64,000 nucleotides of DNA from Limnospira fusiformis SAG 85.79 (GTDB taxonomy: Bacteria; Cyanobacteriota; Cyanobacteriia; Cyanobacteriales; Microcoleaceae), in assembly GCF_012516315.1 (NCBI RefSeq), contig NZ_CP051185.1, positions 3,601,363-3,665,362 of the forward strand. Reading direction: 5' to 3'. Under the pieces are notes generated by a model. That model saw nothing but the letters and a program-made list of their open reading frames with translations, did no database searches and was not told where the DNA came from. Shown here in pieces: positions 1 through 64,000 of the stretch. The position numbers and the translations under genes were made by a program. How positions within the stretch are numbered: position 1 is the first letter of the stretch; each line of letters begins with the position of its first letter.

Positions 1-128
1 AAGTTAACTCCTCACCGGGACTAGAAGGAATTGAGACAGCAACAGGAGTAGATGTACCTAGGAAAATTATGGAGTTTCTGGAAAAGTATGCCGCACAAGG
101 TAATGCGCGCGATCGCACCCAAGGTTAA
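1..128 (+). CDS. rimK: C-terminal end of RimK-like ATP-grasp ligase (partial)
   Basis: An open frame enters from the left edge and stops with TAA at 126-128, giving about 41 residues. The segment [18 protein letters not shown] is the conserved C-terminus of the RimK family, ATP-grasp enzymes that add glutamate to ribosomal protein S6 or to related acceptors. The Asn in VNSSPG belongs to the metal/ATP-binding end of the ATP-grasp fold. Only this tail is in the window, so substrate and start cannot be judged. psbM follows 79 bp downstream on the same strand. Confidence 0.75.
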
Positions 129-207
129 AATTTACGATCCAACTAGCCAATTTAATGATATCCTAGGGAGGTAGGTTTCTTTTGTGTATTAACAAAGTTG
201 GATAATT

Positions 208-321
208 ATGGAAGTTAATGACCTAGGATTTGTTGCCAGCATTCTTTTTGTGCTAGTTCCTGCCGTGTTTCTTCTGATTCTGTATATCCAAACCCAGAGT
301 CGCGAAGGCAAAGAAGGATAA
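208..321 (+). CDS. psbM: Photosystem II reaction center protein M (PsbM)
   Basis: A 37-residue protein beginning [14 protein letters not shown], with one hydrophobic helix (about residues 6-27) and a short polar tail ([10 protein letters not shown]). This is the normal size and layout of PsbM, a single-span thylakoid subunit at the dimer interface of photosystem II. The MEVN/MQVN start and the VLVP motif are family hallmarks. A purine-rich stretch (CTAGGGAGG at about 163-171) lies too far upstream to be the ribosome site, so start choice rests on protein homology. A hairpin with a T-run follows directly, so psbM is probably a monocistronic unit. Confidence 0.9.
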
Positions 322-350
322 ACTCACATTTTGCCAGTTTTTTCCCAATT

Positions 351-388
351 AAAAAAGCGCCGAGGCTATTAGCCAATAGCGCTTTTTT
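351..388. terminator. Bidirectional intrinsic terminator between psbM and the aminotransferase gene
   Basis: AAAAAAGCGC (351-360) is complementary to GCGCTTTTTT (379-388), with GGCTATTAGCC nested in the loop. The stem has A-tracts on one side and T-tracts on the other, so it can terminate both psbM (+) and the convergent gene ending at 403 (-). Confidence 0.75.
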
Positions 389-402
389 AGTCATGATTTT
401 AG

Positions 403-1614
403 TTAAAGCATTCCCGTTGCCACCATCTGGCGTTGATAGCCAATATTGGCTTCTTTTAGGCGTTTGACCGCTTCCGCCAAGCGATCGCAATCAGCAATCA
501 GACTAATCCTAACATAGCCTTCTCCTCCCGCCCCAAAAGCATTACCTGGAGTCACCACCACCCCAGTTTGTTGCAGGACTGATAGGGCAAAATCCGTTGA
601 GTTCATACCCACGGGACAGGGAGCCCACAAATACATCGCCGCTTTGGGTTTAGGAATATTCCAGCCTAATTCTCCCAATTCTCGGACTAGAAAATCCCGG
701 CGGGTGCTATACCTATTTTGTACCTCTTCTAAGTAGGAATCTGGCAAATTTAAAGCTGTTTCTGCCGCCGATTGTAAAGCCGAAAATAAACCATAATCTA
801 AGTTTGTTTTCAGAGTTCTTAATCCCTGAATTACTCGCGAATTTCCCACCACAAAACCTACCCGCCAACCCGCCATATTATAGGTTTTTGACATGGTATG
901 GAACTCTACCCCAATCTCTTTACCTCCCGGAATTTCTAGTAAGCTAGTCGGTTGATAACCATCAAAAGCTAGTTCCGCATAACAGAGGTCATGAACCAAT
1001 AGAATTTGATGTTTGTGGGCGAAAGCCACCAAATCCTCAAAAAACTCCCTGGGGGCGGTTGCACCTGTGGGATTATTAGGATAATTAAAATAGAGAATTT
1101 TGGCGCGATCAGCAATATGATCCGGGATATCTGCTAAGTCTATAATCCAATCATTTTCTGGTTTCAGGCGAATTTTGTAAACATCCCCCCCAGAAATTAA
1201 CGGACCCCGAAAATGGGCGGGATAAGCCGGATCTGGCGATAAAACCACATCTTGAGGGTTGACATAGGCTAAGGCTAAATGGGTGAGACCTTCTTTAGAC
1301 CCTAATAGGGGTAAGGCTTCACTATTGGGGTCTAGGTTAACTCCATAGCGACGGTGATACCAACGAGTAATGGCCGCGCGGAAACTAGCAGTCCCTTCAA
1401 AGGGTGGATAGCCATGATTGGCTGAATTTCGCAAGGCGGCGATCGCCGCTTCTACTACAGGTTCAGGAGTCGGTCCGTCCGGGTTTCCCATACCCAAATC
1501 AATTAAATCAAGGCCTTGTTCACGGGCATGGGCTTTTAATTCATCTAATCGCGCAAATACATAGGGGGGAAGCTGTTTAACCCGATCTGCTGGGGTAATC
1601 CAATCTAAATTCAT
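403..1614 (-). CDS. AlaC-type class I/II aminotransferase
   Basis: A 403-residue fold-type I PLP enzyme. SKTYNMAGWR at about 242-251 holds the Schiff-base lysine (K243), NNPTG at 180-184 and D209 (VHDLCYAEL) are cofactor contacts, and GMGNPDGPTP near 41-50 is typical of the AlaC/YfdZ subgroup. Members move amino groups between glutamate and pyruvate or a related keto acid. Cyanobacterial orthologs are usually labelled aspartate or LL-diaminopimelate aminotransferase, but the sequence looks closest to AlaC, so the amino donor is uncertain. ATG at 1614 gives the expected N-terminus. It stands alone, convergent with psbM. Confidence 0.82.
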   Translation of the reverse strand: MNLDWITPADRVKQLPPYVFARLDELKAHAREQGLDLIDLGMGNPDGPTPEPVVEAAIAALRNSANHGYPPFEGTASFRAAITRWYHRRYGVNLDPNSEALPLLGSKEGLTHLALAYVNPQDVVLSPDPAYPAHFRGPLISGGDVYKIRLKPENDWIIDLADIPDHIADRAKILYFNYPNNPTGATAPREFFEDLVAFAHKHQILLVHDLCYAELAFDGYQPTSLLEIPGGKEIGVEFHTMSKTYNMAGWRVGFVVGNSRVIQGLRTLKTNLDYGLFSALQSAAETALNLPDSYLEEVQNRYSTRRDFLVRELGELGWNIPKPKAAMYLWAPCPVGMNSTDFALSVLQQTGVVVTPGNAFGAGGEGYVRISLIADCDRLAEAVKRLKEANIGYQRQMVATGML

Positions 1615-1754
1615 GTTGATTTCTGGTTGTTAACTTAAAAGTCAGTCGAGGGAATAGGGGGCGGTTTGACAGGTGAGTTTATAGTGCAATTTATTTTGAT
1701 TAGTGATTAATTGCCCCAGACCTGAAGACAGATTAAACCGCCCATAGTTAACCT

Positions 1755-2903
1755 TTAACTCTTAGTTGCGCCCACAGGTACAGTAGTAGAAACCATGGCT
1801 GCCATTAATGATTCTGGGCAAACTTTAAAGGGTAGTCGGTGAATGTCAGACTTTTCACCACAGGCAATTTCTGCCCCATGCCTTAACTCGGCTAAGGTAA
1901 TATTTCCTAACCCCAAATCCGCCAAAGTTTGGGGTAAGTGGATATCGCTATAAAACTTCAACAGTTGCCCTCTAGCAGAAGCTGCTAGTTGATTTCCTTG
2001 CAACATTTCTTCTAGGCGCAACTGTACTAAAATGCCATAGGCGACTTTTTCTCCGTGAAGGGTCTTGTGGGTGGCAGATAGGTGAGTTAAACCATTATGG
2101 ACGGCATGGGCCGCTACAGTCCGACACTGCGCCCCCCCTAAACCACCGATCGCCCCAGCCAGTAAAACTGTGGCATCAACCACTTCTCGCCAGGTTTGGC
2201 TTCCGGGTTCATTGAGGGCTGCTACGGATTTTTGAAACAAAATGTCCCGCAGGACTCTCGCCTGTTGCACTGCTGCCACAATCAGGGTTTCTTCTGAATG
2301 TCCGCTACTGACTGACGCTTCATACCATTTGGCGATCGCATCTCCAATACCAGCAATTAAAGTCCGCATTGGCGCTGTTTGAATCAGGCTATAGTCCAGG
2401 ATTAGCAAATCAGGACACTTGGCTAACCCTACATCATACAAGAATGCTCCCTCATTTGTATAGATATTTGATAGGGCAGTCCAGGCGGCGCAGGTCGCCC
2501 CAGAGGTGGGAATAGTTATAATGGGTACTCTCGTCCTATAAGCTAGGAGTTTGGCAAGATCTAAAGCCTTTCCGCCGCCAACTCCGATCACCAAGTCCCC
2601 TTGATGGTCCGCGCCAATTTGTTGGAGTTTCTCTAAACTGCTTTCGCTACAGTCGGGGGTATAGTTAGCCCAATTAGCCTTGAGTTGATGGGTTTCTATA
2701 ATCGGTTGTAAATGGGGTTGAATTAATTTTAGGGTGCGATCGCCTCCCACTATTACCGGACGACTACCAAAGGCGGCGATCGCCTCTCCCGCCTCCGCCA
2801 GTCTGTCAACTCCTCGAATTACCTGGGCTGGGGCAATACTTAATGCCGGAGTTGGGCTGATATAAGTGGTTTTGGTCAATAGGGGAGAGGATAAAGGTTC
2901 CAT
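1755..2903 (-). CDS. Iron-containing alcohol dehydrogenase / GldA-like family protein
   Basis: A 382-residue protein of the metal-dependent alcohol/glycerol dehydrogenase superfamily. GVGGGKALD (about 107-115) is the NAD-binding glycine turn; GIGDAIAKWYE (D188) and the later AAHAVHNG and LHGEKVAYG histidines are the metal ligand positions. The catalytic scaffold therefore looks intact. Known members oxidise glycerol or reduce small aldehydes; the substrate cannot be read from the sequence. It lies 140 bp upstream of the aminotransferase on the same strand, close enough for loose co-transcription but with no sign of coupling. Confidence 0.8.
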   Translation of the reverse strand: MEPLSSPLLTKTTYISPTPALSIAPAQVIRGVDRLAEAGEAIAAFGSRPVIVGGDRTLKLIQPHLQPIIETHQLKANWANYTPDCSESSLEKLQQIGADHQGDLVIGVGGGKALDLAKLLAYRTRVPIITIPTSGATCAAWTALSNIYTNEGAFLYDVGLAKCPDLLILDYSLIQTAPMRTLIAGIGDAIAKWYEASVSSGHSEETLIVAAVQQARVLRDILFQKSVAALNEPGSQTWREVVDATVLLAGAIGGLGGAQCRTVAAHAVHNGLTHLSATHKTLHGEKVAYGILVQLRLEEMLQGNQLAASARGQLLKFYSDIHLPQTLADLGLGNITLAELRHGAEIACGEKSDIHRLPFKVCPESLMAAMVSTTVPVGATKS

Positions 2904-2988
2904 ACAGGCCCTCGCAAAATTCGTTAAGTCGCTAATTCTAGCCGATTTTACTCATAACTGGGAAGATCTCATCCCATTAATTTTGATT

Positions 2989-4056
2989 TTACATACATTG
3001 GGCTAAAACTTCCACCGTTTGCTCTCCGGTTTTCTGCCAGGAAAATTCTTGACATCTACTGAGTCCTTTTTGTCTAAGTTGTCCCGCCATTTGTGGATCG
3101 CTGATTAGGGTTTTCATGGCGGCGCTGATCTCTTCTACTTCATAGGGATTTATCAGTAGGGCTGCCTCTCCAGCTACTTCCGGCAATGATGCTAAATTTG
3201 ACGTGATTACAGGGGTTCCACAGGCCATAGCTTCTAACACCGGAAACCCGAAACCTTCCCATAAACTTGGGAAAACTAAGGCGATCGCCTGATTAATTAT
3301 TGACGGTAATTCCCCCGCTGCCACATAGTCTAAAAATTTTACCTGTTCCCTTAGTCCCAATTCTTTTACCTGTTGTTTTAATAGGGGTGTATAGGTGCTG
3401 TCACTCGGCCCCGCTAACCACAGTTCATAATCTTTCGGTAATTCGGAAAATGCTGTAATTAGCCTCGGTAGATTTTTATAATGATCATGGCGACCAATAT
3501 ACAAAAAGTAGTTTTGCGTCGGTAAATCTAAAAATTGAAACCTCTGGCGATCGTACCCTAATAAAATTGGAGTGATTTTCCTGGCACTAATTCCTAACAT
3601 CTCCACTAAACTATTCCCCGTCGCTTCCGAATTGCAAACAATATGTTCCGCTTGTTTTAGCACCGCCGGAACATAGGATTTAAAATAAGCTGTTAATCGC
3701 GACCCTCGCTTCGGAAATTTTAGCGGAATTAAATCATGAGCCATTACTATTGACCTACAACCTGTATATAAAGGCGCTTCTGGTAGGGGTGAAAATAACA
3801 ACGTAGCGCCTGATTTTTTATAGATTAATGGTAACTTAAATTGAGTCCAAATTAATCGCCTCAAATGTCCCTTTGTACCATGGTCAGGTGTCATATTATT
3901 CGGAATTTTCTGGCATTCATAACCACCTATATCATCAGCAGTTAGCAATAAAGGCTCTAGGGGTTTCAACCAGGGTATAAGATTAGAAGCATATACTGAT
4001 ATACCTGTGGCTTTCGGTATTAAAACTGATAGATTAATTGCTAACTTACCCTTCAA
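2989..4056 (-). CDS. Glycosyltransferase family 4 (GT-B fold)
   Basis: 355 residues of GT-B architecture: an N-terminal acceptor domain and a C-terminal Rossmann domain with FLYIGRHDHYKNLPRL (nucleotide-sugar binding) and WEGFGFPVLEAMACGTPVI, the E-x7-E retaining motif of family 4. Such enzymes add mannose, glucose or rhamnose units to surface polysaccharides. There is no membrane helix, so it acts at the cytoplasmic face. A strong promoter-like sequence lies about 180 bp upstream, so it is probably transcribed on its own. Acceptor and donor are unknown; the nearby rml genes suggest a rhamnose-containing glycan. Confidence 0.83.
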   Translation of the reverse strand: MKGKLAINLSVLIPKATGISVYASNLIPWLKPLEPLLLTADDIGGYECQKIPNNMTPDHGTKGHLRRLIWTQFKLPLIYKKSGATLLFSPLPEAPLYTGCRSIVMAHDLIPLKFPKRGSRLTAYFKSYVPAVLKQAEHIVCNSEATGNSLVEMLGISARKITPILLGYDRQRFQFLDLPTQNYFLYIGRHDHYKNLPRLITAFSELPKDYELWLAGPSDSTYTPLLKQQVKELGLREQVKFLDYVAAGELPSIINQAIALVFPSLWEGFGFPVLEAMACGTPVITSNLASLPEVAGEAALLINPYEVEEISAAMKTLISDPQMAGQLRQKGLSRCQEFSWQKTGEQTVEVLAQCM

Positions 4057-4522
4057 TTATCATCTCCTCAATAAATCTATATAAATAGTAATTATCGCCT
4101 GGCTTAATATCCCCATATTCCATAACTTACTCCTTGAGGATATATTCATTTATGTCAATATTCCATCAAGAGCCGATAACTTTTACTTTGGATGTGGACA
4201 TAAATTTTTCCTGCCACTATTTCCCATTCTCTTATAATAGGTCAATAAAGGGAGTTTGTCAATAGGTAATTATGGGTATTTAGTCAAAAGCGATCGCACT
4301 TCATAACCAGATATATCTGAGGTTAAATGAATATTTTATATGGATTCGATGAAGTCCATTAAATTGTCATAATTTCTATCAACAACCTAGCCATTTGTGG
4401 CTGTATGCTTGACAAAAACCAGTTTTTGTGAAAAAATATCATACACATGGTATCGTGGCTGTTTTTTTGAGAATTTTAGGCTATAAGTGAGACCTAAGCC
4501 ATTTTTAGCCTCTGGAGTTAAG
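4057..4522. other. AT-rich intergenic region without a gene
   Basis: No convincing coding frame on either strand. It contains the promoter-like sequence at 4234-4262 for the leftward glycosyltransferase and one HIP1-like site near 4290. The rest is AT-rich and shows nothing recognisable. Confidence 0.6.
4234..4262 (-). promoter_or_regulatory. Sigma70-type promoter for the glycosyltransferase at 2989-4056
   Basis: Read leftwards: TTGACA (4262-4257), 17 bp, TATTAT (4239-4234), then AAGAGAATGGGAA. A matching arrangement (perfect -35, 17-bp spacing, a TAnTAT -10 and ATGGGAA at the start region) precedes the GT2 gene at 6217-6245. Confidence 0.6.
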
Positions 4523-5221
4523 TTAAATCTTGTGGGTAACGATTCCCAATTGTTGTAAATGCTGACCGAGTTTAGATGGTGTCTGAGAGGGTTGGCTATC
4601 CTCTACAGAAACCGATGCTGATGTGTCTGACGGTAACTCTTCTGGGAGAGGAATCCAATGACCACGGCTATCATACCAACGCAGCCAAAAGCGCTTTAAG
4701 CCTTGGTATTCTCCAGACCACAAGCCGAGACCCAAATCTAATCCAGGAAACCAAAACTGATTGTTGTTTAACTCCTGTTTCTGATAGCGATCGCCTAACA
4801 GCTTAAACAACTGTAAACTATTGGTAGTATAGTCAAAAATCACATAGAAAGGAATCCCCAGAATTTGCTCATAAACCTCCCAAGCTGTAGGTTGTTGAGG
4901 TGATGATGGTTGTTTGGCTGATTCATCTCGGCTAGGGAGAAACTCCATAACCATTGCTGGTCGTCGTCCTTCCTGCCAGGTATAATAGCCTTGTTTCCGA
5001 GGTAAATCAACTAGAGACTCAGATAAACCAACTACCGCAAACCAATCGGGATATTCGCACCAGGTGGGGTTTAATGGGTCATAATAGAGACTCATATTAT
5101 TAGCCATCAAAATCCGATCTCTCGAATATTGAGGAGGTGCAAAAGTGAAGCAAAATAATTCCGACTGTAGCTGATGATAGCTGTGATTATCTCCGGGCTG
5201 TTTACACTTGTTGATATCCAT
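4523..5221 (-). CDS. Uma2/DUF820-like protein
   Basis: 232 residues resembling the Uma2 (DUF820) family that is expanded in cyanobacteria. The line SLYYDPLNPTW, then CEYPDWFAVVGL (D of the PD-(D/E)XK-like core), then MVMEFLPS (the family's xxIEvlS strand) matches the nuclease-like core; LPRKQGYYTWQEGRRPAMVMEF is the central segment. The family has a restriction-endonuclease-like fold, but activity has rarely been shown. The C-terminal 35 residues are polar and Ser/Thr-rich. It sits alone inside the glycan block with no methylase partner, so a restriction role is unlikely. Confidence 0.68.
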   Translation of the reverse strand: MDINKCKQPGDNHSYHQLQSELFCFTFAPPQYSRDRILMANNMSLYYDPLNPTWCEYPDWFAVVGLSESLVDLPRKQGYYTWQEGRRPAMVMEFLPSRDESAKQPSSPQQPTAWEVYEQILGIPFYVIFDYTTNSLQLFKLLGDRYQKQELNNNQFWFPGLDLGLGLWSGEYQGLKRFWLRWYDSRGHWIPLPEELPSDTSASVSVEDSQPSQTPSKLGQHLQQLGIVTHKI

Positions 5222-5252
5222 AATAACTAACCACTATTTACTGCAAATTATT

Positions 5253-6101
5253 TTATCCCAAAACCCTATATTTTACATAGTCTACAACTCCCATTAATTT
5301 AGCTAAACTAGCCTGATGATAACGGGGAAAAGTGATTAGGGAAACCACAGTAATCCGTAGTATTCGATACCAGCAAGCCGAACTTTTAGCGTGTTTTTCT
5401 AAACTCAGCAGATAGCTATAGATACTATGTTTGAGTTTCAGATGAGGATTTCTCCCAGTAATCGATGAGGGATGGTGAATTACCCCAATGTGGGGAGTCA
5501 TCCCAATTTGATGTCCGAGTTTACTATAACGCAAACACAGGTCAAAATCTTCGTAATATAAAAAATAATCTTCATCAAACTGAGGACAGTTTCCGAATTT
5601 TTTGAGATTCATTAACAAGCTACAAGCGGTAACCCAGGTAGTGGGGATACAATCAGAGACCGATGCGGGGAGATGCTGTTGCTGGACAATCAAGCCAGTT
5701 TCCTGTATAAATTCTCCTCCCCCAAACCAAACCCGTCCATCAGGTTGATAAACTAATGTTCCCAAAATTGAGAATTGGGGATTTTTCCTCAAGACCGCTA
5801 AAATTTGGTTAGGGGTATCTTCTGGAATGACAACATCAGGATTAACTAGCCACACCCAAGCATTGTTGTCTCGCTGATAAACCCACTGTAACCCCAAATT
5901 ACAGGCGCGACCAAATCCTAAATTGTGGGAAGCATCTAAAATAATGACTTGTTTGGTGTGTAGTTTCCAGATGCTTTTATCTTGGGGGGAGTTGTTGACA
6001 ATAATAATCTGATGGTCAAGACTTGAACTATTAGCGATAGATTGAATGAGTGTCTCAATCAAATCAGTAGAGTGATAATTAACAACTATCCAATAAATCA
6101 C
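5253..6101 (-). CDS. Glycosyltransferase family 2, rhamnosyltransferase-like
   Basis: 282 residues with a GT-A fold. The N-terminus IYWIVVNYHSTDLIE, then IIIVNNSPQD, SHNLGFGRACNLGL and WLVNPDVVIPED (the NPDV metal/sugar-binding motif) follow the WbbL/RfbF rhamnosyltransferase pattern; DEDYFLYYEDFDLCLR near residue 180 is the catalytic-base region. It probably transfers an activated sugar, plausibly dTDP-rhamnose made by the adjacent rml enzymes, to a surface glycan. A well-formed promoter lies 115 bp upstream. Confidence 0.82.
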   Translation of the reverse strand: MIYWIVVNYHSTDLIETLIQSIANSSSLDHQIIIVNNSPQDKSIWKLHTKQVIILDASHNLGFGRACNLGLQWVYQRDNNAWVWLVNPDVVIPEDTPNQILAVLRKNPQFSILGTLVYQPDGRVWFGGGEFIQETGLIVQQQHLPASVSDCIPTTWVTACSLLMNLKKFGNCPQFDEDYFLYYEDFDLCLRYSKLGHQIGMTPHIGVIHHPSSITGRNPHLKLKHSIYSYLLSLEKHAKSSACWYRILRITVVSLITFPRYHQASLAKLMGVVDYVKYRVLG

Positions 6102-6216
6102 AAAAGCTGGTTTTAGATATAATCATAATTTGGGTTTATAGAAATAACCCCAGGGTAGCCATAATTAAGTAAGTTGAAAACAGCATATATATGTCGGCAC
6201 ATATTCCCATTCTTAT

Positions 6217-6245
6217 ATAGTAAGTCAAGTCGGATAATTTGTCAA
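6217..6245 (-). promoter_or_regulatory. Sigma70-type promoter for the GT2 gene
   Basis: Read leftwards: TTGACA (6245-6240), 17 bp, TACTAT (6222-6217), followed by ATAAGAATGGGAATATG. It shares -35, spacing and start-region sequence with the promoter at 4234-4262. Confidence 0.6.
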
Positions 6246-6334
6246 TAGTAAGGATGAAAAAAAGATGGTAGGAACAATGGGGAAATTGCTCCTACAGAGA
6301 GAAGGGAAGAGATGAACAGATTAGGAAAATCCCA

Positions 6335-7408
6335 TCAAGTCAATTCCACCTGAGAATCATCCCCCAACATAAACCGTAAAGCCTTGGGTCTTTGTGGTGC
6401 GGTAGTCAATTGAGCGCGGCGACCAATTAGAGTATCAACAATGCGGTGATTAATATTAATAATTTTCGCCTCGGATAAAATCACACTATGCTCAATTTCA
6501 GCATCAATCAAATTGACAGCATCAGCAATACTGGTATAAGGACCAATAAAACTATTTTCCAGGTGACAATTTTCGCCAATTATGACGGGACCCCTAATAG
6601 TACAGTTAATCAACTTAGTTCCCCGACCAATTTTAACCCGTCCAATAATCTGACTTTGGGGGTCAACATCTCCTTCAACATTATAGGTAGAACGTTCATC
6701 CAAAATAATCTGATTAGCACTGAGTAAATCATCTTTTTTACCCGTATCTAACCACCAACCTTCGAGGGTACAAGCATCGACTTGCTTATCAGTGTTGATT
6801 AGTTGTTGAATAGCATCAGTAATTTCCAACTCTCCCCTAGCGGAAGGCTGAATATTAGCTATAGCCTCATGAATAGTATTATCAAAGAAATAAACCCCGA
6901 CCAAGGCTAAATTTGAGGGAGGATTTTGGGGTTTTTCTACCAACTGTAATACCCGACCATTATCACCGACAACGGCGACACCGAAAGAGGTGGGATTTTC
7001 GACGGGTCGCAGCAAAATCAAACCATCAAGCTGCTTTTGTTTAAACTGTTCCAAAAAGGGAGATAGGGGATTTTGAATTAGGTTATCTCCCAAGTACATA
7101 ATAAAGGGAGAATTACCCAAAAAAGGCTGGGCAATTTTTACGGCATGAGCTAGACCAGCGGGGGTATCTTGCAAAATATAAGTAATTTTTGCGCCAAATC
7201 GATCGCCTTTACCTGTCAAACTTTTAACTTCTTCGCCAGTTTCAGGACTAATAATAATGCCAATATCGGTAATTCCCGCCGCGACAATTCCTTCAATTCC
7301 GTACCATAAAATAGGTTTATTAGCGACGGGAACGAGTTGTTTTGCACCAGTATAAGTGAGGGGTCTTAGTCGAGTTCCTTTACCACCAGAAAGAATTAAT
7401 GCTTTCAT
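6335..7408 (-). CDS. rmlA: Glucose-1-phosphate thymidylyltransferase, long form
   Basis: 357 residues. The N-terminal nucleotidyltransferase domain opens MKALILSGGKGTRLRPLTY, the pyrophosphorylase signature, and continues with KQLVPVANKPIL, GDNLIQNPL (metal-binding D) and VEKPQNPPSN. From about residue 240 a left-handed beta-helix tail follows (VIIGENCHLENSFIGPYTS), making it the long RmlA type (about 355 aa) rather than the 290-aa RfbA type. It makes dTDP-glucose, the first step to dTDP-L-rhamnose. It is separated from rmlD by 69 bp and is likely in one unit with rmlD and rmlC. Confidence 0.88.
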   Translation of the reverse strand: MKALILSGGKGTRLRPLTYTGAKQLVPVANKPILWYGIEGIVAAGITDIGIIISPETGEEVKSLTGKGDRFGAKITYILQDTPAGLAHAVKIAQPFLGNSPFIMYLGDNLIQNPLSPFLEQFKQKQLDGLILLRPVENPTSFGVAVVGDNGRVLQLVEKPQNPPSNLALVGVYFFDNTIHEAIANIQPSARGELEITDAIQQLINTDKQVDACTLEGWWLDTGKKDDLLSANQIILDERSTYNVEGDVDPQSQIIGRVKIGRGTKLINCTIRGPVIIGENCHLENSFIGPYTSIADAVNLIDAEIEHSVILSEAKIININHRIVDTLIGRRAQLTTAPQRPKALRFMLGDDSQVELT

Positions 7409-7477
7409 GAAAATTCACCTAATTAGGACTGTTTTAGAAAAGTTTTTAACAGGCTAGAAGCCTGTTTTAGTGATGTT

Positions 7478-8356
7478 TTAGCCTTGGTTAACTAGGGTTG
7501 TGAGCATAGTTCGGAGTCCAGACCGCCACTGAGGAGGATGATTTCCCAGGAGGGTGGCTAACTTTTTACCATTCAAAACCGAATAAGCCGGACGACGCGC
7601 GGGAGTAGGATATTCAGCGGTTGTAATGGGAATAACCTGTTGAATTTTCAGAGGTAAACCCAATAATTTAGCTTCCTCAAAAATAGCGATCGCAAAATCA
7701 TACCAACTGGTAACACCACTATTAGTATAATGATAGATACCAGATGTTTCTGAATTTAATTGGGGAATTAACCGGACAATTGCGGTAGCTAAATCTCCTG
7801 TCCAAGTGGGAGTCCCCACCTGATCCATGACGACTTTCAACTCTTCTCGTTCCCCACCTAAACGCAGCATAGTTTTGACAAAGTTTCCGGTTCCTCCTGC
7901 GCCATAAACCCAGGCGGTGCGAATAATGGCATAATTCGCATCAGTGGCTAAAATGGCTTGTTCTCCGGCTAATTTTGATGCACCATACTGTCCTAATGGG
8001 TTAGTGGGGTCGGTTTCGACATAGGGATGACTTTGGGTTCCATCAAAGACATAATCGGTGGAGACGTGAATTAATTTAGCATTAATCCGCTGGCTTTCGG
8101 CGGCTAAAATACCGGGTGCTATGCCATTAATAGCGGTGGCTAAATCGGTTTCTGTTTCGGCTTTATCAACGGCTGTATAGGCGGCAGCATTAACGACTAT
8201 ATGAGGTTGAATCTCTGCCATTAATGATGAGATAGCATCAGGTTTAGCTAAATCTAGGGTATCTCGTCCGACGGCGAAAACCTCACCCAGGGGAGTGAGT
8301 AAAGGTTGTAATTCTGAGCCTAATTGTCCGTTTTTTCCGGTTAGTAAAATACGCAT
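7478..8356 (-). CDS. rmlD: dTDP-4-dehydrorhamnose reductase
   Basis: 292 residues, an extended short-chain dehydrogenase. MRILLTGKNGQLGSEL is the NAD(P)-binding turn, VVNAAAYTAVDKAE the family motif, and STDYVFDG with YGASKLAGE supplies the catalytic Tyr-x3-Lys. It reduces the 4-keto group in the last step to dTDP-L-rhamnose. Its ATG overlaps the stop of rmlC by one base (TAATG), so the two are translationally coupled. rmlB is not in this window. Confidence 0.92.
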   Translation of the reverse strand: MRILLTGKNGQLGSELQPLLTPLGEVFAVGRDTLDLAKPDAISSLMAEIQPHIVVNAAAYTAVDKAETETDLATAINGIAPGILAAESQRINAKLIHVSTDYVFDGTQSHPYVETDPTNPLGQYGASKLAGEQAILATDANYAIIRTAWVYGAGGTGNFVKTMLRLGGEREELKVVMDQVGTPTWTGDLATAIVRLIPQLNSETSGIYHYTNSGVTSWYDFAIAIFEEAKLLGLPLKIQQVIPITTAEYPTPARRPAYSVLNGKKLATLLGNHPPQWRSGLRTMLTTLVNQG

Positions 8357-8904
8357 TATTCAAAAAGCTCTGCATTGGTCAAAGTGTTGCCATTTTTATC
8401 TTTTTCAGATAACTTAGGTTCTAGGGATTCTAGGGGCCATTCAATGGCGATATCTGGGTCATTCCAGAGAAGCGATCGCTCATACTGTGGTGCATAATAA
8501 TCAGTGGTTTTATAGAGAACCTCAGCTACAGGAGAAGTTACTAAAAAACCATGAGCAAATCCGGGAGGAATCCACAATTGTTGCTTATTTTCAGCACTCA
8601 GATAATAGCCTACCCACTGACCAAAAGTTGGGGAACTTTTCCGAATATCTACTGCTACATCAAAAACTTCTCCTAGGACTACCCTAAGTAGTTTACCTTG
8701 GGTTTGTTGAATTTGATAATGGAGACCCCGCAACACTCCTTGACTAGACCGAGAATGATTGTCTTGTACAAAGTCTGTGGTTACACCTGTTTTTTCGGTA
8801 AATACTTTCTGGTTAAAACTTTCAAAGAAAAAACCGCGATCGTCTCCAAAAACTTTGGGTTCTACCAGGAAAACATCAGGAATTTTCGTGGGAATAACGT
8901 TCAT
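8356..8904 (-). CDS. rmlC: dTDP-4-dehydrorhamnose 3,5-epimerase
   Basis: About 182 residues from ATG at 8904 (MNVIPTKIPDV); a TTG five codons upstream is possible but gives an atypical N-terminus. The cupin core is complete: DDRGFFFESFNQKVF, DNHSRSSQGVLRGLHYQ (catalytic His), GEVFDVAVDIRKSSPTFG and WIPPGFAHGFLV. It epimerises C3 and C5 of dTDP-4-keto-6-deoxyglucose. First gene of the rmlC-rmlD-rmlA run on this strand. Confidence 0.92.
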   Translation of the reverse strand: MNVIPTKIPDVFLVEPKVFGDDRGFFFESFNQKVFTEKTGVTTDFVQDNHSRSSQGVLRGLHYQIQQTQGKLLRVVLGEVFDVAVDIRKSSPTFGQWVGYYLSAENKQQLWIPPGFAHGFLVTSPVAEVLYKTTDYYAPQYERSLLWNDPDIAIEWPLESLEPKLSEKDKNGNTLTNAELFE

Positions 8905-8964
8905 TTGACAGTTCCGCAAAATGGCATCAATATCTAGTTTACTATATGGGGGGATATAAAATCA

Positions 8965-10728
8965 TCAAAGTTGAGTAATTTGCACAATTACCTTTCCATT
9001 GAGGCGGACAAATTGATGTTTATCTGGGTCATAAACCCAAGCCTTGATTTGTGTTTCTCCGGGTGGTAGAGATTCGGGGGGGAGGGTGGTTGTCCATCTT
9101 GATTGTTGGTAGCGATCGCTTTGGAGAATATCGGCTAAGTCAGGACTGTATAAGTTCACATAAGCACTAGCAAAAAATAGCTGTTGGTCGTCTTTAGATA
9201 AAAATACTAATTGTGGTTGTTGGTCTCGGTCTGGTAAAATTGCCCAACCTCTGAGAGTTAAGGATTCTGATGATTGAATGACTTGGGGGGAATTAGTATT
9301 TATTGGAAAGTCAATATAACCATAGTTTAACTCAGGATTATCGGTGAATTTAAGTGGGTCAGCGAAATTTCTAAAGCCGATATTTTGGAGAGATTCGACA
9401 CCTTCTTGAATCCACCAAGTCGATCTACTGAGGGGGAGCAAACAACGTTGAGGGGAGTTTTGAAAAAAGGTTGATTGTGAGTCCAAATAGGGAAATAAAT
9501 ATAGACAAGTTTGCGCGGTTTGGCTATAAAATAAATTGGTCTGAACTCTGGCGATCGCATTTCCTGAACTCACCCAAACTAAACAGCATAAAACCCCACA
9601 AATAAAGCTATAAATTAAAGTAGGAATAGGCAAGTTAAAACTAGGATATTTCTCAGAAATCCACTGAATACTGAGATAAACTATGGCAATTAGTAATAAT
9701 GTGCTATGGCTAGTATAGCGAACGGCTGTTAGCGGGTAGTTAGCGCCCAAATCAACTCTTCCCCAGCTCATTAATAGAGATGTTAATAGGGAAAATATTC
9801 CCAAAGAAATCCAGGGACTAGCATCTAAAAAAGTTTGAAATTTCCAGTATTTTCCGCTATGATAGTATAGTAAATACAGGAAAAATATCAGAATTACCAA
9901 CCCCAATAACCAGGAGATTTGGGGAGATTGAACTATGGGTGCAGCCAGAACATTTAACCAGAAATGAATAAAGGTATAAACTCGCTCCCAACCGGAGAGG
10001 GTAATAGATAATGGTTCCCGTTGATAACCAATGGCATATAATCCACAGGATAGCAAAAAGAGGAGTAACCAAATAAGCGATCGCTTTCTTTGCTGTGTAG
10101 CATTTCCTGGTAGAGAAATTAGGGAAGGGATAACCGCCAACCAGGACACCAAACCTTGGGCGGAGGAAAAACTAGCGATCGCACATAAACCAGCAGCTAT
10201 CAAGAACTTATAGTGATGATTTAAGGGACTTGGCATGAAGATTAACACCGCGAAAATCAGGCAAAAATTAATCAAAAAAATGGGGATTTGAAACCCCCAA
10301 AGCCATTCTTGATTGAGTGAAAAAAACAGGATACAGGTGAGCAAATTAGCCAGATGAAAGAGATAAATATGAGTTACCCCATTCGCCAAAACTGATAATT
10401 TATATAACCCCAAAAACGAGATAATTGCCAGACCCAGACTAAAATATAATTCGGCTTTAATATTCCATTGGGAGAGGAAACCCAGACCGATAAAAATCAG
10501 TCTAGGAAAGAGAATTCTATGGGTGTTATGGAGAGCAAACAAATCAGCAAAGGTTAAGTTCCCGGTAGCGGTCTTTTCAAATAAACCGGGTAAAACCCAC
10601 TGGTCAAAGGAAGGCACATCAACAGCAAAGTACCCCACAAAAGCGATCGCACATAGTACAGGAAGGAGATAACAAATCCACAATCCAGGATGAAATTCAA
10701 GTAGCGATCGCCGAGGGGTATCAAACAT
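8965..10728 (-). CDS. Polytopic membrane protein of unknown function
   Basis: 587 residues. Roughly residues 12-395 contain about nine or ten hydrophobic segments (for example LWICYLLPVLCAIAFVGYF near the start and IPTLIYSFICGVLCCLVWV near 375). From about residue 440 a soluble, beta-rich tail follows with SLTLRGWAILPDRDQQP and GETQIKAWVYDPD. The outline (many helices plus an exported beta domain) resembles GT-C-type or polymer-export membrane proteins, but I recognise no family motif. It ends 61 bp before the TTG/ATG of rmlC and starts 16 bp after the HlyD gene on the same strand, so it probably belongs to the secretion/glycan operon. Confidence 0.6.
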   Translation of the reverse strand: MFDTPRRSLLEFHPGLWICYLLPVLCAIAFVGYFAVDVPSFDQWVLPGLFEKTATGNLTFADLFALHNTHRILFPRLIFIGLGFLSQWNIKAELYFSLGLAIISFLGLYKLSVLANGVTHIYLFHLANLLTCILFFSLNQEWLWGFQIPIFLINFCLIFAVLIFMPSPLNHHYKFLIAAGLCAIASFSSAQGLVSWLAVIPSLISLPGNATQQRKRSLIWLLLFLLSCGLYAIGYQREPLSITLSGWERVYTFIHFWLNVLAAPIVQSPQISWLLGLVILIFFLYLLYYHSGKYWKFQTFLDASPWISLGIFSLLTSLLMSWGRVDLGANYPLTAVRYTSHSTLLLIAIVYLSIQWISEKYPSFNLPIPTLIYSFICGVLCCLVWVSSGNAIARVQTNLFYSQTAQTCLYLFPYLDSQSTFFQNSPQRCLLPLSRSTWWIQEGVESLQNIGFRNFADPLKFTDNPELNYGYIDFPINTNSPQVIQSSESLTLRGWAILPDRDQQPQLVFLSKDDQQLFFASAYVNLYSPDLADILQSDRYQQSRWTTTLPPESLPPGETQIKAWVYDPDKHQFVRLNGKVIVQITQL

Positions 10729-10744
10729 TTAAAGTCAATTAGGC

Positions 10745-12622
10745 TTATCTCAAGTCAGTGATACTTTCAAACTTACCTGTGAGTCGGCTAAACAGCATTT
10801 GCAGAACCGTGCGGCTACCGATATTAACCTTAGTATTGACTGCCATACCAGACTGCAATTTAATCTGAATTTCCTGTCCTGGTATATCTTCATTGAGCAT
10901 AAAATATTGTCTTTCCAACTTAATATTTGCCCTAAAGGAAAAGAATGGGCGACCTTCTTCTGGAGGAATAGCATTTTGGCTAATCCATATCAACTCACCC
11001 GGAACCGTGCCAAACTCATTAGAAGGGAAGGCATCAATATTAACTTCCACCCCAATACACTGCTCATCAGCAATGCCAATTTCCTCTCGTGCCGCCGCCG
11101 AAGTAGGACAGATGCAGTCTTTTTCCACCTGACACTCAATCACCTCTCCTGCCACTTCCTTACCATCAAAAGGAGTCAACAACTCCCGTTTCATCCGCAG
11201 AGCATTTAACACCAGTGCCATATCACTGTTATTGATATGAACCTCTGCTTTTAAGCCTTGATCATCATCTAAAATCGTGACCAGAGGTTGAGTTTGTTGA
11301 GCCTCAAAATAGGCTTCATCACAACGGGAAGGCATAGGATCGCCAGGCCGGAGAATGGAATTGATGACATAGGAGCAAATCTCATCCTGATTCATATCCA
11401 AAGCAGCATTAGATTTAGTCGAAGGCTCCAATTCAAAGATAATCCCCGAAGCAGGTGCTCTCAAAACCTGAGTATTTCTCTGTTCCTGCAACTTTTCAAT
11501 TTGAGACTTAATGTCAGAGATTCTTTTTTCATTCTCCAATCGTGAGCGGCTGAGTTGAGAATCAGAGCTGGCAATTTGTTTATGATTTTCTTGAATACGA
11601 TTGTAGATATCTCTAGCCCAGGAATCCTTAGTATTTTGCAACTCTTCCTGAGCGCGGGAGATGGAAGCCAGAGTGCGCTGTTCTTCATTTTCCAGGCGTT
11701 GAATTTCTGCCCGTTGCTCTTGAATCTCCCGACGGCGCTGGTTAATTTCACCTTGGCGCTGTTCAATTCTATCTTGTTGTCCGATGACTTCATTTTGACT
11801 TCTGAGTATTTCCTGTTCCCGCTGTTTGCGTTGCAGGTCAGACATAGCCCCTTGCTCAACCAACGGAGAAATCTGAGCTAAAATCGACTCATTAACACTC
11901 AGGAGTTCCTCCGACTTAGATAACTGATTGCCAGCCAAGTTCAACTGCTGTTCCGAATAAGTCAATTGATTTTGTGTATATTCGAGCTTTTCGGTGGCAG
12001 CACGCAAAGAATCTCGATTTTGCTGAAGCTGTCTTTCCAGTTCTATAATTTTCAGTTGGCCGGTAGCAACTCTTGATTGATATTCAGCGCGATAGTTAGC
12101 CACTAAACCAGCCATAGCCGGGCTAAAACTCATAGCAGTTCCTCGGCCATGGTAAAGTTCGTCCACCAAGGATTGTAGAGTTTGATTTTCTTGACTGCGA
12201 GCTTCTCTGTCTCTGATCAAATCTGCTAACTGTGGGGGTAAGTTAGTAGTAATTTGATTATTAACAATGCTCTCATAGAACTCGTTTTCCTTTTCTAGGG
12301 TAGCTCGCAAAGTTTCAACCGCGCGCAGATCAGCGCTAGGATTAGTGGGGCTAAAAGTAAGTATAGGCTGATTTCTTTCGACCCGATCGCCATTTTCCAC
12401 GTGCAAGCGGACCACCGCGCCAGTAGTTGGGGCTTGAATTTCCCTAGCTCCCGATGTCAGGGCCAATTGTCCCATAGCTGGAACCGTTTGCTCAATATTA
12501 GCAAAATAAGCCCAAATGACCGATGTGGTGCTTACTAGCATAATCATCCACAGAAACAAGTGGGAGAGGAGGCCAGGTTTTTCTAGGATGACCGGTTGTT
12601 CAGAAATAGATGCTGATTTCAT
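10745..12622 (-). CDS. HlyD-family membrane fusion protein
   Basis: 625 residues. A single inner-membrane helix (about 21-40, LFLWMIMLVSTTSVIWAYF) is followed by a lipoyl-like half (TGAVVRLHVENGDRVERNQPIL) and a very long coiled coil (about 80-400, Gln/Glu/Arg-rich). The second lipoyl half (VLRAPASGIIFELE) and a beta-barrel tail follow. This is the periplasmic adaptor of type I secretion systems. An unusual Cys-containing insert (ECQVEKDCICPTSAAAREE...EQCIGVEV) sits in the beta-barrel region. It lies 80 bp downstream of the ABC transporter gene on the same strand and should form the export machine with it; the TolC-like partner is not in the window. Confidence 0.85.
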   Translation of the reverse strand: MKSASISEQPVILEKPGLLSHLFLWMIMLVSTTSVIWAYFANIEQTVPAMGQLALTSGAREIQAPTTGAVVRLHVENGDRVERNQPILTFSPTNPSADLRAVETLRATLEKENEFYESIVNNQITTNLPPQLADLIRDREARSQENQTLQSLVDELYHGRGTAMSFSPAMAGLVANYRAEYQSRVATGQLKIIELERQLQQNRDSLRAATEKLEYTQNQLTYSEQQLNLAGNQLSKSEELLSVNESILAQISPLVEQGAMSDLQRKQREQEILRSQNEVIGQQDRIEQRQGEINQRRREIQEQRAEIQRLENEEQRTLASISRAQEELQNTKDSWARDIYNRIQENHKQIASSDSQLSRSRLENEKRISDIKSQIEKLQEQRNTQVLRAPASGIIFELEPSTKSNAALDMNQDEICSYVINSILRPGDPMPSRCDEAYFEAQQTQPLVTILDDDQGLKAEVHINNSDMALVLNALRMKRELLTPFDGKEVAGEVIECQVEKDCICPTSAAAREEIGIADEQCIGVEVNIDAFPSNEFGTVPGELIWISQNAIPPEEGRPFFSFRANIKLERQYFMLNEDIPGQEIQIKLQSGMAVNTKVNIGSRTVLQMLFSRLTGKFESITDLR

Positions 12623-12702
12623 AAGTCCTGTTATCTGTTGTTCAATACCAATAGAAAATGCTTAAAAACTCGACTCCTCTACCACCAATGACGTTGACCG
12701 CC

Positions 12703-15687
12703 TTACTGTTGTGCCTCTTGTTGTTGATACAGGCAATAGTAACGTCCTTTGATAGCCATTAACTCATCATGGGTTCCTTGTTCTACAATGGAGCCTTGAT
12801 CCATCATAATGATAGCATCCGCATTTTTGATAGCGCTGAGGCGGTGGGTAATAAAGAACACGGTGCGATCATGAAATTCTTGACTGAGATTTTGACTAAC
12901 TAAGCGTTCTGACTGATAATCGAGGGCGCTAGTTGCCTCATCAAGAATCAATAGCCTTGGCTTTTGTAGAACCGTGCGGGCGATCGCAATCCGTTGTCGC
13001 TGTCCACCAGAGAGACCGGAACCACGCTCACCCACCACCGTATTGTACCCATTAGGTAAACCCATAATAAACTCATGGGCATCAGCCACCTTAGCTGCTC
13101 GGATAATTTCATCGGTACTAGCTTCTGGGTTAGTGAGGGCGATATTTTCCTGTACTGTCCCACTAAATAGCAAAGTATCCTGAAGCACCACCCCAATTTG
13201 ACGACGGAGGGAATATAGTTCCACCTTATTGATATCGTAATTATCAATTTTAATCCGGCCCGACATAGGTGGATAGAGACGTTCGAGGAGTTTCATCAAC
13301 GTACTTTTACCGGAACCACTCAACCCCACAATTGCCACAAAGGAGCCGGCCGGGAATTCTAAATTAATATTTGCCAATTGCAAAGGGCCACTGGGTCCAA
13401 AACGGAAAGATACCTCTTCAAAGATAACAGAGCCATCAATTTCCGGCATGGGGATATTATTGCGATCGGCTTCGTCAGCTTCAGGAGCCGTATCTAAGAC
13501 ATCTCGCAGACGTTCTACAGACATTCCCACCTCTTGGAAACTTTGCCACACACTGACAAAGCGCAACAGAGATCCGGTCACGTTTCCAGCAATAATTCGG
13601 AAGGCAATCAATCCCCCGATAGTCAGTTCATTATTAATCACCAAATAGGCCCCTACCCACAACAGAGCCAAGGCTGAAAGTTTATTCAAAAACCCACTAA
13701 TGGAGTTAGCCGCGGTCTGGGTGAGAATAGTTTTGAAACTAGAGCTCATATAACGGGCATAGCGTCCCTGCCATTCCCAGCGGGAGGTCAACTCAATATT
13801 TTGAGCCTTCACGGTTTGCATACCGTTAAGCACCTCCACCAGATAGGCTTGGGAGTGACCGTACAACTCAGCTTTTCTCCTGAGTAGTCTTTGGATAATG
13901 GGGGAGTTGATGATAATAATCAGAGCAAACAGGGGTAGGGGTGCTAAAGCCACTAGAGCCATAGTCACATTCAGATAGAACATGACCGCCACATAAACCA
14001 CGGAGAAAACCGCGTCCAACACTACGGTTAAGGCTGTACCTGTGAGGAAGTTACGGATATTACTGAGTTCCCCCACCCGTGCCATCAAGTCTCCGACCTT
14101 GCGGTTATCGAAATAGTTGAGAGGTAGGCGTAATAGGTGGTCAATTACTTCGGAACTGAGTTTAACATCGAGTCGGTTGGTGGTGTCAACAAACAGATAT
14201 GTTCGCAGCGCAGACAGCAAGGCTTCAAATAGAGCTACCCCCAACATCAAAAATGCCAAAATATTGAGAGCGTCAATGTTGCGCTGTCCCATCACCTTAT
14301 CGATGATGATCATGGTCAGCAGGGGGTTCACCAAGCCGAAGAGTTGCACAAAGAAGGAGGAGAGCAGGACTTCTACAAATACTCCCCGGTGTTCCATAAT
14401 GGCTGGAACAAACCACCAGAAGCTGAACTGTTCCTGCTGGTCGCCTTTGGTTTCTTGGAGTAGGAGAACTTGACAGGCTTCTCCGTAAACTTCCACAAAC
14501 TGGCCAGGGCGCATCTTTACTACCCCTTCTTCGGGGGATGCCATGATCAGTTGTTTTTCACTGATGCTATAAATGATCGCAAAGCTATTGCGCCACGGGA
14601 TCATCGCGGGAGCCTTCAGTCGGCATAAGGCTTTGGAGGGGACTTGCACTAACTGGGCGGTAATTCCCATCATTTGAGCGATCGCACCACAGGCTTGCAG
14701 GGTTAGAGAACCCGCCGTTTCTAGCTGACCTTCAATGATGCGCCTAATTAGTTCTTTGCGGAAATTTACCCGAAAATGCTTACTCAACATATTGAAGCAA
14801 GCTAAGGGAGCGTCAACAGTACCCCGTCCCCGCACTAGGGGGAATCTTTGAATTTGTTGGGACGAGTCTAGTTCTGGCTCTGGCGGGGTTTCTGGCGCGG
14901 GGATAACATTGGGTAATAATGCTTTTAACCCGTCTTTTGAGGTGTCTTCTTCTGATACTACTTCCGTCCGCGTCGGTGCTGTTCGCAAACCTACCAGTCG
15001 CGCTCCCCTCGGTCCTTCGACTTTCAGGCTTTTACCCAAGGTTTCTAAATTGATGCCATTTCCGATAGAATAATCTCCCACCACTCCGCTACTGACTAAC
15101 CAGAGACGATTGGCATCTAGTCTGAATTTTAGATCAGAGCCTTTGGTTTGACCGTTTAGCAGGTTGACGACGATCGCATCTGGCCAATATTCTTTGGTCA
15201 TTTCTTTGATGTTACCGCCGGAGTTCGCCACCTGTTGCAGGTTTTGGCTCAGTAATTCAAATACTTCTGATATGGCTGCATGGTCCCGAAATGCCTCCGC
15301 AAACTGGGGTTCTTTCTCCATTAGTTTCATAAAGACCGCCGCCGGGATGCTTATACAAATCATCTCTGTCGAAGCGATCACTGTTTCGCAGGGAACTCCC
15401 CTTAGCAAACCAGCCCATCCCAGGATTTCTTTGGCTCCTAGTAGTTGTAAGCTGGTATGGCGTTGGCTTCTGGAGTCGTATGCTAACAGTCGAGCTTGTC
15501 CCTGGTAAATTACTGCTACCTGGGTGGGGAGTTTGTCTCGCTCAAAAATTGGTTGTCCTGTCCGGTAGCTTAATAACTGACATTGCGGTAATATGTCTCG
15601 TAGCCCCTTTTCGCTAATGCGATCGAAGGGGCTAATTTCCAGCAGAAATTCCTGGATCTGTAGGTTGGAAACGGCAGATGTGGTCAT
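12703..15687 (-). CDS. Type I secretion ABC transporter with cNMP-binding and degenerate C39-like domains
   Basis: 994 residues in four parts: a cyclic-nucleotide-binding/Crp-like domain (about 10-150); a linker; a C39-like domain (about 290-400) in which the usual Cys and His are replaced (APLACFNML lacks the CGP context and the HFVVL position reads SFAII), so it should bind rather than cut substrates; a six-helix ABC membrane domain (about 430-720); and a nucleotide-binding domain. The last has Walker A GLSGSGKST at 788, LSGGQRQR near 892, Walker B LLILDE near 912 and the H-loop FITHR near 948. It overlaps the upstream isomerase gene by 4 bases (ATGA) and precedes hlyD, so all three are one operon. 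Substrate unknown, probably a large RTX-type protein. Confidence 0.85.
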   Translation of the reverse strand: MTTSAVSNLQIQEFLLEISPFDRISEKGLRDILPQCQLLSYRTGQPIFERDKLPTQVAVIYQGQARLLAYDSRSQRHTSLQLLGAKEILGWAGLLRGVPCETVIASTEMICISIPAAVFMKLMEKEPQFAEAFRDHAAISEVFELLSQNLQQVANSGGNIKEMTKEYWPDAIVVNLLNGQTKGSDLKFRLDANRLWLVSSGVVGDYSIGNGINLETLGKSLKVEGPRGARLVGLRTAPTRTEVVSEEDTSKDGLKALLPNVIPAPETPPEPELDSSQQIQRFPLVRGRGTVDAPLACFNMLSKHFRVNFRKELIRRIIEGQLETAGSLTLQACGAIAQMMGITAQLVQVPSKALCRLKAPAMIPWRNSFAIIYSISEKQLIMASPEEGVVKMRPGQFVEVYGEACQVLLLQETKGDQQEQFSFWWFVPAIMEHRGVFVEVLLSSFFVQLFGLVNPLLTMIIIDKVMGQRNIDALNILAFLMLGVALFEALLSALRTYLFVDTTNRLDVKLSSEVIDHLLRLPLNYFDNRKVGDLMARVGELSNIRNFLTGTALTVVLDAVFSVVYVAVMFYLNVTMALVALAPLPLFALIIIINSPIIQRLLRRKAELYGHSQAYLVEVLNGMQTVKAQNIELTSRWEWQGRYARYMSSSFKTILTQTAANSISGFLNKLSALALLWVGAYLVINNELTIGGLIAFRIIAGNVTGSLLRFVSVWQSFQEVGMSVERLRDVLDTAPEADEADRNNIPMPEIDGSVIFEEVSFRFGPSGPLQLANINLEFPAGSFVAIVGLSGSGKSTLMKLLERLYPPMSGRIKIDNYDINKVELYSLRRQIGVVLQDTLLFSGTVQENIALTNPEASTDEIIRAAKVADAHEFIMGLPNGYNTVVGERGSGLSGGQRQRIAIARTVLQKPRLLILDEATSALDYQSERLVSQNLSQEFHDRTVFFITHRLSAIKNADAIIMMDQGSIVEQGTHDELMAIKGRYYCLYQQQEAQQ

Positions 15688-16436
15688 GATACGGAAGACA
15701 CCTCAGTATGCAGGGGTTCAAGACAGCCAACTTTGGCTATTTCCTCTCGGAGCCAAGTCTCAAATAGTTCGTCAATTAAATGACGGCGCATGGACTCATC
15801 GAGTTGGGCTGGGATAAATTTTTCTAGTCTAATAATTACCATCCATTCTGATAAAGGACGCGGGGGCCACAGTTGCCCCGGTTGACTTACTGCTAACAGT
15901 TTACTAATTGCCGGGTGGGGTTGAGCTAAGGACACTGGCCCCATGATTCCCCCAGTTCGGGATTCTGGCCCATCTGAGTATTCCCGTGCGGCTTCGGAAA
16001 ATTCTTGCTCTCCTTCGGATATGCGAAAATACAATTCGTGGGCTAGTCCGGGATTTTTGGTCCTGATTAAAGAATACACTACATGATCTAAGCTACTTTT
16101 CCTGGTGATAAAGTGGCTTTCTACTTTGTTAGTCCACCGTTCACGCTTGAATTTTTCTATTTTAATCGGACGCTCGGCGATCGCCTGAGCTTCCTCTAAG
16201 GTTAGTTTATTTAAGTTTAACCAGGCTTTTTGAGCTTCTGGAGAGGTCAGTTGGTGTTGGGCTGCAAATTTTTCCAGCGCCGCCGCTGCTTCCTCTTCTG
16301 TACAGGTAATGTCGGCGATCGCTTCGTCTAAAATTACCTCCCGCACAAATTGCACCATCATCTGATAGTGCTTTAGTCGCGAGGGGATCTCCTCTGCCTT
16401 AATAATAGTCTCTCCGACTTTGTACACTCCGGTCAT
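15684..16436 (-). CDS. Parvulin-type peptidylprolyl isomerase (SurA/PrsA-like)
   Basis: 250 residues. An N-terminal helical chaperone part (about 1-115, FVREVILDEAIADITCTEEEAA) is followed by a parvulin domain (about 120-210) with EFSEAAREYSDGPESRTGGIMGPVSL, the family signature, and a helical end. No signal peptide is seen, unlike periplasmic SurA, so it is either cytoplasmic or exported in an unusual way. It is the first gene of the operon with the ABC exporter (4-base overlap) and the HlyD protein, where it probably helps keep the exported protein unfolded or folds it after export. Confidence 0.82.
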   Translation of the reverse strand: MTGVYKVGETIIKAEEIPSRLKHYQMMVQFVREVILDEAIADITCTEEEAAAALEKFAAQHQLTSPEAQKAWLNLNKLTLEEAQAIAERPIKIEKFKRERWTNKVESHFITRKSSLDHVVYSLIRTKNPGLAHELYFRISEGEQEFSEAAREYSDGPESRTGGIMGPVSLAQPHPAISKLLAVSQPGQLWPPRPLSEWMVIIRLEKFIPAQLDESMRRHLIDELFETWLREEIAKVGCLEPLHTEVSSVS

Positions 16437-16758
16437 TGCTCTCTCCCACTGACTGGGGCTTCCCCCTGAGCCTTTATCGCTTCACTACCCTAGGGCAATG
16501 ATTGTGTTTACGCAAGTTTTTCATATTATGCACCGATGATAACAGACCTTTTGCCGCTCCTGTCCTGACGAAGCAAAACAAGTTTCGGTTCCGCCTGCCA
16601 TACCACTGGCTTCCCTAAATTATTGCCTAATATATTCTATATGTTGCATCATCAGACTATATTCACACTCTCCCTTATATACCATTCCCAATCTGTAGCG
16701 ATCGCGTCAGGAACATTAATTGACTCCACAACATTTCAACATTTTTTTATTTTTGCTA

Positions 16759-16787
16759 TTGACAAATTCTGTGTTTTGTGATACAGC
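16759..16787 (+). promoter_or_regulatory. Promoter-like sequence ahead of a structured intergenic stretch
   Basis: TTGACA (16759-16764), 17 bp, then TACAGC (16782-16787), a poor -10. It would direct transcription into the hairpin-forming stretch at about 16800-16930. Confidence 0.3.
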
Positions 16788-16823
16788 TTACACTTAGTCA
16801 GGGTGGTAAGTCCATACCCCGTT

Positions 16824-16916
16824 ATGGCCATTAACCCCAAAACTCGTGACGCGCCAGCCATAATTGGCGCAGTGGCTAGGCGGGGGACACTGGCTGACCG
16901 ACCCAGCACTAGGTAA
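16824..16916 (+). CDS. Possible 30-residue peptide in intergenic structured region
   Basis: ATG at 16824 opens a 30-codon frame (MAINPKTRDAPAIIGAVARR..., TAA at 16914). It coincides with the two hairpins of this stretch, so it could be a leader peptide, a small protein or chance coding across an RNA. I see no family and no clear ribosome site. Confidence 0.2.
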   Translation: MAINPKTRDAPAIIGAVARRGTLADRPSTR

Positions 16917-17215
16917 CCATAGCATACCTGGAAACTCCTTATATATCTGGCTTTGCTAGTGATTCGTGTTTCGGGTTAACTCCCTCCAAGTCTCAGTGAT
17001 ATGGGCTATTAGCGGAAATTTGCATAAAACACGACCATTTTACCTTCCTATATTGTACAAAATTTAATGATAATGTCAAGTCCCTAAAAAATAAAGTTTT
17101 CTGACAATAGGATAAAAGGCGCTTTTCGGGAATTGAACTAATCACAATTAACCGGGAATTGGCGATTAATTTAAGGCGTTGTAAAGCAGACTTACGGGAT
17201 AATTGGCGGTCAAAA

Positions 17216-20200
17216 TTAGGGAGTGTGGTGGCGACCATAAAAAACCCAAACCGCGTGGCGATCGCTCAATATTTCACTGATATCTTGATTAAGGTTCATC
17301 AAAGGTCGTTCATCCCATAATTCTAAAGCAATTTTAGCCACATAAACCCAGAGACTGACTTGGGAAGGTGATTCGTCAATATGGCGTTTTAAGTATTTCC
17401 ATACTCCGCGAGTAAAATTCACATAATCACCCCTATCTTTGTCATCAGTAAAGTGGTAACTAGGGGAGAAAATGAATTTCAGAAAATCCTCAAATAAATA
17501 ATTAGGAATCACCGCATTATGATAATTTATCCCCAATTGATAAGCCGGCTTATATAGCATAGCAGCCAACCAAGATTGACAACCATTTTGAACAGAAAAC
17601 CCCTGAGAAACCCGGATTTTTAATGATTCGACAAACTCAGATTCGCTGGGGGTCAATGTCAACTCACGGATACCACTATTAAGGATAATTTTATGCACTT
17701 TTCCTTGAACACCATCAGATAATTTTTGCAAGGAAGCAGCCTCAGATTTAAGCCAGAGCATAGCCGTCAGTTTTCGCAGGAGTCGAAGGTGTTGCTGGGT
17801 AGGTTGATGATGGGGGTTATGACGATATTGATTAACCAATTCTTCGGCTAAGTTTAGATAATCTTGGGGAGACTTAGACAACAGTTGATAAAAGATATAT
17901 TCTTTGATATTTAACCCCAAAAACCGATAGTCAGGGTCAATAATCATTTTCCGATATAGTCGGCTATAGTCTCGGATATTCTCACCAGCGATAATATTGA
18001 GTTGAGTTTGTTGTTGGCGATGAATTCGCAGGGTAGATAAGGCTTTATCAACAAAGGCTATTTGATAATCTGCCATAATTCTAAACCACATATCTGCATC
18101 TAATAATTGATGTAGGTCGGGGTCAAAGCCTCCTAATTGAGCAAAGACATTACGCCGAATTAAAACAGTTGTCGGTTCGCCGATTTTATTTAACCGACCT
18201 CGGAAGCATTTAGGGTCTGATAATAATTGGGAACCGGGTTGAATGGTTTTTAAGTTTGACCAGTCTTGATGCAGGTTTTGGGTTCCTTTGTAGGCGGCTT
18301 GACATTGGGGATGAGTCTGGGAATTATCATCAAGGATAATATGGCGGCGGGAGAAAACTAAACCAATTTCTGGGTTGGCTTCAGCCATAGCCACGAGTTG
18401 TTCTATACAGTTGGGTTCAAGGGTATCATCTTGGAATAGGAATTTAACATATTTTCCTTGAGCTTGGGAAATACAGAAATTGAGGTTATCAACTAAACCA
18501 TAGTTAATATGGGTGAGGATACGAAAAGGGATAGGTGATGAGACTTGCAAAGATTTGGCGATCGCTATAGTATCATCTATGGAACCATCATCGGCTAGGA
18601 TGATTTCACAATTACTATAGGTCTGGTTTAAGGCGCTGAGAATTGCTTCTCTAATAAAGGTTTCGCCGTTGTAGGTGGGAATGCAAATACTGACCAAGGG
18701 AGGAGTTGTCGTTTCCGGTGACAATTCCATAATGGGAACTGAACGTATATCAGTAAAGTTTTGGGTAGCATTGTGAATAATTTGCAGGCGAGACAAAATG
18801 CGATCGCCGATAGTTTGAGGACTTAATTGGGTTCTGATATCGGTAGCTGCTTGCTGACCAATTTGATGAGCAGCTTCTGGGTAGTTAACCACATATTGCA
18901 TTAACTCAGCTGCCTGTTTAATATTGGGGGCAGCCCACACATTCCCCGGTCGATAGGGTCCGTCTGTTTGGTCAATTAAAACTCGCCGATATTTGACCAA
19001 AAAACTATTGGCTAAATTCATAAATTCCGTATTGGAAGAATAGCCAGTAGCTATGACGGGTTTACCATAAAACATAGCTTCCGCCATGGTTAAACCAAAA
19101 CCCTCGGAACGATGTAGGGAAATATAACAATCACAGTTATAAACTAAACCATTAATTTGTTCCCGTGATAAATAGCCATCAATAATTTGAATGGCTGGAC
19201 AATTAGCGATCGCTTGAAAAAGGTGATTTCTTTCTTTGGGGAAACGATCAGAGTTAGAACACTTTAAGATTAACACCACATTAGTAGGATGATTTCCGAA
19301 AGCGGTTTTAAAGGCTTCTACTACTGCCAAGGGATTTTTGCGTGCTATGCGGCTATAGAAATCAAACATAAATAAAAAGATAAACTTGTCGGGGGGAATT
19401 GATAAATTTTCCCGACTTAAATTTACCTCTGGCAGTGACACGGTAGGCATCATTTTAATTACGGGAATTGGCGACACCCGCCGAATAGCAGAGACACAAT
19501 AATCACTATAAGTCCAGATTTCGTGAAATAGAGAAAATGCCTTAACCCACTCTGGGGGAAACTCTGGTAATTCCCACGCCCAGAAACCGATATTATATCG
19601 ATTTTTAAAATAGTCAGCACCGACAAGTTGAGCAAATCTCAACACATCATTAGCATTAATTTGAATTAAGTTTATGGGATAAGGATGTGCGGAAGTAAAA
19701 TTGTCAAAGCTATGATCTTGTTTCCGGTGAGGACTCCCGGTAAAGTTATTAATTGCCACATTTAAGTTAACCGCTTCCATAGCCCTCAAGGTGGCGCGTA
19801 CTCCTTCACCAATGCCAAATTCTCCATTAACAAAGCCAGCGACATTAACACCTAATTCGGGAGTTATAACTTCCGGTTTTTGGGAAGATGCGACTGTTTC
19901 TAAATTGGCTAAAGTTTGGCTATAACTACGGGAAAACCACAATAATCTTCGTAACTCAGCGGCGTTATATTGAGCGATTTCGGTAAACTCTTCTGGTGGG
20001 ATAGCCTTCTCGGTTAATAAGTGCAAGGATGAACCGTTAGAGTAAATATTCAAGCCGAAGTTTTGGGCGATTATTTGTAATGATTGGGGTGTGTAAATAG
20101 CTATATGCTGTCCTTCCTGGGGTGCATAATACCACCACTGACCAGGGTGGGGATTATGGGGGGGGATAAGTTCGGTTGAGAAGAGAATATTTTTAGATAA

Positions 20201-20659
20201 TTTCAGGATCTTGTTGATTTCATCTAGGGGGTTAGCGAAATGTTCAAATACTTCAAAGGCGGTGATGAGTTCATAGGGGTTGTCTGGGTTTAAATTGGCT
20301 TCTAACCCGGTGGCTAAAAAATTGGGACAGAAGCTATCATACCAGTCAAATTTAAAGCGGATATCTCGCATGAGGCGGACTAATAAACCATAACCGCCAC
20401 CATAGTCGAGAAATTGATTATCGGGATTAAAAAATTTGGTGATGATTTGGCTGGTTAGTTGCGCTAACATGAGATTACGGAAAACTAAACCATCGTCGCT
20501 GTTAGCAATGGGGTGCTTATAGGCTTCTGGCAACCAGTAGGGATTTTCGGTTTGCACAAATCCGCAATTCTGACATTGAAAATAGTTAACATTATATCTG
20601 TTCAAAACTATGGTTTTACCGAAGGGTATCGTAGCGGAGTCACAAATTTTACACTGCAT
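17216..20659 (-). CDS. Giant methyltransferase-GT4-GT2 fusion protein
   Basis: 1147 residues with at least three enzyme modules. Residues 1-45 carry a zinc-ribbon (CKICDSAT...CQNCGFVQ) as in sugar C-methyltransferases, followed by a SAM-binding domain (FLDYGGGYGLLVRL near 95). From about 270 to 640 lies a GT4-like GT-B domain (NVAGFVNGEFGIGEGVR; SLHRSEGFGLTMAEAMFYGKPVIA). From about 650 a GT2 GT-A domain opens SICIPTYNGETFIREAILSALNQTY and includes ILADDGSIDD and KFLFQDDTL. The last 230 residues are helical and unassigned. It probably builds and methylates a surface polysaccharide. A divergent gene with related domains starts 89 bp away, so the two likely share a regulatory region. Confidence 0.78.
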   Translation of the reverse strand: MQCKICDSATIPFGKTIVLNRYNVNYFQCQNCGFVQTENPYWLPEAYKHPIANSDDGLVFRNLMLAQLTSQIITKFFNPDNQFLDYGGGYGLLVRLMRDIRFKFDWYDSFCPNFLATGLEANLNPDNPYELITAFEVFEHFANPLDEINKILKLSKNILFSTELIPPHNPHPGQWWYYAPQEGQHIAIYTPQSLQIIAQNFGLNIYSNGSSLHLLTEKAIPPEEFTEIAQYNAAELRRLLWFSRSYSQTLANLETVASSQKPEVITPELGVNVAGFVNGEFGIGEGVRATLRAMEAVNLNVAINNFTGSPHRKQDHSFDNFTSAHPYPINLIQINANDVLRFAQLVGADYFKNRYNIGFWAWELPEFPPEWVKAFSLFHEIWTYSDYCVSAIRRVSPIPVIKMMPTVSLPEVNLSRENLSIPPDKFIFLFMFDFYSRIARKNPLAVVEAFKTAFGNHPTNVVLILKCSNSDRFPKERNHLFQAIANCPAIQIIDGYLSREQINGLVYNCDCYISLHRSEGFGLTMAEAMFYGKPVIATGYSSNTEFMNLANSFLVKYRRVLIDQTDGPYRPGNVWAAPNIKQAAELMQYVVNYPEAAHQIGQQAATDIRTQLSPQTIGDRILSRLQIIHNATQNFTDIRSVPIMELSPETTTPPLVSICIPTYNGETFIREAILSALNQTYSNCEIILADDGSIDDTIAIAKSLQVSSPIPFRILTHINYGLVDNLNFCISQAQGKYVKFLFQDDTLEPNCIEQLVAMAEANPEIGLVFSRRHIILDDNSQTHPQCQAAYKGTQNLHQDWSNLKTIQPGSQLLSDPKCFRGRLNKIGEPTTVLIRRNVFAQLGGFDPDLHQLLDADMWFRIMADYQIAFVDKALSTLRIHRQQQTQLNIIAGENIRDYSRLYRKMIIDPDYRFLGLNIKEYIFYQLLSKSPQDYLNLAEELVNQYRHNPHHQPTQQHLRLLRKLTAMLWLKSEAASLQKLSDGVQGKVHKIILNSGIRELTLTPSESEFVESLKIRVSQGFSVQNGCQSWLAAMLYKPAYQLGINYHNAVIPNYLFEDFLKFIFSPSYHFTDDKDRGDYVNFTRGVWKYLKRHIDESPSQVSLWVYVAKIALELWDERPLMNLNQDISEILSDRHAVWVFYGRHHTP

Positions 20660-20748
20660 AATTTACCGATTGTATTAATCACAGACGATACTCTACTCCC
20701 TGTCAATGGGTTTTGACAAGGGGGAGATCATGGTAAAATGGTGGGAAA

Positions 20749-22422
20749 GTGTGTCTAATTGCGAATATTTGGGCGCACTATAGCCAACAGGATTATAGTT
20801 TAAACAATCATTGGGTGAAGACATTGAATTCGGAATTGTTGAGGGTGTTACCTATAGATGCCCGTGTCATTGTTGAAATTAGCGATCGCCCTAACCCAGA
20901 TCTGAAGTCAGCCTATCTGCGGAATAACCCAGAATGCCAATATTGGCAGATTTCTCCCCATCAGGACTTGACAAAAAGCACAATTTGTGATTCGATGGGG
21001 AGGATAGATGTTTTGGTTTATGGCTGTGTCAATTCTCCGGATCAGGATTTTGGTAAACTGGTCAATGATTACAGTCGCTGGCTGAAACCTAACGGTCAAT
21101 TTATCGCTGATATTCCTAACAGTCAATATTGGCGGCGGCTAGTTAGTTTACCGTTGGATAAGCCACAGTTGTCGGGTGTAGGTTTAAGTTTACAGGAAAT
21201 CCGATCGCATTTTAACCAAGCGGGATTATATATCTATGAAGTGCGGACAAAAGGCGATCGCACTTGGGAGTTTAACCAGTTTTTAGAGAGACAGAAATCA
21301 GCCAATCCCTCTACTGTTGTCTACCTGAAAGAGTATAGAGCGCAAACGGTAGCGGAAAACTATCTAGTGCGGGGCATCAAGTCGAGTCACCCCCCAAGAC
21401 GGCTATTAATCCAAACGGCAATCATGGCACCAACTGGGTGCGATCGGATTCGAGTTTTAGACCCCGATCGCTTTAGTGCCACTATTCCTGGAGTCCGCAC
21501 CTTTTCTTCAGTCAGATCAGCGCGAATTATACCCACTATACCACAGGAAGCCAAAATTTTCATCTGGCAGCGCACCATCATGTCAGCGGGAGAACATCTT
21601 TCCGTGCTGAAAAGACTACTACAGGAAAACTATTTAATCATTGCTGAAATTGATGATAACCCCCTACGTCGCCGAGAATATGCAGATCATAATTATTTGA
21701 GTTATCGAGGCTGTCACGGTGTCCAAACCTCCACTAAACCTTTGGGAGTATTTCTGCAACAATTTAATCCTAATATAGCAGTTTTTCCTAACCAACTAAC
21801 CGAAGTTTCCCCCCCACGCCATAATTATGACAACGAGAAAATCAGTCTATTTTTTGGTGCATTAAACCGCGAGAAGGACTGGGAACCCATTATGGCATCT
21901 CTAAATAAAGTTTTATCAGCCAATTCCGGTCGAGTCCTGGTGCGAGTAGTTCACGATCGCCAATTTTTTGAAGCCTTAGCCACCGACCAAAAAACCTTTG
22001 AACCTTTCTGCCATTATAACCGCTATTTAGAAATTCTGCAAAACTCCGATATCGCCTTACTTCCCCTGACCCCCACACCAGTTAATCTCATGAAATCAGA
22101 TTTAAAATTCCTAGAATGTGCAGGTAGTGGGGTAGCCGTCCTCGCGAGTCCTACCGTTTATGAATTATCTATTCAGCCGGAAAAAACCGGGTTAATTTAT
22201 CGGACGATCCGAGAATTTGAAACCCAACTCAACCGCCTAATTAATAACCATACCTTACGCCGCCAAATTGCCGAAAATGCCTATAATTGGGTTAAACAAA
22301 ATCGGCTACTTTGTCACCATTACCAACAGCGTCACCGCTGGTATTTAGAAATGTGCGATCGCCTCCCAGAGTTAAACAGACAACTCCAGCAAAGAGTCCC
22401 GGAACTGTTTAATAATCCCTAG
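20749..22422 (+). CDS. Methyltransferase-like plus glycosyltransferase-like protein
   Basis: 557 residues from GTG at 20749; an in-frame stop at 20734 rules out a longer form. Residues about 35-190 look like a class I methyltransferase (RVIVEISDRPNPDL, DVLVYGCVNSP, WLKPNGQFIADIPNSQYW) but lack the glycine-rich SAM loop. From about 215 on, a GT-B-like half follows, with FFGALNREKDWEPIM and DIALLPLTPTPVN..FLECAGSG as the C-terminal nucleotide-sugar part. It is probably a surface-glycan enzyme paired with the divergent 1147-residue protein. The methyltransferase half may be inactive. Confidence 0.65.
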   Translation: MCLIANIWAHYSQQDYSLNNHWVKTLNSELLRVLPIDARVIVEISDRPNPDLKSAYLRNNPECQYWQISPHQDLTKSTICDSMGRIDVLVYGCVNSPDQDFGKLVNDYSRWLKPNGQFIADIPNSQYWRRLVSLPLDKPQLSGVGLSLQEIRSHFNQAGLYIYEVRTKGDRTWEFNQFLERQKSANPSTVVYLKEYRAQTVAENYLVRGIKSSHPPRRLLIQTAIMAPTGCDRIRVLDPDRFSATIPGVRTFSSVRSARIIPTIPQEAKIFIWQRTIMSAGEHLSVLKRLLQENYLIIAEIDDNPLRRREYADHNYLSYRGCHGVQTSTKPLGVFLQQFNPNIAVFPNQLTEVSPPRHNYDNEKISLFFGALNREKDWEPIMASLNKVLSANSGRVLVRVVHDRQFFEALATDQKTFEPFCHYNRYLEILQNSDIALLPLTPTPVNLMKSDLKFLECAGSGVAVLASPTVYELSIQPEKTGLIYRTIREFETQLNRLINNHTLRRQIAENAYNWVKQNRLLCHHYQQRHRWYLEMCDRLPELNRQLQQRVPELFNNP

Positions 22423-22476
22423 AAATAAATCCCCCCATGTCAGTGATATAGGGGGGATAAACTGTTAGATAAACTG

Positions 22477-23355
22477 TTAACTATCTAACACCCATTTTAA
22501 CAGGATAGGGTTAACCAACTCCGGTGCTTCATCCTGGGGGCAATGTCCAACCCCCTCCAGAGGAATAAACTGTTTTACTGTGTCAAATTTAGCTAATTCT
22601 TGTCCAAGTTTTATCGGTTCCCATGGGTCTTCTGTCCCCCATAAAATTATCGCCGGACAGGGAAGAATGGGGAGTAAATCTTCTGGTAAAGGTCCTTGAG
22701 AATAAGTAGTAAAAGCCACAAAAACATCGACAGCATTGGGGTCATTGGCGGGGGTGATAAGCATGGTCACTAATTCATCGGTGACAGCCTCTTTGCGCCG
22801 ATAAGCCTGTAGGAGGATATTACGGACAGTTTTAGGAGTAGCAAGTTGTCGAAAAAATAGCTGACTAACCCATCGTAAACCTAACACTTTTTGGGCTAAT
22901 TCTGCACCCATACCCCGATACCAGGGTATTTCTGCCCTTTTGCGATCGTGTAATAGTCGCAGAGAACAATTTAATAAACCTACAGCGATCGCTATTTCTG
23001 GGTGAGAGACAGCCGCCTGCATAGCCACAATACAACCAATAGAATTTCCCACTAAAAAAGCCGGACTTCCGACCACCTCCCGACAAAAATCTGCCACTTG
23101 ATCACCCCAAGTTTCAAAGGTATAAGATAGGCTACTACAGGGTAAAGGTTTAGCTGACCCACCAAACCCTAAAAGGTCGATCGCAAATACCCGACATTGA
23201 TTAGCTAAAATAGGGATATTTTTGCGCCAGTGTCCCCAACTTGCACCAAACCCATGAATTAATACTACCGCTGGTCCTGTGTCTCCAGCGGCGCTATAAC
23301 AGATAGGAAATCCTTTCCACAGCCAAGTTTGAGTTTCTACGGTAGTTGTTGTCAT
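22477..23355 (-). CDS. Alpha/beta hydrolase
   Basis: 292 residues with the complete alpha/beta-hydrolase triad: nucleophile elbow GNSIG (about 103-107), acid in ILWGTEDPWEP and histidine in GVGHCPQDE; the oxyanion motif HGFGASWGHW is at about 34-43. Cyanobacterial relatives of this size include hydrolases acting on chlorophyll-type or lipid esters, but the substrate is not evident. It is convergent with the 20749-22422 gene and starts about 135 bp from the end of the small secreted protein gene. Confidence 0.8.
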   Translation of the reverse strand: MTTTTVETQTWLWKGFPICYSAAGDTGPAVVLIHGFGASWGHWRKNIPILANQCRVFAIDLLGFGGSAKPLPCSSLSYTFETWGDQVADFCREVVGSPAFLVGNSIGCIVAMQAAVSHPEIAIAVGLLNCSLRLLHDRKRAEIPWYRGMGAELAQKVLGLRWVSQLFFRQLATPKTVRNILLQAYRRKEAVTDELVTMLITPANDPNAVDVFVAFTTYSQGPLPEDLLPILPCPAIILWGTEDPWEPIKLGQELAKFDTVKQFIPLEGVGHCPQDEAPELVNPILLKWVLDS

Positions 23356-23490
23356 GGGAACAGTTAATCTTGAATAATTGATAATCGATAATTATAGCAA
23401 TCTTCAATGATTAAGAATGGCTAATAGGTAACAGGGAATGGCAGAATTTGGTAATTATGAGGTGATCATTCCCTATCAGACAATTATCAA

Positions 23491-23997
23491 TCATCCATTG
23501 TCGATAACTTCTTCGACTTCTTCCATGGTTTCTTCTATGGTTTCTTCTATGGTCGGTTTTTCGATGGGTTTAACAAATAAATTATTAGCCCTAACAAAAC
23601 AATTGGCGGGAGTTCCGTCAGCTTTTTCTTCAATATATATCCACGGTTTCAAATCAGAATCCAAAGTGACAATAAACCCACCATAACTCAACTTACCAGT
23701 AAATACCTCATCAGTCTGTAAACGTTCAACCACCGGAAAATTGATAATGTTAGGAAAACCAGATTTTTCCGGGTTCCATACTTCTTTAATTGATTCAGAA
23801 CCCATGCGACAATTTAAGCCATTGGGGTCGGGGTCAACTACCTGCCAATATAGGTGACTAGAATTGCCAATATAATCACCATTATCATTAGGTTGTGGTA
23901 AAGAAGTATCCGCTAAAACCCCTGCTGTACCAACGCCAAACACTAATCCAGCAATTAGAACTATCATTAACCCCAAAACTGGTAATTTCTTTAACAT
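23491..23997 (-). CDS. Small secreted protein with SH3-like core and acidic tail
   Basis: 168 residues if started at ATG 23997 (MLKKLPVLGLMIVLIAGL), which puts a signal peptide right at the N-terminus with a likely cut near GVLADTS; an upstream ATG at 24045 would bury it behind 16 polar residues. The mature part has DNGDYIGNSSHLYWQVVDPDPNGLNCRMG and FPVVERLQTDEVFTG, which reads like a bacterial SH3-type domain. It ends in an acidic, repetitive tail (TIEETIEETMEEVEEVIDNG). I do not recognise the exact family. A strong promoter sits about 400 bp upstream. Confidence 0.6.
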   Translation of the reverse strand: MLKKLPVLGLMIVLIAGLVFGVGTAGVLADTSLPQPNDNGDYIGNSSHLYWQVVDPDPNGLNCRMGSESIKEVWNPEKSGFPNIINFPVVERLQTDEVFTGKLSYGGFIVTLDSDLKPWIYIEEKADGTPANCFVRANNLFVKPIEKPTIEETIEETMEEVEEVIDNG

Positions 23998-24045
23998 AAT
24001 CTTCCTCTGAATATCTGACAAATATTTAGTCATGAATTCCCCCAA

Positions 24046-24537
24046 TACTTGCTCTGGGCTACTCCTAGGGCATATGATCAGATATCAGGCGCAACCCGCG
24101 AGGTGGGTGGTCAGCAGAGTGTATGAGATACCTTACTGATTACCCTGAGTCTAACCTTCATCAACCGCCATAGGGATAGGGCGATTTGAGTTGGGGGGAA
24201 CCCCTAGCAGCACTATCTCATCAAGTCCGGTAAGACCCCACAAGTTTTCCCTTCCCCGGTTGTCTGATATGTTTTTAAAAACTGGTGCGCCTTCCGCCTT
24301 TCCAGGGGTTGACGAGAACCCGAATCCGTGATAAGATTGGATATAGTCTTTTATAATTGACTATAAAACACTAAAAAAATTAGGCATATTCCCATTATAT
24401 AAAATATAAACCCATGGTCAAGGGATAAGTCAACCTATACCCCCCAAATGATGGGTTTTTTTACAAAAATTTACATATTAGCTGGGCTACTTTGTGGACA
24501 AGTGAGGCGTGTGAAATCCCCCAATTAATTTGCTAAA
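24046..24537. other. Intergenic region with a long untranslated leader
   Basis: Between the divergent secreted-protein gene and arsR. If the leftward promoter at 24394-24421 is used, the secreted-protein mRNA carries an untranslated leader of about 390 bases through GC-rich DNA that can fold. I see no known riboswitch consensus and no tRNA. The AT-rich right end (24440-24535) must hold the arsR promoter. Confidence 0.4.
24394..24421 (-). promoter_or_regulatory. Sigma70-type promoter with long leader to the secreted protein gene
   Basis: Read leftwards: TTGACC (24421-24416), 16 bp, a perfect TATAAT (24399-24394), followed by GGGAATATG. That start-region sequence also follows the promoter at 6217-6245. 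Confidence 0.55.
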
Positions 24538-24870
24538 GTGGAGAATATGTTAAGATTCCGAATAATGGTCAACACAGACATTTCCCTGAGCTTTCACGCG
24601 CTATCTGACCCCCTACGGATTCAGATTCTAGAACTCTTACGCCACCAGGAATTATGCGTGTGCGAAATCTGCGAAACCTTAGAGGTTAGCCAGTCGAAAC
24701 TGTCCTTTCATCTCAAAACGCTCAAAGAAGTGGGATTAATCAAAGGACGACAAGAGGGCCGCTGGATATATTATAGCATTAACCTGAGTCAAATGATTAT
24801 CCTAGAAGAATATCTAGGGGAGTTTCGGCGATTTAGTCCAGTGGTTCCGGCTTTACCTTGCTCAAATTAA
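24538..24870 (+). CDS. arsR: ArsR-family transcriptional regulator
   Basis: 110 residues from GTG at 24538, or 107 from ATG at 24547; both fit. A winged-helix domain spans about 15-95, with DPLRIQILELL, then LCVCEICE, the ArsR-type cysteine motif on the recognition helix that senses arsenite or related thiophilic metals, then SQSKLSFHLKTLKEVGLI and a wing RQEGRWIYYSI. No arsenate reductase or efflux gene is near, so target genes are unknown. Its stop overlaps the stop of gvpJ on the other strand, so transcripts of the two genes collide. Confidence 0.85.
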   Translation: MENMLRFRIMVNTDISLSFHALSDPLRIQILELLRHQELCVCEICETLEVSQSKLSFHLKTLKEVGLIKGRQEGRWIYYSINLSQMIILEEYLGEFRRFSPVVPALPCSN

Positions 24871-25250
24871 TCATCATTTTCGGAGTTAGGGGGAGTGACT
24901 GGCTGTGATGATTGGGAGGTCAAGGCTTTAAGCGATCGCACTTCTTCCTGTAGTCGTTTAACCTCCTCTAACAATTGTTCATTAGACTGTGATAATTGCT
25001 GCGCCTGGCTACTAAGATAAGGGTCACTTTCCCACCAATTAATCCCAATTTCCTTAGCCTTATCTACGGAAGCAATTAATAAACGAATGCGGATACTTAA
25101 CAATTCCGTAGACCCGACCGAGACGGAAATATCCCCAGCAATAACTATGCCTTTATCCAAAACCCTCTCTAGGATATCCGCGAGGGATGAACCGGAGGTA
25201 GACATCGGCACTCCGCGCTGAGGACTAGATGAACGTGATTGTAATGTCAT
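24867..25250 (-). CDS. gvpJ: Gas vesicle protein GvpJ
   Basis: 127 residues. The core SLADILERVLDKGIVIAGDISVSVGSTELLSIRIRLLIASVDKAKE is the GvpA/J/M fold, and GINWWESDPYL distinguishes GvpJ. The C-terminal 50 residues form a short coiled coil and polar tail. GvpJ is a minor GvpA-like protein thought to act in nucleation or capping of vesicles. Its ATG overlaps the gvpN stop by one base (TAATG), so translation is coupled. No gvpK, gvpF/L, gvpG, gvpV or gvpW follows; arsR occupies the next position on the other strand. Confidence 0.92.
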   Translation of the reverse strand: MTLQSRSSSPQRGVPMSTSGSSLADILERVLDKGIVIAGDISVSVGSTELLSIRIRLLIASVDKAKEIGINWWESDPYLSSQAQQLSQSNEQLLEEVKRLQEEVRSLKALTSQSSQPVTPPNSENDD

Positions 25251-26434
25251 TAATCACCCTCATAAACAACAAACAGGCGATTATCCTGTTGTGTCAAATA
25301 ACTTTTTCTTAACAGCGAGCGCAAAGCATCAGTAGTTTGCACCCTGTTTAACCCCAAAGCTATCTCAATTTCGGAGACTCGCGCCCCATCAGAGTCTTTG
25401 ATATAAGTATAGATTTTCTGTTCGGTATCGGAAAGATTATTAGGTACTGATGAAGTGGTCAATTCTTCCCTAGGGGGTAAAGCGATAATCTGGTCATTTT
25501 CCAGTCCTGATAAATGGTCAAATATCTGATGAAGTCGGCTTTCTAATTCAGCAATATCTCCAATAGCGCGCGATAAGAGGATATCACGGCAAACCTCTTG
25601 AAAATCGGGGTCAATGGGAACAATAGGGATATTATGTTCTTGACATATTCTGGCTAGCATCAAACTAGGTCGCAACCCAGAGGCTTTATCGGCGTTAGTT
25701 TGTTGTCTGGCTACCGTCTGAATTTTACTAGGGGCGATCGCATGGGTAGCCTCTCGGAATTGCTGCACTAATGTTACAATAGTTTGGGCTTCTTCCGGTG
25801 TAACTGCCACTTTTTGGATGAGGATTTCCTGTTGGGTAGCCTCGTCCGGTTCCGGCATATTCATGGTAATGAGGCGATCAAGTAAAGCATCCTGGGTGCT
25901 ATAAACGCCACAGTATTCTTCAGGATTAGATGTAAAAATCGCCCGAAAATGGGGGTTAACCCTAATATATTCGGAACGGCTGTTATTGGGAGGCAGCACT
26001 AATAGTTTTTCCTCTAAAGCCGATAACAGAACGTTATTGACTTCAGGGCGGGAACGGTTAAACTCATCATAAACGAGGGTAAATCCTTCGCGACAGGCGA
26101 GGGTTAAACGGGAATCAATCCAGTTTTGCTTGAGTGAGTCTTCTAATTTAACTACACTGTGGATAAAGTTATCCACCACTTTTTTACGGGTGTAACCAGT
26201 TTGATTACCAATCATATCGGAGGACTTGAGTTCATCGTCCCCAAAAATCAACATAATCGGACGATTAAGCAAATCTGCCAAATGTAGGGCGAGGGTAGTT
26301 TTTCCGGTTCCCGCTGGTCCGCGCAAATGCACAGAAAACCCTGATTGAAGATACCGCAACGCCCTAACTGTAATTCTTTCAATGGCTGGAGTGTTAACAA
26401 ATCCTTTAGGAACAGCACGAAGCACAGTGGTCAT
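25250..26434 (-). CDS. gvpN: Gas vesicle AAA+ ATPase GvpN with C-terminal winged-helix-like tail
   Basis: 394 residues. The MoxR-type AAA+ core has Walker [10 protein letters not shown] (39-47), Walker [16 protein letters not shown] and a sensor region [13 protein letters not shown]. The normal GvpN domain ends near residue 290. It is followed by a linker and a 60-residue winged-helix-like tail ([42 protein letters not shown]). GvpN is a chaperone-like ATPase needed for full vesicle growth. A decayed copy of a similar tail lies just upstream, after gvpC. Confidence 0.92.
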
Positions 26435-26472
26435 ATTAATGTTAGATTGTAAGCTACCAGGCTAGGGATATT

Positions 26473-26656
26473 TTAGTCCCGAACCCTATTTTCATTTGAT
26501 CTGTTGGCATAGTAGGCTTGAACGCTCTGAACAATCCAACCTTGGTTCAGAAGTTATCGCAAAGCATAAACGGTTTGAATGCGATTTAACTGCAAATCCT
26601 CCTCAATATCAGTCAATCGTACCCTCGACTGCTGATAAATGTAATCATAAACCCGT
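26473..26656 (-). pseudogene. Decayed winged-helix-like domain behind gvpC
   Basis: In the +1 frame relative to gvpC, the minus strand codes LTPDERVYDYIYQQSRVRLT, then DIEEDLQLNRIQTVYALR, a TAA, and LLNQGWIVQSVQAYY. This aligns well with the GvpN tail ([33 protein letters not shown]). Removing one C from the C-run at about 26655-26668 would fuse it to GvpC after VVPHP. The TAA at 26554-26556 is one change from a TCA serine. It is either a lost GvpC C-terminal domain or a leftover of a duplicated gvpN end. Confidence 0.6.
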
Positions 26657-27511
26657 TCATCCGGGGTTAGGGGGATGAGGAACAACAGTAGTTGGTTTAG
26701 GCTGATTAGGGGGAACTGCTGGTTTTGTTGGTTCAGCAACCACCACAGCGGTAGGTGTTGTTGATTGGGCTGCTGTGGTAGTACTAGGCGCTGATTTAAC
26801 CGCCTTCGGCTTGGTTTGAGGAACCAATGTTTGACTAGCCTTCGCCTTCTGAGGCGTTGCTGGGGTCGATTTCACCCTTTCACCACCCCAAACTGACTTT
26901 TCCCGTTCCCGACGATACTCTTGTAATTGCATCCGAAACTTACCCATATCCTCAAACATGGACTGAATACCTGCTAGGCGTTCGGCTTTCGCCTCTTGGG
27001 TTTGCTGTAGCAATTTTTCAGCCATAATGGTGCGGATAATATTGAACTCTTGCAAATCCCCTTGTACCTGCTGGGCGAGTTTTCGGCGACCGGCAGCTCT
27101 TTCCTGGTCCTGTTGTTGCCACTGCTGTTGCCATTGAGCAACCGTATCTCGAAGTTCCGCCCGAAAATCCCGTAACTCCTGCGCTAATTCCTCAGCTTTT
27201 TCGGCTCGGGACTGGGCGCTCTCCTCCAGAAAGGTAGCAGTTTCTTTCTGAAGCGATCGCACAAACTCTTTTAAATCCTCAGCTAGTTGTTCTGCTTGCT
27301 GACGATGGTTATTATGAGCGTCTGCCAAAAAGGCTTGATTTTCTTGTTTTAATTGAGATACAAAAGCCTGTCGATCTTGTTTTTGAGTGATCGCCTGGCT
27401 GTATCGTTCTCGTTGCCATAAACCGATCGTCGCCCAAATCTGTTTTTGGCTTTCAGCCAAAACCTGGCGACGCTCTAGGTGGCTTTGTTGCCAATCATCC
27501 TGTAACGCCAT
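26657..27511 (-). CDS. gvpC: Gas vesicle outer-rib protein GvpC
   Basis: 284 residues. Residues about 18-150 are amphipathic helical repeats of about 33 residues (QAFVSQLKQENQAFLADAHNN; EFVRSLQKETATFLEESAQSR; DFRAELRDTVAQWQQQWQQQ), the GvpC pattern that clamps GvpA ribs on the outside of the vesicle. A second helical stretch (about 155-215) and an Ala/Pro/Thr-rich tail follow. The tail ends PPNPG at TGA 26657 but reads into a hidden domain in another frame. This is the only full gvpC in the window; the upstream copies are broken. Confidence 0.9.
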   Translation of the reverse strand: MALQDDWQQSHLERRQVLAESQKQIWATIGLWQRERYSQAITQKQDRQAFVSQLKQENQAFLADAHNNHRQQAEQLAEDLKEFVRSLQKETATFLEESAQSRAEKAEELAQELRDFRAELRDTVAQWQQQWQQQDQERAAGRRKLAQQVQGDLQEFNIIRTIMAEKLLQQTQEAKAERLAGIQSMFEDMGKFRMQLQEYRREREKSVWGGERVKSTPATPQKAKASQTLVPQTKPKAVKSAPSTTTAAQSTTPTAVVVAEPTKPAVPPNQPKPTTVVPHPPNPG

Positions 27512-27740
27512 AGTACTTAACGATATCCCCCCAGTTGGTAGTTAAGCATCGGACATCTGTGGTTTTCTGTGGTTTTCTGTAGTCTTTCCTGTCAGCCTTA
27601 CTTTAGGGTCTTCCCTAGAGAATCATATAGCCCCCTGAAACTCAGGCATTGGCTTTCCGACTCAGATTCAGGCTGTAGCTAGATGGACTTAATCAGAAGA
27701 CAGAATCAGATGTCCGACCGCTAGTTAACTGTGAAACCCT

Positions 27741-27959
27741 TTATACAGAAGGAACAGCAGCTTGAGCCGTTAGACCCACAGCTTCTGCATATTTGAGGTA
27801 AGTTTCCACAGATGCAATCACAACCCTTGCTTCTACCGATAACAGTTCTATGCCCACTAAGGAAACACGAACCCAGGCATCAATTACAATCCCTTTATCT
27901 AGGATACGATCAATAACCTCAGCCAAGCTCGAAGATGAGTTTACTTTTTCAACTGCCAT
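27741..27959 (-). CDS. gvpA: Gas vesicle structural protein GvpA, copy 1
   Basis: 72 residues beginning [20 protein letters not shown], the near-invariant GvpA of cyanobacteria; it polymerises into the ribs of the gas vesicle wall. AAGAGGT stands 10 bp ahead of the ATG as ribosome site. It precedes intact gvpC by 229 bp. The coding sequence matches the three copies further upstream base for base, as far as I can compare by eye. Confidence 0.95.
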
Positions 27960-28374
27960 GAGTCAATTACCTCTTAATTTTCATATTGACACCCCCACCG
28001 TCCAGCTAGGCTGTGATGGTAGATTGTTGCTAGTATTACTGTTGACCAGGCTACCAGGGAAGTCCTGTTATCCTCCGTCATACAGAATCCAGACAGATTT
28101 AACCGTCAAGAATGTGGCAATAGCCCGAAGCTTCTGAGTATGATACAATCAATAGTGAGGCAATCATGCCATTGGTGAAGGTATCTCTCAAAGCCTCCAA
28201 CATTCTGTTCAAAGAGGACTATTGTCACGTACAAATCGCCTTTTTAAAACCAAGATATACAGGCTATGTACTTCACGTCCACCCTTAAACAGCTATGGAG
28301 CATCATCCTACGACAACGGTTTGGAGTCTATCAGTACTTGGGTATAATGTCAAGCATTTTGGTAATAATTATTA
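27960..28374 (-). promoter_or_regulatory. gvpA upstream/leader region (parental copy)
   Basis: About 415 bp with no gene. Read leftwards it opens with TTGACATTATACCC (28354-28341), a possible -35 (TTGACA, 17 bp, TAGACT), and ends at the gvpA ribosome site. The same stretch precedes each of the four gvpA copies, so each copy could have its own promoter. Promoter assignment is tentative. Confidence 0.35.
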
Positions 28375-29055
28375 GGGTTTGACTAGCCTTCGCCTTCTAA
28401 GGCGTTGCTGGGGTCGATTTCACCCTTTCACCACCCCAAACCGACTTTTCCCGTTCCCGACGATACTCTCGTCATTGCATCCGAAACTTACCCATATCCT
28501 CAAACATGGACTGAATACCTGCTAGGCGTTCGGCTTTCGCCTCTTGGATTGGCTGTAGCAAGTTTTCAGCCATAATGGTGCGGATCAGATCATATTGAAC
28601 TATTGCCATACCTGCTGGGCGAGTTTTCGGCGACCGGCAGCTCTTTCCTGGTTCTGTTGTTGCCACTGCTGTTGCCATTGAGCAACCGTATCTCGAAGTT
28701 CCGCCCGAAAATCCCGTAACTCCTGCGCTAATTCCTCAGCTTTTTCGGCTCGGGACTGGGCGCTCTCCTCCAGAAAGGTAGCAGTTTCTTTCTGAAGCGA
28801 TCGCACAAACTCTTTTAAATCCTCAGCTAGTTGTTCTGCTTGCTGACGATGGTTATTATGAGCGTCTGCCAAAAAGGCTTGATTTTCTTGTTTTAATTGA
28901 GATACAAAAGCCTGTCGATCTTGTTTTTGAGTGATCGCCTGGCTGTATCGTTCTCGTTGCCATAAACCGATCGTCGCCCAAATCTGTTTTTGGCTTTCAG
29001 CCAAAACCTGGCGACGCTCTAGGTGGCTTTGTTGCCAATCATCCTGTAACGCCAT
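28375..29055 (-). pseudogene. gvpC: Decayed gvpC, unit 1
   Basis: The first about 148 residues match intact GvpC, then a net 4-bp deletion around 28594-28612 shifts the frame and stops it (QQVWQ, 151 residues in all, 28600-29055). Further down, the old frame carries a TGA (MQ-stop) and a TAG, and the 5' unit border cuts off the tail. The repeat region that binds GvpA ribs is largely kept in the 151-residue fragment, so a short GvpC might still be made. Confidence 0.85.
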
Positions 29056-29284
29056 AGTACTTAACGATATCCCCCCAGTTGGTAGTTAAGCATCGGACAT
29101 CTGTGGTTTTCTGTGGTTTTCTGTAGTCTTTCCTGTCAGCCTTACTTTAGGGTCTTCCCTAGAGAATCATATAGCCCCCTGAAACTCAGGCATTGGCTTT
29201 CCGACTCAGATTCAGGCTGTAGCTAGATGGACTTAATCAGAAGACAGAATCAGATGTCCGACCGCTAGTTAACTGTGAAACCCT

Positions 29285-29503
29285 TTATACAGAAGGAACA
29301 GCAGCTTGAGCCGTTAGACCCACAGCTTCTGCATATTTGAGGTAAGTTTCCACAGATGCAATCACAACCCTTGCTTCTACCGATAACAGTTCTATGCCCA
29401 CTAAGGAAACACGAACCCAGGCATCAATTACAATCCCTTTATCTAGGATACGATCAATAACCTCAGCCAAGCTCGAAGATGAGTTTACTTTTTCAACTGC
29501 CAT
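29285..29503 (-). CDS. gvpA: Gas vesicle structural protein GvpA, copy 2
   Basis: 72 residues, the same protein as copy 1, with the same ribosome site and leader. It lies 229 bp upstream of a decayed gvpC. Extra identical gvpA copies raise the dose of the wall protein without changing it. Confidence 0.95.
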
Positions 29504-29918
29504 GAGTCAATTACCTCTTAATTTTCATATTGACACCCCCACCGTCCAGCTAGGCTGTGATGGTAGATTGTTGCTAGTATTACTGTTGACCAGGCTACCA
29601 GGGAAGTCCTGTTATCCTCCGTCATACAGAATCCAGACAGATTTAACCGTCAAGAATGTGGCAATAGCCCGAAGCTTCTGAGTATGATACAATCAATAGT
29701 GAGGCAATCATGCCATTGGTGAAGGTATCTCTCAAAGCCTCCAACATTCTGTTCAAAGAGGACTATTGTCACGTACAAATCGCCTTTTTAAAACCAAGAT
29801 ATACAGGCTATGTACTTCACGTCCACCCTTAAACAGCTATGGAGCATCATCCTACGACAACGGTTTGGAGTCTATCAGTACTTGGGTATAATGTCAAGCA
29901 TTTTGGTAATAATTATTA

Positions 29919-30599
29919 GGGTTTGACTAGCCTTCGCCTTCTAAGGCGTTGCTGGGGTCGATTTCACCCTTTCACCACCCCAAACCGACTTTTCCCGTTC
30001 CCGACGATACTCTCGTCATTGCATCCGAAACTTACCCATATCCTCAAACATGGACTGAATACCTGCTAGGCGTTCGGCTTTCGCCTCTTGGATTGGCTGT
30101 AGCAAGTTTTCAGCCATAATGGTGCGGATCAGATCATATTGAACTATTGCCATACCTGCTGGGCGAGTTTTCGGCGACCGGCAGCTCTTTCCTGGTTCTG
30201 TTGTTGCCACTGCTGTTGCCATTGAGCAACCGTATCTCGAAGTTCCGCCCGAAAATCCCGTAACTCCTGCGCTAATTCCTCAGCTTTTTCGGCTCGGGAC
30301 TGGGCGCTCTCCTCCAGAAAGGTAGCAGTTTCTTTCTGAAGCGATCGCACAAACTCTTTTAAATCCTCAGCTAGTTGTTCTGCTTGCTGACGATGGTTAT
30401 TATGAGCGTCTGCCAAAAAGGCTTGATTTTCTTGTTTTAATTGAGATACAAAAGCCTGTCGATCTTGTTTTTGAGTGATCGCCTGGCTGTATCGTTCTCG
30501 TTGCCATAAACCGATCGTCGCCCAAATCTGTTTTTGGCTTTCAGCCAAAACCTGGCGACGCTCTAGGTGGCTTTGTTGCCAATCATCCTGTAACGCCAT
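29919..30599 (-). pseudogene. gvpC: Decayed gvpC, unit 2
   Basis: Same lesions as unit 1: a 151-residue N-terminal fragment (30144-30599), the 4-bp deletion, TGA and TAG in the former frame. I see no difference from unit 1. Confidence 0.85.
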
Positions 30600-30828
30600 A
30601 GTACTTAACGATATCCCCCCAGTTGGTAGTTAAGCATCGGACATCTGTGGTTTTCTGTGGTTTTCTGTAGTCTTTCCTGTCAGCCTTACTTTAGGGTCTT
30701 CCCTAGAGAATCATATAGCCCCCTGAAACTCAGGCATTGGCTTTCCGACTCAGATTCAGGCTGTAGCTAGATGGACTTAATCAGAAGACAGAATCAGATG
30801 TCCGACCGCTAGTTAACTGTGAAACCCT

Positions 30829-31047
30829 TTATACAGAAGGAACAGCAGCTTGAGCCGTTAGACCCACAGCTTCTGCATATTTGAGGTAAGTTTCCACAGA
30901 TGCAATCACAACCCTTGCTTCTACCGATAACAGTTCTATGCCCACTAAGGAAACACGAACCCAGGCATCAATTACAATCCCTTTATCTAGGATACGATCA
31001 ATAACCTCAGCCAAGCTCGAAGATGAGTTTACTTTTTCAACTGCCAT
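30829..31047 (-). CDS. gvpA: Gas vesicle structural protein GvpA, copy 3
   Basis: 72 residues, identical to copies 1 and 2, with the same leader and spacing to its decayed gvpC. Confidence 0.95.
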
Positions 31048-31462
31048 GAGTCAATTACCTCTTAATTTTCATATTGACACCCCCACCGTCCAGCTAGGCT
31101 GTGATGGTAGATTGTTGCTAGTATTACTGTTGACCAGGCTACCAGGGAAGTCCTGTTATCCTCCGTCATACAGAATCCAGACAGATTTAACCGTCAAGAA
31201 TGTGGCAATAGCCCGAAGCTTCTGAGTATGATACAATCAATAGTGAGGCAATCATGCCATTGGTGAAGGTATCTCTCAAAGCCTCCAACATTCTGTTCAA
31301 AGAGGACTATTGTCACGTACAAATCGCCTTTTTAAAACCAAGATATACAGGCTATGTACTTCACGTCCACCCTTAAACAGCTATGGAGCATCATCCTACG
31401 ACAACGGTTTGGAGTCTATCAGTACTTGGGTATAATGTCAAGCATTTTGGTAATAATTATTA

Positions 31463-32143
31463 GGGTTTGACTAGCCTTCGCCTTCTAAGGCGTTGCTGGG
31501 GTCGATTTCACCCTTTCACCACCCCAAACCGACTTTTCCCGTTCCCGACGATACTCTCGTCATTGCATCCGAAACTTACCCATATCCTCAAACATGGACT
31601 GAATACCTGCTAGGCGTTCGGCTTTCGCCTCTTGGATTGGCTGTAGCAAGTTTTCAGCCATAATGGTGCGGATCAGATCATATTGAACTATTGCCATACC
31701 TGCTGGGCGAGTTTTCGGCGACCGGCAGCTCTTTCCTGGTTCTGTTGTTGCCACTGCTGTTGCCATTGAGCAACCGTATCTCGAAGTTCCGCCCGAAAAT
31801 CCCGTAACTCCTGCGCTAATTCCTCAGCTTTTTCGGCTCGGGACTGGGCGCTCTCCTCCAGAAAGGTAGCAGTTTCTTTCTGAAGCGATCGCACAAACTC
31901 TTTTAAATCCTCAGCTAGTTGTTCTGCTTGCTGACGATGGTTATTATGAGCGTCTGCCAAAAAGGCTTGATTTTCTTGTTTTAATTGAGATACAAAAGCC
32001 TGTCGATCTTGTTTTTGAGTGATCGCCTGGCTGTATCGTTCTCGTTGCCATAAACCGATCGTCGCCCAAATCTGTTTTTGGCTTTCAGCCAAAACCTGGC
32101 GACGCTCTAGGTGGCTTTGTTGCCAATCATCCTGTAACGCCAT
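31463..32143 (-). pseudogene. gvpC: Decayed gvpC, unit 3
   Basis: Same truncated 151-residue frame (31688-32143) and the same downstream stops as in units 1 and 2, showing that decay came before amplification. Confidence 0.85.
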
Positions 32144-32372
32144 AGTACTTAAGGATATCCCCCCAGTTGGTGGTTAAGCATCGGACATCTATGGTTTTCT
32201 GTGGTTTTCTGTAGTCTTTCCTGTCAGCCTTACTTTAGGGTCTTCCCTAGAGAATCATATAGCCCCCTGAAACTCAGGCATTGGCTTTCCGACTCAGATT
32301 CAGGCTGTAGCTAGATGGACTTAATCAGAAGACAGAATCAGATGTCCGACCGCTAGTTAACTGTGAAACCCT

Positions 32373-32591
32373 TTATACAGAAGGAACAGCAGCTTGAGCC
32401 GTTAGACCCACAGCTTCTGCATATTTGAGGTAAGTTTCCACAGATGCAATCACAACCCTTGCTTCTACCGATAACAGTTCTATGCCCACTAAGGAAACAC
32501 GAACCCAGGCATCAATTACAATCCCTTTATCTAGGATACGATCAATAACCTCAGCCAAGCTCGAAGATGAGTTTACTTTTTCAACTGCCAT
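32373..32591 (-). CDS. gvpA: Gas vesicle structural protein GvpA, copy 4 (most upstream)
   Basis: 72 residues, identical protein. It is the first gvpA of the array in the direction of transcription. Its leader (32592-33005) has three private substitutions compared with the other units and is cut at 33005 by an intron relic, so any regulatory site further upstream has been replaced. Confidence 0.95.
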
Positions 32592-33005
32592 GAGTCAATT
32601 ACCTCTTAATTTTCATATTGACACCCCCACCGTCCAGCCAGGCTGTGATGGTAGATTGTTGCTAGTATTACTGTTGACCAGGCTACCAGGGAAGTCCTGT
32701 TATCCTCCGTCATACAGAATCCAGACAGATTTAACCGTCAAGAATGTGGCAATAGCCCGAAGCTTCTGAGTATGATACAATCAATAGCGAGGCAATCATG
32801 CCATTGGTGAAGGTATCTCTCAAAGCCTCCAACATTCTGTTCAAAGAGGACTATTGTCACGTACAAATCGCCTTTTTAAAACCAAGATATACAGGCTATG
32901 TACTTCACGTCCACCCTTAAACAGCTATGGGGCATCATCCTACGACAACGGTTTGGAGTCTATCAGTACTTGGGTATAATGTCAAGCATTTTGGTAATAA
33001 TTATT

Positions 33006-33082
33006 AGGGGTCGAGAGAGAAGTCACCTTCTCCCCCTCCCCTTCAAAACCGTGCTTGAGACTTTCACCTCACACGGCTCGTA
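33006..33082 (-). mobile_element. Group II intron 3'-end relic (domains V and VI)
   Basis: Read leftwards, GAGCCGTGTGAGG-TGAAAG-TCTCAAGCACGGTT (33079-33047) is a classic bacterial group II intron domain V with its GAAA-type tetraloop region. A domain VI-like stem and a CTCGACCCC end at about 33006 follow. Only about 75 bp remain; domains I-IV and any reverse transcriptase are gone. Confidence 0.75.
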
Positions 33083-33112
33083 GGGTGCGTCATATCAAGT
33101 CCGGATAATCAA

Positions 33113-33411
33113 TTATAGTGAAGTCTCGATTTGAGGCCACCAATGAAAACTCATCAAGCCTCGAATTAATTCGCGCTGTTCCCACAAACTTCGGCAGCTA
33201 GCACACAAGAGTTCCTCTAGCTGCTCAAGATTCTCAAATGAGCGATTGGCAATGGGTTCATCTACCAGAGGCCACAGTCTTTCCGCCGGTTGCAGTTCCG
33301 GGGAATGGGACGGTAGAAACATTAAATGCAGTCCTTCGGGTACTTTCAGATTCTTACTGATATGCCATCCGGCTTGGTCAACCACTAACATAATGTGTTG
33401 ATTTGGACCTA
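33113..33411 (-). pseudogene. IS630-superfamily transposase, C-terminal fragment
   Basis: About 98 residues: GPNQHIMLVVDQAGWHIS (second catalytic Asp), then FLPSHSPELQPAERLW (third acidic residue, DDE/D pattern) and a helical end. This is the C-terminal third of a transposase of a different IS630 subgroup from the three full copies. It is broken at 33411 where IS630 copy 1 begins. Confidence 0.75.
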
Positions 33412-34368
33412 TAGCATTAGTCAAGGTGGTTAGGACGCAGATTGGAGAACGGAATCCATGGCATCATGGAGAGAATCAAACTGCTCAATACCGTGGCGAA
33501 TACGGGCTTTCAGCCACGACCAACATTTCTCTATCTTGTTGAGGTCTGGCGAATAAGGCGGAAGATAGAGTAAACGGCATTGAGCTGCCTCCACCAGTTC
33601 AGCAATCCGCCCCCCTTTATGAAACGTTGCATTGTCTAGCACTAGAGTCTGACCTGGCTTCAGTGTTGGAATTAAGATGAACTCCAACCACAACTCAAAC
33701 ACTGTCCGATTACAACAACCCTCAAAGCTAAAGGGGGCTAAGAGTTGTTGATCACACCATGGGGCCATATAGCTCACCCTGCCCTGCCTCTTCCCTGATT
33801 TGAGGGCATGGAAGCGTTGTCCTTCCTCGCAGTAACCATAAGGATAATCCGAGTCTTGACTATTCATGCCAGCTTCATCGAGGTAAACCAACCCTTCCGG
33901 CTCCATCTGTTCAATCTGAGCAATCAACTCCTCTCGCTGTTGCTTCCAACGTTCTTGGTAGCCGTAAGTTTTTTTTCTGGTGAAGCCAATTTTCTTCAAG
34001 GCTCTGGATATGGTGCGAGGAGAGATGTCGTCATCCCAAAGTTCAGCCATTTGAGCGGAGGTTTTGTGGCCATGCTCTTAGGCAAAAGCCTTGAATTTGT
34101 GCCAGTCGGTAATTTTGTGGTTATGACCAGGTGGGCGATTAGGTTTAGGGAGGAAGTCTCCGGTGTGTTCTTTTCTTTGGAGCCAGAGATTGATAGTGTT
34201 CCGGCTGAGATGGAAAAATTGACTGGCTTTGGTTTTGGACATACCGTATAGTTCAATTGCATTGATAACTTTTTGTCTAAGGTCGTAACTGTAGGGGGCT
34301 GGCATTTTTGGTCTTCTTAGTCATCTCGTCCTCTCCATTATACGTCCTAACTTTCCTGTCTTATGCTA
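33412..34368 (-). mobile_element. IS630-family insertion sequence, copy 1 (957 bp)
   Basis: Ends TAGCATTAGTCAAGG... and ...TGTCTTATGCTA are imperfect inverted repeats of the pattern TAGCAnnAGnCAn6TTAGGACG, flanked on both sides by TA (33410-33411, 34369-34370), as expected for IS630 targets. It is one base shorter than copy 3 because its A-run has 8 rather than 9 As. Left and right flanks are fragments of two different transposases. Confidence 0.88.
33430..34305 (-). pseudogene. IS630 transposase, copy 1: single frame but with a nonsense codon
   Basis: With 8 As in the run at about 33969-33976, the helix-turn-helix part ([20 protein letters not shown]) and the DDE part (LVYLDEAGMNSQDSDYPYG; TLVLDNATFHKG; LPPYSPDLNKIEKCW) are in one frame of 291 codons. 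A TAA at 34080-34078 replaces the glutamine of AFAQEHG in the other copies. A restart at ATG 34050 would give a 206-residue protein without the DNA-binding end. Probably inactive. Confidence 0.82.
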
Positions 34369-34554
34369 TAGTTGAGGCAAGACGTGTTCTTGAGTAAGAG
34401 CACGAACACTCTTCTCATTGGCTTCAAGGGTGGTCAGTTCAGTAGGGTTAGCTTCGCTGTAGAGAATGGCCGCAATCGCGTCAAGGTGTTGCTGGAGTTG
34501 AGCTGGTTTCTGAGAATCCATGAGTAGAGGGAGGGTGAGTGGTGCTTCGCTCAT
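34369..34554 (-). pseudogene. Transposase N-terminal fragment, probably ISKra4-like
   Basis: About 62 residues (MSEAPLTLPLLMDSQKPAQL; HLDAIAAILYSEANPTELTT; EKSVRALTQEHVLPQL) resembling the N-terminus of cyanobacterial ISKra4-type transposases. It breaks at the TA flanking IS630 copy 1. The part beyond the IS belongs to another transposase type. Confidence 0.5.
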
Positions 34555-34624
34555 TATGTAGGGCTGTGGGTGAAGGTTGCACTAAGTACAATTACTCATT
34601 TCTTAACTGAGATGCACCCTTTGA

Positions 34625-34663
34625 ATGGGAGGGGATGGAGGCGACTCCATTCTCGACCCCTAC
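34625..34663 (+). mobile_element. Group II intron domain VI relic
   Basis: ATGGGAGGGGATGGAGGCGA...CTCGACCCCTAC nearly repeats the 3' end of the relic at 34819-34893. Domain V is missing here. Confidence 0.5.
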
Positions 34664-34818
34664 CAGACGTGCCACGGTGTAGATGTAAATCCGGCAATAA
34701 GTAGGAGTTTTACGGCGAGAGCGAGTTGAAAGACTACGTGGTGCATATAGCTCTGAACGAAGAAGGACCAAGCGGTGAAATCAACACTATACCAATAACA
34801 ATTGGGCAACCACATCAG
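34664..34818 (+). other. Unassigned stretch between two intron ends
   Basis: About 155 bp, likely intron interior (the purine-rich GGCGAGAGCGAGTTGAAAG and the stretch leading into domain V), but no domain can be named with confidence. Confidence 0.3.
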
Positions 34819-34893
34819 GAGCCGTATGAGGCGAAAGTCTCAAGTACGGTTGGGAAAGGGAGGGGATGGGGGCGACTCCATTCTCGACTCTAC
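34819..34893 (+). mobile_element. Group II intron 3'-end relic (domains V and VI)
   Basis: GAGCCGTATGAGG-CGAAAG-TCTCAAGTACGGTT (34819-34851) is domain V; a GC-rich domain VI stem ending CTCGACTCTAC (34893) follows. It points right, opposite to the relic at 33006-33082, so the two intron ends face away from the transposase debris between them. Confidence 0.75.
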
Positions 34894-35176
34894 CCATACA
34901 TTATACTGTACTTTGTGTTTTGGGTAAAGGCTGTATAGATAATTAAGGGGAAATTAACAGCGAATAATTGATAAAAATTGACCTATATGGGTTAATATGG
35001 GTTTTGGGCTCAGTTCCTCTCCGTGTGGCGGAAAAGAGGGGGTGTCAAGACTTGTTTCCTATAGAGCGCGTAAAGTACCTCAGCATCTGGCATTTGTGAA
35101 TGTTGGTTAGCCAAAATGTATCGGTTGGTCTAGCACCAGGAGTCCAATGTTCTCAACTCATAACCGGTGGTTAGTT

Positions 35177-35511
35177 ATGTCCGAATTTTTTGATTTTCTG
35201 AAACACAAACACGCCTATATTGCGATCGGGGAGTTTAAGCCTGGTAAATTTGAAGAAGCCTGGAACTGTTTGAACAAGCAGTTTCAACCTACAGTACCGG
35301 GTTCAAAGGGTCTTATTTGCTACAGGAACCGGGAACTGATCGTGGTATTGCCATTATCTTCTGGGAAAATATCCAAGACATGGAAGCCAATCAAAGTGAA
35401 GCATATCAGGCTTTGCTAGATCAAATGACACCCCTATTCGCCAAAGCCCCGACTACTTCATTCTACGAAGTTCGCAGCGAAATTCGTGCCGCCGCCGAAT
35501 CTCTAGTTTAA
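35177..35511 (+). pseudogene. Frameshifted small monooxygenase-like protein
   Basis: Two overlapping frames make one protein: MSEFFDFLKHKHAYIAIGEF...CLNKQFQPTV in the first and GFKGSYLLQEPGTDRGIAII...YEVRSEIRAAAESLV in the second, joined near 35298-35304 (GTACCGGGTTC). The pattern (about 110 residues, GEFKPGKFEEA, then GIAIIFWEN) resembles dimeric alpha/beta-barrel, ABM-like proteins. One base gain or loss broke it. Confidence 0.55.
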
Positions 35512-35736
35512 TCAAAACTTGGGGCTGGTAACTCAAAAGCAGATAATGAACCTTGATTAATCATCACCCTGGTCGAGTTGAGTTAAACAGAAGCGTTTAC
35601 CGTTGTCTTGGAATTGTAGAAGTCCAGATTGGTGTCAAGGGACTTAATGCGATCGCTTTTTTGCCCTAGCTGGGAATTTGTACTTATTTTGTCCATCTTC
35701 CCAGTAGGTTGTCCTCCATTGGGTCAGTCTGATTAA

Positions 35737-35957
35737 TTACTCCTTGGCTTTTTCCCTAGGATGGTTAATTCGGCTAGTGCGATCGCTTAATCCTGTTGGG
35801 TACTGCCTATATTGATTTAGGATTGTGTAAATCAGCTTCATTAATTCGTTGTCTCTGGAGTTAACCTCTGATATCAGTTTCTGATTTTGCTTCATTAACT
35901 GCCAGACTAAAAAAACGGTAATGCCATCAGTTCCCAGTTTGACTATCTCAGGTAATA
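35737..35957 (-). pseudogene. Small membrane protein truncated by IS630 copy 2
   Basis: About 72 residues remain: ILPEIVKLGTDGITVFLVWQLMK, one hydrophobic helix, then a polar helical tail ending HPREKAKE. The N-terminus is lost at the TA where the IS begins. A chance frame runs into it from the IS end (TTG at 36018). Family not recognised. Confidence 0.45.
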
Positions 35958-36020
35958 TAGCACCAGACAGGAAAGTTAGGACGTATAATGGAGAGGACGA
36001 GATGACTAAGAAGACCAAAA

Positions 36021-36380
36021 ATGCCAGCCCCCTATAGTTACGACCTCAGACAAAAAGTTATTGATGCCATTGAACTAGACGGTATGCCCAAAACAGAAGC
36101 CAGTCAAGTTTTCCATGTCAGCAGGAACACCATTAATCTCTGGCTGCAAAGAAAAGCACAGACCGGAGACTTCCTCCCTAAACCTCATCACCGACCTGGC
36201 AATAACCACAAAATTACCGACTGGCAAAAATTCAAGGCTTTTGCCCAAGAGCATGGCCACAAAACAGCAGCTCAAATGGCTGAACTTTGGGATGACGACA
36301 TCTCTCCTCGCACCATATCCAGAGCCTTGAAGAAAATTGGCTTCACCAGAAAAAAAAACTTACGGCTACCAAGAACGTGA
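36021..36380 (+). CDS. IS630 copy 2 OrfA (helix-turn-helix part)
   Basis: 119 residues: [34 protein letters not shown] and a second helix-turn-helix ([21 protein letters not shown]). It runs out of frame after the A9 run (KKNLRLPRT). Making the full transposase needs loss of one A in the transcript or a +1 ribosomal shift. Confidence 0.75.
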   Translation: MPAPYSYDLRQKVIDAIELDGMPKTEASQVFHVSRNTINLWLQRKAQTGDFLPKPHHRPGNNHKITDWQKFKAFAQEHGHKTAAQMAELWDDDISPRTISRALKKIGFTRKKNLRLPRT

Positions 36381-36843
36381 TGAGCAACAGCGAGAGGAGT
36401 TTATGGCTCAGATTGAACAGATGGAGCCGGAAGAAGTGGTCTACCTCGATGAAGCCGGCATGAATAGTCAGGACTCGGATTACCCTTATGGTTACTGCGA
36501 GGAAGGAAAACGCTTCCATGCACTCAAATCAGGGAAGAGGCAGGGCAGGGTAAGTATGATAGCCGCATGGTGTCATCAACAACTCTTAGCTCCCTTTAGC
36601 TTTGAGGGTTGTTGTCATCGGACAGTGTTTGAGTTGTGGTTGGAGTTCATCTTAATTCCAACATTGAAGCCAGGTCAGACTCTAGTATTGGACAATGCAA
36701 CGTTTCATAAAGGGGGACGGATTGCTGAACTGGTGGAGGCAGCTCAATGCCGTTTACTCTATCTTCCGCCTTATTCGCCAGACCTCAACAAGATAGAGAA
36801 ATGTTGGTCGTGGCTGAAAGCCCGTATTCGCAACTGCACGTGA
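36337..36843 (+). pseudogene. IS630 copy 2 OrfB (DDE part), frameshifted end
   Basis: 168 residues with VVYLDEAGMNSQDSDYPYG, TLVLDNATFHKG and YLPPYSPDLNKIEKCW, so all catalytic acids are present. An inserted base turns the intact ARIRHCIEQFDSLHDAMDS end of copy 3 into ARIRNCT-stop, costing the last 18 or so residues. Confidence 0.7.
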
Positions 36844-36919
36844 GCAGTTTGATTCTCTCCATGATGCCATGGATTCCGTTCTCAAGGCTGCGTCCTAACC
36901 GCATTGACTAGTGCTATAT

Positions 36920-37192
36920 CAGTGCCGAGAGCGAAGTCCATGGCAACCACTGTGAAGCACACAATGCTGCCTGACGTCGTCGTTGTAGTGCCTTTCGGCG
37001 CCGACAAAATCTCTACGCCAAAACGCCATCAGGACTCGATCGAGCACTCTCGGTACAGCGTTTAATCCATAATTTGGTTAGACCGCGATGGTCGAGTTGG
37101 GAGACTCCTGCCATGGCGCTCGGTTTCGCCTCACGAGCGGTGAGTGTTGGCCCAATGCTTTCTCTGAGGAGCTTTCGAGACTTGCCACCTTA
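36920..37192 (+). pseudogene. Transposase C-terminal remnant of another family
   Basis: One frame reads EVHGNHCEAHNAA-stop-RRRCSAFRRRQNLYAKT and LSVQRLIHNLVRPRWSSWET to TAA at about 37190. The Cys/His-EAHNA, RRRQNLYAK, VQRLIHN and AMALGF blocks are typical of an IS1-like cyanobacterial transposase. A TGA (formerly CGA) interrupts it, and the 5' part is missing. Confidence 0.5.
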
Positions 37193-37427
37193 AGTGACCA
37201 GTACCATCAATAATAAACTAGCAGTTCACATCAAATTTCTGTACGTTTTTTAGCATTTATAGTGTTTAGGGCTGGCCCTAGTCAATCAAACTCAAGCGGG
37301 AGGTGTGAAATACCCATATATGGTAGAATATATAGGCAGTTTTGCTGTTCGCATAGCCTCCCTGGAAGGGAAGGATTAGTCCCTATAGGCGGTTAAAGCT
37401 GAAAACCTTTAGACAGAGTTTTGGACA
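37193..37427 (+). promoter_or_regulatory. Upstream region of rpaA
   Basis: 235 bp between the transposase remnant and the rpaA ATG; it must contain the remaining rpaA promoter. The AT-rich CATATATGGTAGAATATATAG (37314-37334) is the best -10 candidate. Older upstream sequence has been replaced by IS debris. Confidence 0.35.
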
Positions 37428-37751
37428 ATGCCCCGAATTTTAGTGATTGATGATGATCCCGCGATCGCAGAGCTGGTGGCGATTAACCTAGAGATGGCTG
37501 GTTATGAAGTCACCCTAGCCCCTGATGGTATAGTAGGACAAGCACTAGCGCTGCAACTACTGCCCGACCTGATTATTTTAGACCTAATGCTGCCCAAAGT
37601 CGATGGGTTCACCGTCTGTCAGCGTCTACGCCGAGATGAACGCACCGGAGATATCCCGGTTTTGATGTTGACAGCCTTGGGACAAACCCAAGATAAAGTC
37701 GAAGGCTTTAACGCAGGGGCTGATGATTATTTATAGCATTAGTCAAGGTGG

Positions 37752-38312
37752 TTAGGACGCAGCTTTGAGAACGGAATCCATGGCATCATGGAGAGAATCA
37801 AACTGCTCAATGCAGTGGCGAATACGGGCTTTCAGCCACGACCAACATTTCTCTATCTTGTTGAGGTCTGGCGAATAAGGTGGTAGATAGAGTAAACGGC
37901 ATTGAGCTGCCTCCACCAGTTCAGCAATCCGCCCCCCTTTATGAAACGTTGCATTGTCCAATACTAGAGTCTGACCTGGCTTCAATGTTGGAATTAAGAT
38001 GAACTCCAACCACAACTCAAACACTGTCCGATTACAACAACCCTCAAAGCTAAAGGGAGCTAAGAGTTGTTGATGACACCATGCGGCTATCATACTTACC
38101 CTGCCCTGCCTCTTCCCTGATTTGAGTGCATGGAAGCGTTTTCCTTCCTCGCAGTAACCATAAGGGTAATCCGAGTCCTGACTATTCATGCCGGCTTCAT
38201 CGAGGTAGACCACTTCTTCCGGCTTCATCTGTTCAATCTGAGCCATAAACTCCTCTCGCTGTTGCTCATCACGTTCTTGGTAGCCGTAAGTTTTTTTTTC
38301 TGGTGAAGCCAA
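37752..38312 (-). CDS. IS630 copy 3 OrfB (DDE transposase part)
   Basis: 186 residues: VVYLDEAGMNSQDSDYPYG (first Asp), TLVLDNATFHKG (second), YLPPYSPDLNKIEKCW (third acidic residue) and an intact end DAMDSVLKAAS. It overlaps OrfA and is in the +1 frame after an A9 run, so it is presumably made as an OrfA-OrfB fusion by slippage. Confidence 0.82.
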   Translation of the reverse strand: MASPEKKTYGYQERDEQQREEFMAQIEQMKPEEVVYLDEAGMNSQDSDYPYGYCEEGKRFHALKSGKRQGRVSMIAAWCHQQLLAPFSFEGCCNRTVFELWLEFILIPTLKPGQTLVLDNATFHKGGRIAELVEAAQCRLLYLPPYSPDLNKIEKCWSWLKARIRHCIEQFDSLHDAMDSVLKAAS

Positions 38313-38628
38313 TTTTCTTCAAGGCTCTGGATATGGTGCGAGGAGAGATGTCGTCATCCCAAAGTTCAGCCATTTGAGCTGCTGTTTTGTCGCCATGCTC
38401 TTGGGCAAAAGCCTTGAATTTCTGCCAGTCGGTAATTTTGTGGTTATTGCCAGGTCGGTGATGAGGTTTAGGGAGGAAGTCTCCGGTCTGTGCTTTTCTT
38501 TGCAGCCAGAGATTAATGGTGTTCCTGCTGACATGGAAAACTTGACTGGCTTCTGTTTTGGGCATACCGTCTAGTTCAATGGCATCAATAACTTTTTGTC
38601 TGAGGTCGTAACTATAGGGGGCTGGCAT
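38269..38628 (-). CDS. IS630 copy 3 OrfA (helix-turn-helix part)
   Basis: 119 residues, the same as OrfA of copy 2 apart from one residue (EHGDKTAAQ). It has two helix-turn-helix segments for end recognition and ends KKNLRLPRT after the A9 run. Confidence 0.8.
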
Positions 38629-39160
38629 TTTTGGTCTTCTTAGTCATCTCGTCCTCTCCATTATACGTCCTAAGTATTCTGTCTTGTGCTATAACTAAAC
38701 CCTTTGAACTCGAAGAAATGCTGGCTCGTGTCCGCGCGCTATTGCGACGCACCGATCGCATTCCGCAAGCGGCTAAACACAGCGAGATCCTCAGTTATGG
38801 AGTTCTTACCCTAGTTCCCGAAAGGTTCGAGGCGATCTGGTTTGATCAGACAGTCAAACTAACTCACCTAGAATTTGAGTTACTGCACTGTTTGCTACAA
38901 CGTCACGGTCAAACCGTAGCCCCCAGTGAAATTCTCAAGGAAGTTTGGGGCTATGACCCGGACGATGATATCGAAACTATCCGGGTTCATATTCGCCATT
39001 TACGCACCAAAATGGAACCCGATCCACGTCATCCTCGCTACATCAAAACCGTTTATGGTGCTGGTTACTGTTTGGAACTTCCAGCAGGTAACGGCAAAAA
39101 CTCATCAGAGGTGGGAGAGACTGATCTATCTGATGTATCTGATCAGGTGTAGCACCTCAA

Positions 39161-40477
39161 TCAATGGTTTTTGAGTCGTTGATAGACAGTGACTAACCCG
39201 TTAGCATCACCCACATTACCTGGAAACAGGACAACGGGAAGATTAGGGAATTGGGTATGTGATGCGGGGGTTTTAACCATTGAACAACCAGCCATAACCT
39301 GTCCCAAGAGTCGCGCGGTGGGGAGGCTTAGACCTTTACTAAGGACATCATTGGAGGTGATGCCTCCCTTGCTAATCAAAAATCCAATATCTTTTGGTAA
39401 ACCCCGGACAATATCCATTAACAAATCTGAAACCGCCACCCCAAATTCTAACCGGACTTGAGTATTGTCAAAGGTGATTTCTTGGCGAGAGGTGTACACT
39501 ACAGGGGTTTGACCCGGTTTATGGATTTGAGCAATGCGATCGCTAATTTGGCTGAGTAACTCTTGACGTAGAGAGGGACTATCATCTAACAGGTGAGACA
39601 CATCTACCTCAACCCCCACGATATCTGGTTCTTTCAATAACTGTTCAAGCTGTTGGGTAGATTTTTTCACATGGGAACCCATCAACACCACTCCCGGTTG
39701 ATTATTTCGGGTATATTTCCCCATAGACTCCGGTGGTAATGGTTGGGGACCCAGGGAGGCTAGGGAGGTGAGGATACTCGCCGCGCTGCGGAATAAGAAA
39801 CGTTTTCCCTTACTGGCGGCGGCTAGGATATCCGAGGCGAATTGGTCTAGGTCGCTTTGGGTTTCCCCGTCAACTCCCACACATTGGTTATCACTGAGTT
39901 GCATCAGTCGGTCTAGGGTCCCGTTGCGAATGTCCCCCAATGTGAAAAGTTGCACAGCTTCGGCTTTAATGCGTCCTTGGGTCTTTTCCTCTACATAATC
40001 GGGTAGGTAGGAATAATGGTAGCTGAATACTGAATCGCGAGCAAATTCCGTTTGGTGTACAGGGGTATCAACGCCGTCTATTTTCAGGTAGTGGGTTCCC
40101 CCTCTGGTTATCCGTCCCCCTTCAAAGAAAGCGGGAACTAAAAAATGAGCGTCAAAGGGGCCTAATTCTTCGGCGATCACATCGGTTTCTATGGGGTAGT
40201 GACCCCGTAGGGTGGAGTCAGACCGACTCACCACTAAAAAGTCTTCGATAGACTCGGCGGCGATCGCTATTTTCAGATTATGGGTAACTTCTCGTGTAAC
40301 TGTGGCTGCTGCTTCTGGGGTTAATGCTCTGGTATTAGTTAAGATAAAGAATATCGGAGACTGGTCACTAAGTCCCAGCCGTAAGGTTTCTACGTCCCAT
40401 TGTGTCAATAACAGACAACTATGAACCGTTTGGGAACCGGTGGGGTCATCATCCAGAACTATAATTTTAGGTGCCAT
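39161..40477 (-). CDS. Four-carbon acid sugar kinase family protein (DUF1537)
   Basis: 438 residues from ATG at 40477 (MAPKIIVLDDDPTGSQTVHS), the expected family N-terminus; a start 20 codons upstream adds an unrelated stretch. The N-terminal domain has DDDPTGSQ and SRSDSTLRGHYP (substrate binding); the C-terminal ATP-binding domain has SKGGITSNDVL and VKTPASHTQFPNLPVVLFPGNVG. Such kinases phosphorylate sugar acids such as erythronate or threonate. No aldolase or isomerase partner is near. It is convergent with rpaA, whose stop is 8 bp away. Confidence 0.82.
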   Translation of the reverse strand: MAPKIIVLDDDPTGSQTVHSCLLLTQWDVETLRLGLSDQSPIFFILTNTRALTPEAAATVTREVTHNLKIAIAAESIEDFLVVSRSDSTLRGHYPIETDVIAEELGPFDAHFLVPAFFEGGRITRGGTHYLKIDGVDTPVHQTEFARDSVFSYHYSYLPDYVEEKTQGRIKAEAVQLFTLGDIRNGTLDRLMQLSDNQCVGVDGETQSDLDQFASDILAAASKGKRFLFRSAASILTSLASLGPQPLPPESMGKYTRNNQPGVVLMGSHVKKSTQQLEQLLKEPDIVGVEVDVSHLLDDSPSLRQELLSQISDRIAQIHKPGQTPVVYTSRQEITFDNTQVRLEFGVAVSDLLMDIVRGLPKDIGFLISKGGITSNDVLSKGLSLPTARLLGQVMAGCSMVKTPASHTQFPNLPVVLFPGNVGDANGLVTVYQRLKNH

Positions 40478-40623
40478 TGCTTTAGTGTGGAAGTAACAAG
40501 AGAAAGATTGAGTCAGACCGTAGGACTCTCTGACCACCTTACCATTAATGGTAACTTGAATCTACAGCCCATACAAATTTGTTAATGGCTTTCCAGTTAT
40601 CATTGACAGTCAACAGGTTGTAG

Positions 40624-41667
<1,044 letters not shown>

Positions 41668-42001
41668 TTATCTATAGAAGGTTATGTTAACTTTTGTAAC
41701 GAAAAGTTAAGAAATGTTGCGAACAATTTTTTCTGGAGGGGGCGGTGGTTTTTTGGTGAAGTTTGTGCTATCATTTTAAATAATGGGAATATTTGTTAAA
41801 TTTTTATTTAAGCAAAAAGTCGATTATTTAAAAGTATGTCAAGATAATATCATTAGTTCTGGGTGCTTGTCAACCTGTTGGCGCTAATTTGTCGGAACAA
41901 TTTTTTAAAAATTGAATAATAAATCAACACGGGGTGAAGATTAGGCGATCGCATGAATGAATATGGATAAATAGAGTTGTTGAAGGAAGGGGACAAAGAG
42001 A
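41668..42001. other. AT-rich intergenic region upstream of pbpC
   Basis: 334 bp with no frame of note. It ends with GAAGGAAGGGGAC ahead of the pbpC ATG, a usable ribosome site, and has one HIP1 octamer at 41945. No clear terminator for the deaminase gene is visible. Confidence 0.5.
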
Positions 42002-44305
42002 ATGTTAAAATGGCCAGATGTGGTTATTCTGCGGCGTAGTAGGTGTGTGAAAGTTGTAGCAGTGATGTTGCTGCTAGTGGTGTTAATTAGAAGCATTCCT
42101 TATTCAATACCAATTAGGGCGAAAGATATCCGTCAAAATTCGGTATCGATGGAATTTAGCGATCGCCAAGGTTTAGCATTAGGAACAATTCTCAGCCAAG
42201 ACCAAAGTCATACGGCTGTAGTCCCCTTAAAGGAAGTTTCCCCGTATTTTATCCAAGCCATTATTGCAGCAGAAGATAAGCGATATTATCAACATGGTGC
42301 TGTAGATATAATAGCGATCGTGAGGGCGGTCATGGAAGCCATACAAGCCAGAGAGATAGTTAGTGGCGCGTCTACTATTACCATGCAACTAGCGCGAATG
42401 TTAGAACCCTCACCCAATACTCTCCCGCACAAAATCAGAGAAATTTGGTTATCTTGGCGACTATTTGCTGGAATGAACCGAGACGAAATTCTAGCAGCTT
42501 ATATTAACCGTATTCCTATGGGTGGTAACCTGTATGGTGTGGAAGCGGCGGCGCGGACTTATTTTGGTATAGGTGCTTCTGACCTAAGTTTATCGCAAGC
42601 GAGTGTATTAGCGGGACTTCCCAACGACCCAACGGATCTAAATCCTTATTTCAATTGGGAGGGACTGAAACAGCGGCAAAAATATGTTTTAGATCGCATG
42701 GTAGAAGATGGGTATATAACCCCAGAAAAAAGCGATCGCGCCTATCGAGAAACTCTGAGAATTGCACCTCGCGAACAGGGTATTATCGCCGCGCCTCATT
42801 TTTTATTTTGGGTAGCTAGTCAACTGTCAAAGGCAGAAATTACCAGCCCCAAAATACAGACCACCTTAGACCGGACTCTCCAGCAATTTGTAGAAACCCA
42901 AGTCCGTCATGTCGTGACGGCTTTAGGGGGTCAAAATGTTAATCATGGGGCGGCTATAGTGATTAATAATCATACGGGGGAAGTTTTAGCGTATGTAGGT
43001 TCTCCTGATTATTTTAACTGGCAAAATTTAGGTTCAAATGATGGAGTGCAAGCCTGGCGACAGCCGGGTTCAACCCTGAAACCATTTTTATATCAATTAG
43101 CGATCGCCCAAGGAATTATCCGACCGAATACCATACTCCCAGACGTACCCACATATTACCCTATTCCCGGTGCTAAACTGTATGCACCCGTTGATTATAG
43201 TGAAACCTTTTTAGGACCTGTGCGGGTACGAATTGCGTTAGGTAATTCCTTAAATATTCCGGCTGTGCGAGTTTTAGAAAAAGTCGGTGTAGGTGAGTTT
43301 TTATCACGTTTACATCAACTAGGTTTTACCCACCTTGACCGAGAACCGGAACATTATGGACTTGGGTTAAGTTTAGGTAGTGGCGAGGTGAGTCTTTGGG
43401 AATTAGCCCAGGCTTATTTAACTTTTGCGAACCGGGGAAAGTTCACGCCACTGGTGACTACAATTATACCAGAAATTGCGCCCCCGTGTAAACAGAAATG
43501 TATGCAAATAGACACAGCCACCAGTTGGGAATTAATTGTAAATATGCTGGCGGACTCCCATGCTAGGGCTACAGCCTTTGGAGTTGATTCCGTGTTAAAT
43601 TTACCCTTTCCGGTAGCCGTAAAAACAGGGACTTCTTCTGATTATCGAGATACTTGGACGGTGGGATTTACTACTGATTACACCGTCGCAACTTGGGTGG
43701 GAAATTTCGACTCTCAGCCGATGCAAAATATTTCGGGTGTCATGGGGGCTGCGCCGTTATGGAATCAGATTATGATGTATCTTCATAGAAACAAAAAACC
43801 GGATAATTTCCCGCCGCCAGAGGGATTATTTGAATTGCCGATTTGTAGCCATACGGGATGGAAACCCACTGATGATTGTGGCTCAGGGATTGTGTTAGAA
43901 TATTTCTATCCAGAGGATATTAAGGATTATGATAACCTGTCTGTGACGGGGGAGTTACCCGCCGCATATAATGAGTGGTTATCGCAACAGGAATCGCCTC
44001 ATTTAAGTTCAGGAAAACTGAGGATTGTTTTACCTCAAAATAATGATTATTTCCTGGTCACTGCGGGTCATGATTCGCCCCTAGAGTTGAAAGTTGCGGG
44101 AGTTGACAATCAAGAAATCCAATGGTTTATTAATGATAATAAGATAGCCACAACCACCAGCAAATCAATATTTTGGCAGCCAGAAATCGGAGATTTTACC
44201 CTGAAAGTAGTCACCCGTGAAAATATGAGCGATCGCATTAATTTTCAAGTGAGGGAAGCCGAAGTCAAACCGTATCGGCGGGGTTTTTCCATAGGTGAAG
44301 ATTGA
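42002..44305 (+). CDS. pbpC: Penicillin-binding protein 1C
   Basis: 767 residues. A membrane anchor (about 17-33) is followed by a GT51 transglycosylase domain with EDKRYYQHGAVD (catalytic E91) and ASTITMQLARM, then a transpeptidase domain with SxxK at S357-K360 (PGSTLKPF), SLN at 416-418 and KTG at 541-543. The C-terminal domain (about 640-767; GKLRIVLPQNNDYF) is the BiPBP_C-type beta domain specific to PBP1C. It polymerises and crosslinks peptidoglycan in the periplasm. It is preceded by AAGGAAGGGG. No alpha-2-macroglobulin partner is adjacent. Confidence 0.9.
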   Translation: MLKWPDVVILRRSRCVKVVAVMLLLVVLIRSIPYSIPIRAKDIRQNSVSMEFSDRQGLALGTILSQDQSHTAVVPLKEVSPYFIQAIIAAEDKRYYQHGAVDIIAIVRAVMEAIQAREIVSGASTITMQLARMLEPSPNTLPHKIREIWLSWRLFAGMNRDEILAAYINRIPMGGNLYGVEAAARTYFGIGASDLSLSQASVLAGLPNDPTDLNPYFNWEGLKQRQKYVLDRMVEDGYITPEKSDRAYRETLRIAPREQGIIAAPHFLFWVASQLSKAEITSPKIQTTLDRTLQQFVETQVRHVVTALGGQNVNHGAAIVINNHTGEVLAYVGSPDYFNWQNLGSNDGVQAWRQPGSTLKPFLYQLAIAQGIIRPNTILPDVPTYYPIPGAKLYAPVDYSETFLGPVRVRIALGNSLNIPAVRVLEKVGVGEFLSRLHQLGFTHLDREPEHYGLGLSLGSGEVSLWELAQAYLTFANRGKFTPLVTTIIPEIAPPCKQKCMQIDTATSWELIVNMLADSHARATAFGVDSVLNLPFPVAVKTGTSSDYRDTWTVGFTTDYTVATWVGNFDSQPMQNISGVMGAAPLWNQIMMYLHRNKKPDNFPPPEGLFELPICSHTGWKPTDDCGSGIVLEYFYPEDIKDYDNLSVTGELPAAYNEWLSQQESPHLSSGKLRIVLPQNNDYFLVTAGHDSPLELKVAGVDNQEIQWFINDNKIATTTSKSIFWQPEIGDFTLKVVTRENMSDRINFQVREAEVKPYRRGFSIGED

Positions 44306-44449
44306 CAGGGGCTGCGGGACAGACCCCAAACCGAAGCCAGCCGAGGGAATGTAAAGTTTAATTACAACTTTTGTGAAAATATTGAGAAATGTTCCAAAAC
44401 CTCATCTTAGCCTTAGCCTAGAATTTTATAAGTCACGAGATTAACTGAG

Positions 44450-44761
44450 ATGGAAAAGTTAAAGAAATACCGGATCAACTGTACCCTTACCTATGGCGAC
44501 ATTTACGGTCAAATCATGATTTGGCTGATCGTCATTTTCATCGCCCTAGCCTCCTCCCTAGCCTTGTGGAGTAGTTCTCAGCAAATTTTTGCCCTCACCA
44601 TGCTAGGACTGATTGTAGTGCTATCGCTGCCGTTTCTGCTGTTTGCCTTCGTTACCACCTTGTTAAACCATATCGAAGTCATGCCCACAGACATCAACTC
44701 AGAAACAGCAACAGATCAGGAAATTAAGGGATCTGAACAGCCAGCGCAAGCTACCAGTTAA
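44450..44761 (+). CDS. Small two-helix membrane protein of unknown function
   Basis: 103 residues with two hydrophobic helices (about 21-42, IMIWLIVIFIALASSLALW; about 48-71, IFALTMLGLIVVLSLPFLLFAF) and a polar C-terminal tail. Family not recognised; cyanobacterial genomes hold many such proteins. An intrinsic terminator follows 30 bp after the stop. Confidence 0.6.
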   Translation: MEKLKKYRINCTLTYGDIYGQIMIWLIVIFIALASSLALWSSSQQIFALTMLGLIVVLSLPFLLFAFVTTLLNHIEVMPTDINSETATDQEIKGSEQPAQATS

Positions 44762-44791
44762 GACACCATAGCAGTCAGTCAACCCTAAAGA

Positions 44792-44824
44792 CTTCCTTGC
44801 CTTTTGGCAGGGAGGTTTTTTTTT
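44792..44824 (+). terminator. Intrinsic terminator after the small membrane protein gene
   Basis: CTTCCTTGCC, loop TTTT, GGCAGGGAGG (with G:U pairs), followed by nine Ts. Confidence 0.8.
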
Positions 44825-44869
44825 GTTTAACTATGGAATATGTGCAAATATCGAACAAACTAGAGAACT

Positions 44870-46597
44870 ATGCTAGAACATGATGTAATTATCGTTGGTG
44901 GTGGTTTAGCGGGAAGTCGCGCGGCCGTTGAGATAGCCCGGACTGACCCCAGCCTAAATATTGCTGTTATAGCTAAAACGCACCCCATTAGGTCTCACTC
45001 TGTAGCAGCCCAAGGAGGTATCGCGGCGACTCTCAATAATGTTGACCCTGAAGATACCTGGGAAGCCCACGCCTTTGATACGGTGAAAGGGTCAGACTAC
45101 CTAGCAGACCAAGACGCTGTGGAAATTCTGGCGAAAGAGGCCCCAGATGTAATTATTGACCTGGAACACATGGGGGTTTTGTTTTCGCGCCTCCCGGACG
45201 GTCGTATCGCCCAACGGGCTTTTGGAGGTCATACCCACCGCCGCACTTGCTACGCGGCTGATAAAACTGGACACGCTATCCTCCACGAGTTAGTTAATAA
45301 CCTGCGTCGCTACGGTGTGCATATCTATGATGAGTGGTATGTAATGCGCCTGATTCTGGAAGAAGGGGAAGCGAAAGGTGTGGTGATGTATAATATCCTC
45401 GATGGTACTATCCAAGTGGCTAGGGCTAAAGCGGTGATGTTCGCTACGGGTGGCTATGGTCGGGCTTTTAACACTACTTCTAATGATTTTGCCTCTACGG
45501 GGGATGGCTTGGCTATGTCGGCTTTGGCGGGGATACCGTTACAGGATATGGAGTTTGTCCAGTTTCACCCGACAGGCCTTTATCCGGTGGGTGTGTTAAT
45601 TTCTGAGGCGGTACGCGGTGAAGGGGCTTATTTGATTAATAGTGAGGGCGATCGCTTTATGAAAAATTACGCCCCCGGTAAAATGGAGTTAGCCCCCCGT
45701 GATATTACTTCTAGGGCAATTACGTTAGAAATTCGTGCCGGACGGGGTATTAATCGTGATGGCACTGCGGGCGGCCCGTTTGTGTATCTGGACTTGCGAC
45801 ACATGGGGCGGGAAAAAATTATGAGTCGCATTCCTTTCTGTTGGGAAGAAGCCCATCGTTTGGTGGGGGTTGATGCGGTGGTTGAACCTATGCCTGTGCG
45901 TCCTACGGTTCACTATTCTATGGGGGGTATTCCCACTAATACTGATGGTCGGGTTCTCGCTAGTGCTGATAGTTTGGTAGATGGGTTATTTGCTGCGGGT
46001 GAGGCGGCTTGTGTGTCTGTCCATGGGGCTAACCGTTTGGGTAGTAATTCTCTGTTGGAGTGTGTGGTTTATGGGAAGCGGACGGGGGCGGCGATCGCAC
46101 AATTTGTACAAAACCGTAAATTGCCAAATGTCAACGAGTCGCACTACCTCCAAGAAGCTAAAAATCAGGTACAGGAATTACTGGATAAGTCCGGGGACTG
46201 TCGCATTGGTCAACTTCGACAAGAATTTCAGGATGCTATGACTTTGCATTGTGGAGTTTTTCGCACTGAAGATGTCATGCAGGAGGGCTTAAATCAGCTT
46301 CAGATATGCCGTGAACGTTACCAAAATATTTATTTGGATGACCGGGGTAAATTGTGGAATACAGAAGTTATTGAAGCCTTGGAATTACGGAATATTATGA
46401 TTGTGGGTGAGATGATTTTGACTTCTGCCCTCAACCGTCGCGAGAGTCGGGGCGCTCACAGTCGCGAGGATTATACTACCCGCGATGACCAGAATTTCCT
46501 CAAGCATACTCTTGCTTACTATTCCCAGGCTGGCATTGATTTGGCTTATCGTCCTGTGGCTATTACTATGTTTGAACCCCAGGAACGCAAGTATTAA
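44870..46597 (+). CDS. sdhA: Succinate dehydrogenase/fumarate reductase flavoprotein subunit
   Basis: 575 residues. FAD-binding [20 protein letters not shown] at the N-terminus, AAQGGIAA, the flavin-linking histidine in [13 protein letters not shown], the catalytic loop [13 protein letters not shown] and [11 protein letters not shown]. It oxidises succinate in the thylakoid or plasma membrane and feeds electrons to plastoquinone. The length is usual for the cyanobacterial form. No sdhB or sdhC is adjacent, as is common in this phylum, where sdh genes are scattered. Confidence 0.9.
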
Positions 46598-46770
46598 ATC
46601 ACTCAAATTATCATCTCCCCTGTGACCAAAGAAGACTTTTACAGGGGAGAAAATTTAATTGATAATTCAAGATATCGGTCAGGGAAAGGCGATCGCCTAC
46701 GGGGTTCCGGTATACCTCGCCTCCCACGGAAAAGATTAATACACCCGCCACTGTGAACACAAGCTGACTT

Positions 46771-46790
46771 CCCAGAAACCGGGTTTCTGA
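46771..46790. repeat. AGAAACCGGGTTTCT near-palindrome
   Basis: One of several AAACCGGGTTTCT elements in this window (49231, 51611, 54433, 55222, 56929, 57030). It stands in the 288-bp gap between sdhA and minC, which is otherwise empty. Confidence 0.6.
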
Positions 46791-46885
46791 AATCTTGACA
46801 TTTGGGATGGGATAGTGGAAAGTGAGTGATTGGTGATGATTTCGGGTAAACAGTTCCCGGTGAAGAATGTGCTTAACCAATTATT

Positions 46886-47743
46886 ATGTCTGAAGAAAAC
46901 TTAGAAGAAACCGCCGAAGAAACCGCCGAAGAAACCGCCGAAGAAACCGCCGAAGAAACGGCAAAGGGATTTGGGCAGAGTGATGGTAATTCCCAAATCC
47001 GGTTTAAACGGGAGGGTGAGAATTTACTGCTGATTTTACCAGAGGAAGGCGATCGCTCTGAGAACTCCAACAGTAGTAGTTGGGGGGATTTGTTGCAGGT
47101 GATGAAACATCGGATCACAGGGGAGGAACATAGCTGGGAAGAGGGGCTAGAAGTGCATCTGGTCAGCCCAAATAGGCTGTTAGATAGTCGTCAATTGCAG
47201 GATATTAGAGATATCCTGACATCGGCGAAATTAGAGCTAAAGCGGGTAAGAACAGGTAGGGCGCAAACAGCGGTAGCGGCGGCGACGGCGGGATATTCAG
47301 TCGATCGCGAATCGGATCGCGACCATTTAAACCAAAAGGAAAGGGAAAGGACTACCGTAGAGGCTGAACCCCTATACTTAAAGATGACTTTGCGATCGGG
47401 GGTAGAAATACGTCATCCGGGGACGGTGGTAGTTTTGGGAGATGTTAACCCAGGTAGTTCCATAGTTGCTAATGGGGATATAATCATTTGGGGTCGTTTG
47501 CGGGGAACCGTCCATGCTGGGGCTAACGGAAACCTGCAAACCATGATTATGGCCTTGCAAATGGAACCGATGCTGATCCGCATAGGGGATCAGGTGGCGC
47601 GGGGTCCAGAAAACCCGCCGGAGGAATTTTACCCGGAAGTAGCTTATATGACGGCGAAAGGCATCCGTATTAGCCGGGCTACGGAAATGGGGCGAGTGAA
47701 ACTCTGGCAAATCAGCAAAGCCCCTAGTGATGACAGCCTGTAA
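46886..47743 (+). CDS. minC: Septum site-determining protein MinC
   Basis: 285 residues. The C-terminal beta-helix domain (about 165-270) is clear: TLRSGVEIRHPGTVVVLGDVNPGSSIVANGDIIIWGRLRGTVHAG. The N-terminal FtsZ-inhibiting half is at about 35-125 (EVHLVSPNRLLDSRQLQDIR). The first 27 residues are an acidic repeat EETA x5 encoded by a 12-bp tandem repeat and are not part of the fold. With MinD it blocks FtsZ rings away from midcell. First of the minC-minD-minE run. Confidence 0.9.
   Translation: MSEENLEETAEETAEETAEETAEETAKGFGQSDGNSQIRFKREGENLLLILPEEGDRSENSNSSSWGDLLQVMKHRITGEEHSWEEGLEVHLVSPNRLLDSRQLQDIRDILTSAKLELKRVRTGRAQTAVAAATAGYSVDRESDRDHLNQKERERTTVEAEPLYLKMTLRSGVEIRHPGTVVVLGDVNPGSSIVANGDIIIWGRLRGTVHAGANGNLQTMIMALQMEPMLIRIGDQVARGPENPPEEFYPEVAYMTAKGIRISRATEMGRVKLWQISKAPSDDSL
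46904..46963 (+). repeat. 12-bp tandem repeat inside minC
   Basis: Four exact copies of GAAGAAACCGCC and a fifth with two changes (GAAGAAACGGCA). Each codes EETA, so length changes by one copy keep the frame. Confidence 0.95.
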
Positions 47744-47850
47744 TACTATTGCTGTTGGATATGGCTAGGGAATCTGCTATCATCCGATCGCATTTATTGC
47801 CCATGTAGCGATCGTTAATATTAATAACTGTTAACCAACTAAGAACCCCC

Positions 47851-48657
47851 ATGAGTCGCATTATAGTTGTAACCTCTGGAAAGGGAGGAGTCGGAAAAAC
47901 TACCTCTACAGCCAATCTTGGCATGGCTCTCGCCCAACGAGGACACTCAGTTGTGGTGATTGATGCTGACTTTGGTTTGAGAAATTTAGACTTGCTGCTG
48001 GGACTGGAAAACCGCATTGTATATACGGCGGTGGAAGTCCTATCAGGGGAGTGTCGTCTGGAACAGGCTTTAGTGAAAGACAAGCGCCAACCCCGGTTAG
48101 TATTGTTACCAGCGGCTCAAAATCGGATGAAGGATGCGGTAACGCCGGAACAAATGAAGGAGTTGATCAGCCAGTTGAGTCCGAAATATGAGTATATTTT
48201 GATTGACTGTCCGGCGGGTATTGAACAAGGTTTCCAAAATGCGATCGCCGCGGCGAGTGAGGCTATTGTGGTAACGACACCGGAAATATCAGCCGTGCGA
48301 GATGGCGATCGTGTGATTGGCTTATTGGAGGCGAATGGTATCAAGCGGATACGGCTGCTGATCAACCGGATTAAACCGGGGATGGTAAAAGCTAATGATA
48401 TGATGTCGGTTCAGGATGTCGAGGAAATTCTAGCCATTCCACTGGTGGGCGTAGTTCCCGATGATGAACAGGTAATTGTTTCGACTAACAAGGGTGAACC
48501 TTTGGTATTAACGGAAACTATTTCTCCGGCGGTGACAGCCTTTAATAATATTGCCCGCCGCCTAGAGGGGGAAAAAGTGCCGTTTATGGAGTTAGACCCA
48601 GCGCCTCCTGGTTTTTTTGCGCGACTGCGTAGGCTGTTGTCGTCTAAGATTATGTAG
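47851..48657 (+). CDS. minD: Septum site-determining ATPase MinD
   Basis: 268 residues. Deviant Walker A SGKGGVGKTTSTANLG (K11 and K16), switch region DADFGLRNLDLLLGLENR, DCPAGIEQGF, and a C-terminal amphipathic membrane-targeting helix (FFARLRRLLSSKIM). It binds membrane as an ATP dimer and recruits MinC and MinE. It starts 107 bp after minC and is followed by minE. Confidence 0.95.
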   Translation: MSRIIVVTSGKGGVGKTTSTANLGMALAQRGHSVVVIDADFGLRNLDLLLGLENRIVYTAVEVLSGECRLEQALVKDKRQPRLVLLPAAQNRMKDAVTPEQMKELISQLSPKYEYILIDCPAGIEQGFQNAIAAASEAIVVTTPEISAVRDGDRVIGLLEANGIKRIRLLINRIKPGMVKANDMMSVQDVEEILAIPLVGVVPDDEQVIVSTNKGEPLVLTETISPAVTAFNNIARRLEGEKVPFMELDPAPPGFFARLRRLLSSKIM

Positions 48658-48805
48658 TAACCCTTTGAATAACTCATCGCCGGGGCGGTAGGGGTCTGGG
48701 GGCTTTCTCAAGAGGTGACTAGGGACGTGCGGAGTATTGGATCATCGAGGTATTTATCGCCCAGGTGTAGGTTTTGATCCACTGTTCGATAATGTAGCAA
48801 CAGCA

Positions 48806-49090
48806 ATGAAAATTAATGAATTTATCGACAAATTTTTGAACCGCAAGAGGCCTAACAGTCGTGATGCGGTCAAACAACGGTTAAAATTAGTTCTCGCCCA
48901 CGATCGCGCTGATTTATCTCCCGAAGTTGTAGAAGCTATGCGGCGGGAGATTTTGGAGGTGGTATCTAGGTATGTGGAAATTGATACAGATGACTCAGAA
49001 TTTGGGTTAGAAAGCGACCAAAGATCGACTATTTTGATAGCTAACCTTCCGATCAGACGAGTGAGAAAAACCGTCGCGCCGGACTCCTAA
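48806..49090 (+). CDS. minE: Cell division topological specificity factor MinE
   Basis: 94 residues from ATG at 48806 ([20 protein letters not shown]), which fits the normal membrane-targeting start; an upstream TTG would add 23 odd residues. [21 protein letters not shown] is the MinD-binding helix, and [15 protein letters not shown] begins the dimerisation domain. It stimulates MinD ATPase and sets the pole-to-pole pattern. The last gene before the repeat array. Confidence 0.9.
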
Positions 49091-49230
49091 ACTGGCACTC
49101 CCAGGAGAACTGCTTTTTTGTGTTGTCAAACCGACCCGGAGTGGGAGGCTTTAGTCAACCGGCGGCGCGTGCAGCAGATTAAGGAAAAAGTGGTATATTA
49201 TCTGCCAACATTAGACATCTAGCCTATTAT

Positions 49231-49264
49231 GAAACCGGGTTTCTTTGAGAAACCGGGTTTCTGG
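49231..49264. repeat. Double AAACCGGGTTTCT element
   Basis: Two copies of GAAACCGGGTTTCT separated by 4 bp, able to form competing hairpins. It may act as a terminator-like fold downstream of minE; there is no T-run. Confidence 0.55.
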
Positions 49265-49385
49265 GAGTTCGTTGGGAGGAGAGGTATTCGCAGAACCCGA
49301 CCCTACAATTATTAATTATTAATTATTAATTCTCAAAGCGATCGCTTGCCATTACAAAATAGTTAAATAAGTTTCCATTGAGTCT
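49262..49385. repeat. Duplicated segment including the 3' end of a retropepsin gene
   Basis: GGGAGTTCGTTGGGAGGAGA, TATTCGCAGAACCCGACCCTA, an ATTATTA run, then CATTACAAAATAGTTAAATA recurs at 56298-56420 next to the intact retropepsin-like gene. The last 50 bp recur again at 55313-55350. On the minus strand the last part reads TYLTIL-stop. Confidence 0.75.
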
Positions 49386-51460
49386 TTGGTAGCGTTAGTT
49401 GGGGGTAAATTTCTGCCTCCAATTAACCATCTCTATTGCCAACGTAACGCACCTTTTTGGCTAAATATTGGTGCGTTACGGCGGATTGGTAAATTTTCGT
49501 AAAAATCTCAAGTTGGTCGCCGCCTAACGCTACAATAAAGAAACTCACTTTTTGGCTCAATATTGGTGCGTTACGGCGGATGGCTAAATTTTCGTAAAAA
49601 TCTCAAGTTGGTCGCCGCCTAACGCACCCTACAATAAAGAAACTCACTTTTTGGCTCAATATTGGTGCGTTACGGCGGATTGCTAAATTTTGGTAAAAAT
49701 CTCAAGTTGGTCGCCGCCTAACGCTACAATAAAGAAACTCACTTTTTGGCTCAATATTGGTGCGTTACGGCGGATGGCTAAATTTTCGTAAAAATCTCAA
49801 GTTGGTCGCCGCCTAACGCACCCTACAATAAAGAAACTCACTTTTTGGCTCAATATTGGTGCGTTACGGCGGATTGCTAAATTTTGGTAAAAATCTCAAG
49901 TTGGTCGCCGCCTAACGCACCCTACAATAAAGAAACTCACTTTTTGGCTCAATATTGGTGCGTTACGGCGGATGGCTAAATTTTGGTAAAAATCTCAAGT
50001 TGGTCGCCGCCTAACGCACCCTACAATCAAGTAAAATTTCTCAGTAAGTCTTTGGTAGGGTGCGTTAGTTGGGGGTAAATTTCTGCCTCCAATTAACCAT
50101 CTCTATTGCCAACGTAACGCACCTTTTTGGCTAAATAAATATTGGTGCGTTACGGCGGATTGGTAAATTTTCGTAAAAATCTCAAGTTGGTCGCCGCCTA
50201 ACGCTACAATAAAGAAACTCACTTTTTGGCTCAATATTGGTGCGTTACGGCGGATTGCTAAATTTTGGTAAAAATCTCAAGTTGGTCGCCGCCTAACGCA
50301 CCCTACAATAAAGAAACTCACTTTTTGGCTCAATATTGGTGCGTTACGGCGGATTGCTAAATTTTGGTAAAAATCTCAAGTTGGTCGCCGCCTAACGCAC
50401 CCTACAATCAAGTAAAATTTCTCAGTAAGTCTTTGGTAGGGTGCGTTAGTTGGGGGTAAATTTCTGCCTCCAATTAACCATCTCTATTGCCAACGTAACG
50501 CACCTTTTTGGCTAAATATTGGTGCGTTACGGCGGATGGCTAAATTTTCGTAAAAATCTCAAGTTGGTCGCCGCCTAACGCACCCTACAATAAAGAAACT
50601 CACTTTTTGGCTAAATATTGGTGCGTTACGGCGGATGGCTAAATTTTCGTAAAAATCTCAAGTTGGTCGCCGCCTAACGCACCCTACAATCAAGAAACTC
50701 ACTTTTTGGCTAAATATTGGTGCGTTACGGCGGATGGCTAAATTTTCGTAAAAATCTCAAGTTGGTCGCCGCCTAACGCACCCTACAATCAAGTAAAATT
50801 TCTCAGTAAGTCTTTGGTAGGGTGCGTTAGTTGGGGGTAAATTTCTGCCTCCAATTAACCATCTCTATTGCCAACGTAACGCACCTTTTTGGCTAAATAA
50901 ATATTGGTGCGTTACGGCGGATTGGTAAATTTTCGTAAAAATCTCAAGTTGGTCGCCGCCTAACGCTACAATAAAGAAACTCACTTTTTGGCTCAATATT
51001 GGTGCGTTACGGCGGATGGCTAAATTTTGGTAAAAATCTCAAGTTGGTCGCCGCCTAACGCACCCTACAATAAAGTATAATTTCTCAGTAAGTCTTTGGT
51101 AGGGTGCGTTAGTTGGGGGTAAATTTCTGCCTCCAATTAACCATCTCTATTGCCAACGTAACGCACCTTTTTGGCTAAATAAATATTGGTGCGTTACGGC
51201 GGATTGGTAAATTTTCGTAAAAATCTCAAGTTGGTCGCCGCCTAACGCACCCTACAATAAAGAAACTCACTTTTTGGCTCAATATTGGTGCGTTACGGCG
51301 GATGGCTAAATTTTGGTAAAAATCTCAAGTTGGTCGCCGCCTAACGCTACAATAAAGAAACTCACTTTTTGGCTCAATATTGGTGCGTTACGGCGGATTT
51401 CTAAATTTTGGTAAAAATCTCAAGTTGGTCGCCGCCTAACGCACCCTACAATCAAGAAAC
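49375..51460. repeat. Array of palindromic GGTGCGTTA repeats (about 17 short and 5 long units)
   Basis: Short unit, about 95-99 bp: CTCACTTTTTGGCTCAATAT, GGTGCGTTACGGCGGAT, a central AAATTTTCGTAAAAATCTC, GGTCGCCGCCTAACGCACC, CTACAATAAAGAAA. Its ends GGTGCGTTACGGCGG and CCGCCTAACGCACC pair. Long unit (at about 49385, 50040, 50425, 50805, 51085): GGGTGCGTTAGTTGGGGGTA, CTGCCTCCAATTAACCATC, CCAACGTAACGCACC, which also pairs at its ends. Short units vary between CTACA and CACCCTACA endings. No genes. Confidence 0.9.
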
Positions 51461-51523
51461 TGGCATCGGAATTTGGAGAATACCATCGGTTCCCACATGA
51501 CAATTTAGCTTAATTTTTTCCAT
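51452..51523 (-). pseudogene. Truncated antitoxin-like N-terminus at the array edge
   Basis: MEKIKLNCHVGTDGILQIPM then PVS and TGA, 23 codons. The start resembles small cyanobacterial antitoxin-like (DUF2281-type) proteins. The frame ends where the repeat edge (GAAAC...TTGATTGTAGGGTGCG) begins. Confidence 0.45.
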
Positions 51524-51610
51524 CTATTTTGCTCCAGAAAAACCTATTATATTTTATCTAAAATTAGTCTAAATTTACCAGTATATTGATAATTAATCTT
51601 ACAACCAAAC

Positions 51611-51675
51611 AAACCGGGTTTCTATCAGCATGAAGGTTGGGTGACAGAGATGGTCGTCAATTACCCGGTTTCTGG
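51611..51675. repeat. AAACCGGGTTTCT ... TTACCCGGTTTCT element (about 65 bp)
   Basis: Ends pair around GGTTGGGTGACAGAGA. The same element stands at 54433-54499 and 55222-55287. Here it lies just past the stop of the STAND ATPase gene and may end its transcript. Confidence 0.7.
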
Positions 51676-51690
51676 ATAGAGGCGATCGCC

Positions 51691-53040
51691 TCATCCTAGG
51701 TACTGTCTCAATACAGGTGACATCCGATAAAGGCGATCGGTTTTTTCCAGCCAACAACGACGGCTAAGAGATTGTAAGGTATTGAGTAAATCTGCAGATG
51801 GCATCGGGGCAATTTCTAAGAGTTTGACTAGGGCGATCGCCTCATCTTCTTTAGCTAAAAGCGATAAAAGTTGCTTTTCTGGTTCCGATAGGTAAGCCAA
51901 CGGTTGCTGTAAAATATCTTGCAAATCTTGAGGCAATAAAAAAGGCTGATTTGCTAACAATTCACTCACGGTTAAGCCTAATTCAACCATGAAATTAGCC
52001 ACAGTTTTTAACCATAACGGGTTGCCTTGATAATAGTCAATAAATCGGGAGCCATTTGCTTCGGGTTCTAATCCTTGTTGGGCGATAATTTGGTGAGCGG
52101 ATGCAGTGTCTAACCCCCTCAAGATTAAGTTATGGGTATTTGGGTGTTTAATTTGAGCAATTTCTCGCGGGTATTCCCAACCCATCAGGATAAAACAACT
52201 TTGATGCGATCGCTCTTTAATTTGTTTAAATAAACTGCGATAATCCTCAGATTTTGGTTGATAGTGACCAGCCAATTCACCCCGCCCAAACAGGTAATTG
52301 ATATCATCTAAAATAATTAAACAGCGATGATTTTGTAAATATTTCATCAGGGGTAGCCGTGAAGTTTGATTATCCCCCTCGGTAAAAATTTCGGTTAAAT
52401 TATTTTGCAATTGGGCGACAGTGGGGCAAGTTTCCAGACTACGCCAAATCACATATTCAAATTCATGTTTAATTTCTTCTACCAGTTTGATACCCAGGGC
52501 GGTTTTTCCCATCCCTATCATGCCAGTAATAGTTAAAAGTTGTGCTTTTTCTGTGAGGATTAATGTTTTGAGGAGTTCCAGTTCAGCAGTACGATTATAG
52601 AAGTTACCTAACTTAGGCATTTCACTTAAATCGTGATGAAAAGTTGGGCTTTGTTGGGGGTTAGATGTTACTTGATTTTCCGGGTTTTGGTTGGGTATAT
52701 CTGGTGGTTGTCTGGCTTGTCCACAAAAGTTAATGCTGTTAATTTGGACAGATTCTCTTTGTGCAATATTTGAAACTATCGAAAATTGCAATCTCTCCAT
52801 TGTCGAGCGAAAATTGGATTTCTTAACCTCTTCCCCCAACTCCTCTGAAAGAGTCTGCCATAATTTCGCTCCAACATCCCGAACATAACTCTCGTTACAG
52901 TGCTTTTCCTGGGCAATTTCGCTGTATTTCTTGCCTTGCAGAGTTCCCCGTGCGATCGCCTGTTGCAAGTCATCAAGGTGTTGCCCAGTCTTAGCAAACA
53001 CCAGAGCGTCAGCCATTTTTAGCACTTCATCAACATTCAT
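51691..53040 (-). CDS. STAND (NB-ARC) ATPase with N-terminal vMAP-type helix-turn-helix
   Basis: 449 residues. Residues 1-75 are a helix-turn-helix like that of cyanobacterial vWA-MoxR-associated proteins (KKYSEIAQEKHCNESYVRDVGAKLW). A Gln/Asn/Pro-rich linker follows. The NB-ARC domain starts NFYNRTAELELLKTLIL with P-loop ITGMIGMGKTALG (172-183), Walker B CLIILDDINYL and GxP-type GNPLWLKTVANFM; a winged helix follows (about 385-449). The protein ends there: the sensor repeats (WD40, TPR) of full-length STAND proteins are absent. It may be a signalling switch or defence protein. Divergent from the HNH group. Confidence 0.78.
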   Translation of the reverse strand: MNVDEVLKMADALVFAKTGQHLDDLQQAIARGTLQGKKYSEIAQEKHCNESYVRDVGAKLWQTLSEELGEEVKKSNFRSTMERLQFSIVSNIAQRESVQINSINFCGQARQPPDIPNQNPENQVTSNPQQSPTFHHDLSEMPKLGNFYNRTAELELLKTLILTEKAQLLTITGMIGMGKTALGIKLVEEIKHEFEYVIWRSLETCPTVAQLQNNLTEIFTEGDNQTSRLPLMKYLQNHRCLIILDDINYLFGRGELAGHYQPKSEDYRSLFKQIKERSHQSCFILMGWEYPREIAQIKHPNTHNLILRGLDTASAHQIIAQQGLEPEANGSRFIDYYQGNPLWLKTVANFMVELGLTVSELLANQPFLLPQDLQDILQQPLAYLSEPEKQLLSLLAKEDEAIALVKLLEIAPMPSADLLNTLQSLSRRCWLEKTDRLYRMSPVLRQYLG

Positions 53041-53254
53041 GGAGTCGGGTAGATTTTGTGATTTTCCATATTATAGCCAACATTTACCAGCATTTTACCA
53101 CAAATTATTGCATTTTACCACATTTTTGACGAGGTGGAGTTGGAGTTGCCAACAAAATTGCCAACAAAATTATATTTTTTCCAAACCCAGTCATAACAAG
53201 TCGTTGCTATGATCAATATAAATCAACTGTTATCGATTTATTAAGGTTAACTAC
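53041..53254. promoter_or_regulatory. Divergent intergenic region
   Basis: 214 bp shared by the STAND gene (-) and the 183-residue protein gene (+). TATGAT at 53208-53213 is a -10 candidate for the rightward group. GTTGCCAACAAAATTGCCAACAAAATT (about 53145-53171) holds a direct 13-bp repeat GCCAACAAAATT that could be an operator. Confidence 0.35.
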
Positions 53255-53806
53255 ATGGAGCAAGCTCTAGAGAAGCACACAGAGCAACCTGCACCTTTTA
53301 GGCTCTACAATAGCAAGCAGAGCCTAACCATAAAAATCCTTAAAGAAGGCGATCAAGTTTTGAATGTCTCATACATTGGCGATAAAATCCATATAGCGGT
53401 GCGCCAAAAAAATGAGGAAGTTTTAAGTTACGTCGTCTTTCTTGATGAGGGTGGACAGCCTAGATTGTCTAAAAATTCAGCGATTACTATCACTTATGGA
53501 GATGATGAAATTGAAGCATTGGTCGTCGATCCTAATAGGCTCGACAATAACCAAAAGAGCCTAATCATAAAAATCCTTAAACAAGGCGATCAAGTTTTGA
53601 ATGTCTCATACATTGGCGATAAAATCCATATAGCGGTGCGCCAAAAAAATGAGGAAGTTTTAAGTTACGTCGCCTCTTATGATGAGAGTGGACAGCCTAG
53701 ATTGTCTAAAAATCCAGCAATTACTATCACTTATGGAGATGGCGAAGTTGAAGCCTTGGCCGTCGATCCTAATAGTGGACAGGAAATTTTGTCTATAACG
53801 AATTAA
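53255..53806 (+). CDS. Internally duplicated protein of unknown function
   Basis: 183 residues made of two nearly identical 74-residue units (21-94 and 100-173) with LTIKILKEGDQVLNVSYIGD, KIHIAVRQKNEEVLSYV, GQPRLSKN and ITITYGD. Units alternate short beta-strands; the whole looks beta-rich and soluble. The DNA offset is 237 bp and long stretches are identical, so the duplication is recent. No family recognised. It is the first gene of a tight three-gene group with a 59-residue protein and an HNH nuclease, so it may be an inhibitor or partner of that nuclease. Confidence 0.6.
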   Translation: MEQALEKHTEQPAPFRLYNSKQSLTIKILKEGDQVLNVSYIGDKIHIAVRQKNEEVLSYVVFLDEGGQPRLSKNSAITITYGDDEIEALVVDPNRLDNNQKSLIIKILKQGDQVLNVSYIGDKIHIAVRQKNEEVLSYVASYDESGQPRLSKNPAITITYGDGEVEALAVDPNSGQEILSITN

Positions 53807-53817
53807 TGAGGTAAATA

Positions 53818-53997
53818 GTGGGTAAGAAGTCTCTGAAAATTACTGTCAATAATTTGGATGATGATAACTACGCGGATGTTGCTCATAAGATAGTTAAGGC
53901 AGTCAAGTCCGAAGCTCCCAATAGTGATGTTTCTATTCTAGGGGCCAGTCCAGAAGTGTTTGAAGCTTCCTCTAAGAAGAAAATAAAAGGTGAGTAA
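53818..53997 (+). CDS. 59-residue protein between the duplicated protein and the HNH gene
   Basis: GTG at 53818 gives MGKKSLKITVNNLDDDNYAD...EASSKKKIKGE; ATGAGGTAAATA just ahead contains a weak GAGG site. The end overlaps the GTG of the HNH gene (53990) by 8 bases, so translation is coupled. Acidic centre, basic ends, no cysteines. Family not recognised. Confidence 0.5.
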   Translation: MGKKSLKITVNNLDDDNYADVAHKIVKAVKSEAPNSDVSILGASPEVFEASSKKKIKGE

Positions 53998-54232
53998 TGT
54001 GGCTCTTAAAAAACGACCCAACGAACACAAAAAAGCACAAAAATTAGTTAAGCAGCGGGATGGGAACGAATGTGAAATTTGCGGTAAAATCGAAGAAATC
54101 GCACATGGACATCATGTTATTGCTTACAGTGATGGTGGGCCAGCGGATTTAAAAAATATGATGACGCTTTGCCCAGACTGTCACAGAGCTTATCACAATG
54201 GTGAAATAAAAGTAGATATTTGGCGATTTTAA
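53990..54232 (+). CDS. HNH endonuclease, small
   Basis: 80 residues from GTG at 53990. The HNH site is complete: CEICGK (C28, C31), AHGHHVIAYSDGG (H41, H42), LKNMMTLCPDCHRAYHNGE (N56, C61, C64, H65). The basic N-terminus (KKRPNEHKKAQKLVKQRDG) may bind DNA. There is room for nothing but the nuclease, so targeting must come from partners. Third of a coupled group; comparable small HNH proteins act as effectors of defence systems or toxins, but function here is inference. Confidence 0.8.
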   Translation: MSNVALKKRPNEHKKAQKLVKQRDGNECEICGKIEEIAHGHHVIAYSDGGPADLKNMMTLCPDCHRAYHNGEIKVDIWRF

Positions 54233-54336
54233 TTAAAACGTCAAATTTTTGTGTAGTAGTTTAATTGAACGTGATAGTGTGCGTTATGCGGATAAAAATT
54301 TATGGATATAATCGGTAATTTATAGATTCACTTTAA

Positions 54337-54432
54337 CGCACCTTTGTTGCTAAATATTGGTGCGTTACGGCGGATTGGTAAATTTTCGTAAAAATCTCAA
54401 GTTGGTCGCCGCCTAACGCACCCTACAATAAA
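54337..54432. repeat. Single short GGTGCGTTA unit
   Basis: One copy of the short palindromic unit (GGTGCGTTACGGCGGATTGG ... CGCCTAACGCACCCTACAAT) between the HNH gene and mazE, directly followed by an AAACCGGGTTTCT element. Confidence 0.85.
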
Positions 54433-54499
54433 GAAACCGGGTTTCTGTGAGCATTTTGGTTGGGTGACAGAGATTTGGTGTCAATTACCCGGTTTCTGA
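54433..54499. repeat. AAACCGGGTTTCT ... TTACCCGGTTTCT element (about 66 bp)
   Basis: Second copy of the paired-end element at 51611-51675, with GGTTGGGTGACAGAGA in the middle. Confidence 0.7.
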
Positions 54500-54559
54500 A
54501 TTAAGTTTACCGCTGATGCTATAATCAAATAATCATATCTATAACAATCGATAACTAAG

Positions 54560-54787
54560 ATGTCGCCCGCTAAAGAAATCTCAATTTCCTTACCAACATC
54601 CCTAGTACAATTTATTGAGAACTATAAAACCGCCAAAGGATGTCAATCCCCTGACCAAGTGATTCAATTAGCTTTAGAATTATTGAGAAATCAAGAACTA
54701 GAATCCGCTTACAGAGAAGCATCTAGTGAAATTGATTCCGCTTGGGATATTACAATTGCCGATGGATTAACCGATGAAACGTGGTGA
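54560..54787 (+). CDS. Ribbon-helix-helix antitoxin of a MazEF-type module
   Basis: 75 residues: EISISLPTSLVQFIENY (strand and helix of the DNA-binding fold), VIQLALELLRNQELESAYRE, and an acidic tail (EIDSAWDITIADGLTDETW) that would bind the toxin. TATAAT at 54518-54523 is the likely -10. It overlaps the toxin gene by 14 bases, the usual arrangement of an autoregulated operon. Confidence 0.82.
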   Translation: MSPAKEISISLPTSLVQFIENYKTAKGCQSPDQVIQLALELLRNQELESAYREASSEIDSAWDITIADGLTDETW

Positions 54788-55112
54788 AATTTACTATGCT
54801 AATCTCAGTCCGGCGGTTGGATCGGAAATGGATAAACGCCGCCCCGTGCTTATAGTAAGTAACGATGCAAATAACCGCGCAGCGGATACAGTGACAATTC
54901 TACCCATTACCTCTAATGTGACTCGCGTTTACCCTTTTGAAGTGTTAATCAATCCAGAGGATAGCGGTTTATCCAAGCCTTCCAAGGTGCAAGCGCAGCA
55001 GGTGCGAACTATTTCTAAACAAAGGATCGGTGGGGATGCCGTGGGTTTTTTGAGTCAGGAAGTTATGCAAATAGTAGAGACTGCCCTCAAACTCCACTTC
55101 AAGCTAGATTAA
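54774..55112 (+). CDS. mazF: MazF/PemK-type endoribonuclease toxin
   Basis: 112 residues with the MazF fold: RGEIYYANLSPAVGSE, RPVLIVSND (the RP catalytic strand), TVTILPITSNVTRVYPFEV and SKVQAQQVRTISKQRIG. It cleaves mRNA at short motifs when the antitoxin is lost. Full length, no lesion seen. Confidence 0.88.
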   Translation: MKRGEIYYANLSPAVGSEMDKRRPVLIVSNDANNRAADTVTILPITSNVTRVYPFEVLINPEDSGLSKPSKVQAQQVRTISKQRIGGDAVGFLSQEVMQIVETALKLHFKLD

Positions 55113-55163
55113 ATTTCCTCACGATCGCCATTGATTCATTCACCTTTATTTGTGGTTAAAAAA

Positions 55164-55203
55164 GCGCGATTCCCGTCTCTGGATCCGCTGCGCGGAATCG
55201 CGC
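55164..55203. other. GCGCGATTCC/GGAATCGCGC hairpin
   Basis: A perfect 10-bp stem (55164-55173 with 55194-55203) around a GGATCC-containing loop. A-run on the left, so T-run if read leftwards; no leftward gene needs it. It resembles a stand-alone repeat element. Confidence 0.5.
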
Positions 55204-55221
55204 CTCAAGCAACTAAGCAAA

Positions 55222-55287
55222 AAAACCGGGTTTCTATGAGTATTTTGGTTGGGTGGCTTTCGATGGTCGTAAATTACCCGGTTTCTG
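55222..55287. repeat. AAACCGGGTTTCT ... TTACCCGGTTTCT element (third paired copy)
   Basis: Same layout as 51611-51675 and 54433-54499, with GGTTGGGTGGCTTTCGATGG in the middle. Confidence 0.7.
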
Positions 55288-55312
55288 AAGCCCTCTACCA
55301 ACCCCAAAACGG

Positions 55313-56125
55313 CGATCGCTTGCCATTACAAAATAGTTAAATAAGTGTCCATTGAGTCTTTGGTAGCGTTAGTTGGGGGTAAATTTCTGCCTCCAATTAA
55401 CCATCTCTATTGCCAACGTAACGCACCTTTTTGGCTAAATATTGGTGCGTTACGGCGGATTGCTAAATTTTCGTAACAATCTCAAGTTGGTCGCCGCCTA
55501 ACGCTACAATAAAGAAACTCACTTTTTGGCTAAATATTGGTGCGTTACGGCGGATTGCTAAATTCTCGTAAAAATCTCAAGTTGGTCGCCGCCTAACGCA
55601 CCCTACAATAAAGAAACTCAAGTTGGTCGCCGCCTAACGCTACAATAAAGAAACTCACTTTTTGGCTAAATATTGGTGCGTTACGGCGGATTGCTAAATT
55701 TTCGTAAAAATCTCAAGTTGGTCGCCGCCTAACGCACCCTACAATCAAGTAAAATTTCTCAGTAAGTCTTTGGTAGGGTGCGTTAGTTGGGGGTAAATTT
55801 CTGCCTCCAATTAACCATCTCTATTGCCAACGTAACGCACCTTTTTGGCTAAATATTGGTGCGTTACGGCAGATTGCTAAATTTTCGTAAAAATCTCAAG
55901 TTGGTCGCCGCCTAACGCACCCTACAATCAAGTAAAATTTCTCAGTAAGTCTTTGGTAGGGTGCGTTAGTTGGGGGTAAATTTCTGCCTCCAATTAACCA
56001 TCTCTATTGCCAACGTAACGCACCTTTTTGGCTAAATATTGGTGCGTTACGGCGGATTGCTAAATTTTCGTAAAAATCTCAAGTTGGTCACCGCCTAACG
56101 CACCCTACAATAAAGAAACTGCCTC
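55313..56125. repeat. Second array of GGTGCGTTA repeats, opening with a retropepsin 3'-end copy
   Basis: It begins GCGATCGCTTGCCATTACAA, the copied retropepsin 3' end, then holds three long units (about 55360, 55775, 55960) and about five short units plus one short fragment (55616-55650). The last short unit ends at 56118 in GAAAC, next to a truncated antitoxin. It mirrors the first array in order of parts. Confidence 0.88.
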
Positions 56126-56212
56126 ATTAACAGTAAGATTATTTTCAGAGGCAATATTTTCAATTAGATAGTATAATTCATCAGGCAAGTTTTCAATTTG
56201 CAGTGTAACCAT
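56105..56212 (-). pseudogene. Truncated antitoxin N-terminus at the second array edge
   Basis: MVTLQIENLPDELYYLIENI, then ASENNLTVNEAVSLL and TAG; 35 codons (a start two codons upstream is possible). The first 30 residues look like a FitA/VapB-type ribbon-helix-helix antitoxin. The frame is cut where the repeat edge TTTATTGTAGGGTGCGTTAG begins. No toxin follows. Confidence 0.55.
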
Positions 56213-56386
56213 TGCCATCACACAATAAATTGATTGAGCGATATTACCAGTTTAACTTAATAACTGCCAGAAAATCAACCCAATCCACCTGATTTAGGGG
56301 AGTTCGTGAGGAGGAGAGGTATTCGCAGAACCCGACCCTACAATTATTAATTATTAATTATTAATTCTCAAAGCGATCGCTTTCAA

Positions 56387-56830
56387 TTACAAAATAGTTA
56401 AATAAGTGTCCATTGAGGTTTCGGGTAATAGCTTTAATTGCTGATTTGTCAAATCCAGTTCGATTCCTAATGCTTCCAAAGGCAAAACCCCCAAAAGCGG
56501 GTCGCGTCCTCCAGGTAATTCTAAGCATTCAAAAGTTCCTTCTCTACCCAATAGGGAAATACTAGCGTCTCGGAAAACTCTGGCTTTACTGAATCCGTTA
56601 GCCGTGGCTACATCAACTTCTTTTAGTAATTCTAAACCTAATTGGGCGATCGCATTGGAAGGAAGGCATAATGTCGTAGCTCCTGTATCCACCAGAACAT
56701 TATTTAAAGTTAGCGATCGCACTTGTTCGACTGGAATCAAACCTTGTCTGGCATTGGCTTGGTCGATCCGGTTCGTTATGGTTAAAGTCGTGATAATTCG
56801 GCCCATGGTCTTTTCGGTGGGATTTGACAT
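56387..56830 (-). CDS. Retropepsin-like aspartic protease domain protein
   Basis: 147 residues. LNNVLVDTGATTLCLPSNAI holds the DTG aspartate (D48) and flap-side hydrophobics; GREGTFECLELPGGRDPLLGVLPLEALGIELD is the second half of the clan AA fold with the LLG motif. Cyanobacteria carry many such single-domain proteins, often near toxin-antitoxin genes; true protease activity is unproven. Its 3' 40 bp are repeated at 55313 and 49340, so it has been copied or used as a target by the repeats. Confidence 0.78.
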   Translation of the reverse strand: MSNPTEKTMGRIITTLTITNRIDQANARQGLIPVEQVRSLTLNNVLVDTGATTLCLPSNAIAQLGLELLKEVDVATANGFSKARVFRDASISLLGREGTFECLELPGGRDPLLGVLPLEALGIELDLTNQQLKLLPETSMDTYLTIL

Positions 56831-59278
<2,448 letters not shown>

Positions 59279-59311
59279 CTCGGTCTGATTAACCTGCAAA
59301 GGTGTAGTTAG

Positions 59312-59353
59312 AGAATCAGAGTCAGAGGAGATAATCCGCCTGATTCTGATTCT
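59312..59353. other. Hairpin between atpB and atpE
   Basis: AGAATCAGAGTCAG (59312-59325) pairs with CTGATTCTGATTCT (59340-59353), 13 of 14 positions, without a T-run. It may protect or process the atpB-atpE mRNA, or weaken read-through into atpE. Confidence 0.65.
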
Positions 59354-59404
59354 TGAGTGCAAAAAAGGCGCTTCAATTGTGGATTTTACTATTAATAACT
59401 GAAA

Positions 59405-59821
59405 ATGACATTAACTGTGCGTGTTATAGCCCCTGACCAAACGGTTTGGGATGATACGGCTCAAGAGGTGATTCTCCCAAGCACTACCGGTCAGCTTGGT
59501 ATTCTTAGTGATCACGCTCCCCTACTAACGGCTTTAGATCCGGGAGTTATGAGAGTGAGAGCTAAAAATGAATGGGTGACTATTGCCCTCATGGAAGGGT
59601 TTGCCGAAGTTCAAAATAATGAAATAACTGTTCTGGTCAATGGTGCCGAGAAAGGTGCAAATATTGATGTGGGGACAGCCCGCGAAGCCTATAATCAAGC
59701 TCAAGCAGCCGTAGAAGCTGCTAACGCTGGTGGGAATGTGCAGGAGCAAATGAAAGCGAAGCAAGGGTTAAAGCGTGCCAGAGCCCGTCTACAGGCGGCG
59801 GGTGACAAGGCAATGGAATAA
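59405..59821 (+). CDS. atpE: ATP synthase F1 subunit epsilon
   Basis: 138 residues (atpE in cyanobacteria and plastids, atpC elsewhere). [44 protein letters not shown] is the beta-sandwich signature, and the end (about 90-138, Ala/Lys/Arg-rich) forms the two regulatory helices. It couples rotation to catalysis and limits ATP hydrolysis. A terminator follows. Confidence 0.95.
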
Positions 59822-59857
59822 CCAGTTTCTGGTGAAATCAACCACCAAGATCAAAGA

Positions 59858-59904
59858 GACAAGGCGTGCTTATAGACAGGGCGTGCCTTGTCTGTACATT
59901 TTTT
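59858..59904 (+). terminator. Intrinsic terminator after atpE
   Basis: GACAAGGC (59858-59865) pairs with GCCTTGTC (59885-59892); CATTTTTTAT follows. Confidence 0.7.
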
Positions 59905-60322
59905 ATCAAAATGTTTAGTGATGGTTTTTCAGACTGCCAATTAGCGTGAACTAACCAACGACACACAACAGTATGATCGCTAATTTCCCATGGACGGGAA
60001 ATACAACCTGGGAGTTAGGGTTTGCCACCACATCAAATGCGATCGCTACCTCTACAGTATTCAATAGATATCGCCAACAGCGAGGAAAGGTTAGTTGGCA
60101 AGGAGTCTAACCGTCCCTAGAGGTTCGGTAAATACCCCTTCATCAAAATGACTAACCACCCACAGTATAGAGATAAGAATCGATCCTGAAGATCTTATTC
60201 AAATAAGAACCCCCGGACTAAATTAAAGTTTCCAGGTTTGACCTGTGGTCAGATACTTGGGCAAATCAATAGCGCCTGAGTAAAGCCGATTTTGTAGTTA
60301 TGATAGGAGCCAAGACACCAAT
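59905..60322 (+). promoter_or_regulatory. Upstream region of dnaK
   Basis: 418 bp with no gene. No CIRCE inverted repeat (TTAGCACTC-N9-GAGTGCTAA) is visible. TATGATAGGAGCCAAG close to the ATG provides a good ribosome site (AGGAG at 60305-60309). Confidence 0.45.
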
Positions 60323-62236
60323 ATGGGAAAAGTAGTTGGAATTGACTTAGGAACCACAAACTCTTGTGTAGCGGTAATGGAAGGTGGTAAACCCACTGTA
60401 ATAGCCAATGCAGAGGGTCTTCGCACCACCCCGTCAGTAGTTGCTTATGCTAAAAATGGCGATCAGCTAGTGGGACAAATCGCCAAGCGCCAAGCGGTCA
60501 TGAACCCGGACAACACATTCTATTCAGTAAAACGGTTCATTGGTCGTAAGCAGGAAGAAGTTAGTAATGAGTCTACAGAAGTTTCTTACAAGGTTCTCAG
60601 AGACAGTAGCGGCAACGTTAAGCTAGACTGTCCCGCACGAGATAGACAATTTGCGCCAGAGGAAATTTCCGCCCAGGTACTACGCAAACTGGTGGAAGAT
60701 GCTAGTACCTATCTAGGGGAAACGGTAACGGAAGCTGTAATCACTGTTCCGGCTTACTTTAATGACTCTCAACGCCAAGCGACTAAGGATGCTGGTAAAA
60801 TTGCTGGTGTTGAAGTTAAGCGGATTATCAACGAGCCTACCGCTGCTTCCCTAGCCTATGGGATGGATAAAAAAAGCAATGAGACTATTTTAGTCTTTGA
60901 CCTTGGGGGTGGTACTTTTGATGTTTCCATCCTAGAAGTGGGTGATGGGGTATTTGAAGTATTGGCTACCTCTGGTGATACTCACCTCGGTGGTGATGAC
61001 TTTGACAAAAAAATAGTGGACTACCTCGCTGGGGAGTTCATGAAAGCAGAAGGTGTTGATCTGCGTAAGGATAAACAGGCGCTACAACGTCTAACAGAAG
61101 CGTCGGAAAAAGCGAAGCAGGAACTATCTAGCGTTACCCAAGCTGAAATTAACTTGCCGTTTATTACGGCGACTAGCGATGGTCCTAAACATTTGGATAT
61201 GACCCTCACCCGCGCTAAGTTTGAGGAAATCTGCTCTGATTTAATTGACCGCTGTCGCATTCCTGTGGAAAATGCGATCCGGGATGCGAAACTGGATAAG
61301 TCTGCTATTAATGAAGTGGTAATGGTAGGAGGTTCTACCCGTATTCCAGCGGTTAAGGAGTTGGTTAAACGGGTTCTGGGTAAGGAACCTAACCAAACGG
61401 TGAACCCTGATGAAGTGGTGGCTGTGGGTGCTGCGATTCAAGCGGGTGTTCTGGCTGGTGAGGTTAAGGATATTCTGCTGCTAGATGTTACTCCTCTGTC
61501 TCTGGGTGTGGAAACCCTGGGCGGTGTGATGACTAAGATTATTCCCCGTAATACCACTATTCCTACTAAGAAGTCTGAGGTGTTCTCAACAGCAGTTGAT
61601 GGTCAGACTAATGTGGAAATTCACGTTCTCCAGGGTGAACGGGAAATGTCCAATGATAACAAGAGTTTGGGAACTTTCCGCCTCGATGGGATTCCTCCGG
61701 CTCCCCGTGGTGTTCCTCAAATTGAGGTAACTTTTGATATTGATGCCAATGGTATCTTGAATGTTACTGCTAAGGATAAGGGTACTGGTAAGGAACAATC
61801 TATCAGCATTACTGGTGCTTCGACTTTACCGGATACGGAAGTTGAACGCATGGTTAAGGAAGCTGAAAAGAATGCAGCCACCGACCGTGAACGCCGTGAA
61901 CGTATTGACCGTAAGAACCAGGCTGATACTTTGGCTTATCAGGCTGAAAAGCAAATTTCGGAACTGGGTGATAAGGTTCCCGCTGATGATAAGTCTAAGA
62001 TTGAGGCTATGATTAAGGACCTGCGGGATGCGATCGCTCAGGAAAATGATGATCAGATTAAAACCTTGACTACAGATCTGCAACAGGCGCTATATACTCT
62101 CAGCAGTAATCTATATCAGCAAGCTGGTGGCGCTGCGCCGGGTGCTGAGGGGCCTGGACCGGGTGCTGGTCCTACTGATGGTGATGGAGGCGGTTCTGAT
62201 GATGTAATTGATGCGGACTTCACCGAAGCTAAATAA
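60323..62236 (+). CDS. dnaK: Chaperone DnaK (DnaK2 type)
   Basis: 637 residues. ATPase domain: [67 protein letters not shown]; substrate-binding domain from about 395 ([20 protein letters not shown]), helical lid, Gly/Pro/Asp-rich linker and [11 protein letters not shown] end. It is closest to the DnaK2 housekeeping Hsp70 of cyanobacteria, which is stress-induced and essential. No grpE or dnaJ adjacent. Followed by an intrinsic terminator. Confidence 0.95.
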
Positions 62237-62285
62237 GTTAGTAAAGGTTGAGTATTGCAGATAATTTGACTCGGATTCTATGATA

Positions 62286-62318
62286 GAGGGTATTATATTA
62301 ATATCCCTCTATTTTTTT
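62286..62318 (+). terminator. Intrinsic terminator after dnaK
   Basis: GAGGGTATTA-TAT-TAATATCCCTC (one bulged T) followed by a T-run (TATTTTTTT). Confidence 0.75.
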
Positions 62319-62340
62319 GGGAATTTGTCGAGGAGGTTCT

Positions 62341-62817
62341 TTGAAAAAAGCGATCGCACTACGAGAACTCAGACAATTTAGTGATTTTTTAGATCGAGCT
62401 ATTCGCATTCCCGGAACTTCCCAAGGTATTGGTTTAGATCCTCTCATCGGATTAATTCCTGGTGGTGGTGATTTATGGGGAGCGGTATTAGCTGCATATA
62501 TTGTGTTTAGGTCTTTGCAATTAGGTGTACCTAAGAAATTATTGCTGATTATGACATACAATATTGTCATAGATACGGTGTTAGGAAGTGTGCCAATATT
62601 TGGTGATTTATTTGATGTATTTTGGCAAGCCAATGTTAAAAATGTCGATATATTAGAGTCATATTTAAGTGATTGTGAAGGGGAAGATATAAACAATATT
62701 AAAAACTATTCAGCCGGGAATTTTTCGGGTAAAGGTTGCCTGATATTTACGGCGGTGTTATTCGTCACATCAATCATAGTTTTGGCATTAATAATTATTG
62801 TGTCTTTCAGCGGTTAA
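62341..62817 (+). CDS. DUF4112 family membrane protein
   Basis: 158 residues from TTG at 62341, chosen because GAGGAGG (62330-62336) is 4 bp ahead and the frame upstream runs through the dnaK terminator. The core DPLIGLIPGGGDLWGAVLAAYIVF and VPIFGDLFDVFWQANVKNV is the DUF4112 signature, with two or three hydrophobic segments and a C-terminal helix (LIFTAVLFVTSIIVLALIIIV). Function unknown. Confidence 0.78.
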   Translation: MKKAIALRELRQFSDFLDRAIRIPGTSQGIGLDPLIGLIPGGGDLWGAVLAAYIVFRSLQLGVPKKLLLIMTYNIVIDTVLGSVPIFGDLFDVFWQANVKNVDILESYLSDCEGEDINNIKNYSAGNFSGKGCLIFTAVLFVTSIIVLALIIIVSFSG

Positions 62818-63097
62818 ATAATGTGGAATTGCCTATATATATGGGCAGAGATTGGGGGTTAATCCTAATTAAATATCAAAAGGCGATCGCTTGAATCATA
62901 CTTAACAAAAATTTAACATATAGTAACTGCCAGGATAATTAGGGAGTTGGCTGTTCCCTGTGGTAAGTAAAGACCAGGCACAGCTTACCCCTACTTTTCA
63001 GTGTTAAACTTCCTGTAGTATGTATTACCTGTTACCCGATTCAGGTATTATCCAATCAATCACCTGTTTCCCGGACTCCCGGGATTAATTTGAGATT
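62818..63097. other. Intergenic region upstream of ppk1
   Basis: 280 bp, no gene. The palindrome CCCGGACTCCCGGG (63070-63083) lies just ahead of the ppk1 start, and one HIP1 core lies at 62884. Confidence 0.45.
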
Positions 63098-64000
63098 ATG
63101 GCAAAATCTAAAAAAACCGACAACTCCACATCTGTCAAAATTGACATGAAGGACCCTCAATACTTTTTTAACCGAGAACTGAGTTGGCTAGAATTTAACC
63201 GCCGGGTACTAGCGGAAGCATTAGATCCTCGCACGCCACTATTAGAGCGTCTAAAATTCATGGCAATATTTAGTTCCAATTTAGACGAATTTTTTATGGT
63301 GAGGGTAGCCGGGTTAAAACGCCAAATGGAAGCCCATGTTAATAAACGTACCCCTGACGGTCGCACTCCCAGACAGCAGCTTACAGAAATTCACGAGAAG
63401 TTGCTACCCATGGTATCTGAGCAACATAATGTTTTTGATAAAATTATCAAACCTGAACTAGGACAACATAATATTCACCTCCTGAACTACATTGACTTAA
63501 ATCAGGAACAGCGGAACTATTTACACGAGTATTTCGAGTCACAAATTTTCCCAGTTCTCACTCCGTTAGCCATTGATAGAAGCCATCCTTTTCCCTACTT
63601 ATCTAACCTCAGTCTTAATCTAGTGGTGGTGCTAAAAAATCCCGAAACTAACGAAGATCTATTGGCTCGAATTAAAGTCCCGAAACTATTACCTAGATTT
63701 ATTGCTATTCCCGACCAATTCCAGAAACGGGAAGAGAGCGAAAGTTGTTTTTGGGCGGGAGTTCCAATTGAACAGCTAATTGCTCATAATTTGGAATCTC
63801 TATTTCCCGGAATGAATATCCTCGATTACTATCCCTTCCGAATTACCCGGGATGCGGATTTATCGGTTCAGGAGGATGAGGGAGATGATTTATTACTAGC
63901 GATTGAACAGGAGTTAAGAAAGCGACGTTTAGGCGGTTCGGTGGTGAGATTAGAAGTAAATACCGCCATGCCTGAGTATATCCGAGATATGTTAATGGAG
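63098..64000 (+). CDS. ppk1: Polyphosphate kinase 1, N-terminal part (runs off the window)
   Basis: ATG at 63098; 301 codons are open to the window end with no stop. MAKSKKTDNSTSVKIDMKDP, then YFFNRELSWLEFNRRVLAEALDP, FMAIFSSNLDEFFMVRVAGLKRQ and FPVLTPLAIDRSHPFPYLSNLSLNLVV are the N and H domains of PPK1. The catalytic C domains with the phosphorylated histidine are beyond the edge. It makes long-chain polyphosphate from ATP; it stores phosphate in cyanobacterial granules. No pstS or ppx gene is visible nearby. Confidence 0.92.
   Translation, partial: MAKSKKTDNSTSVKIDMKDPQYFFNRELSWLEFNRRVLAEALDPRTPLLERLKFMAIFSSNLDEFFMVRVAGLKRQMEAHVNKRTPDGRTPRQQLTEIHEKLLPMVSEQHNVFDKIIKPELGQHNIHLLNYIDLNQEQRNYLHEYFESQIFPVLTPLAIDRSHPFPYLSNLSLNLVVVLKNPETNEDLLARIKVPKLLPRFIAIPDQFQKREESESCFWAGVPIEQLIAHNLESLFPGMNILDYYPFRITRDADLSVQEDEGDDLLLAIEQELRKRRLGGSVVRLEVNTAMPEYIRDMLME

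Follow-up and report, generated by a model that had tools for sequence, protein, structure and literature searches.

Past the stop codon of the gas-vesicle gene gvpC of Limnospira fusiformis SAG 85.79, the minus strand reads IPLTPDERVYDYIYQQSRVRLTDIEEDLQLNRIQTVYALR-stop-LLNQGWIVQSVQAYYANRSNENRVRD-stop in the +1 frame, and the locus raises the question of where this interrupted protein sequence came from and what it did when intact. A preliminary description had called it a relative of the C-terminal tail of GvpN and had offered two origins, a winged-helix (WH) domain once carried by GvpC itself or the relic of a gvpN duplication. The window analyzed here is the whole stretch of 64,000 nucleotides, in which gvpC is located between gvpA and gvpN within the gvp cluster. 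The features concerned, in window positions, are as follows.

27741-27959, minus strand: gvpA
26657-27511, minus strand: gvpC, present open frame, 284 amino acids, ending ...VVPHPPNPG
26657-26690, minus strand: frame-change site in the C-rich linker, CCTCATCCCCCTAACCCC, with the frame change also present in Arthrospira sp. PCC 9108
26476-26676, minus strand: broken WH domain of GvpC, 67 codons, in the +1 frame relative to gvpC
26554-26556, minus strand: inner in-frame TAA, inside WH helix 3 (ALR-stop-LL)
26473-26475, minus strand: original terminal stop of the domain, TAA
25250-26434, minus strand: gvpN, 394 amino acids, an AAA+ ATPase (TIGR02640) with an intact C-terminal WH at residues ~330-394
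24867-25250, minus strand: gvpJ

The gvpC product consists of a helical core of 33-residue repeats followed by a VWG motif and a Pro/Thr-rich linker. It passes the TIGR02641 repeat cut-off (20.0 bits vs 18.8) and scores under that of PF01304 (15.2 vs 21). In both the window and Arthrospira sp. PCC 9108 (CP066886), a WH follows the Pro-rich linker in the wrong frame and is interrupted by a TAA; the two genomes have these lesions in common. A one-base excess near the C-run would join the frames, as had been proposed, but the linker is too divergent among relatives for the frame change to be placed more finely than to the linker. The proposed change of TCA to TAA is plausible, serine being the commonest residue at the inner-TAA site (47 of 61 rows). 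Homopolymer runs are commonly mis-sequenced, and both lesions might then be errors in an intact domain. This explanation is refuted unless the two assemblies carry identical errors, since PCC 9108 has the same break and TAA with other differences nearby, and conserved residues have been lost as well; we give it next to no weight.

Within 27741-32591, gvpA and truncated gvpC are repeated in tandem every 1544 bases, with gvpA copies at 27741, 29285, 30829, and 32373; each of the three additional gvpC copies is interrupted mid-gene (151-aa frames), and none has a WH tail. At the upstream end of the array (33113-34050) is a transposase in two frames (206 and 103 aa), which by eye we take to be IS630-like. 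On the plus strand at 24538-24870, convergent with the end of gvpJ, is a small helix-turn-helix regulator, presumably ArsR-like, its family likewise called by eye.

Used as a protein query against 59 related genomes, the broken tail matched the GvpC C-termini of intact relatives with E ~1e-8 to 1e-11 and GvpN C-termini with E ~1e-6 to 1e-9, the best matches being to GvpC rather than GvpN. Because the broken sequence by itself matches the C-terminus of intact GvpCs, the remnant is not a chance reading. When the window's genome was searched with a profile of ten intact tails, there were just two hits: the GvpN tail and the remnant (5.8e-17, one TAA). A GvpN-tail HMM scored the window tail at 58.8 bits, and the homology extends to whole families, hhalign matching the alignment of GvpC tails to that of GvpN tails with a probability of 99.9% (E 7e-35); the out-of-frame relative of the GvpN tail, read in the +1 frame with its inner TAA, is thus real. 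The cyanobacterial GvpN tail, an extension of the TIGR02640 AAA+ family, is homologous in fold and sequence (EIE-L-NRVQT-ALRSL), but GvpC tails hold a sharper RFQAVDALRSLIKKG-QRDR-Y signature, whereas GvpN tails vary more and are missing in many clusters whose GvpC is also tail-less.

Homology to the GvpN tail would also be expected if the remnant were a recent copy of the gvpN 3' end placed behind gvpC in Arthrospira. In a tail tree of 153 rows built on 60 columns, however, the window tail sits with GvpC tails of Planktothrix; the fork is weakly supported, but every one of its nearest rows is a GvpC. The GvpN tail of the window lies inside a supported GvpN set (97/91). The GvpC and GvpN labels require 8 changes on this tree vs ~51 in shuffles. 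With the window tail beside Planktothrix GvpC tails and the window's own GvpN tail elsewhere, we conclude that the remnant descends from a domain of GvpC itself. Its best matches are to GvpC, not GvpN, and in relatives the domain is fused in frame to GvpC; the tree and these in-frame orthologues largely refute a local gvpN duplication, which we consider very improbable. On a far longer evolutionary timescale, either of the two tails may well be derived from the other.

The in-frame domain that the preliminary description proposed to look for in relatives was surveyed at 80 named gvpN loci. In 60 of these, GvpC ends in an in-frame WH and its gene lies directly upstream of gvpN, a result that bears out the proposal that ancestral GvpC carried a C-terminal WH of the GvpN type. 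One locus (L061, Arthrospira PCC 9108) has the same broken tail, one (L098) has the tail in another frame than the GvpC core, and four have GvpC without a tail (L064 from P. rubescens, L102, L105, L127). The remaining 14 are Nostoc-type, with gvpC beyond or at the edge of the stretch fetched; in those Nostoc-type clusters whose reading was extended, a short GvpC of ~205-275 aa bearing this tail lies ~6 kb downstream, after gvpA. The differing core and tail frames at L098:3853-5174, from MAG M55_K2018_004, represent another broken tail or an assembly error. The tail-bearing GvpCs of intact relatives are ~320-370 residues long with the domain as their in-frame end, and in-frame tails occur in benthic Planktothrix, Kamptonema, Oscillatoria, Roseofilum, many Leptolyngbya-like genera, and Nostoc-type clusters. 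Other Nostocales and the rest of the tail-less clusters have GvpCs that lack the tail; judged by protein type and kinship, some of these GvpCs would be of Dolichospermum or Microcystis type. The canonical Anabaena flos-aquae-type GvpC (TIGR02641/PF01304) is alike in its repeat core and shell-strengthening role, but in other Nostocales clusters, GvpCs broadly of this type are without the WH tail.

Two Planktothrix-group genomes (G017 and G030) have a second gvp cluster (L243:7995-9942 and L244:8468-10420) in which GvpN has the tail and GvpC is very short (136-139 aa) and tail-less. In Nostoc-type gvp clusters (L171:4525-8679), a double AAA+ ATPase resembling Cdc48 separates gvpF-type genes from a gvpA-gvpC pair on the 3' side, and response-regulator and CheW-like genes come next; this layout is possibly hormogonium-linked.

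Structure prediction of the restored domain, also suggested at the outset, was performed with AF2 on the window tail with the TAA read as serine and an alignment of 61 relatives. The read-through tail gave a clean WH (H-H-H-wing) with a mean pLDDT of 88, containing helices at residues 5-16, 21-28, and 32-45 and strands at 48-50 and 55-57. GvpN residues ~330-394 are likewise predicted as a WH, with pLDDT 87-96 across most of the segment. The closest solved folds to the tail are winged helices (Z up to 11.3). They include the PKZ Zalpha domain 4lb5 (rmsd 0.9 over 55 residues, TMq 0.75, Z 10.0), MecR2, IclR and MarR proteins, and RPA32C, a WH that binds proteins; the RPA32C neighbor 4mqv is, by its title, a complex with SMARCAL1. 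Searching PDB sequences with the tail profile returned weak matches only (DDRGK1, AF2008; E >= 0.24). None of the Pfam DNA-binding WH families HTH_27, TrmB, and MarR exceeded its curated cut-off: HTH_27 scored 21.9 against 22.2, and for TrmB, with a cut-off of 25.6, GvpN scored 21.8 and the GvpC of a relative 23.3.

Intact tails have dN/dS values of 0.06-0.26 (11 species pairs), mostly under the value of the GvpC core, and the intact domain is under purifying selection. In the Arthrospira/Limnospira comparison, which comprises two genomes, the window and PCC 9108 tails differ at 4 of 201 bases, with four nonsynonymous and no synonymous changes; the probability of four out of four is ~0.01 if omega is 0.13 and 0.37 if the tail is neutral. 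The gvpN genes of the same pair differ at 3 of 1185 bases, one nonsynonymous, and the gvpC frames at eight, four nonsynonymous and four synonymous. The window tail has kept 13 of 19 highly conserved positions, as compared with 94% on average in intact relatives, and its wing motif reads QSVQ where QRDR is conserved. These data also bear on whether the tail might still be made by programmed +1 frameshifting at the C-run (CCC CCT) followed by stop readthrough. The junction does have a slippery-looking C-run and the frame relation is +1, but the in-frame TAA cuts off part of helix 3 and the wing, no constraint is seen between the two species, and the conserved wing residues are gone. We therefore reject programmed frameshifting, whose chances we put at very slim.

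Taken together, we regard it as virtually certain that the remnant is the decayed C-terminal WH of GvpC itself. The ancestral gvpC encoded helical repeats, a Pro-rich linker, and a WH. Within Arthrospira/Limnospira, the domain was severed by a linker frameshift together with a TAA in helix 3, and the tail is now drifting, with the GvpC core and the gene order still intact.

The domain has also been lost within Planktothrix. In P. rubescens PCC 7821, a single 290-nt deletion relative to Planktothrix PCC 11201 has removed linker and domain, and GvpC now ends in the frameshifted SIPSRLYSC; this loss is independent of that in Arthrospira. The gvpA-gvpC array copies of P. rubescens (L064:1940-3619) retain pieces of the Pro-rich linker (SIKPQPTVNPGVPQPATLDQ) without a WH, and these may be the leftover gvpC fragments of the Planktothrix literature. 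Arthrospira is planktonic. The two independent losses in plankton fit a link with lifestyle but do not prove one, and a long GvpC40 has been found in all non-planktic Planktothrix, with a shorter GvpC in planktic strains (Pancrace et al., 2017; PMC5259702).

GvpC40 of non-planktic Planktothrix has the same gene position and core as the window gvpC, and its C-terminus is the intact form of the window tail (PMC5259702). A 28-residue stretch of it was reported to be 64% identical to GvpN, and 60 residues to resemble Geitlerinema GvpC, but that paper names no WH, no spread beyond Planktothrix and Geitlerinema, and no Arthrospira remnant (Pancrace et al., 2017). The preliminary description had considered the domain one not usually mentioned for gas-vesicle proteins; this nearly holds, the open-access paper on GvpC40 having described its GvpN-like stretch but named no domain. 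A search of the open-access literature for GvpC with 'winged helix' found no paper, and one with 'helix-turn-helix' found nothing relevant by title and abstract; that literature yielded no account of the identity and spread of the domain, its form in Nostoc, the remnant in Arthrospira, or the deletion in P. rubescens.

What the intact domain does is suggested by where it occurs: the shell protein GvpC and the AAA+ protein GvpN each have it as a separate, conserved, and constrained domain. By analogy, the intact GvpC tail may be a docking or regulatory module joining shell-bound GvpC to the GvpN ATPase, an assignment that we hold tentatively, at somewhat under even odds. The WH of intact GvpC would be tethered to the vesicle shell by a flexible linker and would dock GvpN at growing vesicles, through WH pairing or a common ligand; docking would serve as a step of coupling or control, and plankton that are constitutively buoyant could dispense with it. 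Haloarchaeal GvpC likewise has a globular C-terminal module, which has been found experimentally to bind GvpN and GvpO, but it is of the zinc-finger type and not a WH; it is therefore an analogue in position and no homologue (PMC9372576). GvpC has the tail without a recognizable GvpN tail in 11 clusters, so the GvpN WH cannot be the partner in every case. The raw cluster counts are suggestive of co-evolution: both proteins have the tail in 67, neither in 28, only GvpC in those 11, and only GvpN in ~14 (the broken L061 having been moved and two cut loci dropped, and a few genomes being counted twice). On the GvpN AAA tree there are four independent pairs (sign test p = 1), and since co-occurrence is inseparable from phylogeny, we make no claim of co-evolution.

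The domain might instead bind DNA or RNA; GvpC would then have a second function as a regulator, coupling the assembly of vesicles to gene control or to the position of the nucleoid. The recognition helix and the wing are basic (mean net charge +2.4 and +1.1, respectively) and helices 1 and 2 acidic, helix 3 has conserved R, Q, D, and R, and Zalpha-DNA, IclR, and MarR structures are among the near folds, all of which makes such a role possible. However, the domain overall is near neutral (+0.3), no Pfam DNA-binding model reaches its cut-off, the literature has GvpC as an abundant shell protein, and the same domain on the AAA+ protein GvpN fits an assembly role better; we consider nucleic-acid binding unlikely. 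Decay of a GvpC domain together with the proposed docking role is overall the best explanation of the locus, and we assign it, as a compromise between the two parts, a probability of roughly 0.6. A more speculative extension, to which we give a low probability, is that paired GvpC and GvpN WHs formed a docking or checkpoint switch for the growth of ancestral cyanobacterial vesicles, and that independent losses of the GvpC half in obligate plankton (Arthrospira, planktic Planktothrix, possibly Anabaena and Microcystis types) freed vesicle production from this control.

GvpC has been much engineered, for ultrasound and MRI reporters. A conserved domain common to GvpC and GvpN, and missing from the planktonic models that defined GvpC, provides a testable link between the two proteins and suggests a modular route for bringing proteins to vesicles. 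Its loss may be a genetic mark of a shift from optional to constant buoyancy.
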